A DNA stretch of 64,000 bases from Lacrimispora sphenoides JCM 1415 (GTDB lineage: Bacteria > Bacillota > Clostridia > Lachnospirales > Lachnospiraceae), in contig NZ_LT630003.1 in NCBI RefSeq assembly GCF_900105615.1, forward strand, positions 2,790,001 through 2,854,000, written 5' to 3'. The notes under the pieces were generated by a model. It was not told where the DNA came from and did no database searches. It worked only from the letters and a program-made list of their open reading frames with translations. The translations under genes and the position numbers were made by a program. Numbering within the stretch: position 1 is the stretch's first letter; each line of letters opens with the position of its first letter. This document shows, in pieces, positions 1 through 64,000 of this stretch.

Positions 1-908
1 AGAACAAGTTTTAAAATCCAGTCCCAGCCATAGATACGGCCTCCTTGGAAACCGGCTGAAATCAAATTCGTTCCCAGACCGGAATATCTTCCCATTCCCA
101 ATAGAATAAACAATATTGCCAGAAAGATACTTACAATGGTTATCTTTCTAACCGGATCATGAAAAGTTTTCCCAAGCTTATCTTTCATGGAAACCAGACC
201 GTAAGCAAACAGGGAACCTACCAGGCCGAACAAGGCTCCCAACACCATTAATTTTACTGCAAATAAAACATCTATCTGAATATTTGAGTTCAGGGCATAA
301 TGAAAATTTTCCAAACCCAGGGCTTTTGAAACCGTACTGGCTGTGAAGGAGGCGGCAATGGCCGGAAACAGGGCAGAATACTCCAGGGTTCCTGCCGTTA
401 AAACCTCTAATGCAAAAAAGCAGGCTGCGACAGGCGTTCCGAATAAGCCGGAAAAACCAGCTGCCATACCTGTTACCAGGAAGATTTTGGAGTTGTTTTT
501 CACTTTTATTTTAAGGCCGGCCCAGTGTGATAAGGTGGCTCCTATCTGTACGGCAACTCCTTCCCTTCCGGCACTTCCCCCGAATAAATGGGTAATCCAG
601 GTGCTTATAACCGTTAGCGGGATCAGCCTTAAAGGAATCCTGTCTTCTTCTCCATGACCCACCTGAAAAATTAATCCCATTCCCTTAACACACTTTCCCT
701 CATCCCAGTGATACAGCCAGACTGCCAAAGCTCCTGCGGCAGGAAGAAAAATGATCAGGGGGATAAAGTATTCCTCCCGTAATTCAGTTACAAAAAGCAA
801 AACCTTTCCAAATCCCGTATCCAGTATCCCCACTGCTGCACCGATCACCACTCCGCAAATACCTAAGATCATCAGTTCCCTGTACTTTTTCAGCTTTTTT
901 TCCAGCAT
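1..908 (-). CDS. CLC-family anion transporter, probable fluoride exporter (C-terminus beyond window)
   Basis: The minus strand is open from an ATG at 908 to the window edge, about 302 residues. The conserved CLC selectivity segment GGSAGREGVAVQIG, including the gating Glu, is visible, followed by GMAAGFSGLFGTPVAACFF and several hydrophobic helices. A GGGAGG ribosome site lies 9 nt before the ATG. Known: CLC proteins are dimeric membrane anion channels or H+/anion antiporters, and the CLC-F branch exports fluoride. Inference: the fluoride riboswitch just upstream (1035-1095) makes fluoride/proton antiport the likely role. The C-terminal helices that carry the other diagnostic residues are outside the window, so a plain chloride CLC is not excluded by the protein alone. 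Confidence 0.88.
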   Translation of the reverse strand, partial: MLEKKLKKYRELMILGICGVVIGAAVGILDTGFGKVLLFVTELREEYFIPLIIFLPAAGALAVWLYHWDEGKCVKGMGLIFQVGHGEEDRIPLRLIPLTVISTWITHLFGGSAGREGVAVQIGATLSHWAGLKIKVKNNSKIFLVTGMAAGFSGLFGTPVAACFFALEVLTAGTLEYSALFPAIAASFTASTVSKALGLENFHYALNSNIQIDVLFAVKLMVLGALFGLVGSLFAYGLVSMKDKLGKTFHDPVRKITIVSIFLAILFILLGMGRYSGLGTNLISAGFQGGRIYGWDWILKLV

Positions 909-996
909 CAAACAATTCCTCCCTGAAACCGGCCGCTTATAAAAGGTCCGGTCATTTATATTCTTGCATTTTTAAAATCAATCAAACCCTGACAAT

Positions 997-1050
997 TAAA
1001 AAAGCTGATACCTTCTGCATATTCAGTCAAAATATACAGAAGCCATCAGC
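997..1050 (-). terminator. Intrinsic terminator forming the riboswitch expression platform
   Basis: Read on the minus strand, GCTGAT-GCTTCTG pairs with CAGAAG-ATCAGC across an AT-rich loop and is followed directly by a run of T (RNA U). The left arm is the 3' part of the fluoride aptamer (GCTGATGGCTTC), so aptamer folding and terminator folding exclude each other. This is the arrangement expected for a switch turned on by ligand. Confidence 0.85.
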
Positions 1051-1095
1051 AAATTGCGGTTTTGATAATCCTATCATGGGAGCGCTTCATTCCCG
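1035..1095 (-). ncRNA. Fluoride riboswitch aptamer (crcB motif)
   Basis: On the minus strand the RNA begins GGGAATGAAGCGCTCCC, continues through an A-rich joint to AACCGC-AATTT-GCTGATGGCTTC and ends at CTGTA. This matches the crcB/fluoride consensus: a GG..GATG..CC start, the invariant AACCGC / GCTGATG core, and a long-range helix, here GAAGC with GCTTC. It starts a few bases after the predicted transcription start and precedes a CLC transporter, a well-known fluoride regulon partner. Confidence 0.88.
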
Positions 1096-1105
1096 TTTCA
1101 AAATT

Positions 1106-1133
1106 ATTATACAGGTTTCTTCTCTGTTGTCAA
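1106..1133 (-). promoter_or_regulatory. Sigma-A promoter of the fluoride riboswitch/CLC unit
   Basis: On the minus strand a perfect TTGACA (1128-1133) and a perfect TATAAT (1106-1111) are separated by 16 bp. Initiation about 7 bp later would place the RNA start just before the first G of the aptamer at 1095. Confidence 0.88.
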
Positions 1134-1178
1134 GCTTTTATCTCACTTAAAAATACCGGACTTTCTCTTATCTTCCTG

Positions 1179-4100
1179 TCAAACGCCATCAGGAAGAACG
1201 TCTAAGTCCCACAAAATCCTGCTTCCTTTTTCTGTTTTTTTCACCAGGAGCTTCTTTCCGATCTGTTCCTTTAATTCCGTCACATGGGAAACAATCCCGA
1301 TCAGTCTGTGTCCTCCGGCAAGTTCCTGAAGGATGCGGACTGCCTTAAGCCTGGATTCCTCATCCAGGGAACCAAAGCCTTCGTCAATGAAAAGAGCATC
1401 CATACTCACATTCCCTGCCGTGCGCTGGATGATATCCGTCATGCCAAGGGCCATGGCAAGAGCAGCCATAAAGGATTCTCCTCCGGAAAGGGTTTTAACA
1501 TCCCGTACCTTATCTGTTGCCATGCTGTATACATCCAAATCCAGGCCTACCTCCCCCTGTTTTCCAAGGGTCTCCAAATCCCTGCACTGAAGCAGGAACT
1601 GGCCGTCCGTCATAACGTCAAGCCGTTTGTTAGCCGCATGGATCATCTGGTTAAAGTACTGCCTCTGGACATAGGTCTGAAAGTCCAGGCTGACGGAGCC
1701 TGCCATTTTCCCGTTGGCAGTCTGAAACAGGGTATGGTACAGACGGTATTTCTCTTCCAGCTGCACTCTCTCCTTCCACAGCCGCTCCAGATTTTGGGCA
1801 GCCTGAAGAGCCCTGCTGCCAATGGCCGTGACCCTGGCTTCCCTGGTCTGCAGCTGTTTCTGTTCTTCTTTAAGAGCTTCCGCCTGCCCGTTCCATTGTT
1901 CCGTTTCTATCCTTTCACGCCCCTTTGTCTGCTCCTTAAACTGGCCGTAAACGGTGCGGGCCTTTAACAGCTCCTTTTCATAATTCCCTGTTTCCTGCTC
2001 CCACTGTCTTACAATTTCCGGTGCCTGCTTTGCCCTGTGGTAATCCTCTTCTTTTAAAAATCCAAGTTCCACCAGGACGGATTGAAACACTGTATCTGCC
2101 TGCCCAAGTGCAAGCCTTCGCGTCTCTTTGTTTTCCTCTTCCGAGGCCAGACGGCCTTTCCCTTCCTTTTCTTTCACTAAGATATACTGGAATCGTTTAT
2201 CCGCCTGCTCCTCTGCTCTTAAAAGCTCTTCTTTTCTTTTTTTGAAGCCTGCAAGTTTCCCCATAGCTTCCTCTTCCTTAGGATATGGCAGAAGCTTTTT
2301 TACGTGATCCGCCTCTGCGGCAGCGGCTGCCCTGTCCAGCTGTTTCTGCTGCCAGTTCTTCATGGTCTCTTCTTTTTTAAGTTCCAGTTCCGCAAGTCTC
2401 CCCCGGTTCGCTTTCCTTTCTTCCAGAAGCTTCTTAAGAAGGCGGTCCGACTCCAAGGCTTCCTGCTCTTCCTTTTCCACTTCCTGCAAAAGCATGCCGG
2501 CCCGCGCTCTCTCTTCATTCAGCCGGACATGAAGCTGATCCTGAGGGAAAGAAGTCCCAAACCATTTTTCTTCCTCCCCCTCCAGCAGTTCCTTTAAGTG
2601 ACGGCAGACCTCCAAAGCCCTGACGGCAGTTTGAACGGCCTGGGAACGCCGTTCCTCCGCCTGATTTCTGGCTTTCTTTGCCTGCTCCACCTCTTCCTGG
2701 GTAACAGCACCCTCTATCAGCTCTGCCTTCAGAGGATGAAGGCTGGAACCACAGACAGGACAGGGGGCTCCGTCTGCCAGCTCTTTAGCCATAATTCCAG
2801 CCTGCAATGCCAGAAACTCACGAAACCTGTCATTATAATGTGCTTCCGCCTGTTCGTAATCTTTCTGGGCGCATATAACCGCTTCCTGGTATTCCTCTCG
2901 TTTTAAGTCTGCCGCCTCCCCTGCCTTAGCTGCTTTCTCAAGGTCTTCCATGGCCTGCTGCCGCTCCAGGAGCACAGTTTTTCTCTGTCTTATTTCCGGC
3001 AGGCTCCTTGCCTCTTCTTCCAGATTTTCCTGCCTTGCTTCGTTTGCAGTCAGGCGTTCCTTTAACCGGAACAGCTCGGCCTCAATTCTATGAAAGTGCT
3101 GTCCAGCCTCCTCTTCCTCTCTTTTCTTATCAAGGGAAGCCCTCTCCATGGTTTTCCAGCGGCCATAAAGCGGCATGGCCTCATTTAACCGTTCGATGAA
3201 AACTGACAGCCTGGGGACTTCTTCCTGGGAGGCCTCCCTGCTTTTCTTTGCCTCCTTTTCCGCAGATGCAAGGGCAAGGGTTATTTCCTCCAATTCCTTT
3301 TTAAGCTGTTCGGCCCTCTTTATGGCCGTCTCATAGTCTCTCCTTTTATCTAAGAACTGGTTCTCAGGGCCTTTCGCCTTTTCTGCCCGGACGGCTTCCT
3401 TTAATTGTTCTTCTATCTTAAGCCATTGTTCCTTCTGGCCTTCCAGAATATCCAGCCTGGCCTTTGCCTGCATAAGGCCGTCAAAAAGACGGTTCACTTC
3501 CTGGGCCCTGCTTAACTGCCCTTCTACTTCAGAAAGAAGCTTTCCCCTGTGATCCCGTTCTTCACAAAGCTCCTGTTCTTTTTCCTTTATCTCTGCCAGA
3601 ATGGAACCTAAAAGCTTCTGGATTTCCTCTGTCCTTGTTTCCTTAAAATCCAAAAGCTCCCGCCATGGTTCCTGATACGTGCTTTCATCCAAAAGTACTA
3701 CATTTTCCAGTTCATGAAAGCATAACCTGCGGTTGTTCTCCAGGCTGTCATAAAAAAGATTATTCTGCTCTTTTAATTTCAACTGGATACGGCTGTAAAT
3801 CCCGGTGTTAAAGATCCTGGAAAAAATCTCTTTCCGTTCTCTGGAAGATGCATGAAGAAGTCTTAAATAATCTCCCTGGGCAATCATGGCGATTTGCGAA
3901 AACTGGTTTAAGTCCACGCCTACAATTTCCTGGATCTTCTGATTGATATCCCGAAGATTGCCTGGGTACTCCGATCCATCAGGCAAGAGGAGAGAGGCCT
4001 TTGCCGGAACGGGAACTGCAGAATACTCTCCATTTTTATTTCTTCTTTTGCTGATCCTTGTATAGGAAGGGCTTCTTGTAATTTCATACTTCTCACCCCT

Positions 4101-4352
4101 TTCAGAAAATTTCAGGGAAACATAAGTTTCCTGGTCTTCTGCCGCATACTGGCTGCGCATCATGGAAGGCTCCCGCTTCTGTCCGCTGGTTTCCCCGAAC
4201 AGGGCAAATGATACGGCATCAAAAATGGTGGTCTTTCCTGCTCCCGTATCTCCTGTTATAAGGAAAATGCCGTGACCGATTTTCTTAAAATCCACGGTTT
4301 CCTTTCCTCCATAGGAACCAAAAGCGGACATGGTCAACTCCAATGGCTTCAT
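1179..4352 (-). CDS. sbcC: Exonuclease subunit SbcC (Rad50-like SMC ATPase)
   Basis: ATPase half of the SbcCD nuclease, which cuts hairpins and protein-blocked DNA ends. The 1057 residues show Walker A GDTGAGKT near residues 34-41, long charged coiled-coil arms, a zinc hook CPVCG near 531, an ABC signature LSGGES near 950 and Walker B ALFIDEGFGSLD near 990. This is the full family layout and normal length. Its ATG overlaps the end of sbcD by 4 bp (ATGA), so the two are translationally coupled and in the usual D-then-C order. Confidence 0.97.
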   Translation of the reverse strand: MKPLELTMSAFGSYGGKETVDFKKIGHGIFLITGDTGAGKTTIFDAVSFALFGETSGQKREPSMMRSQYAAEDQETYVSLKFSERGEKYEITRSPSYTRISKRRNKNGEYSAVPVPAKASLLLPDGSEYPGNLRDINQKIQEIVGVDLNQFSQIAMIAQGDYLRLLHASSRERKEIFSRIFNTGIYSRIQLKLKEQNNLFYDSLENNRRLCFHELENVVLLDESTYQEPWRELLDFKETRTEEIQKLLGSILAEIKEKEQELCEERDHRGKLLSEVEGQLSRAQEVNRLFDGLMQAKARLDILEGQKEQWLKIEEQLKEAVRAEKAKGPENQFLDKRRDYETAIKRAEQLKKELEEITLALASAEKEAKKSREASQEEVPRLSVFIERLNEAMPLYGRWKTMERASLDKKREEEEAGQHFHRIEAELFRLKERLTANEARQENLEEEARSLPEIRQRKTVLLERQQAMEDLEKAAKAGEAADLKREEYQEAVICAQKDYEQAEAHYNDRFREFLALQAGIMAKELADGAPCPVCGSSLHPLKAELIEGAVTQEEVEQAKKARNQAEERRSQAVQTAVRALEVCRHLKELLEGEEEKWFGTSFPQDQLHVRLNEERARAGMLLQEVEKEEQEALESDRLLKKLLEERKANRGRLAELELKKEETMKNWQQKQLDRAAAAAEADHVKKLLPYPKEEEAMGKLAGFKKRKEELLRAEEQADKRFQYILVKEKEGKGRLASEEENKETRRLALGQADTVFQSVLVELGFLKEEDYHRAKQAPEIVRQWEQETGNYEKELLKARTVYGQFKEQTKGRERIETEQWNGQAEALKEEQKQLQTREARVTAIGSRALQAAQNLERLWKERVQLEEKYRLYHTLFQTANGKMAGSVSLDFQTYVQRQYFNQMIHAANKRLDVMTDGQFLLQCRDLETLGKQGEVGLDLDVYSMATDKVRDVKTLSGGESFMAALAMALGMTDIIQRTAGNVSMDALFIDEGFGSLDEESRLKAVRILQELAGGHRLIGIVSHVTELKEQIGKKLLVKKTEKGSRILWDLDVLPDGV

Positions 4353-5518
4353 AATCCCTCTTCCTCCTTTGCTTCCTGTACGATCCGCTCCATGGCCTGT
4401 TCTTCCTCCATTGTCATCTCTTCCCCTCTTACCGCCTTAAAAAACTGCCGGAATGCCTCCAAAGGCTTAAGAACCGGAACAGTCTCTCCCTCTTCCAGAC
4501 GCTTTTGCCGGGTGCGCTCATTGTCCACCCGAAGCTCCAGCAAATGATCGAACACCTCTTCCAAGCGTTCTCTGACCCGGTAAGGTTCCTCTTCATCGGT
4601 GAGCGTGACGCTGACATAATCATGGCGGTTTTCTTCTGTGGCTCTTTTAAGAATCTCAGATAAGGACCCTCTTTCCCGCCTCACATCCTGGATTCCATTG
4701 AGCGGAAGAAATTCAAGCTCCGGTTCATCTCCCTTTTTACCTATATTCACCACAGTAACTGATTTTTTATGGTTTTCTTCGCTGACGGAATATTTATAGG
4801 GAGTCCCGCAGTATCGAATTGAAGCCTTGCCTACCTTTTGGGAACCGTGGAGATGTCCAAGTGCTGTGTAATCAAAGTCAGAAAGAACAGAAGCATCTAC
4901 CCGGTCCAAGCCGCCCGCCATGATGACCGCCTGCTCCGACTCACAGGTTTCCGGGTCTTTATTGCCTGCGGCGTAAAATTGATGGGATAAAAGGATGTTA
5001 CGCTCTCCGGCATCAATGGTTTCTCTCTCCAGAACAGCTTTTATGGCACTTTCGTATCCCTCCGGCTGGTTGTCCGTAAAAAGCGGCCGGACATACCCTG
5101 GTTTTAAAAAGGGCAGCAGGTAGAAATTCACCGGACCATTTTCATCCCGTAATACCACTTTTTTTAAGTACTCCTCCTGGCTCCTTGGCGGAAATACGGA
5201 CAAATGAATGCGGTGCCGTTCCAAAAAGGCGGAGGCATAGGACAGACGTTCCGGTGAATCATGGTTTCCTGCGATAATCAGGACCGTGATCTCAGGCTTT
5301 ATTCCGGAAAGGGCCTCCAGGAAATTGCCAAACATGGTATAGGCCTCCCCGGAAGGAGCTGTTTTATCATAGATATCACCGCAGATCAGGACAACATCCG
5401 GGTGCTGGGTTGCTGCATAATCCACAATCTGATTTAGGACCGCTCCCTGGTTTTCTTTTAAACTGTAGCCGTTTAACTGTTTTCCGATATGTAAATCAGA
5501 TAGATGAAAAATCTTCAT
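4349..5518 (-). CDS. sbcD: Exonuclease subunit SbcD (Mre11-like nuclease)
   Basis: Metallophosphoesterase subunit of SbcCD, 389 residues. The phosphoesterase motifs are intact and in order: SDLHIGK near 7-13, GDIYD near 47, GNHD near 84 and GHLHG near 218, which together bind two Mn ions. A ribosome site (GGAAA) precedes the ATG at 5518. The stop overlaps the start of sbcC. A 240-bp gap separates it from recQ upstream on the same strand, so the repair genes may share transcription. Confidence 0.97.
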   Translation of the reverse strand: MKIFHLSDLHIGKQLNGYSLKENQGAVLNQIVDYAATQHPDVVLICGDIYDKTAPSGEAYTMFGNFLEALSGIKPEITVLIIAGNHDSPERLSYASAFLERHRIHLSVFPPRSQEEYLKKVVLRDENGPVNFYLLPFLKPGYVRPLFTDNQPEGYESAIKAVLERETIDAGERNILLSHQFYAAGNKDPETCESEQAVIMAGGLDRVDASVLSDFDYTALGHLHGSQKVGKASIRYCGTPYKYSVSEENHKKSVTVVNIGKKGDEPELEFLPLNGIQDVRRERGSLSEILKRATEENRHDYVSVTLTDEEEPYRVRERLEEVFDHLLELRVDNERTRQKRLEEGETVPVLKPLEAFRQFFKAVRGEEMTMEEEQAMERIVQEAKEEEGL

Positions 5519-5590
5519 ATTTCCTCTTTCCTGCCCATGGTTTGGGGATTAAGGATATACCCTCGGTATTTCCTCCCAGGCATTTTTATC

Positions 5591-5758
5591 TTAAATGTTT
5601 ACCAGATGTTCCTTTTCATCCAGTAAAAAGGCAAGCACCGGGATCTCCCTGCCGCCAAATTTCTTATCATACAGGACTAAATTCTTAACAGGGAGGGACT
5701 GGAAGTTCCGACGGTTGAAAGGAAGCAAGGAAGCGAACGTTTGGGAAAATAGAGGAAG
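5591..5758 (-). other. In-frame open stretch after the recQ stop; possible short CDS or RecQ tail remnant
   Basis: Directly after the recQ TAG the same reading frame stays open for about 55 codons and ends with a TAA at 5591-5593. The last 30 or so codons look protein-like (for example LVLYDKKFGGREIPVLAFLL). The only initiation codon is a TTG, with no clear ribosome site. It may be a small gene, a RecQ tail cut off by a nonsense mutation, or chance. No family was recognised. Confidence 0.22.
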
Positions 5759-7591
5759 CTACAGGAATATCGCCAAAAACCTTTCCCCATATTTCTCGAA
5801 CTTAAATTCTCCGACTCCGGAAACTGACAGCATCTCTTCCTTTGTCTTTGGTTTCTTCACGGACATATGTACCAGGGTTTTGTCAGAAAATACGATATAG
5901 GGCGGTACCTTTTCCTCTTTGGCAATTTCCATCCGAAGCGCCCTTAGGGTTTCAAACAGAGCTGCCTCCCCTTCTGTTAATTCCAGGGCGGATGTACTTG
6001 ATTTCTTTATCTTCTTTCCGCTCTTTACCTTTTCCACAGGTTCCTGTTCCTTAGCCATCTTCATGATCACGGATTCACCATCTTCCAGTACCGCCTTAGA
6101 TTTCTCTGTCAGCTTAACAATGGAGTATTCATCATTGGTTATGGCTAACCAATCGTTTAAAAATAAGTGGTTCATCACCTGCCGCAGCTTATAGGCTGGA
6201 ACCTTTGCCAGATTTCCATAATGAGGGTTCTCATTCATTCGGTAGTTTCTGATTTTTGCCGTATTGGCTCCATGAACCGTATCGATAATGACAGCAGTTC
6301 CATACCTCTGCCTGCTAGCCTTTACGCATCCCACCAATTCTTTTGTAATATCCGTCACATCCACTGTTTCAAACTGACTTAAGCAGTTGGAACAGTTGCC
6401 GCAGTAATTCTCCCCGTACTCCCCAAAGTACCGCAGAATGTAGTCCCTGAGGCATTCGTTGGTAAAGGAGTAAAAGGTCATCTTCTTAAGCCGCTCACGG
6501 TCCCGTTCCATAACCATCTGGCGGGTAAGAGAATCCAACTCCTGATTATCCTGGTTATTGTCAATAAACATTTGATTGGTCACGACATCCTGACCACTGT
6601 ATAACAGAATGCATTCTCCCGGCTCCCCGTCTCTGGAGCACCTGCCCACCTCCTGATAGTAGGATTCCAGGTTCTTTGGCATATTGTAATGGATAACAAA
6701 CCGTACATTGGATTTATCGATTCCCATGCCAAAGGCATTGGTCGCCACCATGATCTGGCTTCTATCGTAGATAAAATCATCCTGGTTCTTCCGCCGCTCC
6801 TCATCGCTTAACCCGGCGTGATACCTGGTTGCTGAAAATCCCTCCTGATTCAGCCGGTCGCATACCTCTTCCACCAGCTTTCTGGTCAGGCAGTAAATAA
6901 TCCCGCACTGATCCGGGTGACATTCCACATAGTTCTTTAATGTAGCATACTTATCCTTGGGAGACTGAACTCCCAGATAGAGATTGGGTCTGTCATATCC
7001 CGTAGACACCACGGCGGGTTCCCTGAGCATGAGAATATCAATGACATCTTCACGAACCTCTTTGGTAGCAGTTGCCGTAAACGCGCTGATGACCGGACGT
7101 TTTGGAAGCTTATCAATAAAATCCACGATTTTTAAGTAGCTGGGTCTGAAATCCTGTCCCCACTGGGATACACAGTGTGCTTCATCCACCGCTACCATGG
7201 AAATATTTGTGTTTAATGCAAAATCCAGAAATTCATCCGTTACAAGACGTTCCGGTGCTACATAAATAATGGGATATCGCCCTTCCCGCGCATAGGCCAG
7301 GGCCTTATAATACTGACTTGCAGTCAAAGAACTGTTAAGATATGCGGCATGAATGCCTGCTTGATTGAGAGTTGTTACCTGGTCCTTCATGAGGGAGATC
7401 AGGGGAGAAATAACCAGTGTGATTCCTTCCATCATAAGAGCTGGTATTTGGAAGCACAGGGATTTTCCGGAACCGGTGGGCATGATTCCTAAGGCGTCTC
7501 TTCCGGACAGAATGCTGTCGATAAGAATTTCCTGCCCCTCCCGGAAACTGTCGTAGCCGAAATAGTGCTTTAATGCTTGTAATTTATCCAT
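5759..7591 (-). CDS. recQ: ATP-dependent DNA helicase RecQ
   Basis: 3'-5' superfamily 2 helicase of recombination and fork repair. Motifs in order: GIMPTGSGKS (Walker A), VDEAHCVSQWGQDFRPSY (DEAH box and aromatic loop), SAFTATAT, and YYQEVGRCSRDG (motif VI), followed by a Cys4 zinc site ending CGNCSNC, an RQC winged-helix region and a C-terminal HRDC domain. I chose the ATG at 7591 (MDKLQALKHYFGYDSFREGQ), the normal RecQ beginning. An upstream ATG at 7645 overlaps a TGGTATAAT extended -10 element and so cannot be in the mRNA. The AAGGAG ribosome site sits rather far, about 16 nt, from the chosen start. Confidence 0.95.
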   Translation of the reverse strand: MDKLQALKHYFGYDSFREGQEILIDSILSGRDALGIMPTGSGKSLCFQIPALMMEGITLVISPLISLMKDQVTTLNQAGIHAAYLNSSLTASQYYKALAYAREGRYPIIYVAPERLVTDEFLDFALNTNISMVAVDEAHCVSQWGQDFRPSYLKIVDFIDKLPKRPVISAFTATATKEVREDVIDILMLREPAVVSTGYDRPNLYLGVQSPKDKYATLKNYVECHPDQCGIIYCLTRKLVEEVCDRLNQEGFSATRYHAGLSDEERRKNQDDFIYDRSQIMVATNAFGMGIDKSNVRFVIHYNMPKNLESYYQEVGRCSRDGEPGECILLYSGQDVVTNQMFIDNNQDNQELDSLTRQMVMERDRERLKKMTFYSFTNECLRDYILRYFGEYGENYCGNCSNCLSQFETVDVTDITKELVGCVKASRQRYGTAVIIDTVHGANTAKIRNYRMNENPHYGNLAKVPAYKLRQVMNHLFLNDWLAITNDEYSIVKLTEKSKAVLEDGESVIMKMAKEQEPVEKVKSGKKIKKSSTSALELTEGEAALFETLRALRMEIAKEEKVPPYIVFSDKTLVHMSVKKPKTKEEMLSVSGVGEFKFEKYGERFLAIFL

Positions 7592-7643
7592 ATAACTTTT
7601 GTATCTGCTCCTTATCATTTGTTTTTTACAATTAGTTCTTTTC

Positions 7644-7649
7644 ATTATA
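7644..7649 (-). promoter_or_regulatory. Extended -10 element upstream of recQ
   Basis: The minus strand reads TGGTATAAT, an extended -10 (TGn TATAAT) with only a poor -35. It decides the recQ start, because transcription must begin downstream of the first in-frame ATG, which overlaps it. Confidence 0.5.
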
Positions 7650-7955
7650 CCATTTGTTCTTCAAATATGCCACAGGCTTTCCTTAAATTAGGGATTGTTT
7701 TTTTCTGCAATTCGAGGTCGATTCGCGGCACTGACTGTAATCTGGGAGTTGCATGAACCGTATTCATGCCTTAATAAAAAAAGAGTGATTACCGGCGTGA
7801 TGAAGTTCGGTCATCTGCATACTGTATTCTTAGCGCTTTATTTTTGACTATCAGAAAGGTAAATAACACTGGCTTTTAGCAAACAATCATACTATAATTA
7901 CTAAAGCATTTTATTGTATTATGCATTTATAATTTATAACCATAGGAGAAAAACT
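7650..7955. other. Non-coding gap between divergent recQ and the EamA gene
   Basis: About 300 bp with no credible gene. A short 7-bp hairpin (GCATGAA/TTCATGC) lies near 7754-7772 and an AT-rich TATAAT lies at 7893-7898, a plausible -10 for the plus-strand gene although its -35 is weak. Confidence 0.5.
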
Positions 7956-8843
7956 TTGAAGACTAATATTGGATTGTACCTGGCTTTGCTTTTCGGTGTC
8001 TTTTCCCTTTCCACCTCCGCAATTTTCGTGCGCCTGGCTAATGCCCCTTCTGCTATAACAGCATTTTTCCGATTATTTTTTGCAGCGCTGATTCTTTTGC
8101 CATTTTTATTTGGCAGCAAACAAAATAAGAATCAATTGCTGTCCCTCTCCAAAAAGCAATGGGCACTTGGGATCTTGTCAGGACTTCTCTTATCTGCTCA
8201 TTATCTGCTGTGGTTTGAATCCCTGAGGCATACATCAGTGGCAAGCTCAACAGTGATCGTAACATTGCAGCCTCTTTTTTCGATCGCTATCGGATATACC
8301 TTTTTGAAGGAACGATTTCACAAGCTGGCAATTGGGGGGTGTCTGATCGCCATTATGGGCTGCTTCATCATAGGATGGGGGGATTTTCAAATAAGCTCTC
8401 AAGCTCTTTTTGGTGATTTATTAGCGCTTTTGGCGGCAGGAATTATCAGTGTCTACTTTTTTATAGGCCAGGCAATAAGAAAGGAATTATCTGCGGTTCC
8501 TTATTCCGTCATCAGCTATTTAAGCAGTTCCGTTTTTTTAGGGTGTTATGCAATGATTGAGGGTAACTCTTTCAGCAGTTATCCGAAAGCCACCTGGATA
8601 GCCTTTGGGGGATTAGCACTAATATCAACTATTTTTGGACAATTTATCTTTAATTGGCTGCTAAAGTGGATTTCTGCGACGGTTATTTCCATGAGCATAC
8701 TGGGAGAAACCATCGGCACCTGCATTCTGGCCTATTTTATCTTACATGAGGCAATTTCTCTTCAGCAGGGTATCGGGATAGCAACGATTTTTATAGGTCT
8801 GGTACTCTTTTTTATTAGTCCTCAAATACATAAGGATCGGTAA
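7956..8843 (+). CDS. EamA/DMT-family membrane transporter
   Basis: A 295-residue protein with about ten hydrophobic segments in two similar halves, the fold of drug/metabolite (EamA) exporters. The N-terminal motif NAPSAITAFFRLFFAALIL and the second-half LLKWISATVISMSILGETIG (residues EKV/PVxA-like) are typical. The start is taken as TTG at 7956 because AGGAG lies 7 nt before it; an ATG 42 nt upstream has no ribosome site. Substrate is unknown; relatives export amino acids, nucleosides or drugs. It is monocistronic, facing a convergent gene. Confidence 0.88.
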   Translation: MKTNIGLYLALLFGVFSLSTSAIFVRLANAPSAITAFFRLFFAALILLPFLFGSKQNKNQLLSLSKKQWALGILSGLLLSAHYLLWFESLRHTSVASSTVIVTLQPLFSIAIGYTFLKERFHKLAIGGCLIAIMGCFIIGWGDFQISSQALFGDLLALLAAGIISVYFFIGQAIRKELSAVPYSVISYLSSSVFLGCYAMIEGNSFSSYPKATWIAFGGLALISTIFGQFIFNWLLKWISATVISMSILGETIGTCILAYFILHEAISLQQGIGIATIFIGLVLFFISPQIHKDR

Positions 8844-8858
8844 TATAGATAAGAGTTT

Positions 8859-9374
8859 TCAGCCACCATTCAGCTTCTTCCACTTTCTGATCTTACTTCT
8901 AAATGACTTAAAGGGCGCTACCGTATTCGTATGGATCCATTTCCAGACTGCCCAGTTGGAAGGTGTTGAAGAAGCCCATTTTCTGCTTCCTGGCTGAAAA
9001 AGCTCGGTTTCTTCATAATGTTCCGTAAGGTTTATGATTTTTTGTACCGTTTCCTTAAACATCGTACATAATTCCTGTAAACTGTATATTTCGTATTGCC
9101 TGTAAAAGCTCTCATATAATCCGCCCAGATTGTTCCACTTATAATCTGGGTGAGGTGTAACAACCGTATTCCCCTGCTGTTCCTGTTCTTCCCAATAAAG
9201 AAGAAGGTTTAACCACCCTAATTGATAGGCTATCATCTGTACCGGAGTCCTGTCCACGCCGTCAATCTGTTTGTCCTTGTCTGTTTCCTGAATATCTGAA
9301 AATTCATCTATGAATAATTTAGCACGATTTAATATCTCGTCGATCAATTCCTGCTTATCTTTATATTCCGTCAA
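8859..9374 (-). CDS. ClbS/DfsB family four-helix bundle protein
   Basis: About 171 residues of the DUF1706 type: an N-terminal TEYKDKQELIDEIL helix, PVQMIAYQLGWLNLLLYWE in the middle and a C-terminal SRKWASSTPSNWAVWKWIH segment, matching ClbS/DfsB-like proteins. Known: ClbS protects Escherichia coli from colibactin as a cyclopropane hydrolase; most family members have no assigned substrate. The start is TTG at 9374, with GGAGG 8 nt upstream. No biosynthetic cluster is nearby, so a self-resistance role is not implied here. Confidence 0.82.
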   Translation of the reverse strand: MTEYKDKQELIDEILNRAKLFIDEFSDIQETDKDKQIDGVDRTPVQMIAYQLGWLNLLLYWEEQEQQGNTVVTPHPDYKWNNLGGLYESFYRQYEIYSLQELCTMFKETVQKIINLTEHYEETELFQPGSRKWASSTPSNWAVWKWIHTNTVAPFKSFRSKIRKWKKLNGG

Positions 9375-9436
9375 CGCATTGCCCTCCAAATTCCTGTTTT
9401 ATTTGCTGCCGGCAGACAGCTATGCCTTATGAAAAT

Positions 9437-10249
9437 TCAAAGCAATAAATCTACTTCATTTATCAATTTTTTCAGATGTTCACACGCCCCTGGCAAATTA
9501 GTACCGGATAATGAAAAGATAGAATCCACCTTTTCTTTATAATGGTCAGGAGAAACGGGAAACCCATCAATCATTTTCACCGCCTTTTTCTCGTTTATGC
9601 AGTATTGTTCATTTAGCGCGAACAACACTTGATTAAGCGCAGATATGGAACGGACCAAATGAGCGGATACATAATACACATCGTCCCCTGGGATACTCTT
9701 TTCTGCCAGCATCTGGGAAAAGCCTGCCTCAAAGGAAAAGAAACGAATGATCTCTTTCTTTAATTTTTGCGGGTAATCCTCAGCAAGTGCTTTTAATCGG
9801 AGTATCTCATCGTTTTGATTCCACAGCATCTTGCAGACTGCCAGTTCCCCCATGTATATTACATTAAAGTAAGCATGAGGATGTCCTGTTTGATAATGAG
9901 GAGAAACAATCCCTTCCCGACATTCCTCAATGGCTTTTTTCACCCGGCTCACATCGCGTAATATAAAATCTACGGGCATATTGCCAATGGTTAGCCAGCA
10001 GCCTCCATCCACCCATTTTCCCCATTCGCCAGGTTTTGCAAGGAGATTTTCCCTATGTTCCTGATCCAATTCCTGGGCTCTTTTCTCTAACAGAGGAAGG
10101 TCGATGGTTTCCTTGTTGTAATATAGGCCAATATCAATATCGGAATCAGGGCTATGGGTACCTTTTGCGCGGGAACCGCCAAGTACGATAGCTTCCAGTC
10201 CTTTTATATCCTTTAATGAATGAATGATGCCTTCGATGATATCTTTCAA
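9437..10249 (-). CDS. Nucleotidyltransferase-domain protein (minor nucleotidyltransferase fold)
   Basis: About 270 residues. The signature GGSRAKGTHSPDSDIDIGLY near residues 22-42 supplies the GS motif and the two catalytic Asp of the polymerase-beta superfamily; a helical C-terminal half follows. Relatives include antibiotic nucleotidyltransferases and uncharacterised MNT-domain proteins. The start is TTG at 10249, with GGAGG 8 nt upstream; a GTG further upstream lacks a ribosome site. The substrate cannot be told from sequence. No HEPN-type partner gene is adjacent, so it is not an obvious toxin-antitoxin pair. Confidence 0.82.
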   Translation of the reverse strand: MKDIIEGIIHSLKDIKGLEAIVLGGSRAKGTHSPDSDIDIGLYYNKETIDLPLLEKRAQELDQEHRENLLAKPGEWGKWVDGGCWLTIGNMPVDFILRDVSRVKKAIEECREGIVSPHYQTGHPHAYFNVIYMGELAVCKMLWNQNDEILRLKALAEDYPQKLKKEIIRFFSFEAGFSQMLAEKSIPGDDVYYVSAHLVRSISALNQVLFALNEQYCINEKKAVKMIDGFPVSPDHYKEKVDSIFSLSGTNLPGACEHLKKLINEVDLLL

Positions 10250-10367
10250 TTCAATTTCCTCCACAAAATGCAATCTGATTAAAATTCGGTTAAATCCTGA
10301 CTGCCGGTTGGAATTCACGGTTGCAGTACGGCATTTTTATCCTATGTTACAGTGTTTCTATTAAAAG

Positions 10368-10832
10368 TCATTCACCGCCTGCAAAATACAGGCCACACGT
10401 ATTTTCTAAGGCTGACAGAATGCTTTCTTCCGTCCCTATATACTCCACAATAAGATTATCATACAAATAGTAATGGGGGATGCTTATCCAGTCAACATTA
10501 ACGTCAGTACCTTCCTCTCCATTCGTGAACTGGATTTTCGTACCGCTTTTATCTATACAATCAGCATCTGCTTTTGCTTTCTCCGGATCGTCGTATTCAT
10601 AGATAACAACCTGCGTATCCAGGCTGTTGTTTAAAGTCAGCCGGTAACGTTCCCCCGTAAGCAGATGCTTTTCAACACTCTTTTTTTCTACTGTATAACC
10701 ATGATCTTCCAATGCGGATGTAATTGCACCCATATTATCGTTGGTGTTTTCTGTCTTATGGTTTTTGCTGCATCCAGCTAATAGCAGTGTCATGCAGGCC
10801 AATACCAGCCCTGATGCTATCAATCTTTTCAT
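10368..10832 (-). CDS. Small secreted lipoprotein, unknown function
   Basis: About 154 residues beginning MKRLIASGLVLACMTLLLAGC, a lipoprotein signal with lipobox LAGC; the mature protein would be anchored through that Cys. The rest is hydrophilic, with no recognised domain beyond a compact alpha/beta pattern. The ATG at 10832 is preferred over one 9 nt upstream, which is almost touching the AAGGGGG ribosome site. Its neighbours do not suggest a role. Confidence 0.78.
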   Translation of the reverse strand: MKRLIASGLVLACMTLLLAGCSKNHKTENTNDNMGAITSALEDHGYTVEKKSVEKHLLTGERYRLTLNNSLDTQVVIYEYDDPEKAKADADCIDKSGTKIQFTNGEEGTDVNVDWISIPHYYLYDNLIVEYIGTEESILSALENTCGLYFAGGE

Positions 10833-10903
10833 AGAAAACATACCCCCTTAAAAACCCATCTTACTATATAACGATATTGTACCTTTAATCTTTAAAAAAG
10901 GCA

Positions 10904-10950
10904 AACAAAAACAACAGGAATACGGGCGTATGAGCAGTGCCGTTTTTGTT
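10904..10950. repeat. Inverted repeat in the divergent intergenic region
   Basis: AACAAAAAC (10904-10912) is complementary to GTTTTTGTT (10942-10950), with a 29-bp loop, between the lipoprotein and the methyltransferase-like gene. The rest of 10833-11098 holds no gene. Function unknown; it could be a fortuitous A/T hairpin. Confidence 0.35.
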
Positions 10951-11098
10951 TCGTTATCACCTTTTTCTATCCGGCCTGCGGACCGCATCTCTCCCTTTTC
11001 CTGCATTAAGTTTGCCTGTATCAATCAATCTTATATTGATGTTCATTTTGACGTTTCCATGGTATACTTTGAGGTATTACAAACAAGGCGGTGATAGA

Positions 11099-11689
11099 AT
11101 GATTTTTCAGATCAGCATATTTGCGTTAATAACCTGTTTTTACATTGCCTATTTTACGAAGCAAATCCTTCTTCGGAAAAAGGGCATTCACACAAACAGG
11201 CTGGCAAAGGGCCGCAAACCTCCTAAAACGGCTGCAATAGAAACGGCTCTTCTAGCAGCAACCTACGGTATTGCGGCTATTCAGTACGCAAGCGTGTTAT
11301 TTTCCCGTTTCATGCTCCCTCTTTCATTTCCTGACAGTGTAAGGTGGATAGGAATTGCACTCACGGGAGGCGGGGTTATTTTCTTTGTACTGGCTATTAC
11401 CTCCATGCGTGACAGCTGGCGCGCAGGTGTGGACGAAACCCAAAAAACTTCCATTGTAACACGAGGCATATATAAGGTCAGCAGGAATCCGGCTTTTGTG
11501 GGCTTTGACTTACTATATATGGGCTCTGCTCTTGCCCTTCCAAACATGATCAGCATCCTTTCCGCGTTCATTGGAATCCTGCTGCTTCATTTTCAGATTT
11601 TGGAAGAAGAAACGTATTTACCTCGAGCCTTTGGGGATGAGTATCTGAAATACAAGAGCAGCACGCCGCGATACTTCCTGTTTTTTTGA
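11099..11689 (+). CDS. Isoprenylcysteine carboxyl methyltransferase-like integral membrane protein
   Basis: About 196 residues with several membrane helices and a conserved C-terminal block: SIVTRGIYKVSRNPAFVGF, then LEEETYLPRAFGDEYLKY. This is the ICMT/PEMT-type cofactor-binding pattern (RxPxY/F... E..L...G..Y). Known relatives methylate lipids or prenyl groups; the bacterial substrates are mostly unknown. The start is ATG at 11099 after AAGGCGGTGATAGA; an earlier open stretch lacks a ribosome site. It is convergent with the inositol-phosphatase gene. Confidence 0.82.
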   Translation: MIFQISIFALITCFYIAYFTKQILLRKKGIHTNRLAKGRKPPKTAAIETALLAATYGIAAIQYASVLFSRFMLPLSFPDSVRWIGIALTGGGVIFFVLAITSMRDSWRAGVDETQKTSIVTRGIYKVSRNPAFVGFDLLYMGSALALPNMISILSAFIGILLLHFQILEEETYLPRAFGDEYLKYKSSTPRYFLFF

Positions 11690-11722
11690 ACCTTCTCTTG
11701 GGAGGCTTTCCCCAATACAAAC

Positions 11723-11787
11723 ATATGCTCCTTCCTGCGGCGAACAGTTTTTATGTTGTAAACTGACCGCGATAGGAAGGAGCATAT
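11723..11787. repeat. Long near-perfect palindrome between convergent genes
   Basis: ATATGCTCCTTCCT (11723-11736) is the exact complement of AGGAAGGAGCATAT (11774-11787). Inside it GCGG/CCGC and CAGTTT/AAACTG also pair, so nearly all 65 bp fold into one hairpin. There is no U-tract on either side. It sits between two converging stops (11689 and 11800), so a bidirectional terminator or a small repeat element are both possible. Confidence 0.6.
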
Positions 11788-11799
11788 CACAACTTGAAT

Positions 11800-12585
11800 C
11801 TAGATACAGATCTCCTTTTGCATCTCATGCCAAATATGTCCATTGCTGACTATGAGATGGCTCTTTTTATGAAACTGCACCGGGGAACCGTCAAATTCAG
11901 CCACCATTCCTCCAGCCTCTTTCACAATCAGGTACGCTCCGCTATAATCCCAGGGATTCAAATTCATTTCAAAATATCCATCCAGTCTGCCGCAGGCAAC
12001 ATACACCATGTCAATGGCTGCCGAGCCGCCTCGGCGGATATCCTGGCATTTCATAAAAATCCTTCTGCTCATATCAAAGATTCTTTCCGCATTTTCCTTA
12101 TAATAAGGGCTTGTGCCTATGGCGATCAACGATGCTTCCAGGGTTTTATTATTGCTGACACGGATTCTGCTGCCGTTTAAAAAAGCGCCTTCTCCCTCTA
12201 CCGCCCAGAAAAATTCATTTAAGAATGGCAGGTATACAGCTCCTAACCCTATTCTTTTTCCATCCCATAAGCCTATGCTTACGGCACTTTGTTTGTAATC
12301 ATGAAGTAAGTTGGTGGTTCCATCCACCGGATCCACAATCCACACCGGCCTGTTAAAATCCAGACCCGAATTGTCCTTCTCTTCTCCCATGAATTGGATC
12401 CGGGGATATTTCTCCTCCAGTTTTTCTTTCAGCCACTTTTGAACCTGGATATCTACCTGAGTGACGTAATCCGCCGGACCTTTAGACCGGACATCTGATG
12501 CCAGCCGCTGGTCATTAAAAAAGCGCCTGGTATAAAGTACCAGCTCTTCGATCTCTTTCCTGTCAATATGTAATTCTTTGTCCAT
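11800..12585 (-). CDS. Inositol monophosphatase family phosphatase (SuhB-like)
   Basis: About 261 residues with the metal-binding motifs of the IMPase superfamily: GEEK near 70, WIVDPVDGTTN near 84-94 and WDYSGAYLIVKEAGG near 215. Known members hydrolyse inositol phosphates, or 3'-phosphoadenosine nucleotides in the CysQ branch. It is the last gene of a run binding protein - permease - permease - MBL hydrolase - MgtC-like - IMPase, with a 1-4 nt gap to the gene before, so a phosphatase acting on an imported phosphorylated polyol is plausible (inference). The start is ATG 12585 or the adjoining TTG 12588; the GGAGG site fits either. Confidence 0.9.
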   Translation of the reverse strand: MDKELHIDRKEIEELVLYTRRFFNDQRLASDVRSKGPADYVTQVDIQVQKWLKEKLEEKYPRIQFMGEEKDNSGLDFNRPVWIVDPVDGTTNLLHDYKQSAVSIGLWDGKRIGLGAVYLPFLNEFFWAVEGEGAFLNGSRIRVSNNKTLEASLIAIGTSPYYKENAERIFDMSRRIFMKCQDIRRGGSAAIDMVYVACGRLDGYFEMNLNPWDYSGAYLIVKEAGGMVAEFDGSPVQFHKKSHLIVSNGHIWHEMQKEICI

Positions 12586-12589
12586 CAAA

Positions 12590-13288
12590 CTACAATTCCT
12601 CCATATACTTAAGCCCCTCTGCCATACCTAAAAACTGCAATATGTTCCCCCGGGGCTCTCTTTTTGCAGTTTTCAATGTGATCATGACAATGATACCGTC
12701 TTCTCCCTTACCCTTAGCTTTAAATGCCTGGATATCAATAATTTGTATATTCCTTTCTTTGCAGCTTTCCAGAAACAAATTCAAATTTGCCGCAGCATTG
12801 AAGTTCATATACAAATTAAAGATTCTTGAAGTTGCCATAAGCCGGCTGTCAACCTTTTGGAAAACCGTCATAATCAGACTGATGGCCAATCCCACAAGTA
12901 TTGCCCCCTTGTAGAACCCGATGCCAACAGCCAGCCCTGCACAGGCAGCCGCCCATAATCCGGCTGCAGTGGTTAAACCACGTACCTGATTATTTCTGGT
13001 CACTATGATGGTACCTGCCCCTAAAAAGCCGATCCCACTGACTACCTGCGCGCCAAGCCTTGAGGGGTCTGAGCCGCCAAAGGTTTGCGAAATATACTGG
13101 TTGGTCATCATCACTGCTGCCGATCCCATACATACCAGCATATACGTCCGGAATCCTGCCGGCTGCTTCCTGACTTCTCTTTCCATTCCCAGAATGCCGC
13201 CTATAATCAGAGCCAGGCATATACGTACTGTAATTGTAATTTCGTTCAGTTCCTGTAAATTACCTAGGTTCAGCATACGTATCACCAT
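12590..13288 (-). CDS. MgtC/SapB family membrane protein
   Basis: 232 residues. The N-terminal half has four to five membrane helices with the family core GGILGMEREVRKQPAGFRTY and GIGFLGAGTIIV; a soluble ACT-like C-terminal domain of about 75 residues follows. Known: MgtC relatives affect Mg homeostasis and, in Salmonella, inhibit ATP synthase; YhiD-type members are poorly defined. It overlaps the MBL gene by about 29 bp and is followed within a few bases by the phosphatase gene, so it belongs to the same transcript. Its ribosome site is weak, as expected for a coupled start. Confidence 0.9.
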   Translation of the reverse strand: MVIRMLNLGNLQELNEITITVRICLALIIGGILGMEREVRKQPAGFRTYMLVCMGSAAVMMTNQYISQTFGGSDPSRLGAQVVSGIGFLGAGTIIVTRNNQVRGLTTAAGLWAAACAGLAVGIGFYKGAILVGLAISLIMTVFQKVDSRLMATSRIFNLYMNFNAAANLNLFLESCKERNIQIIDIQAFKAKGKGEDGIIVMITLKTAKREPRGNILQFLGMAEGLKYMEEL

Positions 13289-13967
13289 CCACGTTTACTA
13301 CGGAAAACCCTTTTCCTTCCAACAAACCTTTACAATCAGAATCCAAATGCATGCAAAATACCCTCCTTCTCATCTCATGGGGAATCCATGCCTCCAGTTT
13401 ACCATAATAACAGTGGGTTGCATAGTCAGAATCATGGGTGCTTGTGTCATGATAAATGGTCTTGATTTCCCCCTTTTTAAAATCCTCCAGTATTCTTTGA
13501 GGCAGATGAGAGGAATCTCCGCTGTAATAAATTGCTTCTCCATTTACTTTTATAACATAGCCAAAACACTCCATATTATCCACGTGCTGAACCTGGATCG
13601 CTTCAAATTCTACACTTCTGCCGTCATAAGCCTCTTTATAACGGTAAAACTCCCTTCCGATCCCCATAAGGCTTAATAACTGGGCAATCGTAGGTTTGGG
13701 ATGAATAACGGTAACCCGCTTCTTATCCAACATGCAATAAGTATAAGAAATCAAAGAAGCCAGGCTTCCCACATGATCCGCGTGCAGATGTGTGATCACA
13801 ATGTAAATTTCCCTGTATTGTTCAAGATCAACCAATGAGAGCAATGTTTCAAATACAGTTTCTCCGCAATCGATCAAATAGAGGTCATTGTTTAATTCAA
13901 AATATGCACTGGTATTTTTATACTGAGGATAAAATGCCGATCCACAGCCTAAAAAATGTAATTCCAT
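13260..13967 (-). CDS. MBL-fold metallo-hydrolase (RNase Z/phosphodiesterase-like)
   Basis: 235 residues of metallo-beta-lactamase fold. Zinc motif HLHADH near 59-64, further His in VQHVDN and a GDSSHLP segment are visible, with an opening HFLGCGSAFYPQYKNTS of the RNase Z-like subgroup. It lacks the long exosite expected of a tRNA 3' processing enzyme. Placed 12 nt after a UgpG/MalG-type permease, it may hydrolyse an imported phosphodiester or related ester (inference). A GGGGGAGAGG ribosome site precedes the ATG. Confidence 0.88.
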   Translation of the reverse strand: MELHFLGCGSAFYPQYKNTSAYFELNNDLYLIDCGETVFETLLSLVDLEQYREIYIVITHLHADHVGSLASLISYTYCMLDKKRVTVIHPKPTIAQLLSLMGIGREFYRYKEAYDGRSVEFEAIQVQHVDNMECFGYVIKVNGEAIYYSGDSSHLPQRILEDFKKGEIKTIYHDTSTHDSDYATHCYYGKLEAWIPHEMRRRVFCMHLDSDCKGLLEGKGFSVVNVDGDTYAEPR

Positions 13968-13979
13968 CGTCCTCTCCCC

Positions 13980-14795
13980 CTACTCCTTGATGCCTGCACT
14001 GACAAAGCTGCTCATAAACTGTCTTTGCAGGATGAAAAAGGCTATTAATAACGGCAGTATAATAATTAACGTGGCTGCGCAGACATTCGCCCACTGCATA
14101 TTAGCTTCCTTGGATTTTGCAAAAATAGCAAGACCGACCGTCAGGGTACGGTTTGCTGGGGAATTTGTTACAATTAACGGCCACAGATAGTTGTTCCAGT
14201 GATAGCTGACCGAAATGACCGCAAATGACATATATGCCGGTTTTGCACATGGCATATATACCTGCCAGATGGTTTGCCATATATTTGCGCCGTCAATTCT
14301 TGCCGCTTCCGCTAAGGCCCTCGGTATGGTCTTAAAGTGCTGCCTTAAAAGGAAGATTGCCAGGGCACTTCCATAAAACGGCAGCATGATGCCCAGCTTT
14401 GTATCTGTAAGCCCCATCTCTGATAAGGTCATAAAGTTAGGCGTAATAAGTACATCATTAGGTATAATAATCTGCATAAAAATCACTGCCATCACCAGAT
14501 ACTGTCCCTTAAACTCCATGACACCAAGGGCATATCCAGCCAAGGTAGATGTAACAAACTGAATACCAAATGTTACCGCAACAAGGAAGAGGGTATTTAA
14601 ATAATATCTTCCAAAGGGTATGGCATTCCACACATACACGACATTGCCCAAAGTAAACTTAGAATTGGGAAAGAACGTCATTTTAAACGTAGGCTCCGTT
14701 AAAGCTGTACACACAAGCCAAAACAGGGGAGCCAGCCACGCGGTTGCCAGCAGTACGGAACAAATGGATATTAATGGTTTTTTCAAATTCTTCAT
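13980..14795 (-). CDS. Carbohydrate/glycerophosphate ABC transporter permease (MalG/UgpE type)
   Basis: 271 residues, six predicted membrane helices. The cytoplasmic EAA loop EAARIDGANIWQTIW contacts the ATPase. It pairs with the permease at 14809-15705, and the ribosome site GGGGAGAAGG precedes the ATG. No ATPase gene is present in the cluster, as usual for CUT1 importers that share a genome-wide MsmX-type ATPase. Confidence 0.93.
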   Translation of the reverse strand: MKNLKKPLISICSVLLATAWLAPLFWLVCTALTEPTFKMTFFPNSKFTLGNVVYVWNAIPFGRYYLNTLFLVAVTFGIQFVTSTLAGYALGVMEFKGQYLVMAVIFMQIIIPNDVLITPNFMTLSEMGLTDTKLGIMLPFYGSALAIFLLRQHFKTIPRALAEAARIDGANIWQTIWQVYMPCAKPAYMSFAVISVSYHWNNYLWPLIVTNSPANRTLTVGLAIFAKSKEANMQWANVCAATLIIILPLLIAFFILQRQFMSSFVSAGIKE

Positions 14796-14808
14796 AACCT
14801 TCTCCCCT

Positions 14809-15705
14809 CTAATTATAATGGATCTTCTTGTCCTGGCTTATAAATCTTGGCAGTGACACAATTAACAGCAAGACAAGCATGATAACCGTCAGTGCAGAAG
14901 ACACACCATAATTAAAATTCGTAAAGCCCTGCTGGTAAATGTAGTAAAGAAGAAGGGTGCTGGCATTGTTAGGAGCCCCCTCTGTCATGATTACAACATG
15001 ATCCACAAGCTTAAAACTATTCGTAAAGGCAATGGTCGATACAAAAAGGAATGTAGGGGCCAGCAGTGGCAGGGTAATCTTTCTAAAGATTTTTAAGCTT
15101 CCAGCCCCGTCGATCTTTGCAGCCTCCATGACCTCCGTTGATATGCTCTGGATCCCCGACAGGAAAAATACCATCAAATATCCTGCTTCCTTCCATACGT
15201 ACATGACCGCCATGGCAGGCAGCACCGTACTTTTCTTTGACAAGACGTTCAATGGGCGAAAGCCCATGCTTATGAGCATCTGGTCAAACAATCCGTTTTT
15301 CGCCATATAGATGAACATCCAGACACTGGCTATGGCTATCATAGGCATTACAACCGGATAGAAGAAAGCTGTTCTTACAAAACCGATTGCCCGGCTTCTT
15401 CTATTTACCAGAACGGCAAGGCCCAATCCCACAGCCATGCTGGGCAGTACAGTAATCAGTGCAAAAAAGACTGTATTTCCCATTACCTTCCAAAACAGCT
15501 TTGATGAAAACAGTTTTGCATAGTTTTCCAGCCCAATAAGCTCTGGCGCCCCCATTCCCATTTTATATTTCATAAGGCTTAGATACAGACTCCTGAATAC
15601 AGGGTACGCTGTAAATACCAGCATGAACGCCAGTGCCGGGGCAACAAGCATCCATGCCGTGAAATTATGCTTCAATTCCTTCCTCTTTTTTAAGTCACCA
15701 TTCAT
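14809..15705 (-). CDS. Carbohydrate/glycerophosphate ABC transporter permease (MalF/UgpA type)
   Basis: 298 residues, six to seven membrane helices, an N-terminal cytosolic basic stretch and the EAA loop EAAKIDGAGSLKIFRKI near residue 200. It is the first permease of the pair and follows the binding-protein gene. The AGGGTGACGG site before the ATG is moderate. Confidence 0.93.
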   Translation of the reverse strand: MNGDLKKRKELKHNFTAWMLVAPALAFMLVFTAYPVFRSLYLSLMKYKMGMGAPELIGLENYAKLFSSKLFWKVMGNTVFFALITVLPSMAVGLGLAVLVNRRSRAIGFVRTAFFYPVVMPMIAIASVWMFIYMAKNGLFDQMLISMGFRPLNVLSKKSTVLPAMAVMYVWKEAGYLMVFFLSGIQSISTEVMEAAKIDGAGSLKIFRKITLPLLAPTFLFVSTIAFTNSFKLVDHVVIMTEGAPNNASTLLLYYIYQQGFTNFNYGVSSALTVIMLVLLLIVSLPRFISQDKKIHYN

Positions 15706-15769
15706 CGATCCGTCACCCTTCTTTAAAGAAAGGGGTTTGCAAGCTGCAATCCCCTTTCGGTTTCCTATA

Positions 15770-17167
15770 CTATTGAAAATCTGCTAAAACTTCCTCTGCT
15801 TCCTCCTGGGCCTGGTCCAGGGCTTCCTGTGCTGTCATATCTCCCACTACTGCCGCCTGGATGTTATCGTTTAAAATCCTCCATATCTCAGCCGCATTAT
15901 AAGTCGTCAGCTCCGGTTTTGCATAGGGAAGCTGCTCATAAGCGATGGAAGCCTGAGGAACCTTTGCGTAATAATCTTTAATCAGATCCGTTTCATAACA
16001 AGACTGTCTGGTCGCTACGTAACCAGTATCCAGGCTCCACTGGGCTGCTCTTTCGGTAGAAGTAGCAAATTTAATGAATTTCCAAGCTGCATCCGCACGC
16101 TCCTTCGCGATTCCGTTTGAGATATAGAAGTTTCCGCCGCCTGTGGGAGCCGCATCCCGTGCATGTCCCGGCATAAATGCCGTACCAAACTCAAACTTGG
16201 CGTTACTGTTGATATTGGCCATATTTCCGGTGGTATGATAGATCATAGCTACTTCCCCGGCCAGGAACTGTGTGGGCAGGTCGGTCCATTGAACGATCCC
16301 TTCTGCCATGCATTTGTATTTATTCTGGAGATCCAGCCAGAACTGAAGGGCTTCTACATTTTCAGGGGTATTAAAGTAAACAGTCTTTCCATCTTCACTC
16401 ATGAGGTTTTTACCGTCTTTGCTGTTCTGTAACGCAAATCCTGTGAACGTCCACTGGGCAGAGCCGGAATTCAAAGCAATTCCAACACCATAATGGTCGC
16501 TGTTTGTCAGCTTCACCCCATAATCCGCCAGCTCCTCCCAGGTTCTAGGCGGCTTCTCCGGATCAAGTCCGGCTTCCTTGAACAGATCTTTGTTATAATA
16601 GAGGATCTCCGTACTTCTCTGGAAAGGAATGGAATAAATCTTTCCATCTACATAGGAGTCTTCCATGAATCCGGGAAGAAAGTCTGAGATGAATGCTTTT
16701 CCTTCTTCTCCGTCAGCTGCAATAAAATCATCCAGCGGCATAGCCATACCTGTAGATGACATGGTAAATCTCTGGGTCGCCAGGCTTACAAACACATCCG
16801 GCGGGGTTCCTCCCTGTACGGCCGTCTGGATTTTTGTAACAGTGTCGTCATAGTTTCCTGTATAAACCGGTTCAACAACAATATCTGGATTCTCCGAGTT
16901 AAAGTCCGTACAGATTTTTTCAATAAGCTGTGCAGCTGATCCGCCTACGTTGACTGGATAGTAAAACGTCAGGCGCAATGCATCCCCCGCATTTTCCTGA
17001 GTCTCTGCCTTTGCAGAATCTGTATCCGCTGAGTCTGACTCGGCGTTTGTTTCCGTTTGCTCTGCCTTTGCTGCACCTGTTGAATTGCCGCCGCACCCAG
17101 TCAATACTCCTGCTGCAGCCATGACCATTGCCAATGTGATCGCAGATAAATATTTCATTTTTTTCAA
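15770..17167 (-). CDS. ABC transporter solute-binding lipoprotein, UgpB-like
   Basis: 465 residues. A signal peptide ends in a lipobox (LTGC) near residue 25, then an acidic Ser/Glu-rich linker, then a cluster-B/D solute-binding fold. Segments such as VYTGNYDDTVTKIQTAVQGG and PFQRSTEILYYNKDLFKEAG follow the pattern of UgpB, the glycerol-3-phosphate/glycerophosphodiester binder. The start is TTG at 17167, 7 nt after AAGGAGG. Known UgpB ligands, plus the phosphatase and MBL genes downstream, suggest a phosphorylated polyol or phosphodiester substrate; a plain sugar remains possible. Confidence 0.9.
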   Translation of the reverse strand: MKKMKYLSAITLAMVMAAAGVLTGCGGNSTGAAKAEQTETNAESDSADTDSAKAETQENAGDALRLTFYYPVNVGGSAAQLIEKICTDFNSENPDIVVEPVYTGNYDDTVTKIQTAVQGGTPPDVFVSLATQRFTMSSTGMAMPLDDFIAADGEEGKAFISDFLPGFMEDSYVDGKIYSIPFQRSTEILYYNKDLFKEAGLDPEKPPRTWEELADYGVKLTNSDHYGVGIALNSGSAQWTFTGFALQNSKDGKNLMSEDGKTVYFNTPENVEALQFWLDLQNKYKCMAEGIVQWTDLPTQFLAGEVAMIYHTTGNMANINSNAKFEFGTAFMPGHARDAAPTGGGNFYISNGIAKERADAAWKFIKFATSTERAAQWSLDTGYVATRQSCYETDLIKDYYAKVPQASIAYEQLPYAKPELTTYNAAEIWRILNDNIQAAVVGDMTAQEALDQAQEEAEEVLADFQ

Positions 17168-17209
17168 AACAACCCCTCCTTAAATTCAACAATTGATGTT
17201 TACATGGGT

Positions 17210-17239
17210 AGTTTATCACAACGATTGAAACGTGTCAAT
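17210..17239 (-). promoter_or_regulatory. Promoter of the UgpB-like operon with overlapping LacI-type operator
   Basis: On the minus strand TTGACA (17233-17238) and TAAACT (17210-17215) are 17 bp apart. A palindrome with a central CG, ATTGAAACGTGTCAAT (17224-17239), covers the -35. Its form matches LacI/GalR-family operators, so the divergent LacI-type regulator is the likely repressor (inference). Confidence 0.7.
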
Positions 17240-17385
17240 AATATTTTTATATATTTCATACAATATATTTGCAGATACTTACGTTTTAATGTTCGTTTTT
17301 CACATCTAAAAAGAGGTTTCATTTTTTATTTTATATGATATACTATAAATAATCATTTGTTTCTGGTAAATTATGGAGGTATTTT

Positions 17386-19587
17386 ATGGTTACTATTAAA
17401 GATATTGCCAGGGCCGCCGGTGTTGCCCAGGGAACTGTTTCAAATGTTTTAAATGAAAAAGGCAACGTCAGCAGCGAAAAAATAAAACAGGTAATGGATG
17501 CCGCTGCCTCTCTTGGATATATCCCCAATGAAAGAGCTAAATTACTGCGCAAGGGGCGCTCCGATTTATTAGCCGTCATTCTTCCAAACCTGCGTTCCAA
17601 ACAATACATCGATTTTTTTATGAGTTTTAAGGCTTACGCTGAAAATCATAGTTATTCCGTATGCCAGTATCTCACCAATGACGATCAGCCGGAGGCTGAG
17701 ATCAATGCCTTACAGGACATACGTTCCCTTATGCCCGCCGGAATTGCATCATTTACTTCCTTTACCTCCCAGTCAGACTCTATTCCATACTTGGAGGGGA
17801 AGAAAAAGATCCGGGAAAATATCATTTTCATTGAACGGGATCCTGATATATCCTGTAAATATATTGGATTCAACTATGGACAGGCAGGAAAAGAATTAGC
17901 CAGAAAGGCTTTGGAAAAGAAATATACAAATATCTGTATTTTGACCGGCAGCCTTCGGCTGTCCAATGAGCTGGCATTTTATGACGGCTTTATGGACACG
18001 ATGAGGAACTCTTCCTGTTCCGTGTACCACATACAGACGGACTCATACAGGAAACTGCAGAACATTATGCAGATCTTCCATGATTCCACGCCCCAGGCCA
18101 TTTTTATATCCAATTACGGTTTTGCTGAATCTGTAAAAGATATACATAATACCTTTTACCCAGAGCTCAGCTTAAATATATACACCGTTTCTCCTGTATT
18201 TACCATGCCTGAAAACGACTTTGATAAATACGAACTGAATTACCGCCAGTTGGGAAAGATCGCTGCCGAAACCCTGATTGAAAATGATCCCTCAGGCAAA
18301 TATCCGGAGAAAAGAATTCTTGAAAATTCAGGTTTCCGAGATTGGTTTTCAAATATCATCTACAGCGATAACAAATCCCCGTTAAACATCCTGACCCTTG
18401 ACACCCCCAGCGCCTACACTCTTCGCAGCCTTTCCCGCCTGTATACACAAAAAACCGGGATACCCGTTAACATCACCATTTATTCCTACGATGAAATCTA
18501 TGAAGCCTTTACAAATATGACAAAGGACTCCGTATTCGATATCCTGCGTCTGGATGTGACCTGGTTATCCTGGTTTGCAGAAAAAATATTACAGCCACTG
18601 GATGGAATCGATCCGTCGGTCTCTCAATGTCTCAATGAATTTATAGATGGTACCATTGAGCCGTTTTCAATGATCAACGGACATGTTTACGCATTGCCCA
18701 CTTCTCCAAGTATGCAGCTTCTGTTTTACAGAAAAGATTTGTTCAATGACCCTATTTACCGCCGCATGTACTTTGAAAAATACCGGGAAGAGCTGCTCCC
18801 TCCAGATACTTTTGATAAGTTCAACCGGATTGCCGCATTCTTTACAAAATCTCTGAATCCAACATCTCCTGTGGATTATGGGGCCACTCTCACCCTTGGT
18901 TCCACCGGAGTAGCAGGCTCTGAATTTTTGGCCCGTTTTTTCAGTTATCAGGACAATCTGTATGACGAACACTACAATGTGGCCCTGAATTCTCCGGCCG
19001 CGGTCCGGGCATTGGAACAGCTTGTGGATATCCGCAATTATTCCAGCCCAAAGTATAATTCCTGGTGGACCAATACCGCCACCTCTTTTGCCAGCGGAAA
19101 CATTGCTATGACCCTGCTGTACAGCAACTATGCTTCTGACCTGCTCAGTTCAACTTCCAAGGTTGTGGGAAATATCGGATATGCTCTGGTTCCCGGAGGC
19201 AACCCAGTCATCGGCGGCGGAACTCTCGGCGTTTCAAAATACAGCCGCCGGGCCAATGAAGCATTATCCTTTATCCGCTGGATATGCAGTGAAACAATCG
19301 CCTCCGCCGAAACACTGCTGGGAAGCGTTTCCCCCTGTAAGAAATCCTATGAAAATTATGAAATCGTCAATTCTTATCCATGGCTGAATTTTGCAAAGGA
19401 TTGTTTTGTAATGGCCAAAGGACGGCGGGTGCCTGAGTTGTCCGGTTTTCCATTTGATGAACGCCGTTTTTTGAGCATTATCGGTATGGCGGTGAAAAAT
19501 GCTTACAGCAATGTCCAATCGCCCACAATTGCATTGAACCAAGCCCAGAAGATGTATGATGAACAGTTTTTAAAAAGGGATGTGTGA
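17386..19587 (+). CDS. LacI-family regulator fused to an ABC-type solute-binding domain
   Basis: 733 residues, about twice the size of a LacI regulator. Residues 1-50 are a LacI helix-turn-helix (TIKDIARAAGVAQGTVSNVL; hinge SLGYIPNERAKLLRKG). Residues 55 to about 320 are a type 1 periplasmic-binding-like sensor. From about 335 to the end is a second module resembling an extracellular sugar-binding protein (LPTSPSMQLLFYRKDLF; ASGNIAMTLLYSNYASDLL), without a signal peptide, so it would act in the cytoplasm. It diverges from the UgpB-like operon. Inference: it senses the imported ligand and/or a processed form through two domains. The start is ATG 17386 with GGAGG 7 nt upstream. Confidence 0.92.
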   Translation: MVTIKDIARAAGVAQGTVSNVLNEKGNVSSEKIKQVMDAAASLGYIPNERAKLLRKGRSDLLAVILPNLRSKQYIDFFMSFKAYAENHSYSVCQYLTNDDQPEAEINALQDIRSLMPAGIASFTSFTSQSDSIPYLEGKKKIRENIIFIERDPDISCKYIGFNYGQAGKELARKALEKKYTNICILTGSLRLSNELAFYDGFMDTMRNSSCSVYHIQTDSYRKLQNIMQIFHDSTPQAIFISNYGFAESVKDIHNTFYPELSLNIYTVSPVFTMPENDFDKYELNYRQLGKIAAETLIENDPSGKYPEKRILENSGFRDWFSNIIYSDNKSPLNILTLDTPSAYTLRSLSRLYTQKTGIPVNITIYSYDEIYEAFTNMTKDSVFDILRLDVTWLSWFAEKILQPLDGIDPSVSQCLNEFIDGTIEPFSMINGHVYALPTSPSMQLLFYRKDLFNDPIYRRMYFEKYREELLPPDTFDKFNRIAAFFTKSLNPTSPVDYGATLTLGSTGVAGSEFLARFFSYQDNLYDEHYNVALNSPAAVRALEQLVDIRNYSSPKYNSWWTNTATSFASGNIAMTLLYSNYASDLLSSTSKVVGNIGYALVPGGNPVIGGGTLGVSKYSRRANEALSFIRWICSETIASAETLLGSVSPCKKSYENYEIVNSYPWLNFAKDCFVMAKGRRVPELSGFPFDERRFLSIIGMAVKNAYSNVQSPTIALNQAQKMYDEQFLKRDV

Positions 19588-19638
19588 TTATCTTGATACA
19601 AATGGCCCAAGGGAATGAAGTTCTCCCTGTGCTGATTT

Positions 19639-19706
19639 TAGCCGAACCGCTTATTAAGCTGATGACTTCTGCAATTATTTCATTGCAGAAGTGTCGGCTT
19701 TTTTGC
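19639..19706 (+). terminator. Rho-independent terminator after the LacI fusion gene
   Basis: CTTCTGCAA (19665-19673) pairs with TTGCAGAAG, and outer arms AGCCGA/TCGGCT extend the stem; a TTTTTT run follows at about 19699-19704. Confidence 0.8.
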
Positions 19707-19730
19707 ATTTCTGCACAAAGGAGGATAAGT

Positions 19731-19853
19731 ATGCCTTTCAGTCTTGCAATGATGGTTCTTTGCGTCATGATATGGAGCGGAACCATGCAGAAACTAAAAC
19801 TCCCTGTTGTGCCTAAAATGTTAAAGCTGATGGAGCATGGCTCTGAAGACCAT
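19731..19853 (+). other. Doubtful short ORF start behind a strong ribosome site
   Basis: AAAGGAGGATAAGT precedes an ATG at 19731, opening MPFSLAMMVLCVMIWSGT. The frame then runs antisense through the whole DtxR-like gene to 20156, which is unlikely for a real protein. It may be the beginning of a lost gene. No family recognised. Confidence 0.2.
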
Positions 19854-20342
19854 TTAATCTTTAGAAATAACCATATCCCTAAAATTCTCAAACTGCATTT
19901 TAACATCCGGATTTTGGATAAAAAACTCCATCAGCATCTTTATTTCCAATACAGTCAAATCCCCCAGCATGTGTTCAACCAATTCTGCTTCTTCCAATGG
20001 ACGCGGGCTTTTAAGCATGGTAAAAAAACGCTCCAAAGTATTATGACGTTCCAGCAGATATTCGCCGGTTATTCTTCCCTCATCAGTCAGCAGGATATTT
20101 TCAAAGCCATCGTATCTCAAATACCCAAGCTGGACAAGCTTGGATACCATCTTTGACGCAGACGATGGACGAACGTGCAGCTGCCCGGAAAGTCTGTTTA
20201 TGCGAGTGCAGCTCTCTTCCAGACACAATCGGTACGCCATTTCTAGATAATCCTCAAGAGCAGGCGTAAGTCTGCTCTCATTTTGTTTTTTCAGTTCATA
20301 TCCCCGGACGGTACGGAATTCCTGAGGCGGAAGTTGGCTCAT
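19854..20342 (-). CDS. DtxR/MntR-family metal-dependent repressor (short form)
   Basis: About 162 residues. An N-terminal winged helix (LTPALEDYLEMAYRL; INRLSGQLHVRPSSASKMVSKL; YDGFENILLTDEG) is followed by a dimerisation/metal-binding helical domain with the HNTLERFF and EEAELVEHML segments. It lacks the SH3-like third domain. Known: such proteins repress Mn or Fe uptake when metal-loaded. It is divergent from the metal importer operon, whose control region carries a palindromic DtxR-type box. The start is one of two ATGs 6 nt apart behind GAGGA. Confidence 0.9.
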   Translation of the reverse strand: MSQLPPQEFRTVRGYELKKQNESRLTPALEDYLEMAYRLCLEESCTRINRLSGQLHVRPSSASKMVSKLVQLGYLRYDGFENILLTDEGRITGEYLLERHNTLERFFTMLKSPRPLEEAELVEHMLGDLTVLEIKMLMEFFIQNPDVKMQFENFRDMVISKD

Positions 20343-20487
20343 TGTCATTCATCCTCTGTTTTTTTAACTTTATATAGTGTATTCGTAACACTTTCTACTT
20401 AAGTCCCATAAATTAGCCAAGGGAAACGTTATTTCCCTCCCCTAACAGAACTGAATAATGAAATGATTGATTTTATATGTAAACCAC

Positions 20488-20516
20488 TTGCATTTCTACA
20501 TATTTAGGCATATAAT
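20488..20516 (+). promoter_or_regulatory. Promoter of the metal importer operon
   Basis: TTGCAT (20488-20493) and TATAAT (20511-20516) are spaced 17 bp apart. A half-site TTTAGGCATA lies over the spacer and -10, and the full palindrome follows at 20525-20542. Confidence 0.75.
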
Positions 20517-20524
20517 ATAATAAA

Positions 20525-20542
20525 GTTTAGGCATGCCTAAAC
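20525..20542. promoter_or_regulatory. DtxR/MntR-type palindromic operator
   Basis: GTTTAGGCATGCCTAAAC is a perfect 18-bp palindrome starting about 8 bp after the -10. The TTAGGCATGCCTAA core resembles boxes bound by DtxR-family repressors. Its position would block early transcription. Either of the two DtxR-type proteins encoded beside it could be the ligand. Confidence 0.8.
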
Positions 20543-20575
20543 ATTTAAATACAATGACACAACAGGAGGAAAATT

Positions 20576-20680
20576 ATGGATACTTATACAAAACAGCTTT
20601 TTCGCAGCAAGATACCTACTTTAATAGTAACCGCCCTTATCCTGCTGATTGGGGGAATTGTGAAAATATTTGCGGTATAA
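20576..20680 (+). CDS. 34-residue single-pass membrane peptide in the metal importer operon
   Basis: Very short ORF from ATG 20576 to TAA 20680 with an excellent ribosome site, CAGGAGGAAAATT. It opens MDTYTKQLFRSKIPTL with basic residues, followed by one hydrophobic helix of about 17 residues and a short FAV tail. It is the first gene after the operator, so it would be metal regulated. No family recognised; by position it could modulate the ABC permeases or act as a leader peptide. Confidence 0.55.
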   Translation: MDTYTKQLFRSKIPTLIVTALILLIGGIVKIFAV

Positions 20681-20756
20681 AGACCTTTACTCTTCAAACA
20701 ATTTCTTTACCCACGCATGTGGCGGGGTTCATATATCTAAAACGGAGGAAGATAAA

Positions 20757-21404
20757 ATGACACCAAACAAAGAAGATTATTTAAAAGCTATTTATAAGCT
20801 CGGCGGTATGGAAGGGCTGGTAAGCAATAAACAGATTGCGGAAACTTTGCAGATCGCTCCTGCTTCTGTTACGGAAATGCTTGGAAAGCTGAAACGGGAG
20901 GGGCTGATTCATTATGAGCCCTACAAAGGTTCATGCCTGACCCCTGAGGGAATTCAGGTTGCCATTTCGCTGGTGCGGGGCCACCGGCTCTGGGAGGTTT
21001 TCCTGATGCGTCATCTTGGCTACTCGTGGAGTGAGGCACATGAAGACGCGGAACTGCTGGAACATATCACCCCGTCACGGCTGACCGCCCGGCTGGATAA
21101 ATTTCTGAATTACCCTGCCTATTGCCCCCACGGCAGTGCAATTCCCCATCCCGACGGCCAAATCGACCGCGCTCCGCTGCTGACTTTGAACCTGCTTCCT
21201 ATGGGTGCGACCTCCCATATCCGGCGTGTAAAGGAAGAAAAGGAACTATTAGACTATCTGCAGGAAAGCGGAATCACAATCGGATGCTCTGTCCGCATTA
21301 TAGAAGCTGCCGCATACGAAGGGCCGCTGACCCTCGACCTGGAAGGAAAACGCGTCCAAATCAGTTATAAGGCCGCTTGTCAAATCTATGTAGACGAGAC
21401 ATAG
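20757..21404 (+). CDS. DtxR/MntR-family metal-dependent regulator (long form with FeoA/SH3-like domain)
   Basis: 215 residues: winged helix (TPNKEDYLKAIYKLGG; IAPASVTEMLGKLKREGLI; LTPEGIQVAISLVRGHRLWE), helical dimerisation/metal-binding domain (EDAELLEHITP; CPHGSAIPHPDG), and a C-terminal SH3-like domain (IGCSVRIIEAA...GKRVQISYKAACQIYV). This is the complete three-domain DtxR plan. The start is ATG 20757 after ACGGAGGAAGATAAA. It is in the same transcript as the importer genes, so it is probably autoregulated through the 20525 operator. Confidence 0.93.
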   Translation: MTPNKEDYLKAIYKLGGMEGLVSNKQIAETLQIAPASVTEMLGKLKREGLIHYEPYKGSCLTPEGIQVAISLVRGHRLWEVFLMRHLGYSWSEAHEDAELLEHITPSRLTARLDKFLNYPAYCPHGSAIPHPDGQIDRAPLLTLNLLPMGATSHIRRVKEEKELLDYLQESGITIGCSVRIIEAAAYEGPLTLDLEGKRVQISYKAACQIYVDET

Positions 21405-21439
21405 GGGGATACACCAAATATAATTTAAGGAGGTTTCTC

Positions 21440-22378
21440 ATGAATCAAAAAATGAAAGGCATTCTTGGTACAATCCTGAGTTTCACCTTACTGCTTACGG
21501 GCTGTTCTGCTCCGGCGGTAAACGAAGACTCATCAAAAGATAAATTAAATATAGTCGCTACCACCACCATGCTGGCTGATCTGGTTTCATCCATCGGCGG
21601 GGAACGGGTTACGGTAAACGGCCTGATGGGGCCAGGTATTGACCCGCATTTGTATCAGGCCAGTGCCGGAGATGTATCCCTGATGCAGAAAGCGGATGTG
21701 GTAGTGTATAACGGCCTGCATCTGGAAGGAAAAATGGGGGAAATATTTGAGAACCTGTCAAACCAGGGATCGGCAGTCATCTGCATTGAAAAGGGCTTAG
21801 ACGAATCCAGGCTTCTGGCATGGGAGGATGACAACTCCATCCACGATCCTCATATCTGGTTCGACGTTTCCCTATGGAAGGATGCAGCTAAAACCGTTGC
21901 AAAAGGATTAACAGACGCCGATCCCAATGGAAAGGCAGACTATGAGGCAAATCTGGACGCTTACTTAAAAGAACTTGATGAGACAGATACGTATATTCGC
22001 GGCCGGGCTGATGAGCTGCCGGAAAAACAACGCGTGCTGGTGACCGCTCACGATGCGTTTCAATACTTTGGCAAAGCCTATGGCTTTGAGGTACGGGGTC
22101 TGCAGGGCATCAGCACCGATGCGGAAGCAGGTACCGCCGATGTAAGTGATCTGGCCAATTTCATTGTGGAACGGCAGATTAAGGCAATTTTCGTAGAATC
22201 TTCTGTGCCGCCAAAAACCATTGAAGCGCTTCAAGCTGCGGTAAAAGCGAAGGGCTTTGATGTTTCCATCGGCGGAGAGCTTTATTCTGACTCCCTGGGC
22301 GATGCCCAGTCCGGAGCCGACACTTATATCCTGACCGTTAAAGCAAATGTTGACACGATTGTAGATGCATTAAAGTGA
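21440..22378 (+). CDS. Metal ABC transporter substrate-binding lipoprotein (MntA/TroA type)
   Basis: 312 residues with a lipobox LLTGC near 23 and a cluster A-I metal-binding fold: NIVATTTMLADLV, DPHLYQASAGDV (first metal His), IHDPHIWFD (second His), and acidic ligands in GLQGISTDAEAGTADV and GGELYSDSLG. There is no His-rich loop of the zinc-specific ZnuA kind, which favours Mn or Fe. The start is ATG 21440 behind AAGGAGG. Confidence 0.92.
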   Translation: MNQKMKGILGTILSFTLLLTGCSAPAVNEDSSKDKLNIVATTTMLADLVSSIGGERVTVNGLMGPGIDPHLYQASAGDVSLMQKADVVVYNGLHLEGKMGEIFENLSNQGSAVICIEKGLDESRLLAWEDDNSIHDPHIWFDVSLWKDAAKTVAKGLTDADPNGKADYEANLDAYLKELDETDTYIRGRADELPEKQRVLVTAHDAFQYFGKAYGFEVRGLQGISTDAEAGTADVSDLANFIVERQIKAIFVESSVPPKTIEALQAAVKAKGFDVSIGGELYSDSLGDAQSGADTYILTVKANVDTIVDALK

Positions 22379-22392
22379 CAGGAGGGAATCAT

Positions 22393-23145
22393 ATGGAAAG
22401 ACAACAAACCTATGCAGTGGAGGTAGAGGATTTAACCGTAGCCTATGACGCCAAGCCTGTCCTTTGGGATATCGACTTAAAAATCCCAAAGGGAAAACTG
22501 ATGGCGGTGGTCGGTCCAAACGGAGCCGGTAAAACGACCTTAATCAAAGCTATGCTCGGACTTTTAAAGCCAGTCACCGGAGCCGTCCGGTTTCTGGACG
22601 GAAATGATGATATACGTACCTTAAAAAAACGCATCGGCTATGTACCTCAAAGCGGCAGTGTGGACTGGGATTTCCCGGCCACAGTGCAGGATGTGGTGCT
22701 GATGGGCTGCTACGGAAAGTTGGGCTGGATCCGCCGTCCCGGTAAACCGGATGTGGAGCTGGCAAAACAAATGCTGGCAAAAGTAGGCATGCAGGAGTAT
22801 GCTTCCCGCCAGATCAGCCAGCTCTCCGGCGGCCAGCAGCAGCGGGTTTTCCTGGCCCGCGCCCTGGCACAGGAAGCTGAAGTTTACTTTATGGATGAAC
22901 CCTTTAAGGGAGTAGACGCTCAAACGGAACGGGCGATCGTAGCACTGTTAAAAGAACTGAAAGAGCAGAATAAAACCGTGGTGGTCGTCCATCACGATCT
23001 GCAGACGGTACCCGATTACTTCGACTGGGTTACCCTGATTAATTTGCGCGTGGTTGCCTGTGGTCCTGTGGAGGAAGTATTCCACGAAGATAATTTAAAA
23101 AAGACCTACCAAAGCTCCGGTACGCTTCTAAGGGGTGTGATGTGA
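22393..23145 (+). CDS. Metal ABC transporter ATP-binding protein (MntB type)
   Basis: 250 residues: Walker A VGPNGAGKTT, Q-loop YVPQSGSVDWDFP (the family-typical SVDWDFP), signature LSGGQQQRVFLARAL, Walker B VYFMDEPFKGVD, and switch His in VVVHHDL. Ribosome site AGGAGG before ATG 22393. Its stop overlaps the permease start by one base, so translation is coupled. Confidence 0.95.
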   Translation: MERQQTYAVEVEDLTVAYDAKPVLWDIDLKIPKGKLMAVVGPNGAGKTTLIKAMLGLLKPVTGAVRFLDGNDDIRTLKKRIGYVPQSGSVDWDFPATVQDVVLMGCYGKLGWIRRPGKPDVELAKQMLAKVGMQEYASRQISQLSGGQQQRVFLARALAQEAEVYFMDEPFKGVDAQTERAIVALLKELKEQNKTVVVVHHDLQTVPDYFDWVTLINLRVVACGPVEEVFHEDNLKKTYQSSGTLLRGVM

Positions 23146-24071
23146 TGTTAAGCAGTATTATTTCGTTATTTTCCGACTATACATTCCAGACAGTGGCTCT
23201 GGGTTCCGCCCTCTTGGGACTGATCAGCGGAGTACTCGGCAGCTTTGCAGTGCTTCGCAGGCAAAGCCTGCTGGGTGACGGAATATCCCACTCCGCCCTA
23301 CCCGGTGTGGTGATGGCCTTTGTTCTGTCTGGCAGTAAAAATACAGAGGTTCTGTTGATGGGCGCCCTTATTTCCGGTTTGCTGGCAACACTGTTTATTG
23401 TCAGTATTGTGAGGCATACCCGCGTAAAATTTGACAGTGCGCTGGCTCTGGTGATGTCCGTATTCTTCGGATTGGGCCTGGTGCTGCTCACTTACGTACA
23501 GAAGATTCCAAACTCCAATCAGGCTGGGCTGAAACGCTTTATCTTCGGTCAGGCGTCCACGCTTTTACAGCGGGATATCATTCTGATGGTAATTTGCGGT
23601 CTTATATTATTGACACTGGTGCTGCTGTTCTGGAAGGAATTTAAGCTTTTCACTTTTGACAGCGACTTTGCCCAGAGCCTTGGCTTTTCCCCAAAAAAGC
23701 TGAATCTTCTGCTGTCATTTATGATTGTACTGGCAATCATTATCGGTTTGCAGACGGTGGGCGTCATTCTTATGAGCGCCATGCTGATTACCCCTGCAGT
23801 TGCCGCACGCCAGTGGACCAATAAGCTGTGGGTCATGGTAACGCTCTCAGCGCTTTTCGGAGCAGCGTCCGGTATCGCAGGAACGGCTGCCAGTTCTCTC
23901 GTTCCAAAACTGCCGACAGGCCCGGCTATTGTGGTATGCGTTAGTGCCATCGTGATCATCAGCGTCTTGTTCGCTCCTGGGCGCGGTGTTCTGCACAGGG
24001 TATATCAACGAAGAAAAAATAAGGTTTTATATAAGCTGGAAGGAGGTGTGCCGGATGACACCACAAATTGA
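23145..24071 (+). CDS. Metal ABC transporter permease 1 (MntC/TroC type)
   Basis: About 308 residues with eight to nine membrane helices and the ABC-3 signatures VLRRQSLLGDGISHSALPG near 40 and QTVGVILMSAMLITPAVAAR near 205. The start is ATG at 23145, overlapping the previous stop. It overlaps the next permease by 17 bp, giving a tight SBP-ATPase-permease-permease array. Confidence 0.94.
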   Translation: MLSSIISLFSDYTFQTVALGSALLGLISGVLGSFAVLRRQSLLGDGISHSALPGVVMAFVLSGSKNTEVLLMGALISGLLATLFIVSIVRHTRVKFDSALALVMSVFFGLGLVLLTYVQKIPNSNQAGLKRFIFGQASTLLQRDIILMVICGLILLTLVLLFWKEFKLFTFDSDFAQSLGFSPKKLNLLLSFMIVLAIIIGLQTVGVILMSAMLITPAVAARQWTNKLWVMVTLSALFGAASGIAGTAASSLVPKLPTGPAIVVCVSAIVIISVLFAPGRGVLHRVYQRRKNKVLYKLEGGVPDDTTN

Positions 24072-25173
24072 AATTCAAATCATAGCCGTTATTGTTGCTG
24101 TGGCCTGCGCTCTCCCCGGAACGTTTCTGGTACTTCGTAAAATGTCAATGATGTCGGATTCCATTACCCATACGATTCTATTGGGAATTGTACTCGCTTT
24201 TTTCGGCACCCACGATCTCTCATCACCTTTGCTCATTGTGGGAGCCGCGTTAATGGGGGTGGTGACCGTGTGGCTGACGGAGCTTCTAAGCCGGACACAG
24301 CTGCTGGCGGAAGACGCCGCCATCGGCGTGGTGTTCCCCTTGCTCTTTTCCATAGCCATTATCCTGATTACCCGATATGCCGGTTCCGTTCACCTGGATA
24401 CTGATTCGGTACTATTGGGAGAGCTGGCTTTTGCTCCATTTGACCGTATGGTCATAGGCGGCGTTGATGTAGGTGCAAAGGCGATTTACACAACAGGGAT
24501 TCTGATGTTGATCAATCTTTCTGCAATCATCATTTTCTTTAAAGAACTAAAGATAGCAACCTTTGATCCCATGCTGGCTGCCGTGCTGGGCTTTTCCCCG
24601 GCACTGGTACATTATGGACTGATGACGCTGGTATCCCTTACCACTGTCGGAGCATTTCAGGCGGTAGGATTTGTGCTGGTGGTAGCCTTTATGATCGGCC
24701 CCCCGGTGACGGCTTATCTGCTGACAGACGATCTCAAACGAATGCTGATTTTAAGCGGGATCATAGGAGCAGTTAATGGAATCCTGGGGTATCAGGCGGC
24801 GGCTATGCTGGATGTGTCCATAGCAGGCAGTATGGCTGTGGTCACCGGATTAGTGTTCTTCCTTGTGTTTGTTTTTGCACCCCGCAGAGGACTGATCCGT
24901 TCACTTCTAAGGCGGAGGAATCAGAAACTGGAATTTGCTAAAGCGACCCTGCTTTTTCACCTATCTAATCATGAAAACAGTGCAGAAGAAAATGCGGAAG
25001 CAGGTATTGATACCATAAAGACGCATTTGCACTGGACTGGTGAATTTACTTCGAAAATTATCAAATCTTTAGTACGTGAAGATTGTGTTCAGCTATCCGG
25101 TGGCTTAGTGAAACTGACGCCTGAAGGGCGGTATGTCATTATGCGTAACTATATCACGCTTTTCTCACGATAA
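24055..25173 (+). CDS. Metal ABC transporter permease 2 with C-terminal winged-helix-like extension
   Basis: 372 residues. Residues 1 to about 285 are an ABC-3 permease (VLRKMSMMSDSITHTILLG; TVGAFQAVGFVLVVAFMIGP). The final 80 or so residues are soluble: FAKATLLFHLSNHENSAEEN, then EDCVQLSGGLVKLTPEGRYVI, which looks like a small winged helix of DtxR/MarR style (LTPEGR matches the wing of the two regulators nearby). It would lie on the cytoplasmic face. The start is ATG 24055 after AAGGAGG, overlapping the previous gene. Confidence 0.9.
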   Translation: MTPQIEIQIIAVIVAVACALPGTFLVLRKMSMMSDSITHTILLGIVLAFFGTHDLSSPLLIVGAALMGVVTVWLTELLSRTQLLAEDAAIGVVFPLLFSIAIILITRYAGSVHLDTDSVLLGELAFAPFDRMVIGGVDVGAKAIYTTGILMLINLSAIIIFFKELKIATFDPMLAAVLGFSPALVHYGLMTLVSLTTVGAFQAVGFVLVVAFMIGPPVTAYLLTDDLKRMLILSGIIGAVNGILGYQAAAMLDVSIAGSMAVVTGLVFFLVFVFAPRRGLIRSLLRRRNQKLEFAKATLLFHLSNHENSAEENAEAGIDTIKTHLHWTGEFTSKIIKSLVREDCVQLSGGLVKLTPEGRYVIMRNYITLFSR

Positions 25174-25184
25174 TATTGATTATT

Positions 25185-25229
25185 AAAAACCAGACCCTAG
25201 CTTTTGGAAAAGGAAGGGTCTGGTTTTTT
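25185..25229 (+). terminator. Terminator of the metal importer operon
   Basis: AAACCAGACCCT pairs with AGGGTCTGGTTT across a 16-bp loop and ends in TTTTTT. Confidence 0.9.
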
Positions 25230-25297
25230 CATAGTTGTTTTTTATTTTAACTTACAAGATCTTGATTGCAGATTTTCGTTAAACAAATATCACTCGC

Positions 25298-26293
25298 TTA
25301 ATGTGTCGTTTTCTTACCTTTCAATGCTGCAGCTGACGCCTGCACCGCCGCATACATAACTCCTGCGCAAGGCCAGATAATCCATGTCCTGCTCCAATTT
25401 CCCGTATAAAAGCTGATGCCGAGATATACTGCGGTTATGGTACTCCAATAGATCACATGCAGGTATTCTGTCTGCTTCTTTTCCAGTTTTTTCTCTACCG
25501 TATAATCCCCCTCCTGCAGCAGCATCTGGAAGCAGCCTTTTTTCTCTCCTGCTATTACGAATAAAAATACAGCACAGGCAACTATGATCAACAGGAACAC
25601 TACACACATAACATAGACAAAGTCTGAGCTGCTTAACGCAACGGCTGTCATCAATGGCAAAGCGCAGATAATACACAGGAAAACACCTGCCACATTAAAG
25701 ATTCTATAGGTTCCTTCATATTCTGCCATTCTTTTTCGTACGATCCCTTCCACTCCATATTCCAGGCGGAAGATTTCTTTCTCCAAATACTGGTAAGATT
25801 CCATCTTCATACCATTCATTACAAAAAACACTGTGACAATTCCGACAATCAGCAGTAATATGGCCACTCCCAATCCTCCTGCCATGTTTTCACTGATGTT
25901 TACATTTTTTAATTCTGTTAATCCTCCCAGAAAAATCAGCATGACCGGAGACAAAACATAAGCCGCGATACCTGAGGCTGTCTTTTTTGCCCCCCGGATC
26001 TTGATATCCATGAATTGATTGGCCATATCAAGGGTAACTGTCTTCTGAACCTCATCGCGATCAGTTTCCATGGCAATAGATGCCGGATCTGCCTCCATCT
26101 CTTCCTTTAATAAATAATCCGTACTGACATCGAATGCCTGACTAAGTTTTAAAATTCGTTCCAAATCAGGAATTGAAGTTCCGGACTCCCACTTAGATAC
26201 TGACTGCCTCGATACGCCCATCTGGTGTGCCAGCTCCTCCTGCGACCATCCGGCCTTCTTACGCAATGCAATAATTTTTTCTGATAATATCAC
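25298..26293 (-). CDS. XRE-family transcriptional regulator with C-terminal membrane domain
   Basis: About 331 residues. The N-terminal Cro/CI helix-turn-helix ([40 protein letters not shown]) is followed by a linker and four to six hydrophobic helices, the design of membrane-tethered XRE regulators in Clostridia. Its target and signal are unknown. The start is GTG 26293 with AAGGA 9 nt upstream ([16 protein letters not shown], the usual beginning). It converges on the metal operon terminator. Confidence 0.88.
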
Positions 26294-26697
26294 AATGCAC
26301 CATCCTTTCAAAATTTATTTATGTCATTCCATCTTCAAATGTCCTGTAATAAATATCTGCGTTCACCTGGTGATATATGACTGTCTGTATTATAGTATTT
26401 TTACCGGTTGACAACCACCAAGTGCGCTGTATAATTTGTCAACTGGCGGTTGCAAATTCTACTTTACTATATCAATGACCGTTTTTACAATACAAATGTG
26501 ATGATTTAACTGAAATACTAAAAGAATTTTTATAGTTCCATATCTGACCCGGCCTATAAATTTGAGTTTGAGGACAAGGTAAATTACTGGACAATCGGAT
26601 ATTCGAAATCCGCGCCTCTACTTGATGAGGCTAAACTATATAAACCAAAGCCACTTTGGATCAAAACGGAACAAAGCAACACCGGAATCACCACTCA
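26294..26697. other. Intergenic region with a possible gene remnant
   Basis: About 400 bp. Nearest the regulator it is AT-rich promoter-like sequence. From about 26527 to 26719 the plus strand is open for 60 or so codons with protein-like composition (DKVNYWTIGYSKSAPLLDEA) but has no start codon or ribosome site, so it may be the tail of a lost gene. Not recognised. Confidence 0.3.
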
Positions 26698-26738
26698 AAA
26701 AACGCTGCAGCCCGCATAAATACCAGGCTGCAGCGTTT
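26698..26738 (-). terminator. Terminator at the end of the glycan locus
   Basis: On the minus strand AAACGCTGCAGCC pairs with GGCTGCAGCGTTT and is followed by TTTT, 12 bp after the stop at 26750. Confidence 0.9.
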
Positions 26739-26749
26739 CAACTCCGTAT

Positions 26750-28428
26750 TCACTCTAAAATATCCCCTTCCTCTCCCTGCAGCACTAACCTCACCTTACG
26801 CTCAAAGGGTACATATTCATTTAAGTAAATGGTATACCCCTGGGAATTCACCTTTTCACCACTATAATGTCCTTTAAACGCATGCAGGCCAAATCCTGGT
26901 CCAATCTTAATTCGTTGTCCCTCATGATGAAGATCAACATCTCCATCCCGCAGAATCATTGAGGCTCCCGGATAAGTATCCATGAAAAAACTCTTACTCT
27001 CTAACACTGCGCCGGACGGTACACACAGTTGAAGCCGAATAGGAACACGGCTTATCCCCTCTGCTTTTAGGGATAATTCTGCACCGCCCTTTACTTCTGT
27101 CACTCCAACCCACAGCTTCACAGCTCCCTTCACCAGCACCTCTCGTTCCGTATGGTCCATTTTCCACCAATCGCTGGTATCCGGAGCCTCTTTCCAGGGG
27201 AGGTAATAGCGGTTTTCCACGGTAGAAGACAGCTCATATTCCTTCTCTTTCATCATCACCTTCATATCAGCCGCTCGAAAATCCCTGTTATCCCCTATGC
27301 TTTCTCCAATCCGTACATAAATTAGAGTTGATTTCCATTTTAAATAGAGGAATTCATCCTTTCCTCTCAATACACTGTATCCAAAGTTACCCTGCCTGAC
27401 CCGAACCACTCCTGATTCTTCATAAAACTTACGGTAATTTTCCAAGTACCCATATTCCTTAAATTCAAAATTCTTCATTCTCTGATGCAGCATAACGATA
27501 TGCAGACAATCCGGTGCCAGGTCTCCCCGTTCCATATTGTCTCTGATGATCTTATGGGCCGCTCCTTCAAACACTCTGCGGTTCTCCTCAGAGGAAGACG
27601 AAAGGCTTGCCATGTAAAGATATTGATAGAAATATTTATCCGGATAATCTGCCTTTCCTCTATCCTGCCTGGTTGAGTTTTGGGTAAATATCGTATCATC
27701 CGGATCTATAAAGGTAAGCATCATTTGCAGATTCCGTTCTACATATCCCAGATATTCTTCATTTCCGGTCTCCTCATAAAGAGCCATCATAGAATTGTTG
27801 ACCACCGCATTATAATTCCCTGTGGACCGCTCAGCATATTCCCCATCTGCGTTTCCGTCAATTCCCTCTCTTATATACATCATGGCTCTCTTGGTCAGAC
27901 GTTCAGACAGCTCCGGCTCTTTAAACAAATGACTTCCCTGAAGAAGTGCTGCTGCAAACCCCACCTGTGATTGGGCGTATGAAATCCTCCTGTGGCGATG
28001 GCATCTAAGGCCTTTCTCATAATCCATTGATACTTATCCTTTAATTCTTTTGCATCATCTTCTTTTTCATAGGCCTCAAGCAGCCGGTAAGCAGCAATCA
28101 GACGTTTAAAACAAAAGGAAGTGTCAGCCGCAGAATAAAAATTACAGGAAGGATAGTCGAAACTTCCATCCTCCCTTTGACACCGGATAACAAAATCCAG
28201 AGCTCGGTTCATTGCATCATACAAACGCGGCTCATGATAGAACCGGCTTTCCTGATTTACATAAACTGCTGCCGCAGCTGACAGCAAATAGATCGTAGGC
28301 TTTGCCTCTAAAAGCTGGGTCTCAAAAGCACCGTCAGCAATGTTTCCTCTGTCTTTCATCTGATGGGCCAGAAACTCTTCAGTTCTCTTTTCTGCCGACC
28401 GTACCATATGTTCCATGTAGCGTTTCAC
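26750..28428 (-). pseudogene. Glycan-active alpha/alpha-toroid enzyme, frameshifted (heparinase/lyase-like)
   Basis: Two overlapping frames, 27895-28428 and 26750-28027, form one protein of about 559 residues. Frame 1 reads to GGFHTPNHRW; the continuation GFAAALLQGSHLF is in another frame. Restoring one G to the GGGG run at 27959-27962 (plus-strand CCCC) joins them. The N-terminal 300 residues are helical (alpha/alpha barrel) and the C-terminal 250 are a beta-sandwich, as in heparinase II/III-like lyases. It is the last gene of an ABC/glycosidase operon, so a role in glycan breakdown is likely; the exact family is not recognised. A sequencing error in the homopolymer would explain the shift equally well. 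Confidence 0.7.
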
Positions 28429-28443
28429 AGACCATTCCTCCCA

Positions 28444-29280
28444 TCACCCTTTTACACCGGTTGCTGCGATTCCCCCGGTAATATACTTCTGCAAAAACAT
28501 AAAGATAATAATGAGGGGCAAAATAGAAATAATGGAAGAAGATAAAATCGCATTCCAATTCACGCCCATCATACCAATGTAGCTCTTTATCGCAATCTGA
28601 ATTGTAAACTTCTTCTGATCTGACAGTACCATGAGCGGAAGAATATAGTCATTCCACCTCCACATAAAGGAGAAAATAGTAAGTGTTACCGTCACAGAAG
28701 ATCCAAGGGGCAGCATAATCGACCGGAAAATCTGGAACTCACTGGCGCCATCAAGCCTTGCTGACTCGGCCAGAGAAAGGGGAATAGACATATAATGCTG
28801 ACGGTACATAAAAATTCCTGTTGTAGTGGTCACCACCGGAAGGATAACACCCCAGATATTATTGTACAGATGAAGTTCACTGATTACCGAAAACTGAGCG
28901 ATGGTAAGAATCTCTCCCGGAATCAGAGTACCAAGTAAAAAGATGCCAAATACCTTATTTGTATACGGAATATCATGGCGGTAAATAGCCAGGGCATAGC
29001 CGCACATGGAACTGATCACTAAGGTAATCGCCGTCCCAACTACCGCTAAGAACAAACTGTTCTTTACATAAGTGAAGAAACCGCTTGCAATTACACTCTC
29101 ATAAGACTTAAACGTAAATTCCTTTGGAAAAAAGTTCAGCGGATAGGCAAATAATTCCGTAGAATCTTTAAAAGAACTCATAAGCAGCCAGATAATAGGA
29201 AATATCATCACAAAAACTGTGCCCATACCGATAGCCGTGACAAGCACAGAAGTAAATCTTTTCTTTCCGCTGTTCATCAT
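28444..29280 (-). CDS. Carbohydrate ABC transporter permease (MalG type)
   Basis: 278 residues, six membrane helices, EAA loop ESARLDGASEFQIFRSI near residue 190. It overlaps the preceding permease gene by 4 bp (29277-29280) and is followed after 15 bp by the frameshifted enzyme. Part of the 26.7-36.2 kb glycan locus. Confidence 0.93.
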   Translation of the reverse strand: MMNSGKKRFTSVLVTAIGMGTVFVMIFPIIWLLMSSFKDSTELFAYPLNFFPKEFTFKSYESVIASGFFTYVKNSLFLAVVGTAITLVISSMCGYALAIYRHDIPYTNKVFGIFLLGTLIPGEILTIAQFSVISELHLYNNIWGVILPVVTTTTGIFMYRQHYMSIPLSLAESARLDGASEFQIFRSIMLPLGSSVTVTLTIFSFMWRWNDYILPLMVLSDQKKFTIQIAIKSYIGMMGVNWNAILSSSIISILPLIIIFMFLQKYITGGIAATGVKG

Positions 29281-30158
29281 ACCTCACCTCCTCTGGTCAT
29301 CTTAAACTGAATCATGGCAATTGCAATAAAGATAAGGCTAACTACCACTCCGATTGCCGATGCATATCCATAGCGGGCCTGGGTAAATCCCTGGTCAAAA
29401 ATGTACTGAACGATATAAGTAGTGGAGGTTCCGGGTCCTCCAGAGGTAATACCTTGTACCAATGCGTACTCCTTCAATAAGTTAACAGTAGAAAGAAGCA
29501 GTACAATAAAAACAGTAGGTGACAAAAGCGGTACGGTAATTCTGAAAAAAGCCTGAACCGGTTTGGCACCATCCACACTGGCAGCCTCAAATAATTCCTT
29601 GGATATATTATTGATGCCTCCGATAAACATAACCATATAAAATCCTGTCGAAGCCCAGTTGGAGGCGAAACTGACTACAAAAGTAGCCAGTTTCGAATTC
29701 AGTGCCCACTGAAGCGGAGTTCCTCCAAAGGACTGTATTACATAATTAATCAATCCATATTCCTGTCCAAACATCCAGTTAATTGTAATACCTACTACCA
29801 GTGCTGATAATAGAACCGGAATATACACCACTGTCCTGACCAATGTAGTAAGCTTTAATTGCTTAGAGGTAACCAATGTGGCGATAAGAAGAGGAACAAT
29901 CACTTTAAAGGGCAGGCTAAACAGCATATATACAAAGGTTCTACCCAATACCTTATAGAAATCCTTACTGACCAGCAGTTTCGTATAATTCTTTAGTCCT
30001 ACAAAGTCCATCGTCTTCCATCCGTCATAATTTGTAAAGGAAAATCCAATACTTAAGATCAGAGGAAGGATGAAAAATACGGAAAACAACAGCACTGCCG
30101 GTGCCACAAATATCCAGAATGCCCTGGTATGCGAAAATGCCTTTCTTCTCTTCCCCAT
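29277..30158 (-). CDS. Carbohydrate ABC transporter permease (MalF type)
   Basis: 293 residues, six membrane helices, EAA loop EAASVDGAKPVQAFFRI near 205. Ribosome site GGAGGAGA before the ATG. Forms the importer with 28444-29280 and the binding protein at 30192. Confidence 0.93.
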   Translation of the reverse strand: MGKRRKAFSHTRAFWIFVAPAVLLFSVFFILPLILSIGFSFTNYDGWKTMDFVGLKNYTKLLVSKDFYKVLGRTFVYMLFSLPFKVIVPLLIATLVTSKQLKLTTLVRTVVYIPVLLSALVVGITINWMFGQEYGLINYVIQSFGGTPLQWALNSKLATFVVSFASNWASTGFYMVMFIGGINNISKELFEAASVDGAKPVQAFFRITVPLLSPTVFIVLLLSTVNLLKEYALVQGITSGGPGTSTTYIVQYIFDQGFTQARYGYASAIGVVVSLIFIAIAMIQFKMTRGGEV

Positions 30159-30191
30159 ATAAGTCTCCTCCTTTTGCTTTGTTGCTTATTC

Positions 30192-31520
30192 TTATTGAGT
30201 AGTTGTCCAGCCTGATGATTCAGCTAATTCTTTTGTAAATGCATCCAGAGCTTCTTTTGCGGTGATCTCACCGCTTACCGCACGTTTTATGTAATCCCGG
30301 TATTCATTATCCTTGTAGGTTCTCCATGCAGAGCTTTCATCTACCATAAAGTTGTCTGTCACATAAGAAACCTCATTCTGAAGAATCTTAAAGTCTGCCG
30401 CTGCTTTTTCGTCAGCCGGTTCATAGATCACTGATTTAAGTGAAGATAATCCCTTGTCTTCCTGAATATAATTCTTGAAATTTTTCTCATCGTAGAACCA
30501 TTTTACAAATTCAACGGCAAGGTCTTTTCCTGCTGCATTCTCCGGTATTGCCAAAGCTTCACCACCGATAATAGCTGCCTGTGAAGCACTTCCCTTAGGA
30601 GTCGGCATTACACCGAACTTAAATTTAGACACATCTGTGGTCAAAGAATTATAATTCCAGGAACCGGATAAAAGGATGGCAGCATCTCCATTCTTAAAAT
30701 ACTCCACCGGGTTGTCAGTAGAACCGCCGGCCCAGATGGCTTTTGGCATAACACCGCTTTCATTCGCAGCCACGAACTTCTCCAAAGTAGACACGTTTAC
30801 CGGATTATTTACATTAACTTTAAAAGTGTCTCCGTCTTTTTCTACTAAAGAACCGCCATTGGCATACATCAGAATATCATATCTGGCTCTCGAAACATCT
30901 GCTGCAAAACCATACTTAACAGTACCGCTGGCCTGGATCTTCGCAGCATTCTCATACAGTTCGTCCCAAGTCCATGGGTTGTCGACCGTTGGAGCCTCTA
31001 CTCCGGCGGCTGCAAATGCATCTTCATTGTAATACATGCAGGTAGTAGTAAACTGTCTGGGCAGGCCTGATATCTTATCTGATTTATAATCCTTGCCTAC
31101 GATCTTTAAAGCAGAATCTTCAAATAAACTTAAATCCACTACCTTTGCCATATCCATAAATTCTTCCGGATATAACTGATGAAGTCTGGTTGTTGCGATG
31201 ATATCCGGCAGATCCTTATTCTTTGCCATAGCCGGGAATTTGGTCAACTGGTCATCATGGGAAATGATAATCATATCAATCTGGTTTCCTGTTTCCTCAC
31301 TCCAGGCTTTAAGCGCATTATTCAGTGAGTTTTCGGCCCCCGGCTCCTCTGGCATCAGGACTTTCAGTGTTCCGGCAGCGGCTGCCCCACCCGCTGCTCC
31401 CGTTGTTTCCGGTGCTTTTGTTGTCGCTGTTCCCGATCCCTTAGAACCGCAGGCGGCTAAAGAAGCAGCCATAACGGTTGCCAGCATTCCTGCTGCCACT
31501 CTCTTCCATGCTTTTTTCAT
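30192..31520 (-). CDS. ABC transporter sugar-binding lipoprotein
   Basis: 442 residues. Signal peptide with lipobox LAACGS near 22-24, a Gly/Ala/Thr-rich linker, then a family-1 extracellular solute-binding fold (TTTCMYYNEDAFAAAG; NGDAAILLSGSWNYNSL; AIIGGEALAIPENAAGKDLA). Ligand unknown; the linked GH105/GH88 points to a uronate-containing oligosaccharide. AAGGAGG precedes the ATG. Confidence 0.93.
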   Translation of the reverse strand: MKKAWKRVAAGMLATVMAASLAACGSKGSGTATTKAPETTGAAGGAAAAGTLKVLMPEEPGAENSLNNALKAWSEETGNQIDMIIISHDDQLTKFPAMAKNKDLPDIIATTRLHQLYPEEFMDMAKVVDLSLFEDSALKIVGKDYKSDKISGLPRQFTTTCMYYNEDAFAAAGVEAPTVDNPWTWDELYENAAKIQASGTVKYGFAADVSRARYDILMYANGGSLVEKDGDTFKVNVNNPVNVSTLEKFVAANESGVMPKAIWAGGSTDNPVEYFKNGDAAILLSGSWNYNSLTTDVSKFKFGVMPTPKGSASQAAIIGGEALAIPENAAGKDLAVEFVKWFYDEKNFKNYIQEDKGLSSLKSVIYEPADEKAAADFKILQNEVSYVTDNFMVDESSAWRTYKDNEYRDYIKRAVSGEITAKEALDAFTKELAESSGWTTTQ

Positions 31521-31625
31521 AGTAAATTCCTCCTTAATTTTTTTGTATTTTTATACTAAAACCTGCCCTACGTTCGGCAGATAGAGCATAGCCCATGCCC
31601 TGTTTCCCTCTTGCGTTCCAAACAT

Positions 31626-32510
31626 CTACTGCTTCTCGGTCGCATATTTCTTTGGCGTTGTTCCTGTATTCTTTTTAAAGGTATTGATAAAATGGCTGTC
31701 GCTGTTATAAGAAAGAGCCACCGCAGTTTCTGTCACGGAAAAACCATTCTTTAACATTCCTTTCGCCGCTGTCATCTTAAGATTAGTAATATACTGGCTG
31801 ATGGTAAAACCTGTTTCTTTTTTAAAATAATGGCTCAAATAGTACTTATTCATATAGAACTGTTCGGCGATACCATCTAAGTCCAGCTTGTCTTCCACAT
31901 GAGCAGCAATATATTTCTTAATTAATTCGATTCGATCCCTGTCATGAACCGGTCCGCTCTCACCTTCAAATGCAGCCATTTCTGCATCGTCTATGGATTT
32001 TTCTGAGAAGAAATCATACAGCCGGTTAATGTAAACCAGCAGCTCCATAATAGCCAGATTTAAAACAACCCCGTCCATCCCTTGTTGTGTGGATACACTG
32101 CATTTCTCCACCTTTTCAAACAACCCAATCACTTCTCCAAGATGCTCTTTATTCAGATACAGCTTGTGAATAAATCCTTCTGGCCGGTGTTCGAAATATT
32201 TAAAGAAGTCATAATCCATAGCCTGTGATACAGCCCTTAAACGATCCGGATCAAACATAACCACATAGCGGTTATAATCCTGCCCTTTTACACCGGATGT
32301 TTTATGATATTCCCGATTGTTAATTACAAAAAGAGTCCCTTTTTCCACCTCATATTCCCGGTTGTCAATACAAATTCCGGCACCATCACTCATAACCAAG
32401 ATAATTTCATAATTCTTATGAAAATGGAGCCCTTGCATATTCCAATTCTGAGTACCGCCGCTATAATAGTAAAATGAATCAAATTCCTCATAAAATATGC
32501 GTGATTTCAC
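31626..32510 (-). CDS. AraC-family transcriptional regulator with cupin sensor domain
   Basis: 294 residues. The N-terminal half is a cupin-like arm (GLHFHKNYEIILVM; NREYHKTSGV). The C-terminal 100 residues hold two helix-turn-helices (LDGIAEQFYMNKYYLSHYFK; VTETAVALSYNSDSHFINTF). Such regulators bind the imported or processed sugar and activate their locus. It lies inside the operon between the glycosidase and binding-protein genes. The start is GTG 32510 behind GAAAGGAAG. Confidence 0.93.
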   Translation of the reverse strand: MKSRIFYEEFDSFYYYSGGTQNWNMQGLHFHKNYEIILVMSDGAGICIDNREYEVEKGTLFVINNREYHKTSGVKGQDYNRYVVMFDPDRLRAVSQAMDYDFFKYFEHRPEGFIHKLYLNKEHLGEVIGLFEKVEKCSVSTQQGMDGVVLNLAIMELLVYINRLYDFFSEKSIDDAEMAAFEGESGPVHDRDRIELIKKYIAAHVEDKLDLDGIAEQFYMNKYYLSHYFKKETGFTISQYITNLKMTAAKGMLKNGFSVTETAVALSYNSDSHFINTFKKNTGTTPKKYATEKQ

Positions 32511-32544
32511 CGTATTCTTCCTTTCAGGGCATTCCTTCCTTACT

Positions 32545-33630
32545 TCATAAACTCTGCCAATAATCCTCCATCATCTCCTGAAGCATTAATATCATAAGCG
32601 CCTGGCCATAAGTCATGGGATAACAGGGGATATCTTGATAAAATGATACATTCATACCAATGGGAGTACCATAAGAAACCTGATCCACTGTTCCATCTTC
32701 CTGTATGTACGCAAGGATATGTTTGACGCCTTCTGAAATCACAGGAAGATATTCTTCTGCTTCCAGATACCCCAGACGAACCCCTTTCATCATACCAGCC
32801 AGGAAACCGGCGCCGGCGGAAATTTCAATATAAGTGCCCGCATCATTGATCACCGTATGCCACAATCCGTGAGCCTTGTCCTGATAACGTTTAATCGCCT
32901 GGCATTGGTAGCGGTACACGCTTAAATAATGTCTTTTTAGGGCTGTATAAACGTCTCTTTCTTCCAGATATTCCATCATACCAACCGTATACCAGCTATT
33001 TCCTCTTCCCCATAAAACCTTGCCATAATTGTGGTTATAATTAAAGTTCCAGCCATGATAAAACAGGCCTTCTTCTTTATTGTATAAATACTTGATATGA
33101 TTGACAATCTGATAATCTGCCTCTTCTGCATAGTCTGGCCTGTTAAGCAATTTTCCAGCCCGGCTTAAGAATAAAATAGTCATAAATAAGGTATCAATCA
33201 GGATTTCTCCGTCATTGGGATCTCCGGTTATCATGTGCTGAAAGCATCCGTCCTTTGTTTTTAACAGGCCATTTTCATCCATCACCCAATCAGCCCAGGA
33301 ACGTATCAATTCCAAGTAAGATTCTTTTTGGGTAATCTCATAAATATAAGTCAGTGTTAACATGGGAGCTGTCGTATTCACATTCCGCTCCGATATTCCC
33401 TCTGAAATCCGCTCGTCAAACCAACGGATCAAAAAATCCAGCACTTCTTGTTCCTGAGATTTGCAATAATACTTATAAAGTCCAAACAAGCCTACTCCCT
33501 GAGGCCACTCCCAACAGTTCATATCAATAAGGCTGACCGGAAACTTCTCTTTTACTCCCGGATTTTTCAGATGCATCATTTTGTCGCTTACTTTGCCTAA
33601 TATTCCTTCGATTTCATTCTTGCTAATCAC
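32545..33630 (-). CDS. Glycoside hydrolase family 88/105, unsaturated glucuronyl/rhamnogalacturonyl hydrolase-like
   Basis: About 361 residues, an alpha/alpha6 barrel of the YteR/UGL type. Conserved stretches: DENGLLKTKDGCFQHMITGD, EILIDTLFMTILFLSRAG (catalytic Asp region), HGWNFNYNHNYGKVLWGRGNSWYTVGM and EISAGAGFLAGMMKGVRLGYL. Known members remove the 4,5-unsaturated uronate left by polysaccharide lyases. There is no signal peptide, so it acts in the cytoplasm on imported oligosaccharides. The start is GTG 33630 with GGAGG 7 nt upstream, which avoids overlap with the gene before. Confidence 0.9.
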   Translation of the reverse strand: MISKNEIEGILGKVSDKMMHLKNPGVKEKFPVSLIDMNCWEWPQGVGLFGLYKYYCKSQEQEVLDFLIRWFDERISEGISERNVNTTAPMLTLTYIYEITQKESYLELIRSWADWVMDENGLLKTKDGCFQHMITGDPNDGEILIDTLFMTILFLSRAGKLLNRPDYAEEADYQIVNHIKYLYNKEEGLFYHGWNFNYNHNYGKVLWGRGNSWYTVGMMEYLEERDVYTALKRHYLSVYRYQCQAIKRYQDKAHGLWHTVINDAGTYIEISAGAGFLAGMMKGVRLGYLEAEEYLPVISEGVKHILAYIQEDGTVDQVSYGTPIGMNVSFYQDIPCYPMTYGQALMILMLQEMMEDYWQSL

Positions 33631-33649
33631 CTTGATTCCTCCATTTACA

Positions 33650-36166
33650 TTAGCTGCATGTTTTTTCCATAACCCCTTGATAGGTATAGGGATAATTTGC
33701 AGCTTTTTTGCCGCCAATCAAAAGTCCTTCCTCAGCAAGAACCACATCACCATATTCGGTTCCTACAATATTCCAAACCTCACGATCCTCCTGTTTTATC
33801 ATTTGAATCTTCTTAATCTTCTGATAAAATGCTTGTAAGCTTCCATATACATCTTTTCTGCCCATCTTGATCAGCCATACATTTTCCCGCCCGGGGCTTA
33901 TAAATTCCCGGTATTTGCAAGGGCCCTCCTGCTGCATATGCAGACCGTTAAGGGCAATCACACCGATATATCCGTCCTCCTGCTCCACAGTTACCACATG
34001 ATCATCACCGATATATCCTTTAAATTCACTGAGCGGAATATAGGCATGGGTGTAAGAAACCGGGTGTTCCTGAGGAATCTTATATTGCAGTATCCCTAAA
34101 TCACGGTATTGTGCACCTCTTGGCCTGCTTCCATTACCTGCAAAAAAGTTAGGCCGTCCATTGCCGTAAGGCTGTACTTCTCCCGGATGATTGACGAATA
34201 CCTGGGCCGTGGGGTTGATGGTCGCCTGCATAATATGCTCCTGATATCCCGGTGTAAAGGGATAAAAATCTACTGCTGTCGATAATTGTACCGTTGAGTC
34301 TTTATACATATATAGGTTTACATAACCTTCGTACCCCTGGGTCTTTTTATATATGATTGCCTCACCCTCCGGAAGTTCCATAAATTGCCTATACTCTGCG
34401 GGCGGCTCATATTCTCCCAGGGCAAAGGATGTGTAGGCCAGAGCTGCACGGTTTAAGCAGCCTTTATTATATGCAATATAAAGTAAAGAGGTGGTACCTG
34501 CCGTATAATTGCCTTTCAATTCCTTTTCATAACTGCGGCCAAAGGTAGTCATGACCGTTCCCTTATGCTCCAGTAACGCCATGTCATAGAAGATATGGTC
34601 AAGGGCCTTCCTGGCGGCTTCCTTCCACTGGTTTCCAGCTTCTGTCAGATTATATAAGGAACAAAGCCCCAGTACATCTACCGGAATATAGGCATTGGAA
34701 TTCCATTCGGTTATATATTCTCCCAAGAATCCGGCAAACCATTTATCTAACAGTATTTCCGCCTTTGCCACCAGCTGGGCTCCAGTCAAACCGCTGTTTG
34801 TAAATATTTGATCCGGAAACAATCTTCCTGCGGCGTATTGACAGATATGAAATAATAATGCATGGTTTTCGCTGAAAAACCACATAACATCATTCCCCGG
34901 TTCATCAAACCAGTACCGGAAGTTAAGCAATACTTCTTCGATCCGTCTCTTCGTTTCATCCCATAAAAGACCAGAAAACCGAATATAAATCTGTATAACA
35001 ATGACAAGATGGAAATCACTGCAATCTTTGCGTAGCTCGATTCCTTTTAACTCTTCCAACAATATTTGGTTAGCTGCTCTTGCATTTCCGTCCAGATGAA
35101 GCATGGCGGCGGCCTTGTACACATTCTCTACTTCCACATCCCGCAGGTATGCAAGTGCTTCCTGCTTACGCTCCTTGATCATGTATGTTTTAGGTTCTAA
35201 GAGTTTGTGATGAAATACCTGGGTACCGATCCTGCGCCCTACTGCAATACCTTCGAATAAAACTTCTATTTGAAAGTAATAAAATCCGGGCTTTACATCA
35301 TCTGCCTCAAACAGCCGCACTTCTGTCTTGTCATTTGTCAGTTCATAGGTCCGTTTTTCTATCAGGCTTCCGGCGTCAGTCATCTTGTCCGCCACCGGTT
35401 TATAAAAAGCTGTCATCTGCAACGGTTCATGAAATGGATTATGTATCTGAAGTTCTACGGGTTCGCTTATGTATACCTCCTTTTCAAAAGAGATATCATC
35501 CATCATATGTTCGATCTGATAGATTTTGTCCGCTTCAATCTCAGCCGGTACCGGAATACACATCCGTATTTTTTCATCACCTAAGTAGATCAGATGGAAA
35601 TAATAGTCAGTATCTCTCTCAGCTAAGTCATCTAAGCATATTACCAGTTTATTAAAGCCTTGTTTTAGCGGAAGAGTCACTTTCTGCTGCTTAACCATAT
35701 TCCGGGTGAACGGGATAAAATCGGTGATCAGTACATCATTAAGCCATAAGGTGACACCTCCGCAAGTCTCCAGTAAAAAATCTTCGCTGCTCTGAGTGTC
35801 GGAAAACAGACAGCAGTAGCTGTAACTGCGCAGATAGGTAGGGTTAAAATAAAACTCAGAAAAATCAAGGCCTGCATTTCCGAAGGGGTAGTAGACCTGA
35901 AGCGTTCTCTCCTGGTCAAATACTGTTATGGTATCATGAAGCTTGTATTGACTGATATCGATGTATTCTGGTGTCAGCGCCCTTCTTTTTTCGAGAAATT
36001 CACCTCGGCAAGGGTTTTCGTGAATAGAAAAACCATATTTTAGCCATTCATTGATATTGCCTTTTAGAACCGCTTTTTTAAATTCCTGAGGCTGGCAGTA
36101 TGTGCCCGTCGTAAGAAAACGGTTGATTGTTTTTTGTTGATCTAAAGGATAAATTAAATGATTCAC
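33650..36166 (-). CDS. Large glycan-locus protein, putative lyase/hydrolase of unassigned family
   Basis: 838 residues, no signal peptide. Residues 1 to about 330 look like beta-sandwich modules (galactose-binding-like LRSYSYCCLFSDTQSSEDF). The middle (about 330-620) is helical, with SENHALLFHICQYAAG and FLGEYITEWNSNAYIP, reminiscent of alpha/alpha-toroid polysaccharide lyases (heparinase/alginate-lyase style Asn-His and Tyr clusters). The C-terminal part is again beta-rich. First gene of the locus, GTG start after AGAGGTGAACCT. Function inferred only from neighbours (GH105/GH88, importer); it may be a new lyase family. Confidence 0.75.
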   Translation of the reverse strand: MNHLIYPLDQQKTINRFLTTGTYCQPQEFKKAVLKGNINEWLKYGFSIHENPCRGEFLEKRRALTPEYIDISQYKLHDTITVFDQERTLQVYYPFGNAGLDFSEFYFNPTYLRSYSYCCLFSDTQSSEDFLLETCGGVTLWLNDVLITDFIPFTRNMVKQQKVTLPLKQGFNKLVICLDDLAERDTDYYFHLIYLGDEKIRMCIPVPAEIEADKIYQIEHMMDDISFEKEVYISEPVELQIHNPFHEPLQMTAFYKPVADKMTDAGSLIEKRTYELTNDKTEVRLFEADDVKPGFYYFQIEVLFEGIAVGRRIGTQVFHHKLLEPKTYMIKERKQEALAYLRDVEVENVYKAAAMLHLDGNARAANQILLEELKGIELRKDCSDFHLVIVIQIYIRFSGLLWDETKRRIEEVLLNFRYWFDEPGNDVMWFFSENHALLFHICQYAAGRLFPDQIFTNSGLTGAQLVAKAEILLDKWFAGFLGEYITEWNSNAYIPVDVLGLCSLYNLTEAGNQWKEAARKALDHIFYDMALLEHKGTVMTTFGRSYEKELKGNYTAGTTSLLYIAYNKGCLNRAALAYTSFALGEYEPPAEYRQFMELPEGEAIIYKKTQGYEGYVNLYMYKDSTVQLSTAVDFYPFTPGYQEHIMQATINPTAQVFVNHPGEVQPYGNGRPNFFAGNGSRPRGAQYRDLGILQYKIPQEHPVSYTHAYIPLSEFKGYIGDDHVVTVEQEDGYIGVIALNGLHMQQEGPCKYREFISPGRENVWLIKMGRKDVYGSLQAFYQKIKKIQMIKQEDREVWNIVGTEYGDVVLAEEGLLIGGKKAANYPYTYQGVMEKTCS

Positions 36167-36883
36167 AGGTTCACCTCTTTTGATTTTGCTTTCTTGTATT
36201 TATTTTAGCATAATCTGGTGAAAACACTTGCATTATACAGTGGTAAAGTTATATAATTTTGCTAATTTTTGAGTTTGACAAGCCTTTCTATTATATAATA
36301 TTTACTTGAATTCGGCATGGTGGAGGCCAAATGAAAGACCGTTCCTTTCGAGGAGTGGTCTTTCGATTTTATTATGGCTCATTTTCCATTATAATTTCAT
36401 ATCATAAAGAAAAGAGCCGGATTTCCTTGAATTTACAAGGGCTTCTGACTCTAAGTATTTTTTCCTCGACAGTAAAGCTAAAATAGTTGTGGTATCGATT
36501 GGTATCGATGACGCTCACACCGGATCAGGTCTGAGCTTCAAATTATTCAGGACCGGTTGAATTATTACGGGCAAACTGCTATTAACACACTTTGTCTATT
36601 TAGTTCATACATTATAGTACGATTTTACCGTGGACCATACATAATATATGTGCTGCTTTAATAGACGTTTTAGATGTAATCACAGATTTAATGTAAATAC
36701 CTTTATAGCAGATAAAAAAAACGTTATAAGGCGGATATCCGGAAACTGGTTCGCCTTTACATTGAATCATATCATTTTTCGACTGCCTTCAGGTGCTAAC
36801 AGTAAGCCATTCTTAAAATTCACACCTTGCCTGCCTGTCCCATATACTATTAATGTAGAACGGTATGAAAGGAGTCAATAAAT
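36167..36883. other. 700-bp non-coding region between the glycan locus and the Cys-rich gene
   Basis: Holds the minus-strand promoter of the glycan locus (extended -10 TGTATAAT near 36232-36239), a plus-strand hairpin AAAGACC/GGTCTTT (36333-36355) followed by a T-rich run, a tandem GGTATCGAT GGTATCGAT near 36494-36509, and the AAAGGAG site of the next gene. The short open frames here lack ribosome sites or overlap the hairpin, and I accept none. Confidence 0.5.
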
Positions 36884-37234
36884 ATGAGAAACGAAGAATT
36901 TAAATGCAGAATAAGTTGTAAACCCAAACGTGAGTGTGAATGCGAATGCAAACCAAAACGTGAATGCGAATGCAAACCAAAATGTGAATGCGAGTGCAAA
37001 CCAAAATGTGAATGCGAATGCAAACGCGAGCGCAAACCAAAATGTGAATGCGAGTGCAAGCCAAAATGCGAATGCAAACTAAAATGCGAATGCAAGCCAA
37101 AATGTGAATGCGAATGCAAACCAAAATGCGAATGTGAATGCGAACGCGAACGCGAATGTGAATGCGAACATGAACGTGAATGTGAATGCGAACATGAACG
37201 TGAATGTGAATGCGAACATGAACGTGAATGGTGA
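36884..37234 (+). CDS. Extremely Cys/Glu/Lys-rich repeat protein
   Basis: 116 residues with about 32 Cys. After MRNEEFKCRISCKPKREC the chain is made of CECECKPK-type octads, shifting near the C-terminus to three copies of ERECECEH and ending EREW. Ribosome site AAAGGAG with 9 nt to the ATG at 36884; a hairpin terminator follows. Nearly every Cys alternates with an acidic residue. No signal peptide or membrane segment. It could be a metal-binding protein, a cross-linked spore coat/exosporium protein, or a young gene born from a DNA repeat; no family recognised. Confidence 0.7.
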   Translation: MRNEEFKCRISCKPKRECECECKPKRECECKPKCECECKPKCECECKRERKPKCECECKPKCECKLKCECKPKCECECKPKCECECERERECECEHERECECEHERECECEHEREW

Positions 37235-37297
37235 ATATAAGAAATAATAAAAACCTACTGGTAAGGCTTAAAGGACAGCAAAAGATGTTAATAATAA

Positions 37298-37326
37298 AAG
37301 CGGGCTTCGGTATTCCGGGCCCGCTA
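37298..37326 (+). terminator. Terminator after the Cys-rich gene
   Basis: AGCGGGC pairs with GCCCGCT over a 14-bp loop; a weak T-rich stretch (ATATTAATT) follows. Confidence 0.55.
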
Positions 37327-37336
37327 TATTAATTAA

Positions 37337-37471
37337 ACTATCACTAACAATTTGCTAATTCAAGGCAGCGTAAAGATAGGAGAACGCGAAGAAGATCCCC
37401 ATAATCATCGTTTTGCTATGGTTTCCGGTGAAGCAATCTTCAGACGTGGTATGCCTATCGAATACATATAA
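37337..37471 (+). other. Possible C-terminal fragment of a lost gene next to the left repeat
   Basis: The plus strand is open for 44 codons ending RFAMVSGEAIFRRGMPIEYI and a TAA at 37469-37471. The composition is protein-like but there is no start codon with a ribosome site. It stops 12 bp before the left 103-bp repeat. Not recognised. Confidence 0.25.
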
Positions 37472-37483
37472 AAATCCTCTATC

Positions 37484-37586
37484 TGGCATTTGGGGTACCA
37501 TTCGGATACCACTTGCCATAAAAAAAGTCCGGGAACCCGCATAAACACTAGGGGTTCCCGAAACTGTTTGTTATTCGAATTCAATT
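37484..37586. repeat. Left copy of a 103-bp direct repeat (att-like duplication of the guaA 3' end)
   Basis: Aligned without gaps to 41701-41803 it has 10 mismatches, all transitions. It contains the last codons of guaA (IEFE then stop, read on the minus strand), the guaA terminator hairpin GGGAACCC/GGGTTCCC and a flanking stretch with paired GGTACCA / GGATACCA. This is the pattern left when an element integrates at the 3' end of guaA. Confidence 0.85.
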
Positions 37587-37776
37587 CCGCATAGCAATCC
37601 ATGATGTGGCTTTCCTTTCTGCCACCCTACGTAATTATAATAACATGATAAAAGTAGATTGCATAGTACTTTATTAGGCGGGCCCGAAGTGTATTTACCG
37701 GGATGCCCGCCTATCTTAATCATAAATCATATGGGATGTTGTGGAACTATGTTTTCCATTTAATATGGGGTAACAT

Positions 37777-38057
37777 CTAAATAATCAATAACCTTTTGCA
37801 CCGTACAAAAAACTGATGCACTGCCACCACCACGTGATTCGGATAGCGAAGCTTTAAAATGGTCTGATAAGTCTCCAGATTCATGGCATGGACCGGACGT
37901 TCCAGTGTCCCCAGAACTTCTAAATATTCCAGCTCCTTTTCCTTCAGATTGTAGCCAATGAGCGGTCCAAGGCTGTCTTACGTAGAGCGGTGTCGGTCCC
38001 AATGCACAAAAACAGCACTCCCGCCACCTTGCCGTTTTCCTGCTCCATACGTATCAT
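37777..38057 (-). pseudogene. Broken yyaC-like spore gene (DUF1256) fragment
   Basis: From ATG 38057 one frame reads EQENGKVAGVLFLCIGTD; after a shift a second reads DSLGPLIGYNLKEKEL and then LGTLERPVHAMNLETYQT. Together they match the CIGTDR..GDSLGP...GTL..PVHA pattern of YyaC-type spore proteins. At the joint there is one extra base and a TAA, and the sequence loses homology after VVVAV near 37810, so the 3' half is missing. It shows the host lineage sporulates, or that the element picked up a spore gene. Confidence 0.7.
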
Positions 38058-38167
38058 GTCGAGAGGTAACAAAAAGGCGGGCCCGGAATACACCAGAGCC
38101 CCGCCTTGTATCAGCATAATTTACACTCTCTATAATCAAACATAAAAGCACTATAATTTGTTATCAA

Positions 38168-38350
38168 CTAATCCTTAAAAATAGTCATCACTACATTTAC
38201 AATAATTACAATCAAGATAAGAAGAACGATAGTTCCAAATCTGGCTTTTATAATATTTAACCAAGAAGCGTTAGTTTTAATTCTTTCTTCAATAATTATT
38301 GAAGAAATGAATGCAATATATGCCAAATTGTTTATAATGTATTTTTTGAT
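38168..38350 (-). pseudogene. Small membrane protein with degraded start codon
   Basis: About 60 codons ending at TAG 38168: a hydrophobic N-terminal part (YIAFISSIIIEE) and a strong membrane helix (GTIVLLILIVIIVNVVM). The expected start reads ATC AAA AAA TAC, suggesting a lost ATG; AAGGA lies upstream. It directly follows the secreted-protein gene, where a bacteriocin immunity protein would be expected (inference). Confidence 0.4.
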
Positions 38351-38358
38351 ATTATCAC

Positions 38359-39161
38359 CTAATCCTTATAATTTTTTGCATATACAGTAGTTTTAGCACT
38401 TCCAATTACTGTTGCGTAATTACTATCGGCATAAAACTTACGCATAGTGAGTTCAACTGCGCGTTGCTGCAACGTTACATTTGGTATTTTAGTCCATCTG
38501 AAAGAGACATCTTCTATTACATAAGTCCATTTAAGACTATTATTAACAATATATCTTACTATTGCAGATATTGCAGTAGTAGCTATTTTAGCATATGGAT
38601 GAATGTTAGCAGCACCTACTATAGCACTAATTGTTGCTGTAACAGCCATAACGGTTGTTCCACCTATACTGTAAGAATATTTAAAAGTTCCATAATGCTC
38701 ATAAGTATCACTTACTGGCCAGCCATCCCATGTTCCTCTTGGAGTAAGTGTATTCACTAGCTCAGGTATATTACTGTTATTAAGGTCTAAAACGTGAATT
38801 GTTTCCTGGCCATCTTCAATAATAGTAGTAGTTACCACATTATTATCTACATTGACTATTTCACGCCGAACAAGGGTTTCCTCTTGATTTTTTCCAATTT
38901 TAAAAATTGACGAATAGGTGTAGGTTAAATCATTATTAGCTTGATCATATACTCGATAACTTTCACCATTCTGATCATAGGTATAAATTAATTCCTTTAA
39001 GCTACTTCTGGTAGTTGTAGGATTTAATAAATCCTCTATACTGCCTTTTTCAAAATGAAGATTAGATTTTTTTCATTCTGCTCTTGAGCAAAAGCATATG
39101 TTGCGGATGATAAAATCATTACAATTGATAGTAAAAAACTAACGATTTTTTTTATTTTCAT
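38359..39161 (-). pseudogene. Secreted protein gene with frameshift; bacteriocin-like (possibly geobacillin-26 type)
   Basis: ATG 39161 follows AAAGGAGG and opens MKIKKIVSFLLSIVMILSSA, a clear signal peptide ending near AFAQ. In a run of seven A (39067-39073 on the plus strand as T) one A is missing, shifting the frame; the rest of about 240 codons (SSLKELIYTYDQNGESYRVY ... to VYAKNYKD) is open. The mature part has a hydrophobic Gly/Ala stretch (AVTATISAIVGAAN). The layout resembles large non-lanthionine bacteriocins; this family call is a recollection and tentative. Confidence 0.5.
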
Positions 39162-39425
39162 AGAAATCCTCCTTTTGTAATCTAATGATATAACCATAAA
39201 ATATTCAATTTATAAGGTACCTTAACTTATTAAAACCAATGGCCTCACCCCCCAATGTTTATCCTAAGCAACACTTACACACATGGTAACTATATACTCA
39301 TCATACTTATCTATACATATAGTATATAACAATATCACTCAAATCTATATTTTTGAAATTTTCGTCACTCTTTTCTTCCTAAGCGTAACTTTTTCTTATT
39401 GCCAATATAATTTAAGTATTTTTAT
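39162..39425. other. AT-rich non-coding stretch in the element
   Basis: No gene seen. Contains the likely promoter and ribosome site of the secreted-protein gene at its left end. Confidence 0.5.
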
Positions 39426-40005
39426 TTATTCTGCTAATCCCGGATACTGCAGCGCCCCATCCTGATCCGGAGTGAGAGATACTGGCTCCGTGATCATCTT
39501 ACCGTTACTATCTTCGGCATAGATCTTTCCAGAGCTTTCAACAAGCTGTGATACACACATAGCTCCATCTGCACCTAAGTAATACCAATATCCTTCGTAT
39601 TGATACCAGACGTTCGTAACCATTCGACCAGAACCGTCAAACCAATACCACTTATCCCCGAACAACTGCCATTCATTACAGACAGGCTTACCCAATTCAC
39701 GGTAGTATTTCCATACCTGACCTTCCTGTATCCAGCCGAGTTGCTGAACCTCCAGGGCAGCCTTAAACTCTGTCCACAAAACCGGCAAGTCCATCATATT
39801 CAGGGACACCACTTCTTTTTCGCATCATAATGATGGATTACCTTACTCGCAGGGCTGCCCGTTGTCTGGATCAAGTACTTTACCAAATCAATACAATTTA
39901 ATCGGGCAGTAGCGTAATTGGAATCCGGATTCACACAGATTTTAATATTGATCGTGTTCTTATTAGTTACTCCAGGTACCAGTGGCGTAGGCCCCATCCG
40001 TGTGA
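39426..40005 (-). pseudogene. Phage endolysin remnant (N-acetylmuramoyl-L-alanine amidase with cell-wall-binding repeats)
   Basis: Pieces in several frames: HTDGAYATGTWSN, then (after a shift near 39960) NTINIKICVNPDSNYATA and ASKVIHHYDAKKKWCP, then (after loss of one C at 39803-39805) NMMDLPVLWTEFKAAL and choline-binding-type repeats such as GDKWYWFDGSGRMVTNVWYQ. These are the C-terminal catalytic half and wall-binding tail of a phage amidase. The N-terminal catalytic part is missing, and two frameshifts and tandem stops make it inactive. Confidence 0.75.
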
Positions 40006-40661
40006 TTGAGCTGCTTTCAAATGTATAAGAGAGTCCAGACACTTCGTCTTTGCTCTCTGAATCTTTGTCAACTCTGATTCAAGGGTTGTAAGAGATTTCA
40101 GTGTATTCTGGGTGTCAGTGTTCGTATCCTCATATACATCATGCTTCTCTCCTTTATCGTCACAGGCAACACGCTTTTTCCTTTTTATACTCCTGATATA
40201 AAACCCTTTTTAGAGTTACTTTTAAACTCATCAATTTGGTGAAGCATTCTCCGTTCCCGGATGGTGTACATTGCTACCTGCTATCTGAGCTGTAATTCCT
40301 CTCCGGTGGGAATATCTCCCAAAAGCTCCAATTCCGTTTCATCAAGTGTATCCCAGTATATCTTAGAATAGGCCCCTTGTTTCTCCGCATTTTTATTACG
40401 ATCCGGAGCCCCGGCTCCTTTAGCATTTTGATTGCCAGGAGGTGCACCCTTTTTACTTTTGAAGGGTGCATCCTTTTTGCTTGCGGGTGCACCCTCTTCG
40501 ACTTCAGACCTTTTGGTTTTTTCACGCTTTATCCATGATTTAATAGTATTAATGGAAACACCTGTTTTTTCGGATAATTCATTAGGTTTGACACCTGTTC
40601 GATATTCAGCTAATATCTGTTCTTTTACGTTTTCATTTGTAGGTGCCCTTGCCTCATTCAT
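40006..40661 (-). pseudogene. Phage terminase small subunit (XtmA-like), broken and joined to the endolysin remnant
   Basis: ATG 40661 opens an HTH protein (KPNELSEKTGVSINTIKSWI) with a Gly/Lys linker (GAPPGNQNAKGAGAPDRNKN) and SKIYWDTLDETELELLGDIP, typical of small terminase subunits. An in-frame TAG ends it near 40281, but homology continues (YTIRERRMLHQIDEFK, then in another frame TLESELTKIQRAKTKCLDSL), the usual C-terminus. That end runs straight into endolysin sequence, so everything normally between terminase and lysis genes has been deleted. Confidence 0.75.
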
Positions 40662-40711
40662 TACCACCACCTCACGATTTTGTATGTTTTGTAATCCAAT
40701 AAAAAAAGAGG

Positions 40712-40918
40712 TCAGTAACTTGACCTCATGTATGCCACAAAAGAGAATAATTTAAATTTTTGATTGTACTTTTTGGCCTTCTCTCGACCAATCCTGTTAT
40801 ACTCATCACAATAGGGTTGTATCCGCTGCTTTGCCTCTTCGCGAGAAATCATTCCTCTTAGATACAATGTCTTTGCATTAATTGCTACAGCCCGTAAAGT
40901 CACCATTTGTTCTGTCAT
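40712..40918 (-). CDS. Small phage-type protein, unknown function
   Basis: 68 residues starting at ATG 40918 with AAGGAGG 8 nt upstream. MTEQMVTLRAVAINAKTLYL, then MISREEAKQRIQPYCDEYNR and a basic C-terminus. Small proteins of this look lie before terminase genes in clostridial prophages. It is the only gene in the element that appears intact. No function can be given. Confidence 0.6.
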   Translation of the reverse strand: MTEQMVTLRAVAINAKTLYLRGMISREEAKQRIQPYCDEYNRIGREKAKKYNQKFKLFSFVAYMRSSY

Positions 40919-40979
40919 ATTAGTATCCTCCTTGGATTTCCAGTATCTTACCAAAACAGTATACTATTGTCCAGGATTA

Positions 40980-41705
40980 TCACCGACATTCTTCTGCCTC
41001 TTCCATCTTCTCGTCTTCGGCCTTTAATTCCGGGAAGACTATTTTAATTTCTTGGGGATCGCCTTTATAAAATACCAATAAATTCTGATGAATTCTTACT
41101 ACCTTTCGGTTCCTCATGTTTTCCCTACATCGCCATGCCCCAGACCCCACAGTATTTAATATGATGATCTCATTATAGAAATAAAAACCGTTTTTTTCCA
41201 TGGCTGCTTTTGTTAATCCAGTTAAATCTCTATAAAAGCCTTTTTTATCCCGTACATCCGATATTACCACTGCAGCAAAACGATTATCTTTTACTTTCTT
41301 AGCACTCTTTATAAGTATTTCAGAATATGTTTTCACAAACTCCTGATATTCCATATTACTAATATCTTCTGGATTATCACTATATACTTCTAAATCATAG
41401 TACGGAGGGCAAGTAAAGAGCATATCATACTGTTTATCTTCAGCATATTTATCCACATTCAGGCTGTTATCGCATATCCACTTTAGTGAATCAGATCCGA
41501 TCCCAATTTCCTGTGCATTCTCAAAGTTGCTTTTAACCTGTTCTTCCCTCAGGTCAATCCCCATATATCCATGGCCAGTTATTGCTGCTACAATCCCACG
41601 AACCGAACCTCCAGCAAATGGATCGATAATACTTCCCCCATCTACATAGAACCATTTATATATTATTTCACAAATAACTGGATCAAATATACTGGTTCTT
41701 TGACA
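40980..41705 (-). pseudogene. Phage DNA methyltransferase, N-terminus truncated at the right repeat
   Basis: The frame is open from 41717 to the stop at 40980. It contains CQRTSIFDPVICEIIYKWF, the SAM-binding motif DPFAGGSVRG, GIDLREEQ and the catalytic motif TCPPYYD, all marks of adenine/cytosine-N4 methylases in phages. The family's N-terminal region is absent, because homology begins at 41705, within 5 bp of the 103-bp repeat. The first in-frame ATG (41564) lies after the SAM motif, so no working enzyme would be made. Confidence 0.75.
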
Positions 41706-41803
41706 TTTGGGGTGTCATTTGGGTGTCACTTGCCATAAAAAAAGTCCGGGAACCCGTATAAACACTAAGGGTTCCCGAAACTGTTTATTATTCGAATTCA
41801 ATT
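41701..41803. repeat. Right copy of the 103-bp direct repeat (att-like, overlaps guaA end)
   Basis: Partner of 37484-37586. It carries the real guaA stop, the terminator hairpin and tandem GGGTGTCA / GGGTGTCA boxes where the left copy has GGTACCA / GGATACCA. Six of the ten differences between the copies fall in these boxes, as expected if the boxes are recombinase-binding arms contributed by different partners. Confidence 0.85.
41744..41780 (-). terminator. guaA terminator
   Basis: On the minus strand GGGAACCC and GGGTTCCC form a stem (loop about 15 bp), followed by GGACTTTTTTT. It is duplicated in the left repeat near 37527-37563. Confidence 0.8.
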
Positions 41804-43329
41804 GTAGCCGGCGGTTTCCCCGTGCAATCATAAAGCACCCGGTTCACGCCCTTCACTTCATTCACAATTCGTCTGGTCACTGTTCCCAAAACTTCCCAAG
41901 GCAGTTCCGCAGATTCAGCCGTCATAAAGTCAGAGGTAAGCACCGCTCTTAATGCAATGGCATAATCGTAGGTTCTTTCATCTCCCATGCAGCCAACAGA
42001 ACGCATATTGGTCAATGCTGCAAAGTACTGTCCCAGCTCCTTATCAACACCAGCCTTGGCAATCTCTTCTCTATAGATTGCATCAGCCTCCTGTACGATT
42101 TTTACCTTCTCAGGAGTGATTGCACCGATGATACGGACACCAAGTCCCGGACCTGGGAAAGGCTGACGGTAAACCAGGTATTCCGGAATACCAAGCTCCA
42201 GACCGGCTCTTCTCACTTCATCCTTAAACAGAAGTCTTAAAGGTTCAATGATCTCTTTAAAATCCACATGCTCAGGAAGTCCTCCCACATTGTGATGGGA
42301 CTTGATCACAGCAGACTTACCAAGACCGGACTCGATCACGTCAGGATAAATGGTTCCCTGTACAAAGAAATCCACTGTTCCGATCTTCTTAGCTTCTTCT
42401 TCAAATACGCGGATAAATTCCTCGCCAATGATCTTGCGCTTTGTCTCAGGATCTTCCACTCCTGCCAGCTTGCCATAGAAGCGTTCCTGTGCGTTAACAC
42501 GGATAAAATTCAAGTCGTAAGGTCCTTCGGGTCCAAATACGGCCTCAACTTCATCTCCCTCGTTCTTACGAAGAAGACCGTGGTCAACAAATACACAGGT
42601 AAGCTGTTTTCCGACAGCTTTAGCCAGCATAACTGCAGCTACGGAAGAGTCTACACCGCCGGATAAGGCGCAAAGCACCTTGCCGTCTCCAACCTTTTCT
42701 CTGATTGTCTCAATGGAAGCCTCCACAAAGGAGTCCATCTTCCAGTCACCGGAACACTTGCAGACATTATAAATAAAATTGGAAAGCATCTTGGTGCCTT
42801 CCTGGGTATGCATAACCTCAGGATGGAACTGTACGGCATAAAGACCGCGTTCTTCGCATTCCATACCAGCTACCGGGCATACCGGTGTATGAGCTGTAAC
42901 ATGGAACCCTTCCGGCGCTTTCTCTACGTAATCCGTATGGCTCATCCAGCAAACCGTCTTGGAACTTATATTTTCTAAAATTTTACTGTCAGTCTCCACG
43001 TCAACTTCTGTCTTTCCGAATTCACTGACAGGTGCTGTAGCAACTTTACCGCCCAGCATATATGCCATAACCTGGGTGCCGTAGCAGATTCCCAGGATCG
43101 GTATTCCCATATCAAAGATTTCCTTTGAACAGAGTGGGGAATCCTCCTTATACACGCTGTTTGGACCGCCTGTAAAAATGATTCCTTTCGGATTCATTTC
43201 CTTAATCTTATCCAGTGACAGTGTGTAGGGATGAACCTCACAGTAAACATTGCATTCTCTGACTCTTCTGGCAATCAACTGGTTGTATTGTCCACCGAAA
43301 TCCAGAACGATAATCATTTCTCTCTCCAC
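41788..43329 (-). CDS. guaA: GMP synthase (glutamine-hydrolysing)
   Basis: 513 residues. An N-terminal class I glutamine amidotransferase (GICYGTQ nucleophile Cys near 80, QFHPE near 172) and an ATP-pyrophosphatase domain ([14 protein letters not shown] near 222) are followed by a GMP-synthase dimerisation domain ending in IEFE. It converts XMP to GMP. GTG start 43329 with AGGAGG 6 nt upstream. Its 3' end is a known integration hot spot for mobile elements and is duplicated 4.2 kb downstream here. Confidence 0.98.
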
Positions 43330-43375
43330 GGTATTCCTCCTAATTTCATCTTTAACAAATAAAGCTTTGGGTTAC

Positions 43376-43404
43376 ATTATATTCTACTTCCACTTGCTTG
43401 ACAA
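43376..43404 (-). promoter_or_regulatory. guaA promoter
   Basis: Minus strand TTGTCA (43399-43404) and TATAAT (43376-43381) with a 17-bp spacer, about 47 bp before the GTG start. Confidence 0.75.
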
Positions 43405-43465
43405 GCATTTTCTTGAAATCTTCCCTGCTCTATTGTTCCATCTTTTTAACATTATTATAAACGAA

Positions 43466-43503
43466 TGAATCAAGCAGACATGCTTGCACATCTACTTGAT
43501 TCA
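43466..43503 (-). terminator. Hairpin after uvrA
   Basis: TGAATCAAG pairs with CTTGATTCA over a 20-bp loop, 55 bp after the uvrA stop; T-rich sequence follows on the minus strand. Confidence 0.55.
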
Positions 43504-43557
43504 TAAACTTAAAGCTAAAAGAAATTCTTTCAGGCCCTATCACATTCAGCCAGCAAC

Positions 43558-46383
43558 CTATTCCAAATACCTTTTTACATAATATCCTGTGTATGAGGAA
43601 GGACATTCTGCAACCTCTTCCGGCGTACCCTGGGCAATGATCGTACCGCCCTTTTCGCCGCCCTCCGGTCCGATGTCAATGAGGTAATCAGCAGTCTTGA
43701 TCACATCCAGGTTGTGTTCGATAACAACCACCGTATTGCCGCCTTCCGAAAGCTTGCGTAAAATCTCGATCAGCTTATGGACATCTGCAAAATGAAGACC
43801 GGTCGTAGGCTCGTCCAGAATGTAAATGGTCTTTCCGGTTCCCCGCTTGCTCAATTCTGTAGCCAGTTTGATTCTCTGGGCTTCACCTCCGGAAAGCTCC
43901 GTAGACGGCTGCCCAAGCCTGATATAGGAAAGTCCCACATCATTGAGCGTGGCGATCTTCCTTGCAATAGAAGGAACATTTTCAAAAAACTTCAGTGCTT
44001 CCTCTACTGTCATGTTTAAGACGTCATAAATATTTTTTCCTTTGTATTTTACATCCAATGTTTCACGGTTATACCGCTTTCCGCCGCAGACCTCGCAGGG
44101 AACATAAACATCCGGAAGGAAATGCATCTCTATTTTAATGATTCCATCGCCGCTGCAGGCTTCACATCGTCCGCCTTTTACGTTAAAACTGAAACGTCCC
44201 TTGGAATATCCCTTTGCCTTTGCATCCGAAGTGGAAGCAAACAAGTCGCGGATCAAATCAAATACTCCCGTATAAGTAGCCGGATTGGACCTTGGCGTCC
44301 GTCCAATAGGGGACTGGTCGATGGCAATAATCTTATCCAGCTGCTCCGTTCCCTCTATTGCCTTATGTTTTCCCGGAATGATCCTGGCACGGTTCAATTT
44401 TTTCGCCAGGGATTTATAAAGGATCTCATTGACCAGAGAACTCTTCCCCGAACCAGACACACCGGTTACGCAGGTCATGACTCCCAGCGGGAAGGTCACA
44501 TCAATATTTTTCAGATTGTTCTCCGCAGCTCCCTTTACGGTAAGATAACCGGCAGGCTGTCTTCTCTCCTTTGGAATGGGGATTTGAATCCGTCCGCTCA
44601 AGTACGCGCCTGTAATGGAATCCTTATTCTTCATGATCTGCTTGGCATTCCCCGTAGCCACCACATTTCCACCGTGTTCCCCGGCTCCAGGGCCGATATC
44701 CACAATGTAATCTGCCGCCATCATGGTATCCTCATCATGCTCCACCACGATCACGCTGTTTCCTAAATCCCGGAGATGCAAAAGGGTCTTTAACAATTTG
44801 TCATTGTCTCTCTGATGAAGTCCGATGCTTGGCTCGTCCAGAATGTAAGCAACGCCTACCAGGCCGGATCCGATCTGGGTCGCCAGACGGATTCTCTGAG
44901 CTTCGCCGCCGGATAAGGTTCCGGTAGCACGGGTCAGGGTCAGATAGTCAAGTCCAACATCAATAAGGAACGAAATTCTGGCCCGTATTTCCTTTAAAAT
45001 CAGGTCTCCAATGGCATGCTGCATAGGGGTCAGCTCCATCTCGTCCATAAAATTCCGGAACTTAACAATGGACATGTTGGTAGCTTCATAAATGTTCTTA
45101 TCTCCGACTGTTACAGCCAGGGACTCCTTCTTAAGCCTCATGCCGCCGCAGGAGGGACAGGGAGTGATACGCATAAAGGATTCATACTCCGCCTTAGAAG
45201 ACTCGGAGTAAGTCTCCCGATATCTCCGGGCAACATTTTGAACAAGGCCTTCAAATGCAACGTCGTAAATGCCCTCTCCCCGCTGTCCCTTGTAGTGAAC
45301 CTTGACTTCCTTACCATTGGTTCCATTGATAAGAACATCATGGATTTCCTTGGGATAATCCTCAAAAGGAGTATCCAGCCGGAAATTATATTCTTTTGCA
45401 AGGGCCTCCAAAACAGCCCGGGTATAGCTTCCCTTATCCGTACAGGACTGCCAGCCCAGCACCACAATGGCTCCCTGGTCAATACTTAAACTCTTATCCG
45501 GAATCATCAGATCCTCGTCAAATTCCATCTTATATCCAAGCCCAAAACAGTCCGGACAGGCACCAAATGGATTGTTAAAGGAAAAGCTTCTGGGCTCCAC
45601 CTCATCAATGCTGATACCGCAGTCAGGACAGGAAAAGCTCTGGCTGAAATTTATGGGCTGTCCATCCACTACATCTACGGTCATCAGTCCGCCTGCCAGA
45701 TCCAAAACTGTCTCAATGGAGTCGGTCAGACGCTTTTCGATCCCTTCCCGAATCGCAAGACGATCCACTACCACTTCGATGCTGTGTTTGATATTCTTAT
45801 CCAGCTTGATTTCCTCGGAAAGCTCATATAAACTTCCGTCAATGCGCACCCTCACGTATCCACTTCTCCGGGCGTGCTCCAAAACCTTAACATGCTCCCC
45901 TTTCCGTCCACGGACAACAGGGGCCAAAAGCTGGATCTTCGTCCGTTCCGGCAGCTCCATGATCTGATCCACCATCTGATCAATGGTCTGCTTGCGGATC
46001 TCCCTCCCGCACTTGGGACAGTGAGGAATGCCGATTCTGGCGTACAAAAGCCTCATATAATCATAAATCTCCGTAACTGTGCCCACTGTCGAACGGGGGT
46101 TGCGGTTGGTAGACTTCTGGTCAATGGAAATAGCTGGTGAAAGTCCTTCGATGCTTTCCACATCCGGCTTTTCCATCTGCCCTAAGAACTGCCGGGCATA
46201 GGAGGAAAGAGACTCCATATATCGTCTCTGCCCTTCGGCATAGATGGTATCAAAAGCCAGGGAAGACTTTCCCGAACCACTGAGGCCGGTTAAGACAACC
46301 AGCTCATTTCTTGGAATATCCACGGAAATATTCTTTAAGTTGTGCTCATTGGCACCTCTTATCTTGATATACTGTTTTGCCAT
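43558..46383 (-). CDS. uvrA: Excinuclease ABC subunit A
   Basis: 941 residues. Damage-sensing ATPase of nucleotide excision repair. Two ABC modules: Walker [10 protein letters not shown] near 33 and GVSGSGKSS near 640, signatures [13 protein letters not shown] and [13 protein letters not shown], Walker B ILDEPS and [10 protein letters not shown]. Zinc modules CPDCG...CPDCFG and CEAC...CEVCGG are present. Full length. No uvrB is adjacent in this window. Confidence 0.98.
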
Positions 46384-46482
46384 AATATACTCCTGTAATA
46401 AACTAAAATTCTGAATATGAGAACAATAGAATGCGGACCGTATCTAGCCCGCACCTGAATTACTTAGTAACTGATTTTTTCT

Positions 46483-46511
46483 ATTATATCATACCTTTTT
46501 TCTTATTGCAA
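46483..46511 (-). promoter_or_regulatory. uvrA promoter
   Basis: Minus strand TTGCAA (46506-46511) and TATAAT (46483-46488), 17-bp spacer. Confidence 0.75.
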
Positions 46512-46720
46512 ACATTTGTTCGAGGAATCCTTATTTTCATCCAGGAATTGTGACCGGACCGACTCCTGCCTTCTTGCCAAATAATATGAAACTACAATCA
46601 GCATAAAAAACCGGTTCTTGTTCGTTTAACTGCCCATTCTTCCCATGGTTGCTGCATATCCGCCTTTTTTCTTTGTCCGGTCCCTGCTATAATTTTTTAT
46701 AATGGATAATCAGGCAAAGC

Positions 46721-46749
46721 TTGTTCTGTCATACAAGGAATGGTATAAT
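46721..46749 (+). promoter_or_regulatory. Promoter of the methyltransferase gene
   Basis: TTGTTC (46721-46726) and TATAAT (46744-46749), 17-bp spacer, with a TGG extension before the -10. Confidence 0.7.
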
Positions 46750-46852
46750 ATGGAATCAGGACTTTTAGCCAACCAGTCCGGTCACAAGGTATTTACAGCA
46801 TTGAAGATCCATGAATGAAATTTTCAATTTTAATAATTACGGAGGTGGGAAT

Positions 46853-47650
46853 ATGAACGAGATTGATTCAAACAAACATGCATGGAGCCAGGTTTCACAA
46901 GACCACTATTTTACTTTTAAGAAATCTCTTTTGGATGGCAGTCATAAATTCAATAAATATATTCAAAGTGAACTTGGAGATTTGAGCGGCAAAAAGATCA
47001 TACATTTACAATGTAATACCGGCGCAGATACGATATTGCTTGCCAGAATGGGGGCCAGTGCAACAGGCGTTGATCTGGTGCCGGATAATATCCATTATGC
47101 AAAAAAGCTGGCAGAAGATCTGAATATTACAAATATTGATTTTATAGAATCCGACATCATGAAATTTATGGATTGTCATAACGAAAAATATGATGTCGTA
47201 TTCGTATCCGAGGGAGCAATCGGCTGGCTTCCTGACCTTAAAAAATGGGGAGAAACCATACGGCATTTACTCAAGGATGATGGATTTTTCTACGTTTTTG
47301 ACAGCCACCCGTTCTTTCTGGCAATGGATGAACAGAAGCTTGCCGATAATTTGATGGAAGTAAAGTATCCTTATTTCGGGAAAGATCCCGACATTGAAGA
47401 TTCTATCGGCGGATATGCCTCCGAGCAAAAGCATGGTGTTAAGGCATATTTTTGGATGTATACGGTTTCTGATTTAATCAATTCCCTTGCTTCTGCGGGA
47501 CTGCATATCGAGCATTTCAATGAATTTAAGGAAAACTTTTTTGATGCTGGGGGCTTGCACAATATAGGAGATGGTCTTTTCAATTATGATTATAATACGG
47601 ATAAGTTCCCAATGTCCTTTAGCATAAAAGCAACGGTTTATGGCAAGTAA
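46853..47650 (+). CDS. SAM-dependent methyltransferase, class I
   Basis: 265 residues. Rossmann motifs: KKIIHLQCNTGADTILLARM (motif I), GATGVDLVPDNIHYAKKLA-like segment (motif II, acidic GVDL), FIESDIM, and VFVSEGAIGWLPDL (motif IV). The C-terminal part likely forms the substrate cap. Substrate unknown; relatives methylate small molecules. ATG 46853 follows GGAGGTGGGAAT; an earlier ATG lacks a site. Monocistronic, ended by a hairpin at 47761. Confidence 0.87.
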   Translation: MNEIDSNKHAWSQVSQDHYFTFKKSLLDGSHKFNKYIQSELGDLSGKKIIHLQCNTGADTILLARMGASATGVDLVPDNIHYAKKLAEDLNITNIDFIESDIMKFMDCHNEKYDVVFVSEGAIGWLPDLKKWGETIRHLLKDDGFFYVFDSHPFFLAMDEQKLADNLMEVKYPYFGKDPDIEDSIGGYASEQKHGVKAYFWMYTVSDLINSLASAGLHIEHFNEFKENFFDAGGLHNIGDGLFNYDYNTDKFPMSFSIKATVYGK

Positions 47651-47760
47651 TTATGTTAAGTTATTCCTGTTCCTTGAAGAAAATCGAGGGTCTGGAAATC
47701 ACTGGCATGCCAGTTAAATGAAAGTCTGAAACGACATTATCAATTATAATTATAATGCCT

Positions 47761-47795
47761 GGACGGTTTGCTGATTAAAGCTTTCCGTCCTTTTT
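47761..47795 (+). terminator. Terminator after the methyltransferase gene
   Basis: GGACGG pairs with CCGTCC, with an inner AAAG-type extension, and runs into TTTTT. Confidence 0.75.
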
Positions 47796-47890
47796 ATAAC
47801 ATTCTTTACCTTATGTATTGAATAAAAAGTTTCCATTTTTTGAAGCCTCATAGGCTTTTATATAGTAGAAATAAGGGGGGGGATCATGCT

Positions 47891-48805
47891 ATGAACAAAA
47901 TTATAGAGGTAGTCAACTTAAGAAAAAATTACGGCAAAATAAATGCGGTAAAGGATATCAGTTTTTATGTAGAGCAGGGGAAGCTGTTTTCCTTTCTTGG
48001 TCCTAATGGCGCAGGAAAATCCACTACCATTGATATTTTATGTACCTTATTGGATTTTGATAAAGGGAAAATTACCATCAACGGACTTGACCTTCGGCAC
48101 GATAGTCAGGCTATCCGGGAAATGATCGGTGTAGTATTTCAGGACAGCGTACTGGACACGTTACTCACTGTTAGAGAAAATCTGACCATCCGGGCAGGCC
48201 TATACACTTCGGATAAAGCCAGGATAAAAAATGCCGTAAATGAAGCTGTGGTAGCAACAGAATTGAGTGAATTAGCAAACCGGCCTTACGGGAAACTTTC
48301 AGGTGGTCAGCGGCGCAGGGCAGACATTGCCCGTGCGCTGATCCATACGCCTCAAATCCTGTTCCTTGACGAGCCTACTACTGGCCTTGATCCACAAACC
48401 AGGAAAAGCATTTGGAATACAATCAGACAGCTTCAAAGAAAAACAGGTATGACGGTTTTTCTGACGACCCATTACATGGAGGAAGCCGCTGAATCGGATT
48501 ATGTGATTGTCATCGATCATGGAAAAATCGCAGCCAAGGGTACACCTGCTGCATTAAAGACTCGGTATACCACAGACACCTTGAGAATGTCCATTCTGAA
48601 TGAAACAGCCCTGCGGCAAACCTTGGAGGAACTAAAGCTGGATTTCACCGTTTCGGCAGGCGAGCTTGTTGTAAAGCTGCCGGATACTATGGCGGCTATT
48701 CCAATATTGGGAAAATGCCAAAGCTATATCAACAGCTTTCAGGTCCTGCAGGGCACTATGGATGAGGCCTTTATCGGCATTACAGGAAAGGAGCTGCGGC
48801 AATGA
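47891..48805 (+). CDS. ABC-2 type exporter ATP-binding protein (DrrA/CcmA type)
   Basis: 304 residues: Walker A LGPNGAGKST, Q-loop VFQDSVLDTLLTVRENL, signature KLSGGQRRRADIARAL, Walker [14 protein letters not shown], switch LTTHYMEEA, then a C-terminal regulatory region. ATG 47891 behind a G-rich ribosome site (AAGGGGGGGG); an ATG 7 nt earlier is followed at once by a stop. It pairs with the permease that overlaps it by 4 bp. Substrate unknown; the family exports drugs, antibiotics or lipids. Confidence 0.92.
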   Translation: MNKIIEVVNLRKNYGKINAVKDISFYVEQGKLFSFLGPNGAGKSTTIDILCTLLDFDKGKITINGLDLRHDSQAIREMIGVVFQDSVLDTLLTVRENLTIRAGLYTSDKARIKNAVNEAVVATELSELANRPYGKLSGGQRRRADIARALIHTPQILFLDEPTTGLDPQTRKSIWNTIRQLQRKTGMTVFLTTHYMEEAAESDYVIVIDHGKIAAKGTPAALKTRYTTDTLRMSILNETALRQTLEELKLDFTVSAGELVVKLPDTMAAIPILGKCQSYINSFQVLQGTMDEAFIGITGKELRQ

Positions 48806-49659
48806 AAGTTTTTATAGAACGTAATTTAAAGTTGTTTTTTCGTGACAGACTTGCAGTATTTTTTTCTCTGATGTCCGTTTTCATTATAATCGGGCTTTAC
48901 GCATTGTTTTTAGGAGATGTCTGGATGAACGATTCCATGAAGGAACTTAAATACGCCCAGGCTTTGATGAACAGCTGGCTGGTGTCAGGACTTCTTACAG
49001 TGACTTCCATTACTACCACAATGGGTGCGTTTGGGATCATGATCGATGATAAAGTCCAAAAAATCAATAAAGATTTTGATTCTTCTCCCATCAAAAGGAG
49101 CAGCATAACTGGCGGTTATATTGGAAGCTCCTTTTTTATTGGTGTGATCATGTCTCTTGTTATGGCTGTAGTCGCGGAAATTTATATTGTGCATAGCGGC
49201 GGAGAATGGCTTACTCCTATGGCCTGCATCAAGGTCTTTTTATTAATTCTTCTTACGACTTTAACCAATACTTCTCTGGTTTGTTTTGTCGTGTCTTTCT
49301 TCAAGAGCCATAGCGCATTCAGCACAGCCAGTTCTATTCTGGGTACTCTGATTGGGTTCCTGACCGGCATATATCTTCCCATAGGAACTTTGCCTGAATC
49401 GGTACAAACGGTTATAAAAGCATTTCCAGTTTCCCATGGCGCATCGCTGTTTCGCCAGGTGTTAATGGAGATTCCTATGCGAAACTCCTTTGGCGGAATA
49501 CCTTCCATCTATTTAGAGGAGTTTAAGGAGTACTTGGGAGTGTCTTTCCGATTTGGAGGGTATGAGGTAACACCGACTACCAGCGTTGTGATCTTACTTT
49601 GTACTGCAATTGTGTTTTATAGCCTTTCCCTTTTTAATATACTGAGAAGAAATAGATAG
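48802..49659 (+). CDS. ABC-2 type exporter permease
   Basis: 285 residues with six membrane helices and the ABC-2 signature region around LGTLIGFLTGIYLPIGTLPE and FPVSHGASLFRQVL. ATG overlaps the ATPase stop (ATGA), so the two are coupled. Together they form a two-gene exporter; no regulator or biosynthetic gene is beside them. Confidence 0.9.
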   Translation: MKVFIERNLKLFFRDRLAVFFSLMSVFIIIGLYALFLGDVWMNDSMKELKYAQALMNSWLVSGLLTVTSITTTMGAFGIMIDDKVQKINKDFDSSPIKRSSITGGYIGSSFFIGVIMSLVMAVVAEIYIVHSGGEWLTPMACIKVFLLILLTTLTNTSLVCFVVSFFKSHSAFSTASSILGTLIGFLTGIYLPIGTLPESVQTVIKAFPVSHGASLFRQVLMEIPMRNSFGGIPSIYLEEFKEYLGVSFRFGGYEVTPTTSVVILLCTAIVFYSLSLFNILRRNR

Positions 49660-49997
49660 AGTAAGGCAGGGACTTCCGGATGTAGCTCTCCATACCTCTC
49701 CCTTCCTCTCTGATTATCATATATTAACCCAAGATGGGAGGAAGGGATAGCCCGACTTATTACTAAGTCCATACACAAAGAAAGAGGAGGCCTCAAAAGC
49801 GAATTTCAACTTCATACAATGATAATGCAGATATTGTAATGAGTTTTAAAATCACTTCTGAGACATCCTCCGGAAGTTTTTCCGTTTACACTTCTTTTAT
49901 TAGCTTTCTTCCATCTATACTGCCAAATCAATTGCCCGCCATTCCGGGACTCTGATCTCCATATAGAAATAACTGGCCGCAAGCAATCGTCTTCTGC
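49660..49997. other. Non-coding gap between the exporter and the GH9 gene
   Basis: About 340 bp with converging genes on both sides. No gene, strong hairpin or repeat that I can support. Confidence 0.5.
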
Positions 49998-52373
49998 TTA
50001 AATCAAATCAGCTGCTACCCACATAAAGCGGCCCGGCGGCGTTGTCCACACTTCTCTATAGGTGGCAATATTGGCAGGCGGCCAATAAGGAAGGTCTTCA
50101 TTCCCTCTGGTCTGAACGCCTACCGGCATCTCTCCAACGGTTTCTCCAAGCAGAGCCGTATATTCCTGGCCGTAATGGTTTCCTTCCCCGTAGATCAGAG
50201 ACTGGCCGAAGGGGTTCTTTCCAAGGGTCCAGTAAAGCTGCTCTCTGGCAATTTCAATTAACTCCCCATCACTGAAATACGTTCCTATGATGGAAGCTGC
50301 TTTTCCCATAGACAGCTGGATCGCCGAATTTCCACGGTAAGAAAACCACACCGGGAATGTTCTTATATAGTATCCGTCTCCCAGATCAATGCCTTGCTTC
50401 AGCTGCTCCACGTAATTGACCCGTTCTCTTTCATAATCAACCTTTGGGTGCACCACATGGAAGGCTTCCTGGTCCTCTGCCTCGCTGATGTGATGGATTC
50501 CGGCCGGCAGCATGCCATAGGGAGCCGTATATTTCTGAAGGCCTTTTAAATACTCCCCATGGAGCTTTAAGCCTTCTTCCCACACAGTCTTATTTTCATG
50601 CTCTGCAAGCGCACCGCATACCTCTGCCAGTGCCATGGCAAAAACCTGATCCCTCGCCTGATGGGAGAAATGGACAATATGGGATTTGCTTTCATCCCTG
50701 CAGAAGAATCCCCTCATGGGCAGGTCATTCCTGGTTTCCTGGCAGGAGATCACCTTATCTGCATACTCGGCAGCCTTATCATAAAAATAGCTGTCTCCGG
50801 TAATTTTGTATATCCTGGCCGCAGCCCATGCTGCAACAGCATAGTATTGGGAAAGGCTGGAGCCTGCCGTATGTTCCAGTAGATGATACGGTCCTTCCAC
50901 CCCAACTTCCCGGAACCTCTCATCGGCAAAACGGAAGTCTTCTTTCGCTGCATCTACGCACTTCCATGCCAGCTCCCGGTCCAGTTCCTTAAAGGCTTCT
51001 CCGGCACCGGCTTCTACCGCAGCAAAAACAAAGTTTTCAAAGGACCTGTTGTGAACATCTGCTTCACAATCGTCCATATTTCCGATGAAGTTGTCGGTCC
51101 ACCTGCGGATGGCCGCATGGGATGCACGGTAGCCGTCTCCAAATCGCATACGAAGCACAAAGTCCAGTCCCCAGTTTGCTTCTTCCATCATTCTGCCAAA
51201 CAACATAGGATCAGAATCCTTCACCTTCCCTGCGGAAGCGATCATGGCATCTAAGATCTCTGCTGTCTGCATGGTCTGCTGGGAAACATCTGCTGCGTCG
51301 TGCCAGCCACCTGCATACACCAATTTCACCCCGTTGTGTTCTGCGATCACATCCTGATGGCAGGTTCCATGGCAGTTAGGAACCGGGTAGCCGCACCGCT
51401 CACAGTACATGAAATTGGTCAGCTTCCACAGAGTACTTTCCAGGACGTCATTTCCTATGATAAACCGCTCACTTACCGTATTTCCAAACCGGATTCTGTA
51501 TGTACCTTCGGTTTTTAAGTCCGAGAAATCCAATACCCTGAAGCTTCCCAGGTGGTTTTCCACCTTCTCAATCTGCCCACGGTATACCGCTACTTCCTCT
51601 AAACCGTCTTCTTCTTTCACGATTTCAAACTCTTTGGCTGAGGTATTGGCAATTGCTGTTTTTCTCCCGTCTGTAAAGTAACCGGTTGTAGAATATACTA
51701 CTTCCTCTTCCTCACACTGCCAACCATGAACGACTCCTGGTTTTACCTCCTGAAGCTGGATATCACAGAGTTCAAATCTCATGTCATCGCCAGTGCTCAC
51801 TTCCTTGCCATAACGGTGAATGTTAAATGAAATTTCCTCGATTGCATCATGGGCAATGGAATCGATCTCCCAGGTACAGGTATTCCATTCATTATTTTTC
51901 AGATTGATGGCATTAAAGCCTTCTCTCGAATAGACATCCGGTATCTTGGTTATCCCATTATTGACGAACCCTACACGCACGATTGGACTGTGAAGGCCGG
52001 GGCAAATAGGACGGATTTTAAACCATATCCGGTTTCCTTTTCCAAGTTCCAGCCCCTTCACATTCAGCCTTGCAATATAGCTTCCAAAGGTGGCATAAAG
52101 TCCTGCTGCCGCATCGTTTGCCCTGACTTCATTATCCGGCCAGTGGTCCGCCCGTGACTTTGTTTCCAGGCACAATATGTTCCCATCCTTTACCTGAACT
52201 TCTCCCTCACCGTCAAAGCTCCATGGCTCCAGGCTGGTTCCATCCCATAAATTTACAGAGGACAAAACCGGCTTTTTCAAATGATAGGTCTCCATGCTTT
52301 TATCGTACTCCGGTTTTAAAGGGTAATGTACGTATAATGACTCTATTAAATTTTTTTCAAATTGACGATCCAT
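49998..52373 (-). CDS. Glycoside hydrolase family 9 enzyme with N-terminal Ig-like domain, cytoplasmic
   Basis: 791 residues. Residues 1 to about 210 form a carbohydrate-binding-like beta-sandwich, about 215-310 a cellulase-type Ig-like domain (GTYRIRFGNTVSERFIIG), and the rest a GH9 alpha/alpha barrel. GGWHDAADVSQQT holds the catalytic base Asp pair; WTLGKNPFGQSLIYGEG and TTPPGRFMW are GH9 end motifs. There is no signal peptide, so it works on imported oligosaccharide. GH9 includes endoglucanases, beta-glucosidases and exo-beta-glucosaminidases; which one cannot be told. Last gene of the 49.9-61.4 kb operon. Confidence 0.9.
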   Translation of the reverse strand: MDRQFEKNLIESLYVHYPLKPEYDKSMETYHLKKPVLSSVNLWDGTSLEPWSFDGEGEVQVKDGNILCLETKSRADHWPDNEVRANDAAAGLYATFGSYIARLNVKGLELGKGNRIWFKIRPICPGLHSPIVRVGFVNNGITKIPDVYSREGFNAINLKNNEWNTCTWEIDSIAHDAIEEISFNIHRYGKEVSTGDDMRFELCDIQLQEVKPGVVHGWQCEEEEVVYSTTGYFTDGRKTAIANTSAKEFEIVKEEDGLEEVAVYRGQIEKVENHLGSFRVLDFSDLKTEGTYRIRFGNTVSERFIIGNDVLESTLWKLTNFMYCERCGYPVPNCHGTCHQDVIAEHNGVKLVYAGGWHDAADVSQQTMQTAEILDAMIASAGKVKDSDPMLFGRMMEEANWGLDFVLRMRFGDGYRASHAAIRRWTDNFIGNMDDCEADVHNRSFENFVFAAVEAGAGEAFKELDRELAWKCVDAAKEDFRFADERFREVGVEGPYHLLEHTAGSSLSQYYAVAAWAAARIYKITGDSYFYDKAAEYADKVISCQETRNDLPMRGFFCRDESKSHIVHFSHQARDQVFAMALAEVCGALAEHENKTVWEEGLKLHGEYLKGLQKYTAPYGMLPAGIHHISEAEDQEAFHVVHPKVDYERERVNYVEQLKQGIDLGDGYYIRTFPVWFSYRGNSAIQLSMGKAASIIGTYFSDGELIEIAREQLYWTLGKNPFGQSLIYGEGNHYGQEYTALLGETVGEMPVGVQTRGNEDLPYWPPANIATYREVWTTPPGRFMWVAADLI

Positions 52374-52393
52374 TTTTATCCCTCACCAAAAGA

Positions 52394-52855
52394 TTATTCT
52401 TCAATTTCAAATATAGCTTCCGTCTCAACAGGAATATTTCCAGGCAAAACGTTGACGCCTATGGCTGAACGGGCCGGTACATTCTCCTGGCCTAAAAGCT
52501 GTAACAGTAATTCACTTCCTCCATTAGCCACAGCCGGCTGCTCATAAAAGGTATCCGCACTTGCCACAAAGGTAAGAATTTTAATTGCACGCTTTACCCG
52601 GTTCAAATCCCCGATTTTATCCTGTAACACTGCAAGGACATTTAACATGGCATCTCTGGAAAAGGTTTTTCCTTCTTCTGTGGTAAATTCATTTCCAAGC
52701 TTTCCACGAATCCCTTCTTCTCCGATCACCGGCCCGCAGCCTGATATGTATACCAGGTTGTTTCCAAATTCCTGGCACGGGGCATATACTCCTCCTTTAG
52801 GCGGAGCTGCCGGGATCTCCAAATTAAGTTCTTTCAGTTTTTCATAAATATTCAT
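52394..52855 (-). CDS. RidA family enamine/imine deaminase
   Basis: 153 residues of YjgF/YER057c/UK114 fold: VYISGCGPVIG, RDAMLNVLAVLQDKIGDLNR, and the active-site Arg in PARSAIGVNVLPGNIPVETE. RidA proteins hydrolyse 2-aminoacrylate and related enamines released by PLP dehydratases. It sits three genes after a D-serine dehydratase-like gene's operon neighbour, separated from it only by the deacylase, which fits that role. Confidence 0.9.
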   Translation of the reverse strand: MNIYEKLKELNLEIPAAPPKGGVYAPCQEFGNNLVYISGCGPVIGEEGIRGKLGNEFTTEEGKTFSRDAMLNVLAVLQDKIGDLNRVKRAIKILTFVASADTFYEQPAVANGGSELLLQLLGQENVPARSAIGVNVLPGNIPVETEAIFEIEE

Positions 52856-52930
52856 GTCTGTTTCCTTCTTTCCTTTTTTTGCCCGGCTTCTCAGGGCATA
52901 TAAGTATGCCTGGAAGGGGGTTCCTTCTAT

Positions 52931-54541
52931 TTATTTAAAGCCCTTTCTTAACAGCTTCCCACTGGTGCGGTCCACAAGAATGCCGTCTGTCAGCACCTGT
53001 TTTCCTCCAACCAGCACCAGGTCCATGCCCGTACACGGGCCATGCTTTCCGGTGTAATCTGCATGATCTAAGAAACTCTCCGGCTGAAATACCAGCACAT
53101 CTGCCTGGTATCCGGGCCTTAAAAGCCCCCTGTCCTCCAGGCCCATCCGTTTTGCAGGCTGATAGGTCATCTTACTGATGGCCTGCTCCATGGACAGTAC
53201 CTTTCGCTTTATGACAAAATCATTTAAAAATCTGGCAGTCGTCCCGAGGAGGCGGGGATGGGCGTTCTTTCCGTCACCGCCGTACAGGGAGTCAGAAATC
53301 AATAAGGTAAAGGGGAGTCGGGCCACTGCATCCACATCCTGCTGGGACATGCTTAACACAATAATTCCCACTTTTCCATTTTCCTCCACAAGTAAGTCTG
53401 CCACAAGATCGGAAGGCTCTTCATATCCCAGCGTTTCCGCCAGCGCTCCGATTGTCTGTCCCTGCATAAATGCATTTTTCTCAAGGGTGACGGAGCTGAT
53501 GATGATCCGGTCCCAGCCAATGCTTTCCGACATATTATCCCAGCCCTGATGAACCTTATGTAACTCCGAGCGCAGCCTCTGCTTCCCTTTTGTGCCTGAT
53601 AAGCCTTTTACCAGAGCCTCGAAGGATTCCTCCATAATGGTTGGCGGAAGCAGGGACTGGAGGGTGGTAGAGCCGCCGTCATAGGGATAAAAATCTGCAG
53701 TAACATCCTGACCTGATTCCCTGGCCTGTTCAATCCTCTGAATCGCCTCAAATATCTTGCGGTTCCAGTTCTTGATTCCCGTTGATTTCAAATGGCTGAT
53801 ATTTAAGGGAACCCCTGCCTTTGCCGCCACATCGATCACTTCTTCCACCGACTCCACAAGGCTGTCTCCCTCTCCCCGGATATGGGTACAGAGAATGCCG
53901 CCATTTCCGGCAACTGCCTTTACAACTGCCGTAAGCTCTTCCCTGTTTGAATAGCATTCCGGCTGATACATGATTCCCAGCGTAATCCCAAAGGCTCCCT
54001 GGGCCAATGCATCTTTTACATACTCCTGAGCCTTTTTGAGTTCTTCTTCCGTATATTCCTTGCTTCCAAACCCCTTTAAAGCTACCTTGATGCTGTCTGA
54101 AGCCGCAAAAAATCCCATGTTGAGCGGTAGGTCTGCTGCTTCCAGGGCTTTCCTGTAATCTTCATAGGTTTCAAAGGCCAGATCATCAGGAAGTCTTCCG
54201 ATTACCGGCTCCAGGTAATCATATAATTCCTTCCTCCGCGAAGGAACCGATGGCACGGGTGCAAGTCCGCAGTTTCCCACAAAGGTGGTGGTGATCCCCT
54301 GGGCCAGCTCTATTTCCCCAAAATGAGGATTGGTGAAAGGTGCAATGTCGCAATGCCGGTGTATGTCAATGAAACCGGGAGTTACCGCCTTCCCGGAAGC
54401 ATCGATTACCCGGGCTCCTTCCTGTTCAATATCCGGGGCAATTTCAATAATTTTTTTCCCCTCTATCAGGATATCGCTCTGATACGGCAGTTCTCCGCTT
54501 CCGTCATAAATCAGTCCGTTTTTGATCAGAATATAACTCAT
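52931..54541 (-). CDS. N-acyl-D-amino-acid deacylase (D-aminoacylase)
   Basis: 536 residues of amidohydrolase fold: GFIDIHRHCD (metal His pair near 60-70), TTFVGNCGLAPVPS, HIRGEGDSLVESVEEV, ISHLKSTGIKNW, TADFYPYDGGSTTLQSLLPP, all typical of D-aminoacylases. It hydrolyses N-acyl-D-amino acids to D-amino acid plus carboxylate. ATG 54541 after GAGGGATGCTGAT, overlapping the preceding PLP-enzyme gene by 4 bp (translational coupling). Confidence 0.93.
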   Translation of the reverse strand: MSYILIKNGLIYDGSGELPYQSDILIEGKKIIEIAPDIEQEGARVIDASGKAVTPGFIDIHRHCDIAPFTNPHFGEIELAQGITTTFVGNCGLAPVPSVPSRRKELYDYLEPVIGRLPDDLAFETYEDYRKALEAADLPLNMGFFAASDSIKVALKGFGSKEYTEEELKKAQEYVKDALAQGAFGITLGIMYQPECYSNREELTAVVKAVAGNGGILCTHIRGEGDSLVESVEEVIDVAAKAGVPLNISHLKSTGIKNWNRKIFEAIQRIEQARESGQDVTADFYPYDGGSTTLQSLLPPTIMEESFEALVKGLSGTKGKQRLRSELHKVHQGWDNMSESIGWDRIIISSVTLEKNAFMQGQTIGALAETLGYEEPSDLVADLLVEENGKVGIIVLSMSQQDVDAVARLPFTLLISDSLYGGDGKNAHPRLLGTTARFLNDFVIKRKVLSMEQAISKMTYQPAKRMGLEDRGLLRPGYQADVLVFQPESFLDHADYTGKHGPCTGMDLVLVGGKQVLTDGILVDRTSGKLLRKGFK

Positions 54542-55659
54542 ATCAGCATCCCTCTTGCATCTACTTTTTGTTTTCTGAGAGAACCATTCTCCAGAATGTA
54601 AACAGAATTCTGCATATTGACAGCCGTACATACATGAATGGGGATCAGAGACAGAACCTGACCCACATGCAGCCCGGTCTCCCCATTAATGGCCGTGATG
54701 ATCCCATGTTCTTCATTCATCCGTGACAGCTTAAGATTGTCATCCCCTTCCACCACTGCATATCCGGGATAGTAAAACGGAGGCTGCCCTGGAACCACAT
54801 CCGTTGGAAAGCACTTGGTTCCTCCGTCCACCACGGCATATTCCGAATGCTGGCAGCTGACTACCGTCGCATAGAACCGGACAGCGATCTCACTGATATC
54901 GGCTACCTTTTCTTTGGTCAGCATAAAATCATCAAAAATATAGGTACCAGGGCGGATCTCATTTACCATTCCCGTCTGTGCAACTTTAATACCGGTGGGG
55001 GATGAACCAGCGCTGATGTCCTGTATCTCTACTCCCGCATCTTTCAACAGTCTGGCAGTTTCAGCCATCATGTTTCCTTCTTCCTCGGCAGCCAGCAAAT
55101 TGTCCTCCGTTGGCTTACCGGACAGGATCAGGCTCTTAAACGTAAATATACCTGTAAGGTTTAAATACTTCATCTGCTTAAGAGCAAGAGCCAGCTCCAC
55201 CGCCCGGTCCATGGGCACTCCCGTGCGTCCGGCTCCCGTATCGATCTCCATACGGACTTCCAGGATCATATCCTGATCAGAAGCTGCCTGATTCAGTGCC
55301 TTGGCACCTTCCAGACTGTCAATGGTCAAAATAAGCCTTTTGATCCTTTTTGCCAACGAAATCGCCCTCTGGATACGGAAATTTCCCACCATAGGATAAG
55401 CAATGAAAATATCCTCCATGCCTCCGTCAGCCATGACCTCAGCTTCGCTTACCTTGGCACAGGTGATCCCGCTTGCACCGGCCTTCATCTGCATTTCGGC
55501 AAATAATGGCATTTTATGGGTCTTGATATGAGGGCGCAGCAGGCAGCCGGCTTGAACCGCTGCTTCCTGCATCCTTCTTATATTTTTTTCCGCCAGATCC
55601 ACATCAATAACCAGACAGGGTGTCTCTAACTGTTGTATCTGTTCCTGTGTAAGTCCCAT
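54538..55659 (-). CDS. D-serine dehydratase / D-threonine aldolase-like PLP enzyme
   Basis: 373 residues, fold-type III (alanine-racemase-like barrel). The PLP lysine lies in RPHIKTHKMP near 43-52, and MEIDTGAGRTGVP and ISAGSSPTG follow the family pattern. Near the C-terminus PIHVCTAVNM gives a His-x-Cys metal pair; in characterised members His/Cys is found in zinc-dependent D-serine dehydratase and His/Asp in D-threonine aldolase, so dehydration of D-serine is favoured but not proved. GGGAGGAG ribosome site. It is coupled to the D-aminoacylase gene. Confidence 0.9.
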   Translation of the reverse strand: MGLTQEQIQQLETPCLVIDVDLAEKNIRRMQEAAVQAGCLLRPHIKTHKMPLFAEMQMKAGASGITCAKVSEAEVMADGGMEDIFIAYPMVGNFRIQRAISLAKRIKRLILTIDSLEGAKALNQAASDQDMILEVRMEIDTGAGRTGVPMDRAVELALALKQMKYLNLTGIFTFKSLILSGKPTEDNLLAAEEEGNMMAETARLLKDAGVEIQDISAGSSPTGIKVAQTGMVNEIRPGTYIFDDFMLTKEKVADISEIAVRFYATVVSCQHSEYAVVDGGTKCFPTDVVPGQPPFYYPGYAVVEGDDNLKLSRMNEEHGIITAINGETGLHVGQVLSLIPIHVCTAVNMQNSVYILENGSLRKQKVDARGMLI

Positions 55660-55676
55660 CTTTATCTCCTCCCTTC

Positions 55677-58193
55677 TCAGCTTTCATAACTGTCAGCCAC
55701 ACTCCGCACCACCAGGTTTTCTTTCACCAGGTCTGGGCTCATCTGGTCTTTAAAGTCTTTTTTGCTTACGTGAACCGTAACTCCTTCCGGCGAAGTAATA
55801 TCAAAAAAGTTATCAGAGAAAATAACGTCAAAATCTTTAAAGTAAAGCTCTACATACTGGCAGAAACAGGAAGCTTTCACCGTAATATCAAAGCTATGCT
55901 CTGACTCTGAAACCGAAACATCATAAGCCGGGTCATTATAATCAAAATGCTTTGGTTTTACAAACAGAACCGTCCGTTCCGTAAGAAGTTCTTCTCCCCT
56001 GTATAGCCGGAATACAGAAAAAACAGAAGAACAAAGAGCTTCATCATCGGTCCATAGGGAAAAATCTGTTTCCATGCACTTTAACACCGACAACGCAGGC
56101 AGTTCCCCTTCCCATGCCTCTTTCCACAACACCCGGAACTTATGATCCTTAAGGAGAATTTCCGCCCTGCACTGCTGTTCCTCCCTGGTATCATTATGAA
56201 CGTAATAGGAAACATGAGGAGAGAGTTCCTTCTCTTCACCGATGGAAATGGTAAAGGGCGCATAAAACCTGCGTGCTCCGTAATGGAGCGCTTTCCAGCG
56301 TCCATAATAGTCAATGCTCGCCCAGGAGGCTACCGGCCAGCAGTCATTAAGCTGCCAGTAGAGAGAACCCATGCATTGCCCCCTCTTTCTTCTCCAATGT
56401 TCTACGCCATACTCAATAGCCTTTAACTGAAGAATCTGAGAGATATATGCCAGAGAATCCGTATCCTTGGGATAAAGGAAGTAATCTGCTATGTAGTTTA
56501 AAATCTTCCCGTTAGCCGCCGGGTTTTTCTGGTGGGATTCCATGACCCTGCTGAAAATATTCCGGTCCTCCGGCAGGGTAAAGGAGGCTATGGTTTTGCT
56601 GTGTGGGAAGGATTGGAAACCGTATTCTGAGCAAAAGCTGAAATCTCCATATTCCGTAAACGGCTTTCCTGAATGCCAGACCTCCCAGTAATGCTGATCC
56701 CCCCGGTTGGTCGCGTTGGGATTGTCAAAGGCTCCTCCTGAGGACGGAGAAGATGGCCAGAAAAAGGAAGTGTCATCACAGTCCTTAATTGCCCGGGGAA
56801 GAATATATTCAAAGATTTTTGTATAGTCCGCTTTATATCTGGGGTGATGGCCTTTCAGCCTTGCCCACTCATCTGCCCAGCCCCATTCCATTTCATTATT
56901 TCCGCACCACAGGGCCAGACAAGCATGGTGCCTTAAACGGCGGACATTGTCCTTTGTTTCTTCTATAATATCCTCTTCAAAAGGTTCGTTTAATGCATAG
57001 ACATTGCATCCAAACATCAGGTCCTGCCAGATTAATATTCCTTCTTCATCGCATTTATCATAGAAATAGTCATCAGGGTAATAACCTCCGCCCCAGACTC
57101 TTAAGCAATTGAAGTTTGCGGCAGCACAGTCTTCGATCAGCCGTGCAGTCCTCTCCTTCGACACCCTTGTTAAAATATTATCTTCCGGGATATAATTCGC
57201 TCCCATGGTAAATATTTTTATTCCGTTCACCGTAATGGCAAACTCATTTCCGTATTCATTTTTATCCGTGCTGACGGTCACGGTCCGAAGGCCGATCCGG
57301 CACTCATAGGCATCATGACAGGTTCCCGCCTCATCAAGCAGGCGGATATTCACCCTATATAAGGGATGCTCTCCCAAACCGTTGGGCCACCATATCCGGG
57401 GCTGTGGTATGGTTTCTTCATACTGCCACTCTCCGCTGTTTCGGACTGTCCTGGATACAAGCCTGCCTTCCGGATCTGTTATTACAGTCTCGGTAAGCCA
57501 TGTCTGCCTGTTTTCCTGCCTTTCTTCAAAAGAGAGAGGCTGCTTTGTTTTTACTTCAAATTTCAGTCCGACTCTGCCACTGCTCTCATGCTCCTGCCTG
57601 ATATGGACATCCTGGATTTTTTCTTCGCTGAAATATTCGATGGCTATATCCCGGAAGATTCCCATATCCGGAAGCTGCGGGCCCCAGTCCCATCCAAACA
57701 TATAATGAGCCTTGCGAAGTGCCGCATTCCCGGGGATACATCCGGTGGAGGCATAGAAGATATCATTTCCCTCATCCTCTTTCCTTACAAAATTCAGCGG
57801 GGAGTGAAATAAAACCTCTATCCGGTTTTCTCCTTCCTGCAAAAATTCCTTTACCGGGAAACGGTAAGTTCTGTGCATATCCCTGGTTTCTGCAACCAGA
57901 CAGCCATTCATACGGATGGAGGCAATGGTATCAATTCCGGCGCAGACAAGTTCTGCATGGGAAAGTTCCAGATCCTCTCCTGACACCGTAAAGCTTCTTT
58001 TATAAAGATAATCATTTGCCATTAATTCCCGGACAGCATATTCATTGCATCTCCAATAAGGATCCTCGATCAGCTTATGTTTCAGCATATGGCTGATCAC
58101 CGTTCCAGGCACTTCTCCCGTGTATACGGCATTGTGGGAGGCTCCTTCGGAATGCCATTCCCAAACTCCATTTAATGATTGTGTTTTTCGCAT
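55677..58193 (-). CDS. Glycoside hydrolase family 2, beta-mannosidase-like
   Basis: 838 residues: jelly-roll domain (LNGVWEWHSEGASHNAVYTG; DPYWRCNEYAVRELMANDYL), Ig-like domain, then a TIM barrel with RVWGGGYYPDDYFYDKCDEE, acid/base WCGNNEMEWGW near 400 and nucleophile region FCSEYGFQSFP near 510, then C-terminal sandwiches. It resembles beta-mannosidases; exo-beta-glucosaminidases share this plan. No signal peptide, so cytoplasmic. Ribosome site GAGCAGGTG before the ATG. Confidence 0.92.
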   Translation of the reverse strand: MRKTQSLNGVWEWHSEGASHNAVYTGEVPGTVISHMLKHKLIEDPYWRCNEYAVRELMANDYLYKRSFTVSGEDLELSHAELVCAGIDTIASIRMNGCLVAETRDMHRTYRFPVKEFLQEGENRIEVLFHSPLNFVRKEDEGNDIFYASTGCIPGNAALRKAHYMFGWDWGPQLPDMGIFRDIAIEYFSEEKIQDVHIRQEHESSGRVGLKFEVKTKQPLSFEERQENRQTWLTETVITDPEGRLVSRTVRNSGEWQYEETIPQPRIWWPNGLGEHPLYRVNIRLLDEAGTCHDAYECRIGLRTVTVSTDKNEYGNEFAITVNGIKIFTMGANYIPEDNILTRVSKERTARLIEDCAAANFNCLRVWGGGYYPDDYFYDKCDEEGILIWQDLMFGCNVYALNEPFEEDIIEETKDNVRRLRHHACLALWCGNNEMEWGWADEWARLKGHHPRYKADYTKIFEYILPRAIKDCDDTSFFWPSSPSSGGAFDNPNATNRGDQHYWEVWHSGKPFTEYGDFSFCSEYGFQSFPHSKTIASFTLPEDRNIFSRVMESHQKNPAANGKILNYIADYFLYPKDTDSLAYISQILQLKAIEYGVEHWRRKRGQCMGSLYWQLNDCWPVASWASIDYYGRWKALHYGARRFYAPFTISIGEEKELSPHVSYYVHNDTREEQQCRAEILLKDHKFRVLWKEAWEGELPALSVLKCMETDFSLWTDDEALCSSVFSVFRLYRGEELLTERTVLFVKPKHFDYNDPAYDVSVSESEHSFDITVKASCFCQYVELYFKDFDVIFSDNFFDITSPEGVTVHVSKKDFKDQMSPDLVKENLVVRSVADSYES

Positions 58194-58208
58194 AGTTTCA
58201 CCTGCTCA

Positions 58209-59033
58209 TTACGCCTTTAAGCCACTGGTTGCAATTCCTTCCACAAAGTTTTTCTGGAAAACCGCAAAGCATACAATGACCGGAAGAACAAATACAACTG
58301 CTGCCGCCATCAGCCTTGACCAGTCTATGGAATACTCACTCATATACTGCTGGAGTCCCAGAGAAAGGGTATACATACCTGGCTTTGTTATAAAAATCAA
58401 AGGATACAAATAATCACTCCACGCATCCAAAAAGGCGTATATTCCTATCGTGGTCAAAACCGGTTTGCAAAGAGGAAGTGCAATTTTATAATAACGCTGG
58501 AATTCTGTAGCCCCGTCGATTTTCCCCGCCTCAATCAGGCTGTTCGGAATACCTGCAAAAAACTGCCGGACAATAACAATATAATATGCCTTTCCAAAAA
58601 ATGCAGGCAGGATTAAGGGAACGTATGTATTGGTAAGACCCAGCTTTGAATAAATCTTATATAATGGCACCATAGTGACCGTTATGGGTATCATCATCGT
58701 CGCCATGACCAGGCCTGAGATGATGTCTGCACCCTTCCATCTGATTTTCACCAGGGAATATGCAACCATAGGCGTGACCAGAAGCTGCCCTATGAGTGAA
58801 ATGGCCGTGATAAACACCGTATTTCCCATGTACTTAAAATATGGGATCGCTGCAAAGGCTGCCGGATAGTTTTCTTTCACCCATTCACGGGGAAACAGCC
58901 TTACCGGAATGGTGAACGCATCGTTGTTGGTTTTGAACGAAGTGAGCAGCATTACCATAAAGGGTGATATGAAAATCAAAGCCAGCACAGCAACCATAGC
59001 AAAAAATAAAACTTTGCTTATATATTTCTTCAT
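58209..59033 (-). CDS. Carbohydrate ABC transporter permease (MalG type)
   Basis: 274 residues, six membrane helices, EAA loop EAGKIDGATEFQRYYKIALP near 180. Follows its partner permease after 2 bp, with GGAGGTGAATAAGG as ribosome site. Part of the importer heading the D-amino-acid/glycan operon. Confidence 0.93.
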   Translation of the reverse strand: MKKYISKVLFFAMVAVLALIFISPFMVMLLTSFKTNNDAFTIPVRLFPREWVKENYPAAFAAIPYFKYMGNTVFITAISLIGQLLVTPMVAYSLVKIRWKGADIISGLVMATMMIPITVTMVPLYKIYSKLGLTNTYVPLILPAFFGKAYYIVIVRQFFAGIPNSLIEAGKIDGATEFQRYYKIALPLCKPVLTTIGIYAFLDAWSDYLYPLIFITKPGMYTLSLGLQQYMSEYSIDWSRLMAAAVVFVLPVIVCFAVFQKNFVEGIATSGLKA

Positions 59034-59035
59034 CC

Positions 59036-59959
59036 TTATTCACCTCCGGCATTTTCTGTTGCTTTTCTCGTTACCTTTGTCATAATGACCGTCAGAACAG
59101 CAACAACGACAAAGAGCAGCCACGCCATTGCCGAAGCCTTACCCATCTTTAAATAGGTAAATGCATTATGGAATACATACAGCGGATACATGAGAATGGA
59201 ATTCTCAGGGCCGCCGGCGGCACTTCCGCCTTTTACTCCGGCATTAGCAGTAATAATGATGTATACCTGCTGGAAATACTGGAATGCATTTATGGTGCTT
59301 AGTATGGCCTGATACACAAGAACATGAGCAATGCATGGTACCGTTATATAGAAAAATCTGGAAACCTTTCCGGCTCCGTCAATTTCGGCGGATTCATAAT
59401 AGCTTTTTGGTACAGACTGTAAAGCTGACATGCAGACCAGCATCATGGTTCCGGTGTTCCACGTACCCATGAGGACCAGCGCCCACTTGGTATAATGGGC
59501 ATCCATAAGCCATGCCGGCCCGCTGATTCCAAACCAGCTTAATACGTTATTGATGTAGCCGTAGGTAGGGTCAAACATCCAGATCCATACCATAGTCGCC
59601 GCAACCATTGGGATTACGGAAGGCAGGAAAAATGCTGTCCTGACAAACCCCCGCCCCTTAAAATCGGCGCATACGATGCTGGCCAGAAGCAGCGCTACGA
59701 ACAGGTTGATGGGCGTAGATACAAAGGCCATAAATAAGGTATTTCCCAAGCTCTTCCAAACAAGGGGATCACTAAAGATGTCTTTAAAATTTTCAAGTCC
59801 TACCCACTGCGGAGCTGTTACGGCATTGAACTTTGTAAGGCTGTAATACAGAGAGCTTATCAGTGGATATACACTAAAAGCCAGAAAGCCCAGAATCCAC
59901 GGAGATGAAAACAGCAGCCCATTTATAAAATCCCGCTGTGTCGCGTTTCGTCCCTTCAT
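59036..59959 (-). CDS. Carbohydrate ABC transporter permease (MalF type)
   Basis: 307 residues, six membrane helices, EAA loop ESAEIDGAGKVSRFFYITVP near 205. ATG 59959 is chosen because GAGGGGAAAAGGA stands directly before it; an ATG 21 nt upstream has none. Confidence 0.93.
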   Translation of the reverse strand: MKGRNATQRDFINGLLFSSPWILGFLAFSVYPLISSLYYSLTKFNAVTAPQWVGLENFKDIFSDPLVWKSLGNTLFMAFVSTPINLFVALLLASIVCADFKGRGFVRTAFFLPSVIPMVAATMVWIWMFDPTYGYINNVLSWFGISGPAWLMDAHYTKWALVLMGTWNTGTMMLVCMSALQSVPKSYYESAEIDGAGKVSRFFYITVPCIAHVLVYQAILSTINAFQYFQQVYIIITANAGVKGGSAAGGPENSILMYPLYVFHNAFTYLKMGKASAMAWLLFVVVAVLTVIMTKVTRKATENAGGE

Positions 59960-60040
59960 TCCTTTTCCCCTCTCAAACATGAAGATCAGGGCACTGCATA
60001 ATGCAGATTTCTGCCTGCAGCACCCTTTATTAGTGAATTG

Positions 60041-61384
60041 TTATTTTAAATTTGCGCTTTGTGCTGCAAGAGCTTTCAATGCATCTTCAGGAGTCTTTGA
60101 CCCTGAGTAGACGGTATCAAGTGCTGCATTGATCATGGATATGTATTCATCATAATCTGCCATTACCGGATACTGAATGCCTTTTTCCTGCTTCAGAGCG
60201 TCGATAAATTCTGTAAATCCAGGAACTGCCTTAATATCAGCATCATCGTATAAAGCTTTTACAGCAGGAAGATTTCCGGTTCCAAGATCAATGATCTTAG
60301 CGCCTTCCTGACTGCAGAGCCATTTTGTAAAATCCCAGGCTCCATCTTTATTCTTAGCCATTGCCGGTACTGCTACAGAGTCAGTCTCATAGCGGCTGGT
60401 TCCTCTCAGCTCCGGATTTGCCTGTGTACCGGGAATCAGGGTAATGCCGTAATCAACGGTGGAATTAAAATTCTTCATCATGGTCGGCAGCCAGGAGCCG
60501 TCAAGACGGAACAACTGCTTGCCCTGGAAGAACATATCCTGTTCTGTATAACGGTTTGTATTTGCTGTACCGATAAACCCATCAAGGGCTTTTCCGCCAA
60601 ACTGATTTCTGTATTTTATGTTCATATTAAGACTGTCTAAAATGCCTGCGTTATCAGGAGTGACATTAGAATCCTCATCCCACCATCTTCCGCCAAAGCC
60701 GTAGATCAGCTCCTGTCTGGCAGAGGCATATGGGAATAAGGGATATCCAAGCACCTCAATATTTCCGCTGCCATCTACCTTCGTAGCCTTTACTGCCATC
60801 TCATACATCTCTTCCATGGTTTTTGGCGGCTCGGTGTATCCGGCTTCCTTCAACAGTTCCTTGTTGTAATACATCTGAATGGTGTATGCATCAAGGGGAA
60901 GGGCATAAATGTTTCTGTCAATGGTATTTGCATTCATAGCCTGCTCTGAATAAATGGAGGAATCAAAGGATTCCTTGTCTGCATATGGCTGCAGATTTTC
61001 CAGCAAGCCATTCTTCTGATACTGCACCACGGTCTGGTTGCTTATTTTGATTACATCAGGTGATTCGTTGCTGCTCATAGCTACGATTACTTTCTGGGCA
61101 TCCGTAACGCTTAACCCTTCCACCTTATAATTGCTTTGGGAAGCATTGTACTCACTGATCGCCTTCTCATAGACAGCCGCTTCATCCCCTGTGTTGTTGT
61201 ACCAGAAAGTGATCACCTGTGCTTCCTTGTTTTCTGCCGGAGCAGATGTTTCCCCGCTGGTTGTCTCCCCGCCGGCCGCAGTCGTCTGTGCGGTGGTGGC
61301 CTGTGTCTGGGAACCGCTTCCGCAGCCTGTGACCGCCATTGCTGCCATACCTGCAGCCATGATAATACCAATTGCTCTTTTCAT
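60041..61384 (-). CDS. ABC transporter sugar-binding lipoprotein
   Basis: 447 residues. Lipobox VTGCGS near 19-23, a Thr/Gly/Ala linker, then a family-1 solute-binding fold (VITFWYNNTGDEAAVYEKAI; NIYALPLDAYTIQMYYNKEL; RLDGSWLPTMMKN). AAGGAGG before the ATG. First gene of the operon. No ATPase gene is present, so a shared MsmX-like ATPase is expected. Confidence 0.93.
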   Translation of the reverse strand: MKRAIGIIMAAGMAAMAVTGCGSGSQTQATTAQTTAAGGETTSGETSAPAENKEAQVITFWYNNTGDEAAVYEKAISEYNASQSNYKVEGLSVTDAQKVIVAMSSNESPDVIKISNQTVVQYQKNGLLENLQPYADKESFDSSIYSEQAMNANTIDRNIYALPLDAYTIQMYYNKELLKEAGYTEPPKTMEEMYEMAVKATKVDGSGNIEVLGYPLFPYASARQELIYGFGGRWWDEDSNVTPDNAGILDSLNMNIKYRNQFGGKALDGFIGTANTNRYTEQDMFFQGKQLFRLDGSWLPTMMKNFNSTVDYGITLIPGTQANPELRGTSRYETDSVAVPAMAKNKDGAWDFTKWLCSQEGAKIIDLGTGNLPAVKALYDDADIKAVPGFTEFIDALKQEKGIQYPVMADYDEYISMINAALDTVYSGSKTPEDALKALAAQSANLK

Positions 61385-61460
61385 AAAATACCTCCTTTTA
61401 AAAATATGGTTTGAACTTTTTGTTGATTTGCTTTCAACATTTTGTTTAACTCATAATCAA

Positions 61461-61489
61461 TATATACTATACTTCATGTGTTTTGTCAA
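61461..61489 (-). promoter_or_regulatory. Promoter of the sugar importer/D-amino-acid operon
   Basis: Minus strand TTGACA (61484-61489) and TATATA (61461-61466) with a 17-bp spacer. Confidence 0.75.
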
Positions 61490-61571
61490 CAATAATCAAG
61501 AGATTCTTTTTATTTTTTTGTTTGTTTTTTATAATGTTAGTTTTTTTATTCAACAAATACCGGATTATTGC

Positions 61572-61600
61572 TGGACTTTATCTCACATTTCATTTATAAT
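61572..61600 (+). promoter_or_regulatory. Promoter of the YheO-type regulator gene
   Basis: TGGACT (61572-61577) and TATAAT (61595-61600), 17-bp spacer. Confidence 0.6.
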
Positions 61601-61637
61601 TTACTTAGACATTTTGTTGAAAGGATAAAATATTACT

Positions 61638-62276
61638 ATGGGATATGTTTCTGATAACCTGAACCTGTTGTCTGACATTGCAAAATGCATTGCGATGCAA
61701 TTCGGAGAAAACTGTGAAGTGGTTTTACATGACCTTACCCTGCCATATGACCAGACAATCGTCGCAATCTGGAATGGACATGTGACCGGAAGAAAGGTCG
61801 GAGATGGAGGCACCAATGCCGGATTAGAGATTTTAAAGGGATCCGCATCACCGGAAGACCAGTACAGCTATGTTAACGCCACACCTACCGGCCGGATCTT
61901 ACGTTCTTCCAGCAAGTACTTCCGTGACGAATATGGAAAAGTGAACGGAAGCTTGTGCATTAATTTAGATATTACAGATATGATTAAATGTGAAAACACT
62001 TTACGGACCTTTACCTGTTCCAGCTCCCAGGCTCTTACCCAGACTCCTGAACTGTTTGTGGGAAATGTTGATGAACTGCTGGAAATCATGATGAAAGATG
62101 CCGTAAACATGACCGGAAAATCCGTGGGGAATTTGACAAAAGAAGAGAAGGTGTCTGTTGTCCACACCTTAGACGACAAGGGATTTTTCCTGATAAAAAA
62201 AGCGGCTGAAAAGCTGGCTGATTTTTTGGGATTATCCAGATACAGCATCTATAACTATCTGAACGAAAGCCATTAG
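61638..62276 (+). CDS. YheO/DauR-type transcriptional regulator (PAS-like plus HTH)
   Basis: 212 residues. Residues 8-115 are a YheO-type PAS-like domain (GENCEVVLHDLTLPYDQTIV; SSKYFRDEYGKVNGSLCINL). Residues 140-212 form a C-terminal HTH ending FLGLSRYSIYNYLNE. Known: DauR, of this family, controls D-arginine catabolism in Pseudomonas. Here the gene diverges from an operon with two D-amino-acid enzymes, so response to a D-amino acid or its product is a reasonable inference. The AAAGGA ribosome site is 12 nt before the ATG. Confidence 0.9.
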   Translation: MGYVSDNLNLLSDIAKCIAMQFGENCEVVLHDLTLPYDQTIVAIWNGHVTGRKVGDGGTNAGLEILKGSASPEDQYSYVNATPTGRILRSSSKYFRDEYGKVNGSLCINLDITDMIKCENTLRTFTCSSSQALTQTPELFVGNVDELLEIMMKDAVNMTGKSVGNLTKEEKVSVVHTLDDKGFFLIKKAAEKLADFLGLSRYSIYNYLNESH

Positions 62277-62300
62277 ATTGCCATGATCGGTGAAATAGCA

Positions 62301-62346
62301 AAGAGGGTTCCCAAAAGTCGTAGAATGACTTTCAGGAACCCTCTTT
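62301..62346. terminator. Bidirectional terminator between the YheO-type gene and the JetC-like gene
   Basis: AAGAGGGTTCC pairs with GGAACCCTCTT, with an inner AGTC/GACT stem; T-rich sequence lies on both sides, so it can serve both converging genes. Confidence 0.85.
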
Positions 62347-62402
62347 ATATATAAAAACAATTACGATTCTGAAATCACCGAAGCAGCTGCCCTGTTATTT
62401 TC

Positions 62403-64000
62403 TCAGGAATCCTGCAAATCAAGGTTATCATCAAGTTCCTCCTCGCCGGTATCCCCTTCATCAAGCTCCCGCATCAGCTCCGGAAAGCTTTCCCGCTCAA
62501 ATTCCTGAATGGATATGGACTTCTTATTAGGATTGGCGAATACAAAGGTCTTGTCCACATTCTCCACATAATTCTGAATCTTATCATTGGTAGCGCTGAT
62601 AATGGCCTGGAAGCCCAGCCCCCGGATCAGCTCAATGCAGCTTGCCACCTTCTCCGCATCCATCTTGGAAAATGCCTCATCAAGCACCACCAGGCGGAGG
62701 GTGGGATTTCTCTGTATCTTTGGAGACATGCTGATCCGGTAAGCCTGGGCAAAGCTGGCCAATAAGGCTACATAAAGAGGGTTCTGCCCCTCCCCGCCGG
62801 AATTCTTTTTGATCATCTTGCTTAAACGGATCTTAATGACCTCATCCTCGTTCTGAATGATCTGCTGCATATCAAAGGACAGATACGTCCGGTAATCCGC
62901 ATACTTATCCATGTTCCGCTTGGCCTCTTCCATCTCCTCCGGTGTGGCGTTTTCCGGCGGAATGAAAATGTTTATCAAGTCATTGATGATTTCTCCGTAC
63001 TGGTTTTCATGCTCCATGGTGAATAAGTTCATCTGGTTATCCAGGGAATCCGTAAGACAGGCGGGATTAACCTCCAGGGAGTTATCCATGAACATGTCAT
63101 AATATCTCCCATCCGGCCCTTTATTCCTTCCAATGACAAACTGATACTTATCCTTGCCGAAATCCAGCCTGCTGATGATCTTGTTCAGCTCATCTTTTCG
63201 TAAAAGGGCATCCCTTATGGAGCTTCGGATCTTGAACATAAAGTCATCCTTAAAATGTAGGACAGCAGACTTTGCCTGCTCGGCGGCCATCGTTTTATAT
63301 TCCTCCAGATTTCCGCACTCCATGGTCTCAAGAAGGCGGTCATATTCCCCATTATCCTTTGCTGTGAGGGAAAAGTTCCGGTTGGGATATTTTCTTGCAT
63401 ACTCTCCTCTGGAGCCTACAAGTGCCTGGAATGCCTGATCACGGGCTTCTTCTGACTTCCTGCATTCTCCGAAAAATTCATTCTTAATGCGGTCGTACCG
63501 GCAGTTTTCTCTGCTTTCCAAAATTTCTTTCACCTTGGTCTCCAGCTCCTCAACCGGTTCAAATTCCCGTTCCTTTGAAATCAGTTCTTCCTGCAGCTGC
63601 AGGGATTCTCTGCGGAACCGTTCGATCTCGCTGTTGATGCCAAAAATAAGCTCTGCAACTGCACTCTGCTCCGCCCTCTTTCTATCGCAGAGCTGTAAGA
63701 TGGCTTCCCTTTCCTTCACCCATTCTTCTACATCCTGGGCCTTCAGCTTTTCAAACTTCTGTTCCAGCCGTCTGATTTCTTTTTCCTTTTCCTTAAAAGC
63801 CTCCATATCCTGCTGCCATTCCAGGTAAACGCCCGTTTCTTCTCCTAAGCCTTCCATGGATAAGATACGCTTGCATTCCTTTAACAACTGTTCCTGGGGC
63901 TTTTTCTCCTCTTCCATGGAAACCAGATTCTTTTCCAGAAGCCGGATCCTTCTCCTGACGCTGTCCTTGCCGATATAAGCAAATTTGGTATAATTATCGG
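62403..64000 (-). CDS. JetC/MukB-like SMC-type ATPase, C-terminal part (N-terminus beyond window)
   Basis: The frame is open across the window edge, with about 532 residues visible. A long charged coiled coil leads to KNSGGEGQNPLYVALLASFA (ABC signature with the NSGGE form) and LRLVVLDEAFSKMDAEKV (Walker B/D-loop), then SATNDKIQNYVENVDKTF. This combination is typical of the JetC subunit of Wadjet systems, condensin-like complexes that extrude and cut plasmid DNA. The gene ends at 62403 and is followed by a terminator and an unrelated gene, not the nuclease jetD. Confidence 0.82.
   Translation of the reverse strand, partial: DNYTKFAYIGKDSVRRRIRLLEKNLVSMEEEKKPQEQLLKECKRILSMEGLGEETGVYLEWQQDMEAFKEKEKEIRRLEQKFEKLKAQDVEEWVKEREAILQLCDRKRAEQSAVAELIFGINSEIERFRRESLQLQEELISKEREFEPVEELETKVKEILESRENCRYDRIKNEFFGECRKSEEARDQAFQALVGSRGEYARKYPNRNFSLTAKDNGEYDRLLETMECGNLEEYKTMAAEQAKSAVLHFKDDFMFKIRSSIRDALLRKDELNKIISRLDFGKDKYQFVIGRNKGPDGRYYDMFMDNSLEVNPACLTDSLDNQMNLFTMEHENQYGEIINDLINIFIPPENATPEEMEEAKRNMDKYADYRTYLSFDMQQIIQNEDEVIKIRLSKMIKKNSGGEGQNPLYVALLASFAQAYRISMSPKIQRNPTLRLVVLDEAFSKMDAEKVASCIELIRGLGFQAIISATNDKIQNYVENVDKTFVFANPNKKSISIQEFERESFPELMRELDEGDTGEEELDDNLDLQDS

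Follow-up and report, generated by a model that had tools for sequence, protein, structure and literature searches.

In the window, the whole stretch of 64,000 nucleotides of Lacrimispora sphenoides JCM 1415 that was analyzed, a gut-type anaerobe probably combines in one gene block a glycan importer with cytoplasmic breakdown. The acid end of the glycan is probably degraded by a pathway that has hitherto been described in proteobacteria feeding on chitin. The reading slightly favored here makes the operon one for uptake and breakdown of a short glycan with an N-acyl-2-amino-2-deoxyaldonic acid of the N-acetylglucosaminate or N-acetylgalactosaminate type at its reducing end.

The block consists of eight minus-strand genes (importer, GH2, PLP enzyme, deacylase, Rid and GH9) divergent from the gene of a YheO-type regulator. 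Gene set, order, packing and divergent regulator were as described in the initial annotation, and all nine genes matched their respective families above the Pfam cut-off in a domain search. Intergenic gaps, running from the GH9 to the binding protein, were 20, 75, −4, 17, 15, 2 and 60 bp, followed by 253 bp to the regulator. The 4-bp overlap noted earlier between the PLP and deacylase genes holds with a deacylase start at 54541, the mechanical ORF start being at 54631. Judged by this spacing the eight genes may form a single transcript. Terminator-like sites on the operon strand were absent from the gaps in a scan that had no power (12 sites against 12.1 expected), and a promoter scan was uninformative (25 sites against 19.7 expected, sd 4.2). 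Conservation of the gene set, which the initial annotation proposed to check, was found in part of the genus. The deacylase was present in 5 of the 24 other genomes and, because these same five keep all nine genes in identical order, the block is taken to be more than a chance arrangement. Six genomes fetched from the 19 without the deacylase gave no tblastn match of the nine genes in a 16-18 kb stretch, and their flanking SMC-like and uvrA genes were only 1.2-4.2 kb apart.

The binding protein (60041..61384, minus strand; SBP_bac_8/SBP_bac_1 above cut-off) is a substrate-binding lipoprotein of a CUT1-type sugar ABC importer. Its best solved relative was 4r9f ('MBP1', E 3.8e-26), taken here to be CpMnBP1. 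Tight mannobiose binding has been reported for CpMnBP1 (PMC4792470). ABC permeases 1 (59036..59980) and 2 (58209..59033), both on the minus strand, matched BPD_transp_1, with UgpA/MalF and GlcU/UgpE/MalG, respectively, as best curated matches below cut-off. The gene at 55677..58193 (minus strand) encodes a GH2 beta-mannosidase-type exo-glycosidase with mannosidase domains and no signal peptide by eye, residues 25-822 of which aligned with beta-mannosidase 6bye (479 bits). Markers reported for GH2_13 beta-mannosidases are an NE acid/base motif and a Trp replacing the loop-2 His (PMC12243196). The NE motif is kept in the window protein and the Trp is found in RVWGGG, its position being assigned in this work, as the published description of the markers names no residue number. 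Motif and Trp oppose a CsxA-type exo-glucosaminidase, which was rejected; the earlier family call was right and is refined to beta-mannosidase-like.

The GH9 protein (49998..52373, minus strand; GH9 and CelD_N with an N-terminal beta-sandwich) is classed as an exo-glycosidase, putatively a beta-glucosaminidase or glucosidase. A model predicted from 42 sequences (pLDDT 90.7) replaced an earlier model from 10 sequences (pLDDT 67), and both ranked exo-glucosaminidases first by Z. The highest Z values of the better model (32.3-33.0) were to the GH9 exo-beta-D-glucosaminidases PBPRA0520, VC0615 and VP2484; ranked by Foldseek E-value, CbhA was second. Identity to these three enzymes was 16-20%, and the operon GH9 differs from them in its extra N-terminal beta-sandwich and in its motif GGWHDAAD, as against GGWYDASGD. 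The GH2 looks like a beta-mannosidase and the modelled GH9 is nearest to exo-glucosaminidases, and their actual substrates are predicted from this sequence and model likeness, respectively. The earlier proposal of an imported oligosaccharide cut by GH2 and GH9 was supported, and neither glycosidase has a visible signal peptide.

The deacylase (52931..54541, minus strand; 536 aa; Amidohydro_3) is of D-aminoacylase type and forms its own subfamily in the tree. The subtype V amidohydrolase site, with Cys/His/His metal ligands and a catalytic Asp (C91, H220, H250, D417), was invariant in 21/21 sequences. AfDam (1m7j) and BbDam (3gip) have this metal site and catalytic Asp in common with the window deacylase, which is ∼50 residues longer, differs in its pocket residues and gave its best match to 1m7j in two pieces. 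The best curated match was PRK09061 ('amidohydrolase family protein', 192 bits, below the cut-off of 340), presumably a D-glutamate deacylase. This match, together with the amino-sugar-type genes of relatives, would suit muropeptide or N-acyl-D-glutamate salvage, with D-Glu freed from peptidoglycan fragments carried with amino sugars. Such salvage is considered very improbable: D-Glu lacks a beta-hydroxyl group and would leave the PLP dehydratase and Rid without a function, the operon holds no peptidase or MurNAc etherase domain, and a beta-mannosidase-type GH2 is unfit for peptidoglycan.

Specificity in OngB, a GlcNAc1A deacetylase, has been ascribed to Ser292, the small residues Ala193 and Ala256, and Gln298, which contacts the C5 hydroxyl (PMC12017989). 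In the window deacylase S292 is changed to T, A193 to M and A256 to T, the latter two (M191 and T254) being read by hand through AfDam, and a longer insertion surrounds OngB Q298, the position of which is not alignable. T292 corresponds to the residue conserved in D-aminoacylases. Both the tree and these specificity residues speak against an orthologue of OngB, a reading that was set aside.

The PLP enzyme (54538..55659, minus strand; Ala_racemase_N and D-ser_dehydrat) is a fold-III enzyme of dehydratase type (K46, H342-x-C344). The Schiff-base Lys and His-x-Cys of fold-III D-amino-acid dehydratases were present in 49/49 aligned sequences, including three OngC; the alignment was made without proteins of ≤320 residues, among them the truncated protein of homologous locus L035 and the split proteins of L041 and L052. 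D-threonine aldolases 7dib and 4v15 have H-x-D at the metal site, and of the earlier label 'D-Ser dehydratase/D-Thr aldolase-like' the dehydratase part stands while the aldolase part is opposed by the H-x-C motif. The Rid-family protein (52394..52855, minus strand) is a putative enamine/imine deaminase by domain match (YjgF_endoribonc and Ribonuc_L-PSP above cut-off).

The initial annotation knew of no described system with this combination. The ong cluster of Pseudoalteromonas prydzensis ACAM 620 already joins a D-aminoacylase-type deacetylase (OngB), a PLP-type OngC, a RidA-type OngD, KdgK and the GH20 glycosidase OngA (PMC9537276). Its pathway for oxidised chitin runs from N-acetylglucosaminate through glucosaminate to 2-keto-3-deoxygluconate; OngC converts glucosaminate to KDG and also deaminates D-Ser and D-Thr. 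The same paper reports ong clusters in Gammaproteobacteria and one betaproteobacterium, the criterion being four or more genes with >30% identity to ong homologues (PMC9537276). The window operon has in common with ong a D-aminoacylase-fold deacylase, an H-x-C fold-III PLP deaminase and a Rid encoded together, as well as a glycosidase, and a KDG-type kinase and KDPG aldolase are present in both genomes. Compared with L127-L129 rather than the type strain (L127 is from P. shioyasakiensis), the operon did not reach four genes above 30%. Its enzymes were mostly 22-30% identical to ong enzymes: the deacylase 27-30% to L127 OngB, in two pieces, reaching 37% to L128 OngB in one stretch of 111 residues, and the PLP enzyme 22-29% to three OngC; Rid had no BLAST match to OngD. 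The window gene set would be missed by this 30% criterion. No GH20 OngA, KdgK, MurR/RpiR regulator or SSS transporter was found in the operon by domain search. Unlike ong, the window-type set has its KDG kinase outside the operon, relies on an ABC importer and on GH2/GH9 enzymes lacking visible signal peptides where ong uses TonB receptors, an SSS symporter and a periplasmic GH20, has a YheO-type instead of a MurR-type regulator, and occurs in Firmicutes and Spirochaetes, here in a genome without LPMO. By analogy, the operon would work like ong, yet is not a member of it. The DgaE system likewise eliminates ammonia from a 2-amino-2-deoxyaldonate with PLP to give a 2-keto-3-deoxy acid, but utilizes a different PLP family and a phosphorylated substrate, with no N-acyl group and no oligosaccharide import. 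No description of a window-type operon was found in open PMC text, subscription papers being outside the scope.

Relatives were the best 80 of 530 confirmed loci, a sample leaning to close relatives; many contigs were short and gene absences are therefore lower bounds. The deacylase tree (101 rows, loci with a best deacylase alignment <430 residues dropped) was built with a quick method and SH-aLRT support only. Neighbors were counted in 92 loci of four clades, leaving out L066, L122-L124, L130 and three OngB rows, by searching for relatives of named reference proteins rather than whole families. A separate comparison was made without one reference, a PLP gene of L045, the coordinates of which contained a stop. 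Among the loci listed, the deacylase had both a Rid of the window type and a gene for a fold-III PLP enzyme within ∼10 kb in 22/35 window-clade, 14/19 sister-clade and 1/35 next-clade loci; in some of the last their places are taken by a different kind of Rid and a PLP protein resembling DgaE. Support for the link of window and sister clade was 86, not starred. The co-location upholds the earlier claim that the three proteins belong together and argues that the trio is a real unit.

Six of the 19 sister-clade loci listed have a KDG-type kinase and KDPG aldolase pair, at L053 in one directon (deacylase-Rid-PLP-YheO-DGOK-KDPG aldolase), and 6/19 have SSF. Neither KDG kinase nor KDPG aldolase was found within ∼10 kb in the 35 window-clade loci listed. 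In the more distant L079, L084, L089, L091 and L096, the deacylase is adjoined by a different Rid and by a PLP protein that is DgaE-like; for the two such proteins profiled, DgaE was the top-scoring family (191 and 186 bits against a cut-off of 385, which neither reached). A DHDPS-family gene of L044 was a weak candidate for a KDG aldolase (29 bits) and was not used. Since the deacylase of relatives is accompanied by kinases/aldolases for 2-keto-3-deoxyaldonates or by DgaE-like proteins, the D-serine proposed earlier as the freed amino acid is less favored and free D-serine is probably not the substrate, although OngC does accept D-Ser and D-Thr.

Some bacterial polysaccharides have uronic acids amidated with amino acids. 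In line with the initial annotation, the ligand might carry N-acyl-D-Ser or N-acyl-D-Thr: GH2/GH9 would strip the sugars, the deacylase could accept a uronic acid as acyl group and release the D-amino acid bound to it by an amide, and the PLP enzyme would yield pyruvate or 2-ketobutyrate with no further genes. The D-ser_dehydrat domain and H-x-C motif, the activity of OngC, T292 and the window-clade loci without kinase or aldolase agree with this, and it is nevertheless held to be unlikely, since sister-clade kinases/aldolases and DgaE-like proteins are not needed for D-Ser, the domain search found no uronidase in the operon and the extra genes of GH-bearing relatives are of amino-sugar type. 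The latter comprise SIS proteins (L035, L037, L043, L051, L119), BadF or ROK sugar kinases, GH4, BadF and GH20 behind the deacylase of L158, and NanE (above cut-off) and ROK behind the regulator of L154. Genes of 377 and 266 aa in L158, guessed by length to be NagA and NagB, were rejected (GGDEF and esterase by Pfam).

PLP-deacylase-Rid occurs without further genes in L061, L065, L094 and L131; L071 and L073 have GH operons 60-85% identical to that of the window with no PLP or deacylase inside; and L149 has a related GH9 with importer, BadF and SIS and no deacylase. These loci would fit two unrelated functions that are co-expressed: importer, GH2 and GH9 would serve glycan use, and the other enzymes would clear N-acyl-D-amino acids or reactive enamines encountered in the same habitat. 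That explanation appears more doubtful still, as the parts meet at two places in the tree (window clade; L158-L160) with different gene orders, and Rid stays beside GH2 and GH9 in L071 and L073, where a sister-clade deacylase is upstream. The PLP type is also exchanged in L035 and L043, where another fold-III type is beside a homologous SBP-permeases-GH2-deacylase-Rid-GH9 run; the two types stand in for each other. A general lack of the D-amino-acid genes in homologous loci, named in the initial annotation as a refutation, was mostly not seen: of the 14 listed window-clade loci that have GH2/GH9, 13 have Rid and PLP genes as well. The close GH operons of L071 and L073, as noted, do lack PLP and deacylase genes.

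An aminoaldonate end is favored by the ong precedent, the sister-clade kinase/aldolase pairs, the DgaE-like partners, the exchange of the PLP type, the amino-sugar-type neighbors, the likeness of the GH2 to beta-mannosidases and of the GH9 model to exo-glucosaminidases, and the KDPG aldolase and kinase genes of the organism's own genome. Counting against it are the low identity to ong, the lost OngB residues, the window clade without kinase or aldolase, L071/L073, the trio-only loci and the action of OngC on D-Ser/D-Thr. A genome search also found no LPMO (LPMO_10) and no GH20 gene, leaving no visible source of oxidised acids in the organism itself.

With an aminoaldonate end, the lipoprotein and two permeases would import the intact oligosaccharide, capped in the best reading by beta-mannosyl/beta-glucosaminyl residues, with an ATPase presumably encoded elsewhere. 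In the cytoplasm the GH2, by its class, would cut a beta-mannosyl or similar residue from the non-reducing end, while the GH9 would take off a beta-glucosaminyl or glucosyl residue. The deacylase would strip the N-acyl group to give a 2-amino-2-deoxyaldonate, chemically a beta-hydroxy-D-alpha-amino acid. The PLP enzyme, given the reaction type of its motif, may dehydrate and deaminate this aldonate via an enamine/imine, with Rid aiding hydrolysis to ammonia and a 2-keto-3-deoxyaldonate. A KDG-type kinase and KDPG aldolase elsewhere in the genome may then yield pyruvate and glyceraldehyde-3-phosphate: a KDPG aldolase gene (above cut-off) is adjoined by two PfkB kinases with KDG/KDGal kinases as best matches, below cut-off.

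If this is true, the use of oxidised amino-sugar glycans, until now linked to LPMO-driven chitin decay by proteobacteria, extends to anaerobes, here one with no LPMO_10 gene in its genome, real roles are suggested for many Lachnospiraceae and treponeme proteins annotated 'N-acyl-D-amino-acid deacylase' or 'D-serine dehydratase', and OngD-type Rid proteins have a second genetic setting. It is conceivable, if speculative, that anaerobic Firmicutes and Spirochaetes of gut, rumen and the like live partly on a class of glycans so far unrecognised as nutrients, beta-mannosyl/beta-hexosaminyl-capped and N-acetyl-hexosaminic-acid-ended, which would enter the cell intact and be broken down in the cytoplasm, with the oxidised end not self-made. 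Such glycans might be oxidised cores of N-glycans, for instance, or pieces of bacterial cell wall of the ManNAc-GlcNAc type.

The YheO/DauR-type regulator (61638..62276, plus strand; PAS_6 and HTH_22) probably senses a pathway intermediate and binds repeated TGTTGA half-sites. The divergent intergenic region (61385..61637), a putative operator, has five TGTTGA/TCAACA half-sites against 0.13 expected from base shuffling, for a motif picked after inspection. No copies were found in L035, L036, L037, L042, L051 and L154, and the single copies in L071 and L148 are also yielded by shuffling (p 0.17 and 0.13, respectively). Three copies are present in L073 and 4-5 in each of the five sister genomes.

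The genes for a binding lipoprotein, two permeases, GH2, a fold-III PLP enzyme, a D-aminoacylase-type deacylase (52931..54541), a Rid protein and GH9 lie in that order on the minus strand from 61384 to 49998, with intergenic gaps of 60, 2, 15, 17, -4, 75 and 20 bp. A YheO-type regulator with PAS_6 and HTH_22 domains (61638-62276) is divergent from them. Coordinates, family matches and synteny in five genomes bear out the gene content, order and divergent regulator given in the initial annotation. The deacylase has one full-length match in its own genome (5.30 Mb, single contig). Counting this genome, 6 of the 25 in the genus encode it; the five others retain all nine genes with the order kept. 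In 6 fetched of the 19 deacylase-less genomes, a distance of 1.2-4.2 kb separates the flanking SMC-like gene from uvrA, and no match to the nine genes was found between or around them. The operon genes form a unit. GH9 at 97% identity is also present in a Lacrimispora sp. entry. In an even draw of 392 genomes of the order, window-type GH9 was found in 6 (E 1e-100) and window-type PLP enzyme in 9 (E 1e-90), own included in each, so the system is rare in the order.

The 253-bp divergent region contains five TGTTGA/TCAACA half-sites against 0.13 expected by shuffling, a comparison that overstates the case since the motif was picked after inspection. The five sister genomes of the genus carry 4-5 copies. 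Three half-sites were found in L073 (regulator 78% identical) and one each in the Hungatella hathewayi locus L071 (77%) and in L148 (41%); six loci with regulators at 37-44% contained none.

H-x-C, the motif of dehydratases, is present in the PLP enzyme and in every one of the 49 sequences aligned, among them three OngC proteins of the oxidised-chitin (ong) pathway; in the D-threonine aldolases 7dib and 4v15 its place is taken by H-x-D. A subtype V amidohydrolase site is present in the deacylase. Nearly the whole length of GH2 aligned with beta-mannosidases, 6bye scoring 479 bits. Subfamily GH2_13 is marked, according to a 2025 survey of GH2, by an intact NE motif and a Trp replacing the loop-2 His (PMC12243196); the window GH2 has NNE and a Trp in RVWGGG, whose position, and so its match to the survey mark, is our own assignment.

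Catalytic D359 and E774 of GH9 are invariant in 42 of 42 aligned sequences. The GH9 model (pLDDT 90.7) gave its top Z scores with GH9 exo-beta-D-glucosaminidases (32.3-33.0 over 502-503 residues); cellulases reached 30.4 with fewer residues aligned, and cellobiohydrolase CbhA ranked second by Foldseek E-value. The exo-beta-D-glucosaminidases have DASGD, whereas the window GH9 has DAAD, and the exo-glucosaminidase VC0615 is reported also to cleave beta-glucosides (PMC6096475). By a modest margin the model places GH9 nearest to exo-beta-D-glucosaminidases; given that margin, the differing motif and the VC0615 activity, the sugar may be glucosamine or glucose. Residues 1-220 (window 51714-52373) were modelled as a beta-sandwich of ~220 residues ahead of CelD_N. 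Since no signal peptide was seen by eye in the operon glycosidases, glycan cleavage is probably cytoplasmic. The best solved relative of the binding protein is 4r9f, which we take to be the mannan-binding protein CpMnBP1. Tight mannobiose binding is reported for CpMnBP1 (PMC4792470).

The initial annotation proposed that the deacylase, PLP enzyme and Rid protein catabolise a D-amino acid, perhaps D-serine. A trio of the same three classes serves an amino sugar acid in the Pseudoalteromonas ong cluster, which is described as breaking down C1-oxidised chito-oligosaccharides: N-acetylglucosaminate is released by OngA (GH20) and loses its acetyl group to OngB, which has the D-aminoacylase fold; the fold-III PLP enzyme OngC then yields 2-keto-3-deoxygluconate (KDG) and ammonia, KdgK phosphorylates KDG, and the RidA protein OngD is essential in a role described as undefined (PMC9537276). 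The trio is thus a known amino-sugar-acid trio, which weakens the D-serine assignment; D-Ser and D-Thr are also reported OngC substrates (PMC9537276), which speaks for it. In the assays reported in PMC12017989, OngB turned over none of the N-acetyl-D-amino acids tested. Release of D-Ser or D-Thr is unlikely, though less so given that the deacylase might by its own action liberate a D-amino acid bound through an amide. On balance, we lean towards an operon that would work like ong, with import ahead of cleavage, its target being an amino-sugar glycan with an acid end. Gene content, synteny, enzyme classes, motif states, the tree and the neighbour counts are observed; each substrate and the passage from step to step are what we infer. 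Comparison with the ong clusters L127-L129 ruled out a transferred ong cluster, because the window deacylase is 27-30% identical to OngB of L127 and does not retain the OngB specificity residues, the PLP enzyme is 22-29% identical to three OngC, and the window Rid has no BLAST match to OngD.

Neighbourhoods were compared for the best 80 of 530 confirmed deacylase loci, with flanks up to 10 kb, plus loci of further relatives. A tree of 101 deacylases resolved a window clade (36 deacylases, support 95), a sister clade (19, support 86) and a next clade (35, support 99). At the same thresholds, window-type Rid and fold-III PLP were both near the deacylase in 22/35 window, 14/19 sister and 1/35 next-clade loci.

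At 6/19 sister and 2/35 next-clade loci a KDPG aldolase relative was accompanied by a kinase of KDG/KDGal type, with families confirmed by profile for L053 and L079. With two KDPG aldolase copies in the 5.3-Mb own genome, chance proximity is about 1% per locus by that genome's density alone. Five next-clade loci (L079, L084, L089, L091, L096) have a DgaE-like PLP protein and another Rid kind beside the deacylase, the profile matches in L079 and L089 being under cut-off; an SSF symporter is also present in three (L079, L091, L096). Glucosaminate-6-phosphate is the reported DgaE substrate (PMC9529869). That one deacylase family is accompanied by fold-III PLP enzymes of two types, by a DgaE-like PLP protein and by KDG enzymes suggests a 2-amino-2-deoxyaldonate as the shared intermediate, and we infer that it would carry over from the sister to the window clade. 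The main gap in the ong-like reading is that no relative of the reference KDG kinases or aldolases was found in ~10-kb flanks of 35 window-clade deacylases; candidates in the own genome are sited away from the operon. The DgaE-like loci, from Treponema and Clostridia, make up a second set of amino-aldonate-like character.

GH2 or GH9 relatives were near the deacylase in 14/35 window, 2/19 sister and 0/35 next-clade loci, and in 2/3 of the L158-L160 branch, where the contig of L159 ends early. Rid and PLP were also present in 13 of the 14 GH-bearing window-clade loci, so that glycosidase loci of this clade do not as a rule lack the genes the initial annotation tied to D-amino acids. Its interpretation is partly supported: the pairing of an imported glycan with this trio is favoured, and the D-amino acid is the part that the ong precedent puts in doubt. 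GH2 and GH9 are each dispensable, since L042 has GH2 without GH9 and L051 and L148 the reverse. L035 and L043 have another PLP type in place of the window's.

That two unrelated functions share one operon is improbable. L071 and L073 have GH operons, at 60-85% identity to that of the window, in which Rid accompanies GH2 and GH9 and from which PLP and deacylase are absent; a sister-clade deacylase lies upstream, with another PLP type in L071, and the L073 contig ends there. Such an arrangement would fit either one set divided between two operons or two parts that are independent of each other. The GH9/kinase/isomerase part also occurs alone: L149:5186-13470 holds GH9 (45%), binding protein, permeases, BadF and SIS relatives and no deacylase.

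SIS proteins and BadF or ROK kinases join GH-bearing relatives, with matches below NCBIfam cut-offs; they are likely GlcN-6-P deaminase and hexosamine kinase. L158 has GH4, BadF and GH20. In L154, NanE (above cut-off) and a ROK kinase lie behind a YheO-type regulator (L154:16468-18130), beside a GH2-PLP-deacylase-Rid-GH3 operon. Because NanE is at the locus, one might speculate that ManNAc is the freed residue and GH2 a beta-N-acetylmannosaminidase there.

Seven loci of distant deacylases (L088, L106, L109, L111, L122, L123, L124) hold YgeY-type hydrolase relatives, above the NCBIfam cut-off in L088, and because of these the distant branches may serve another, selenium-linked system. PLP (58-60%) and Rid adjoin in L155 and L156 with no deacylase nearby; the genome of L155 has a deacylase on another contig (L121), with flanks lacking PLP or Rid relatives. 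At L041:1224-2339 the PLP gene is in two open frames, with an intact-looking deacylase and Rid beside it. A PLP-deacylase-Rid trio also occurs on OY725852 (L131), a circular 23.9-kb entry whose label is that of a Subdoligranulum variabile plasmid.
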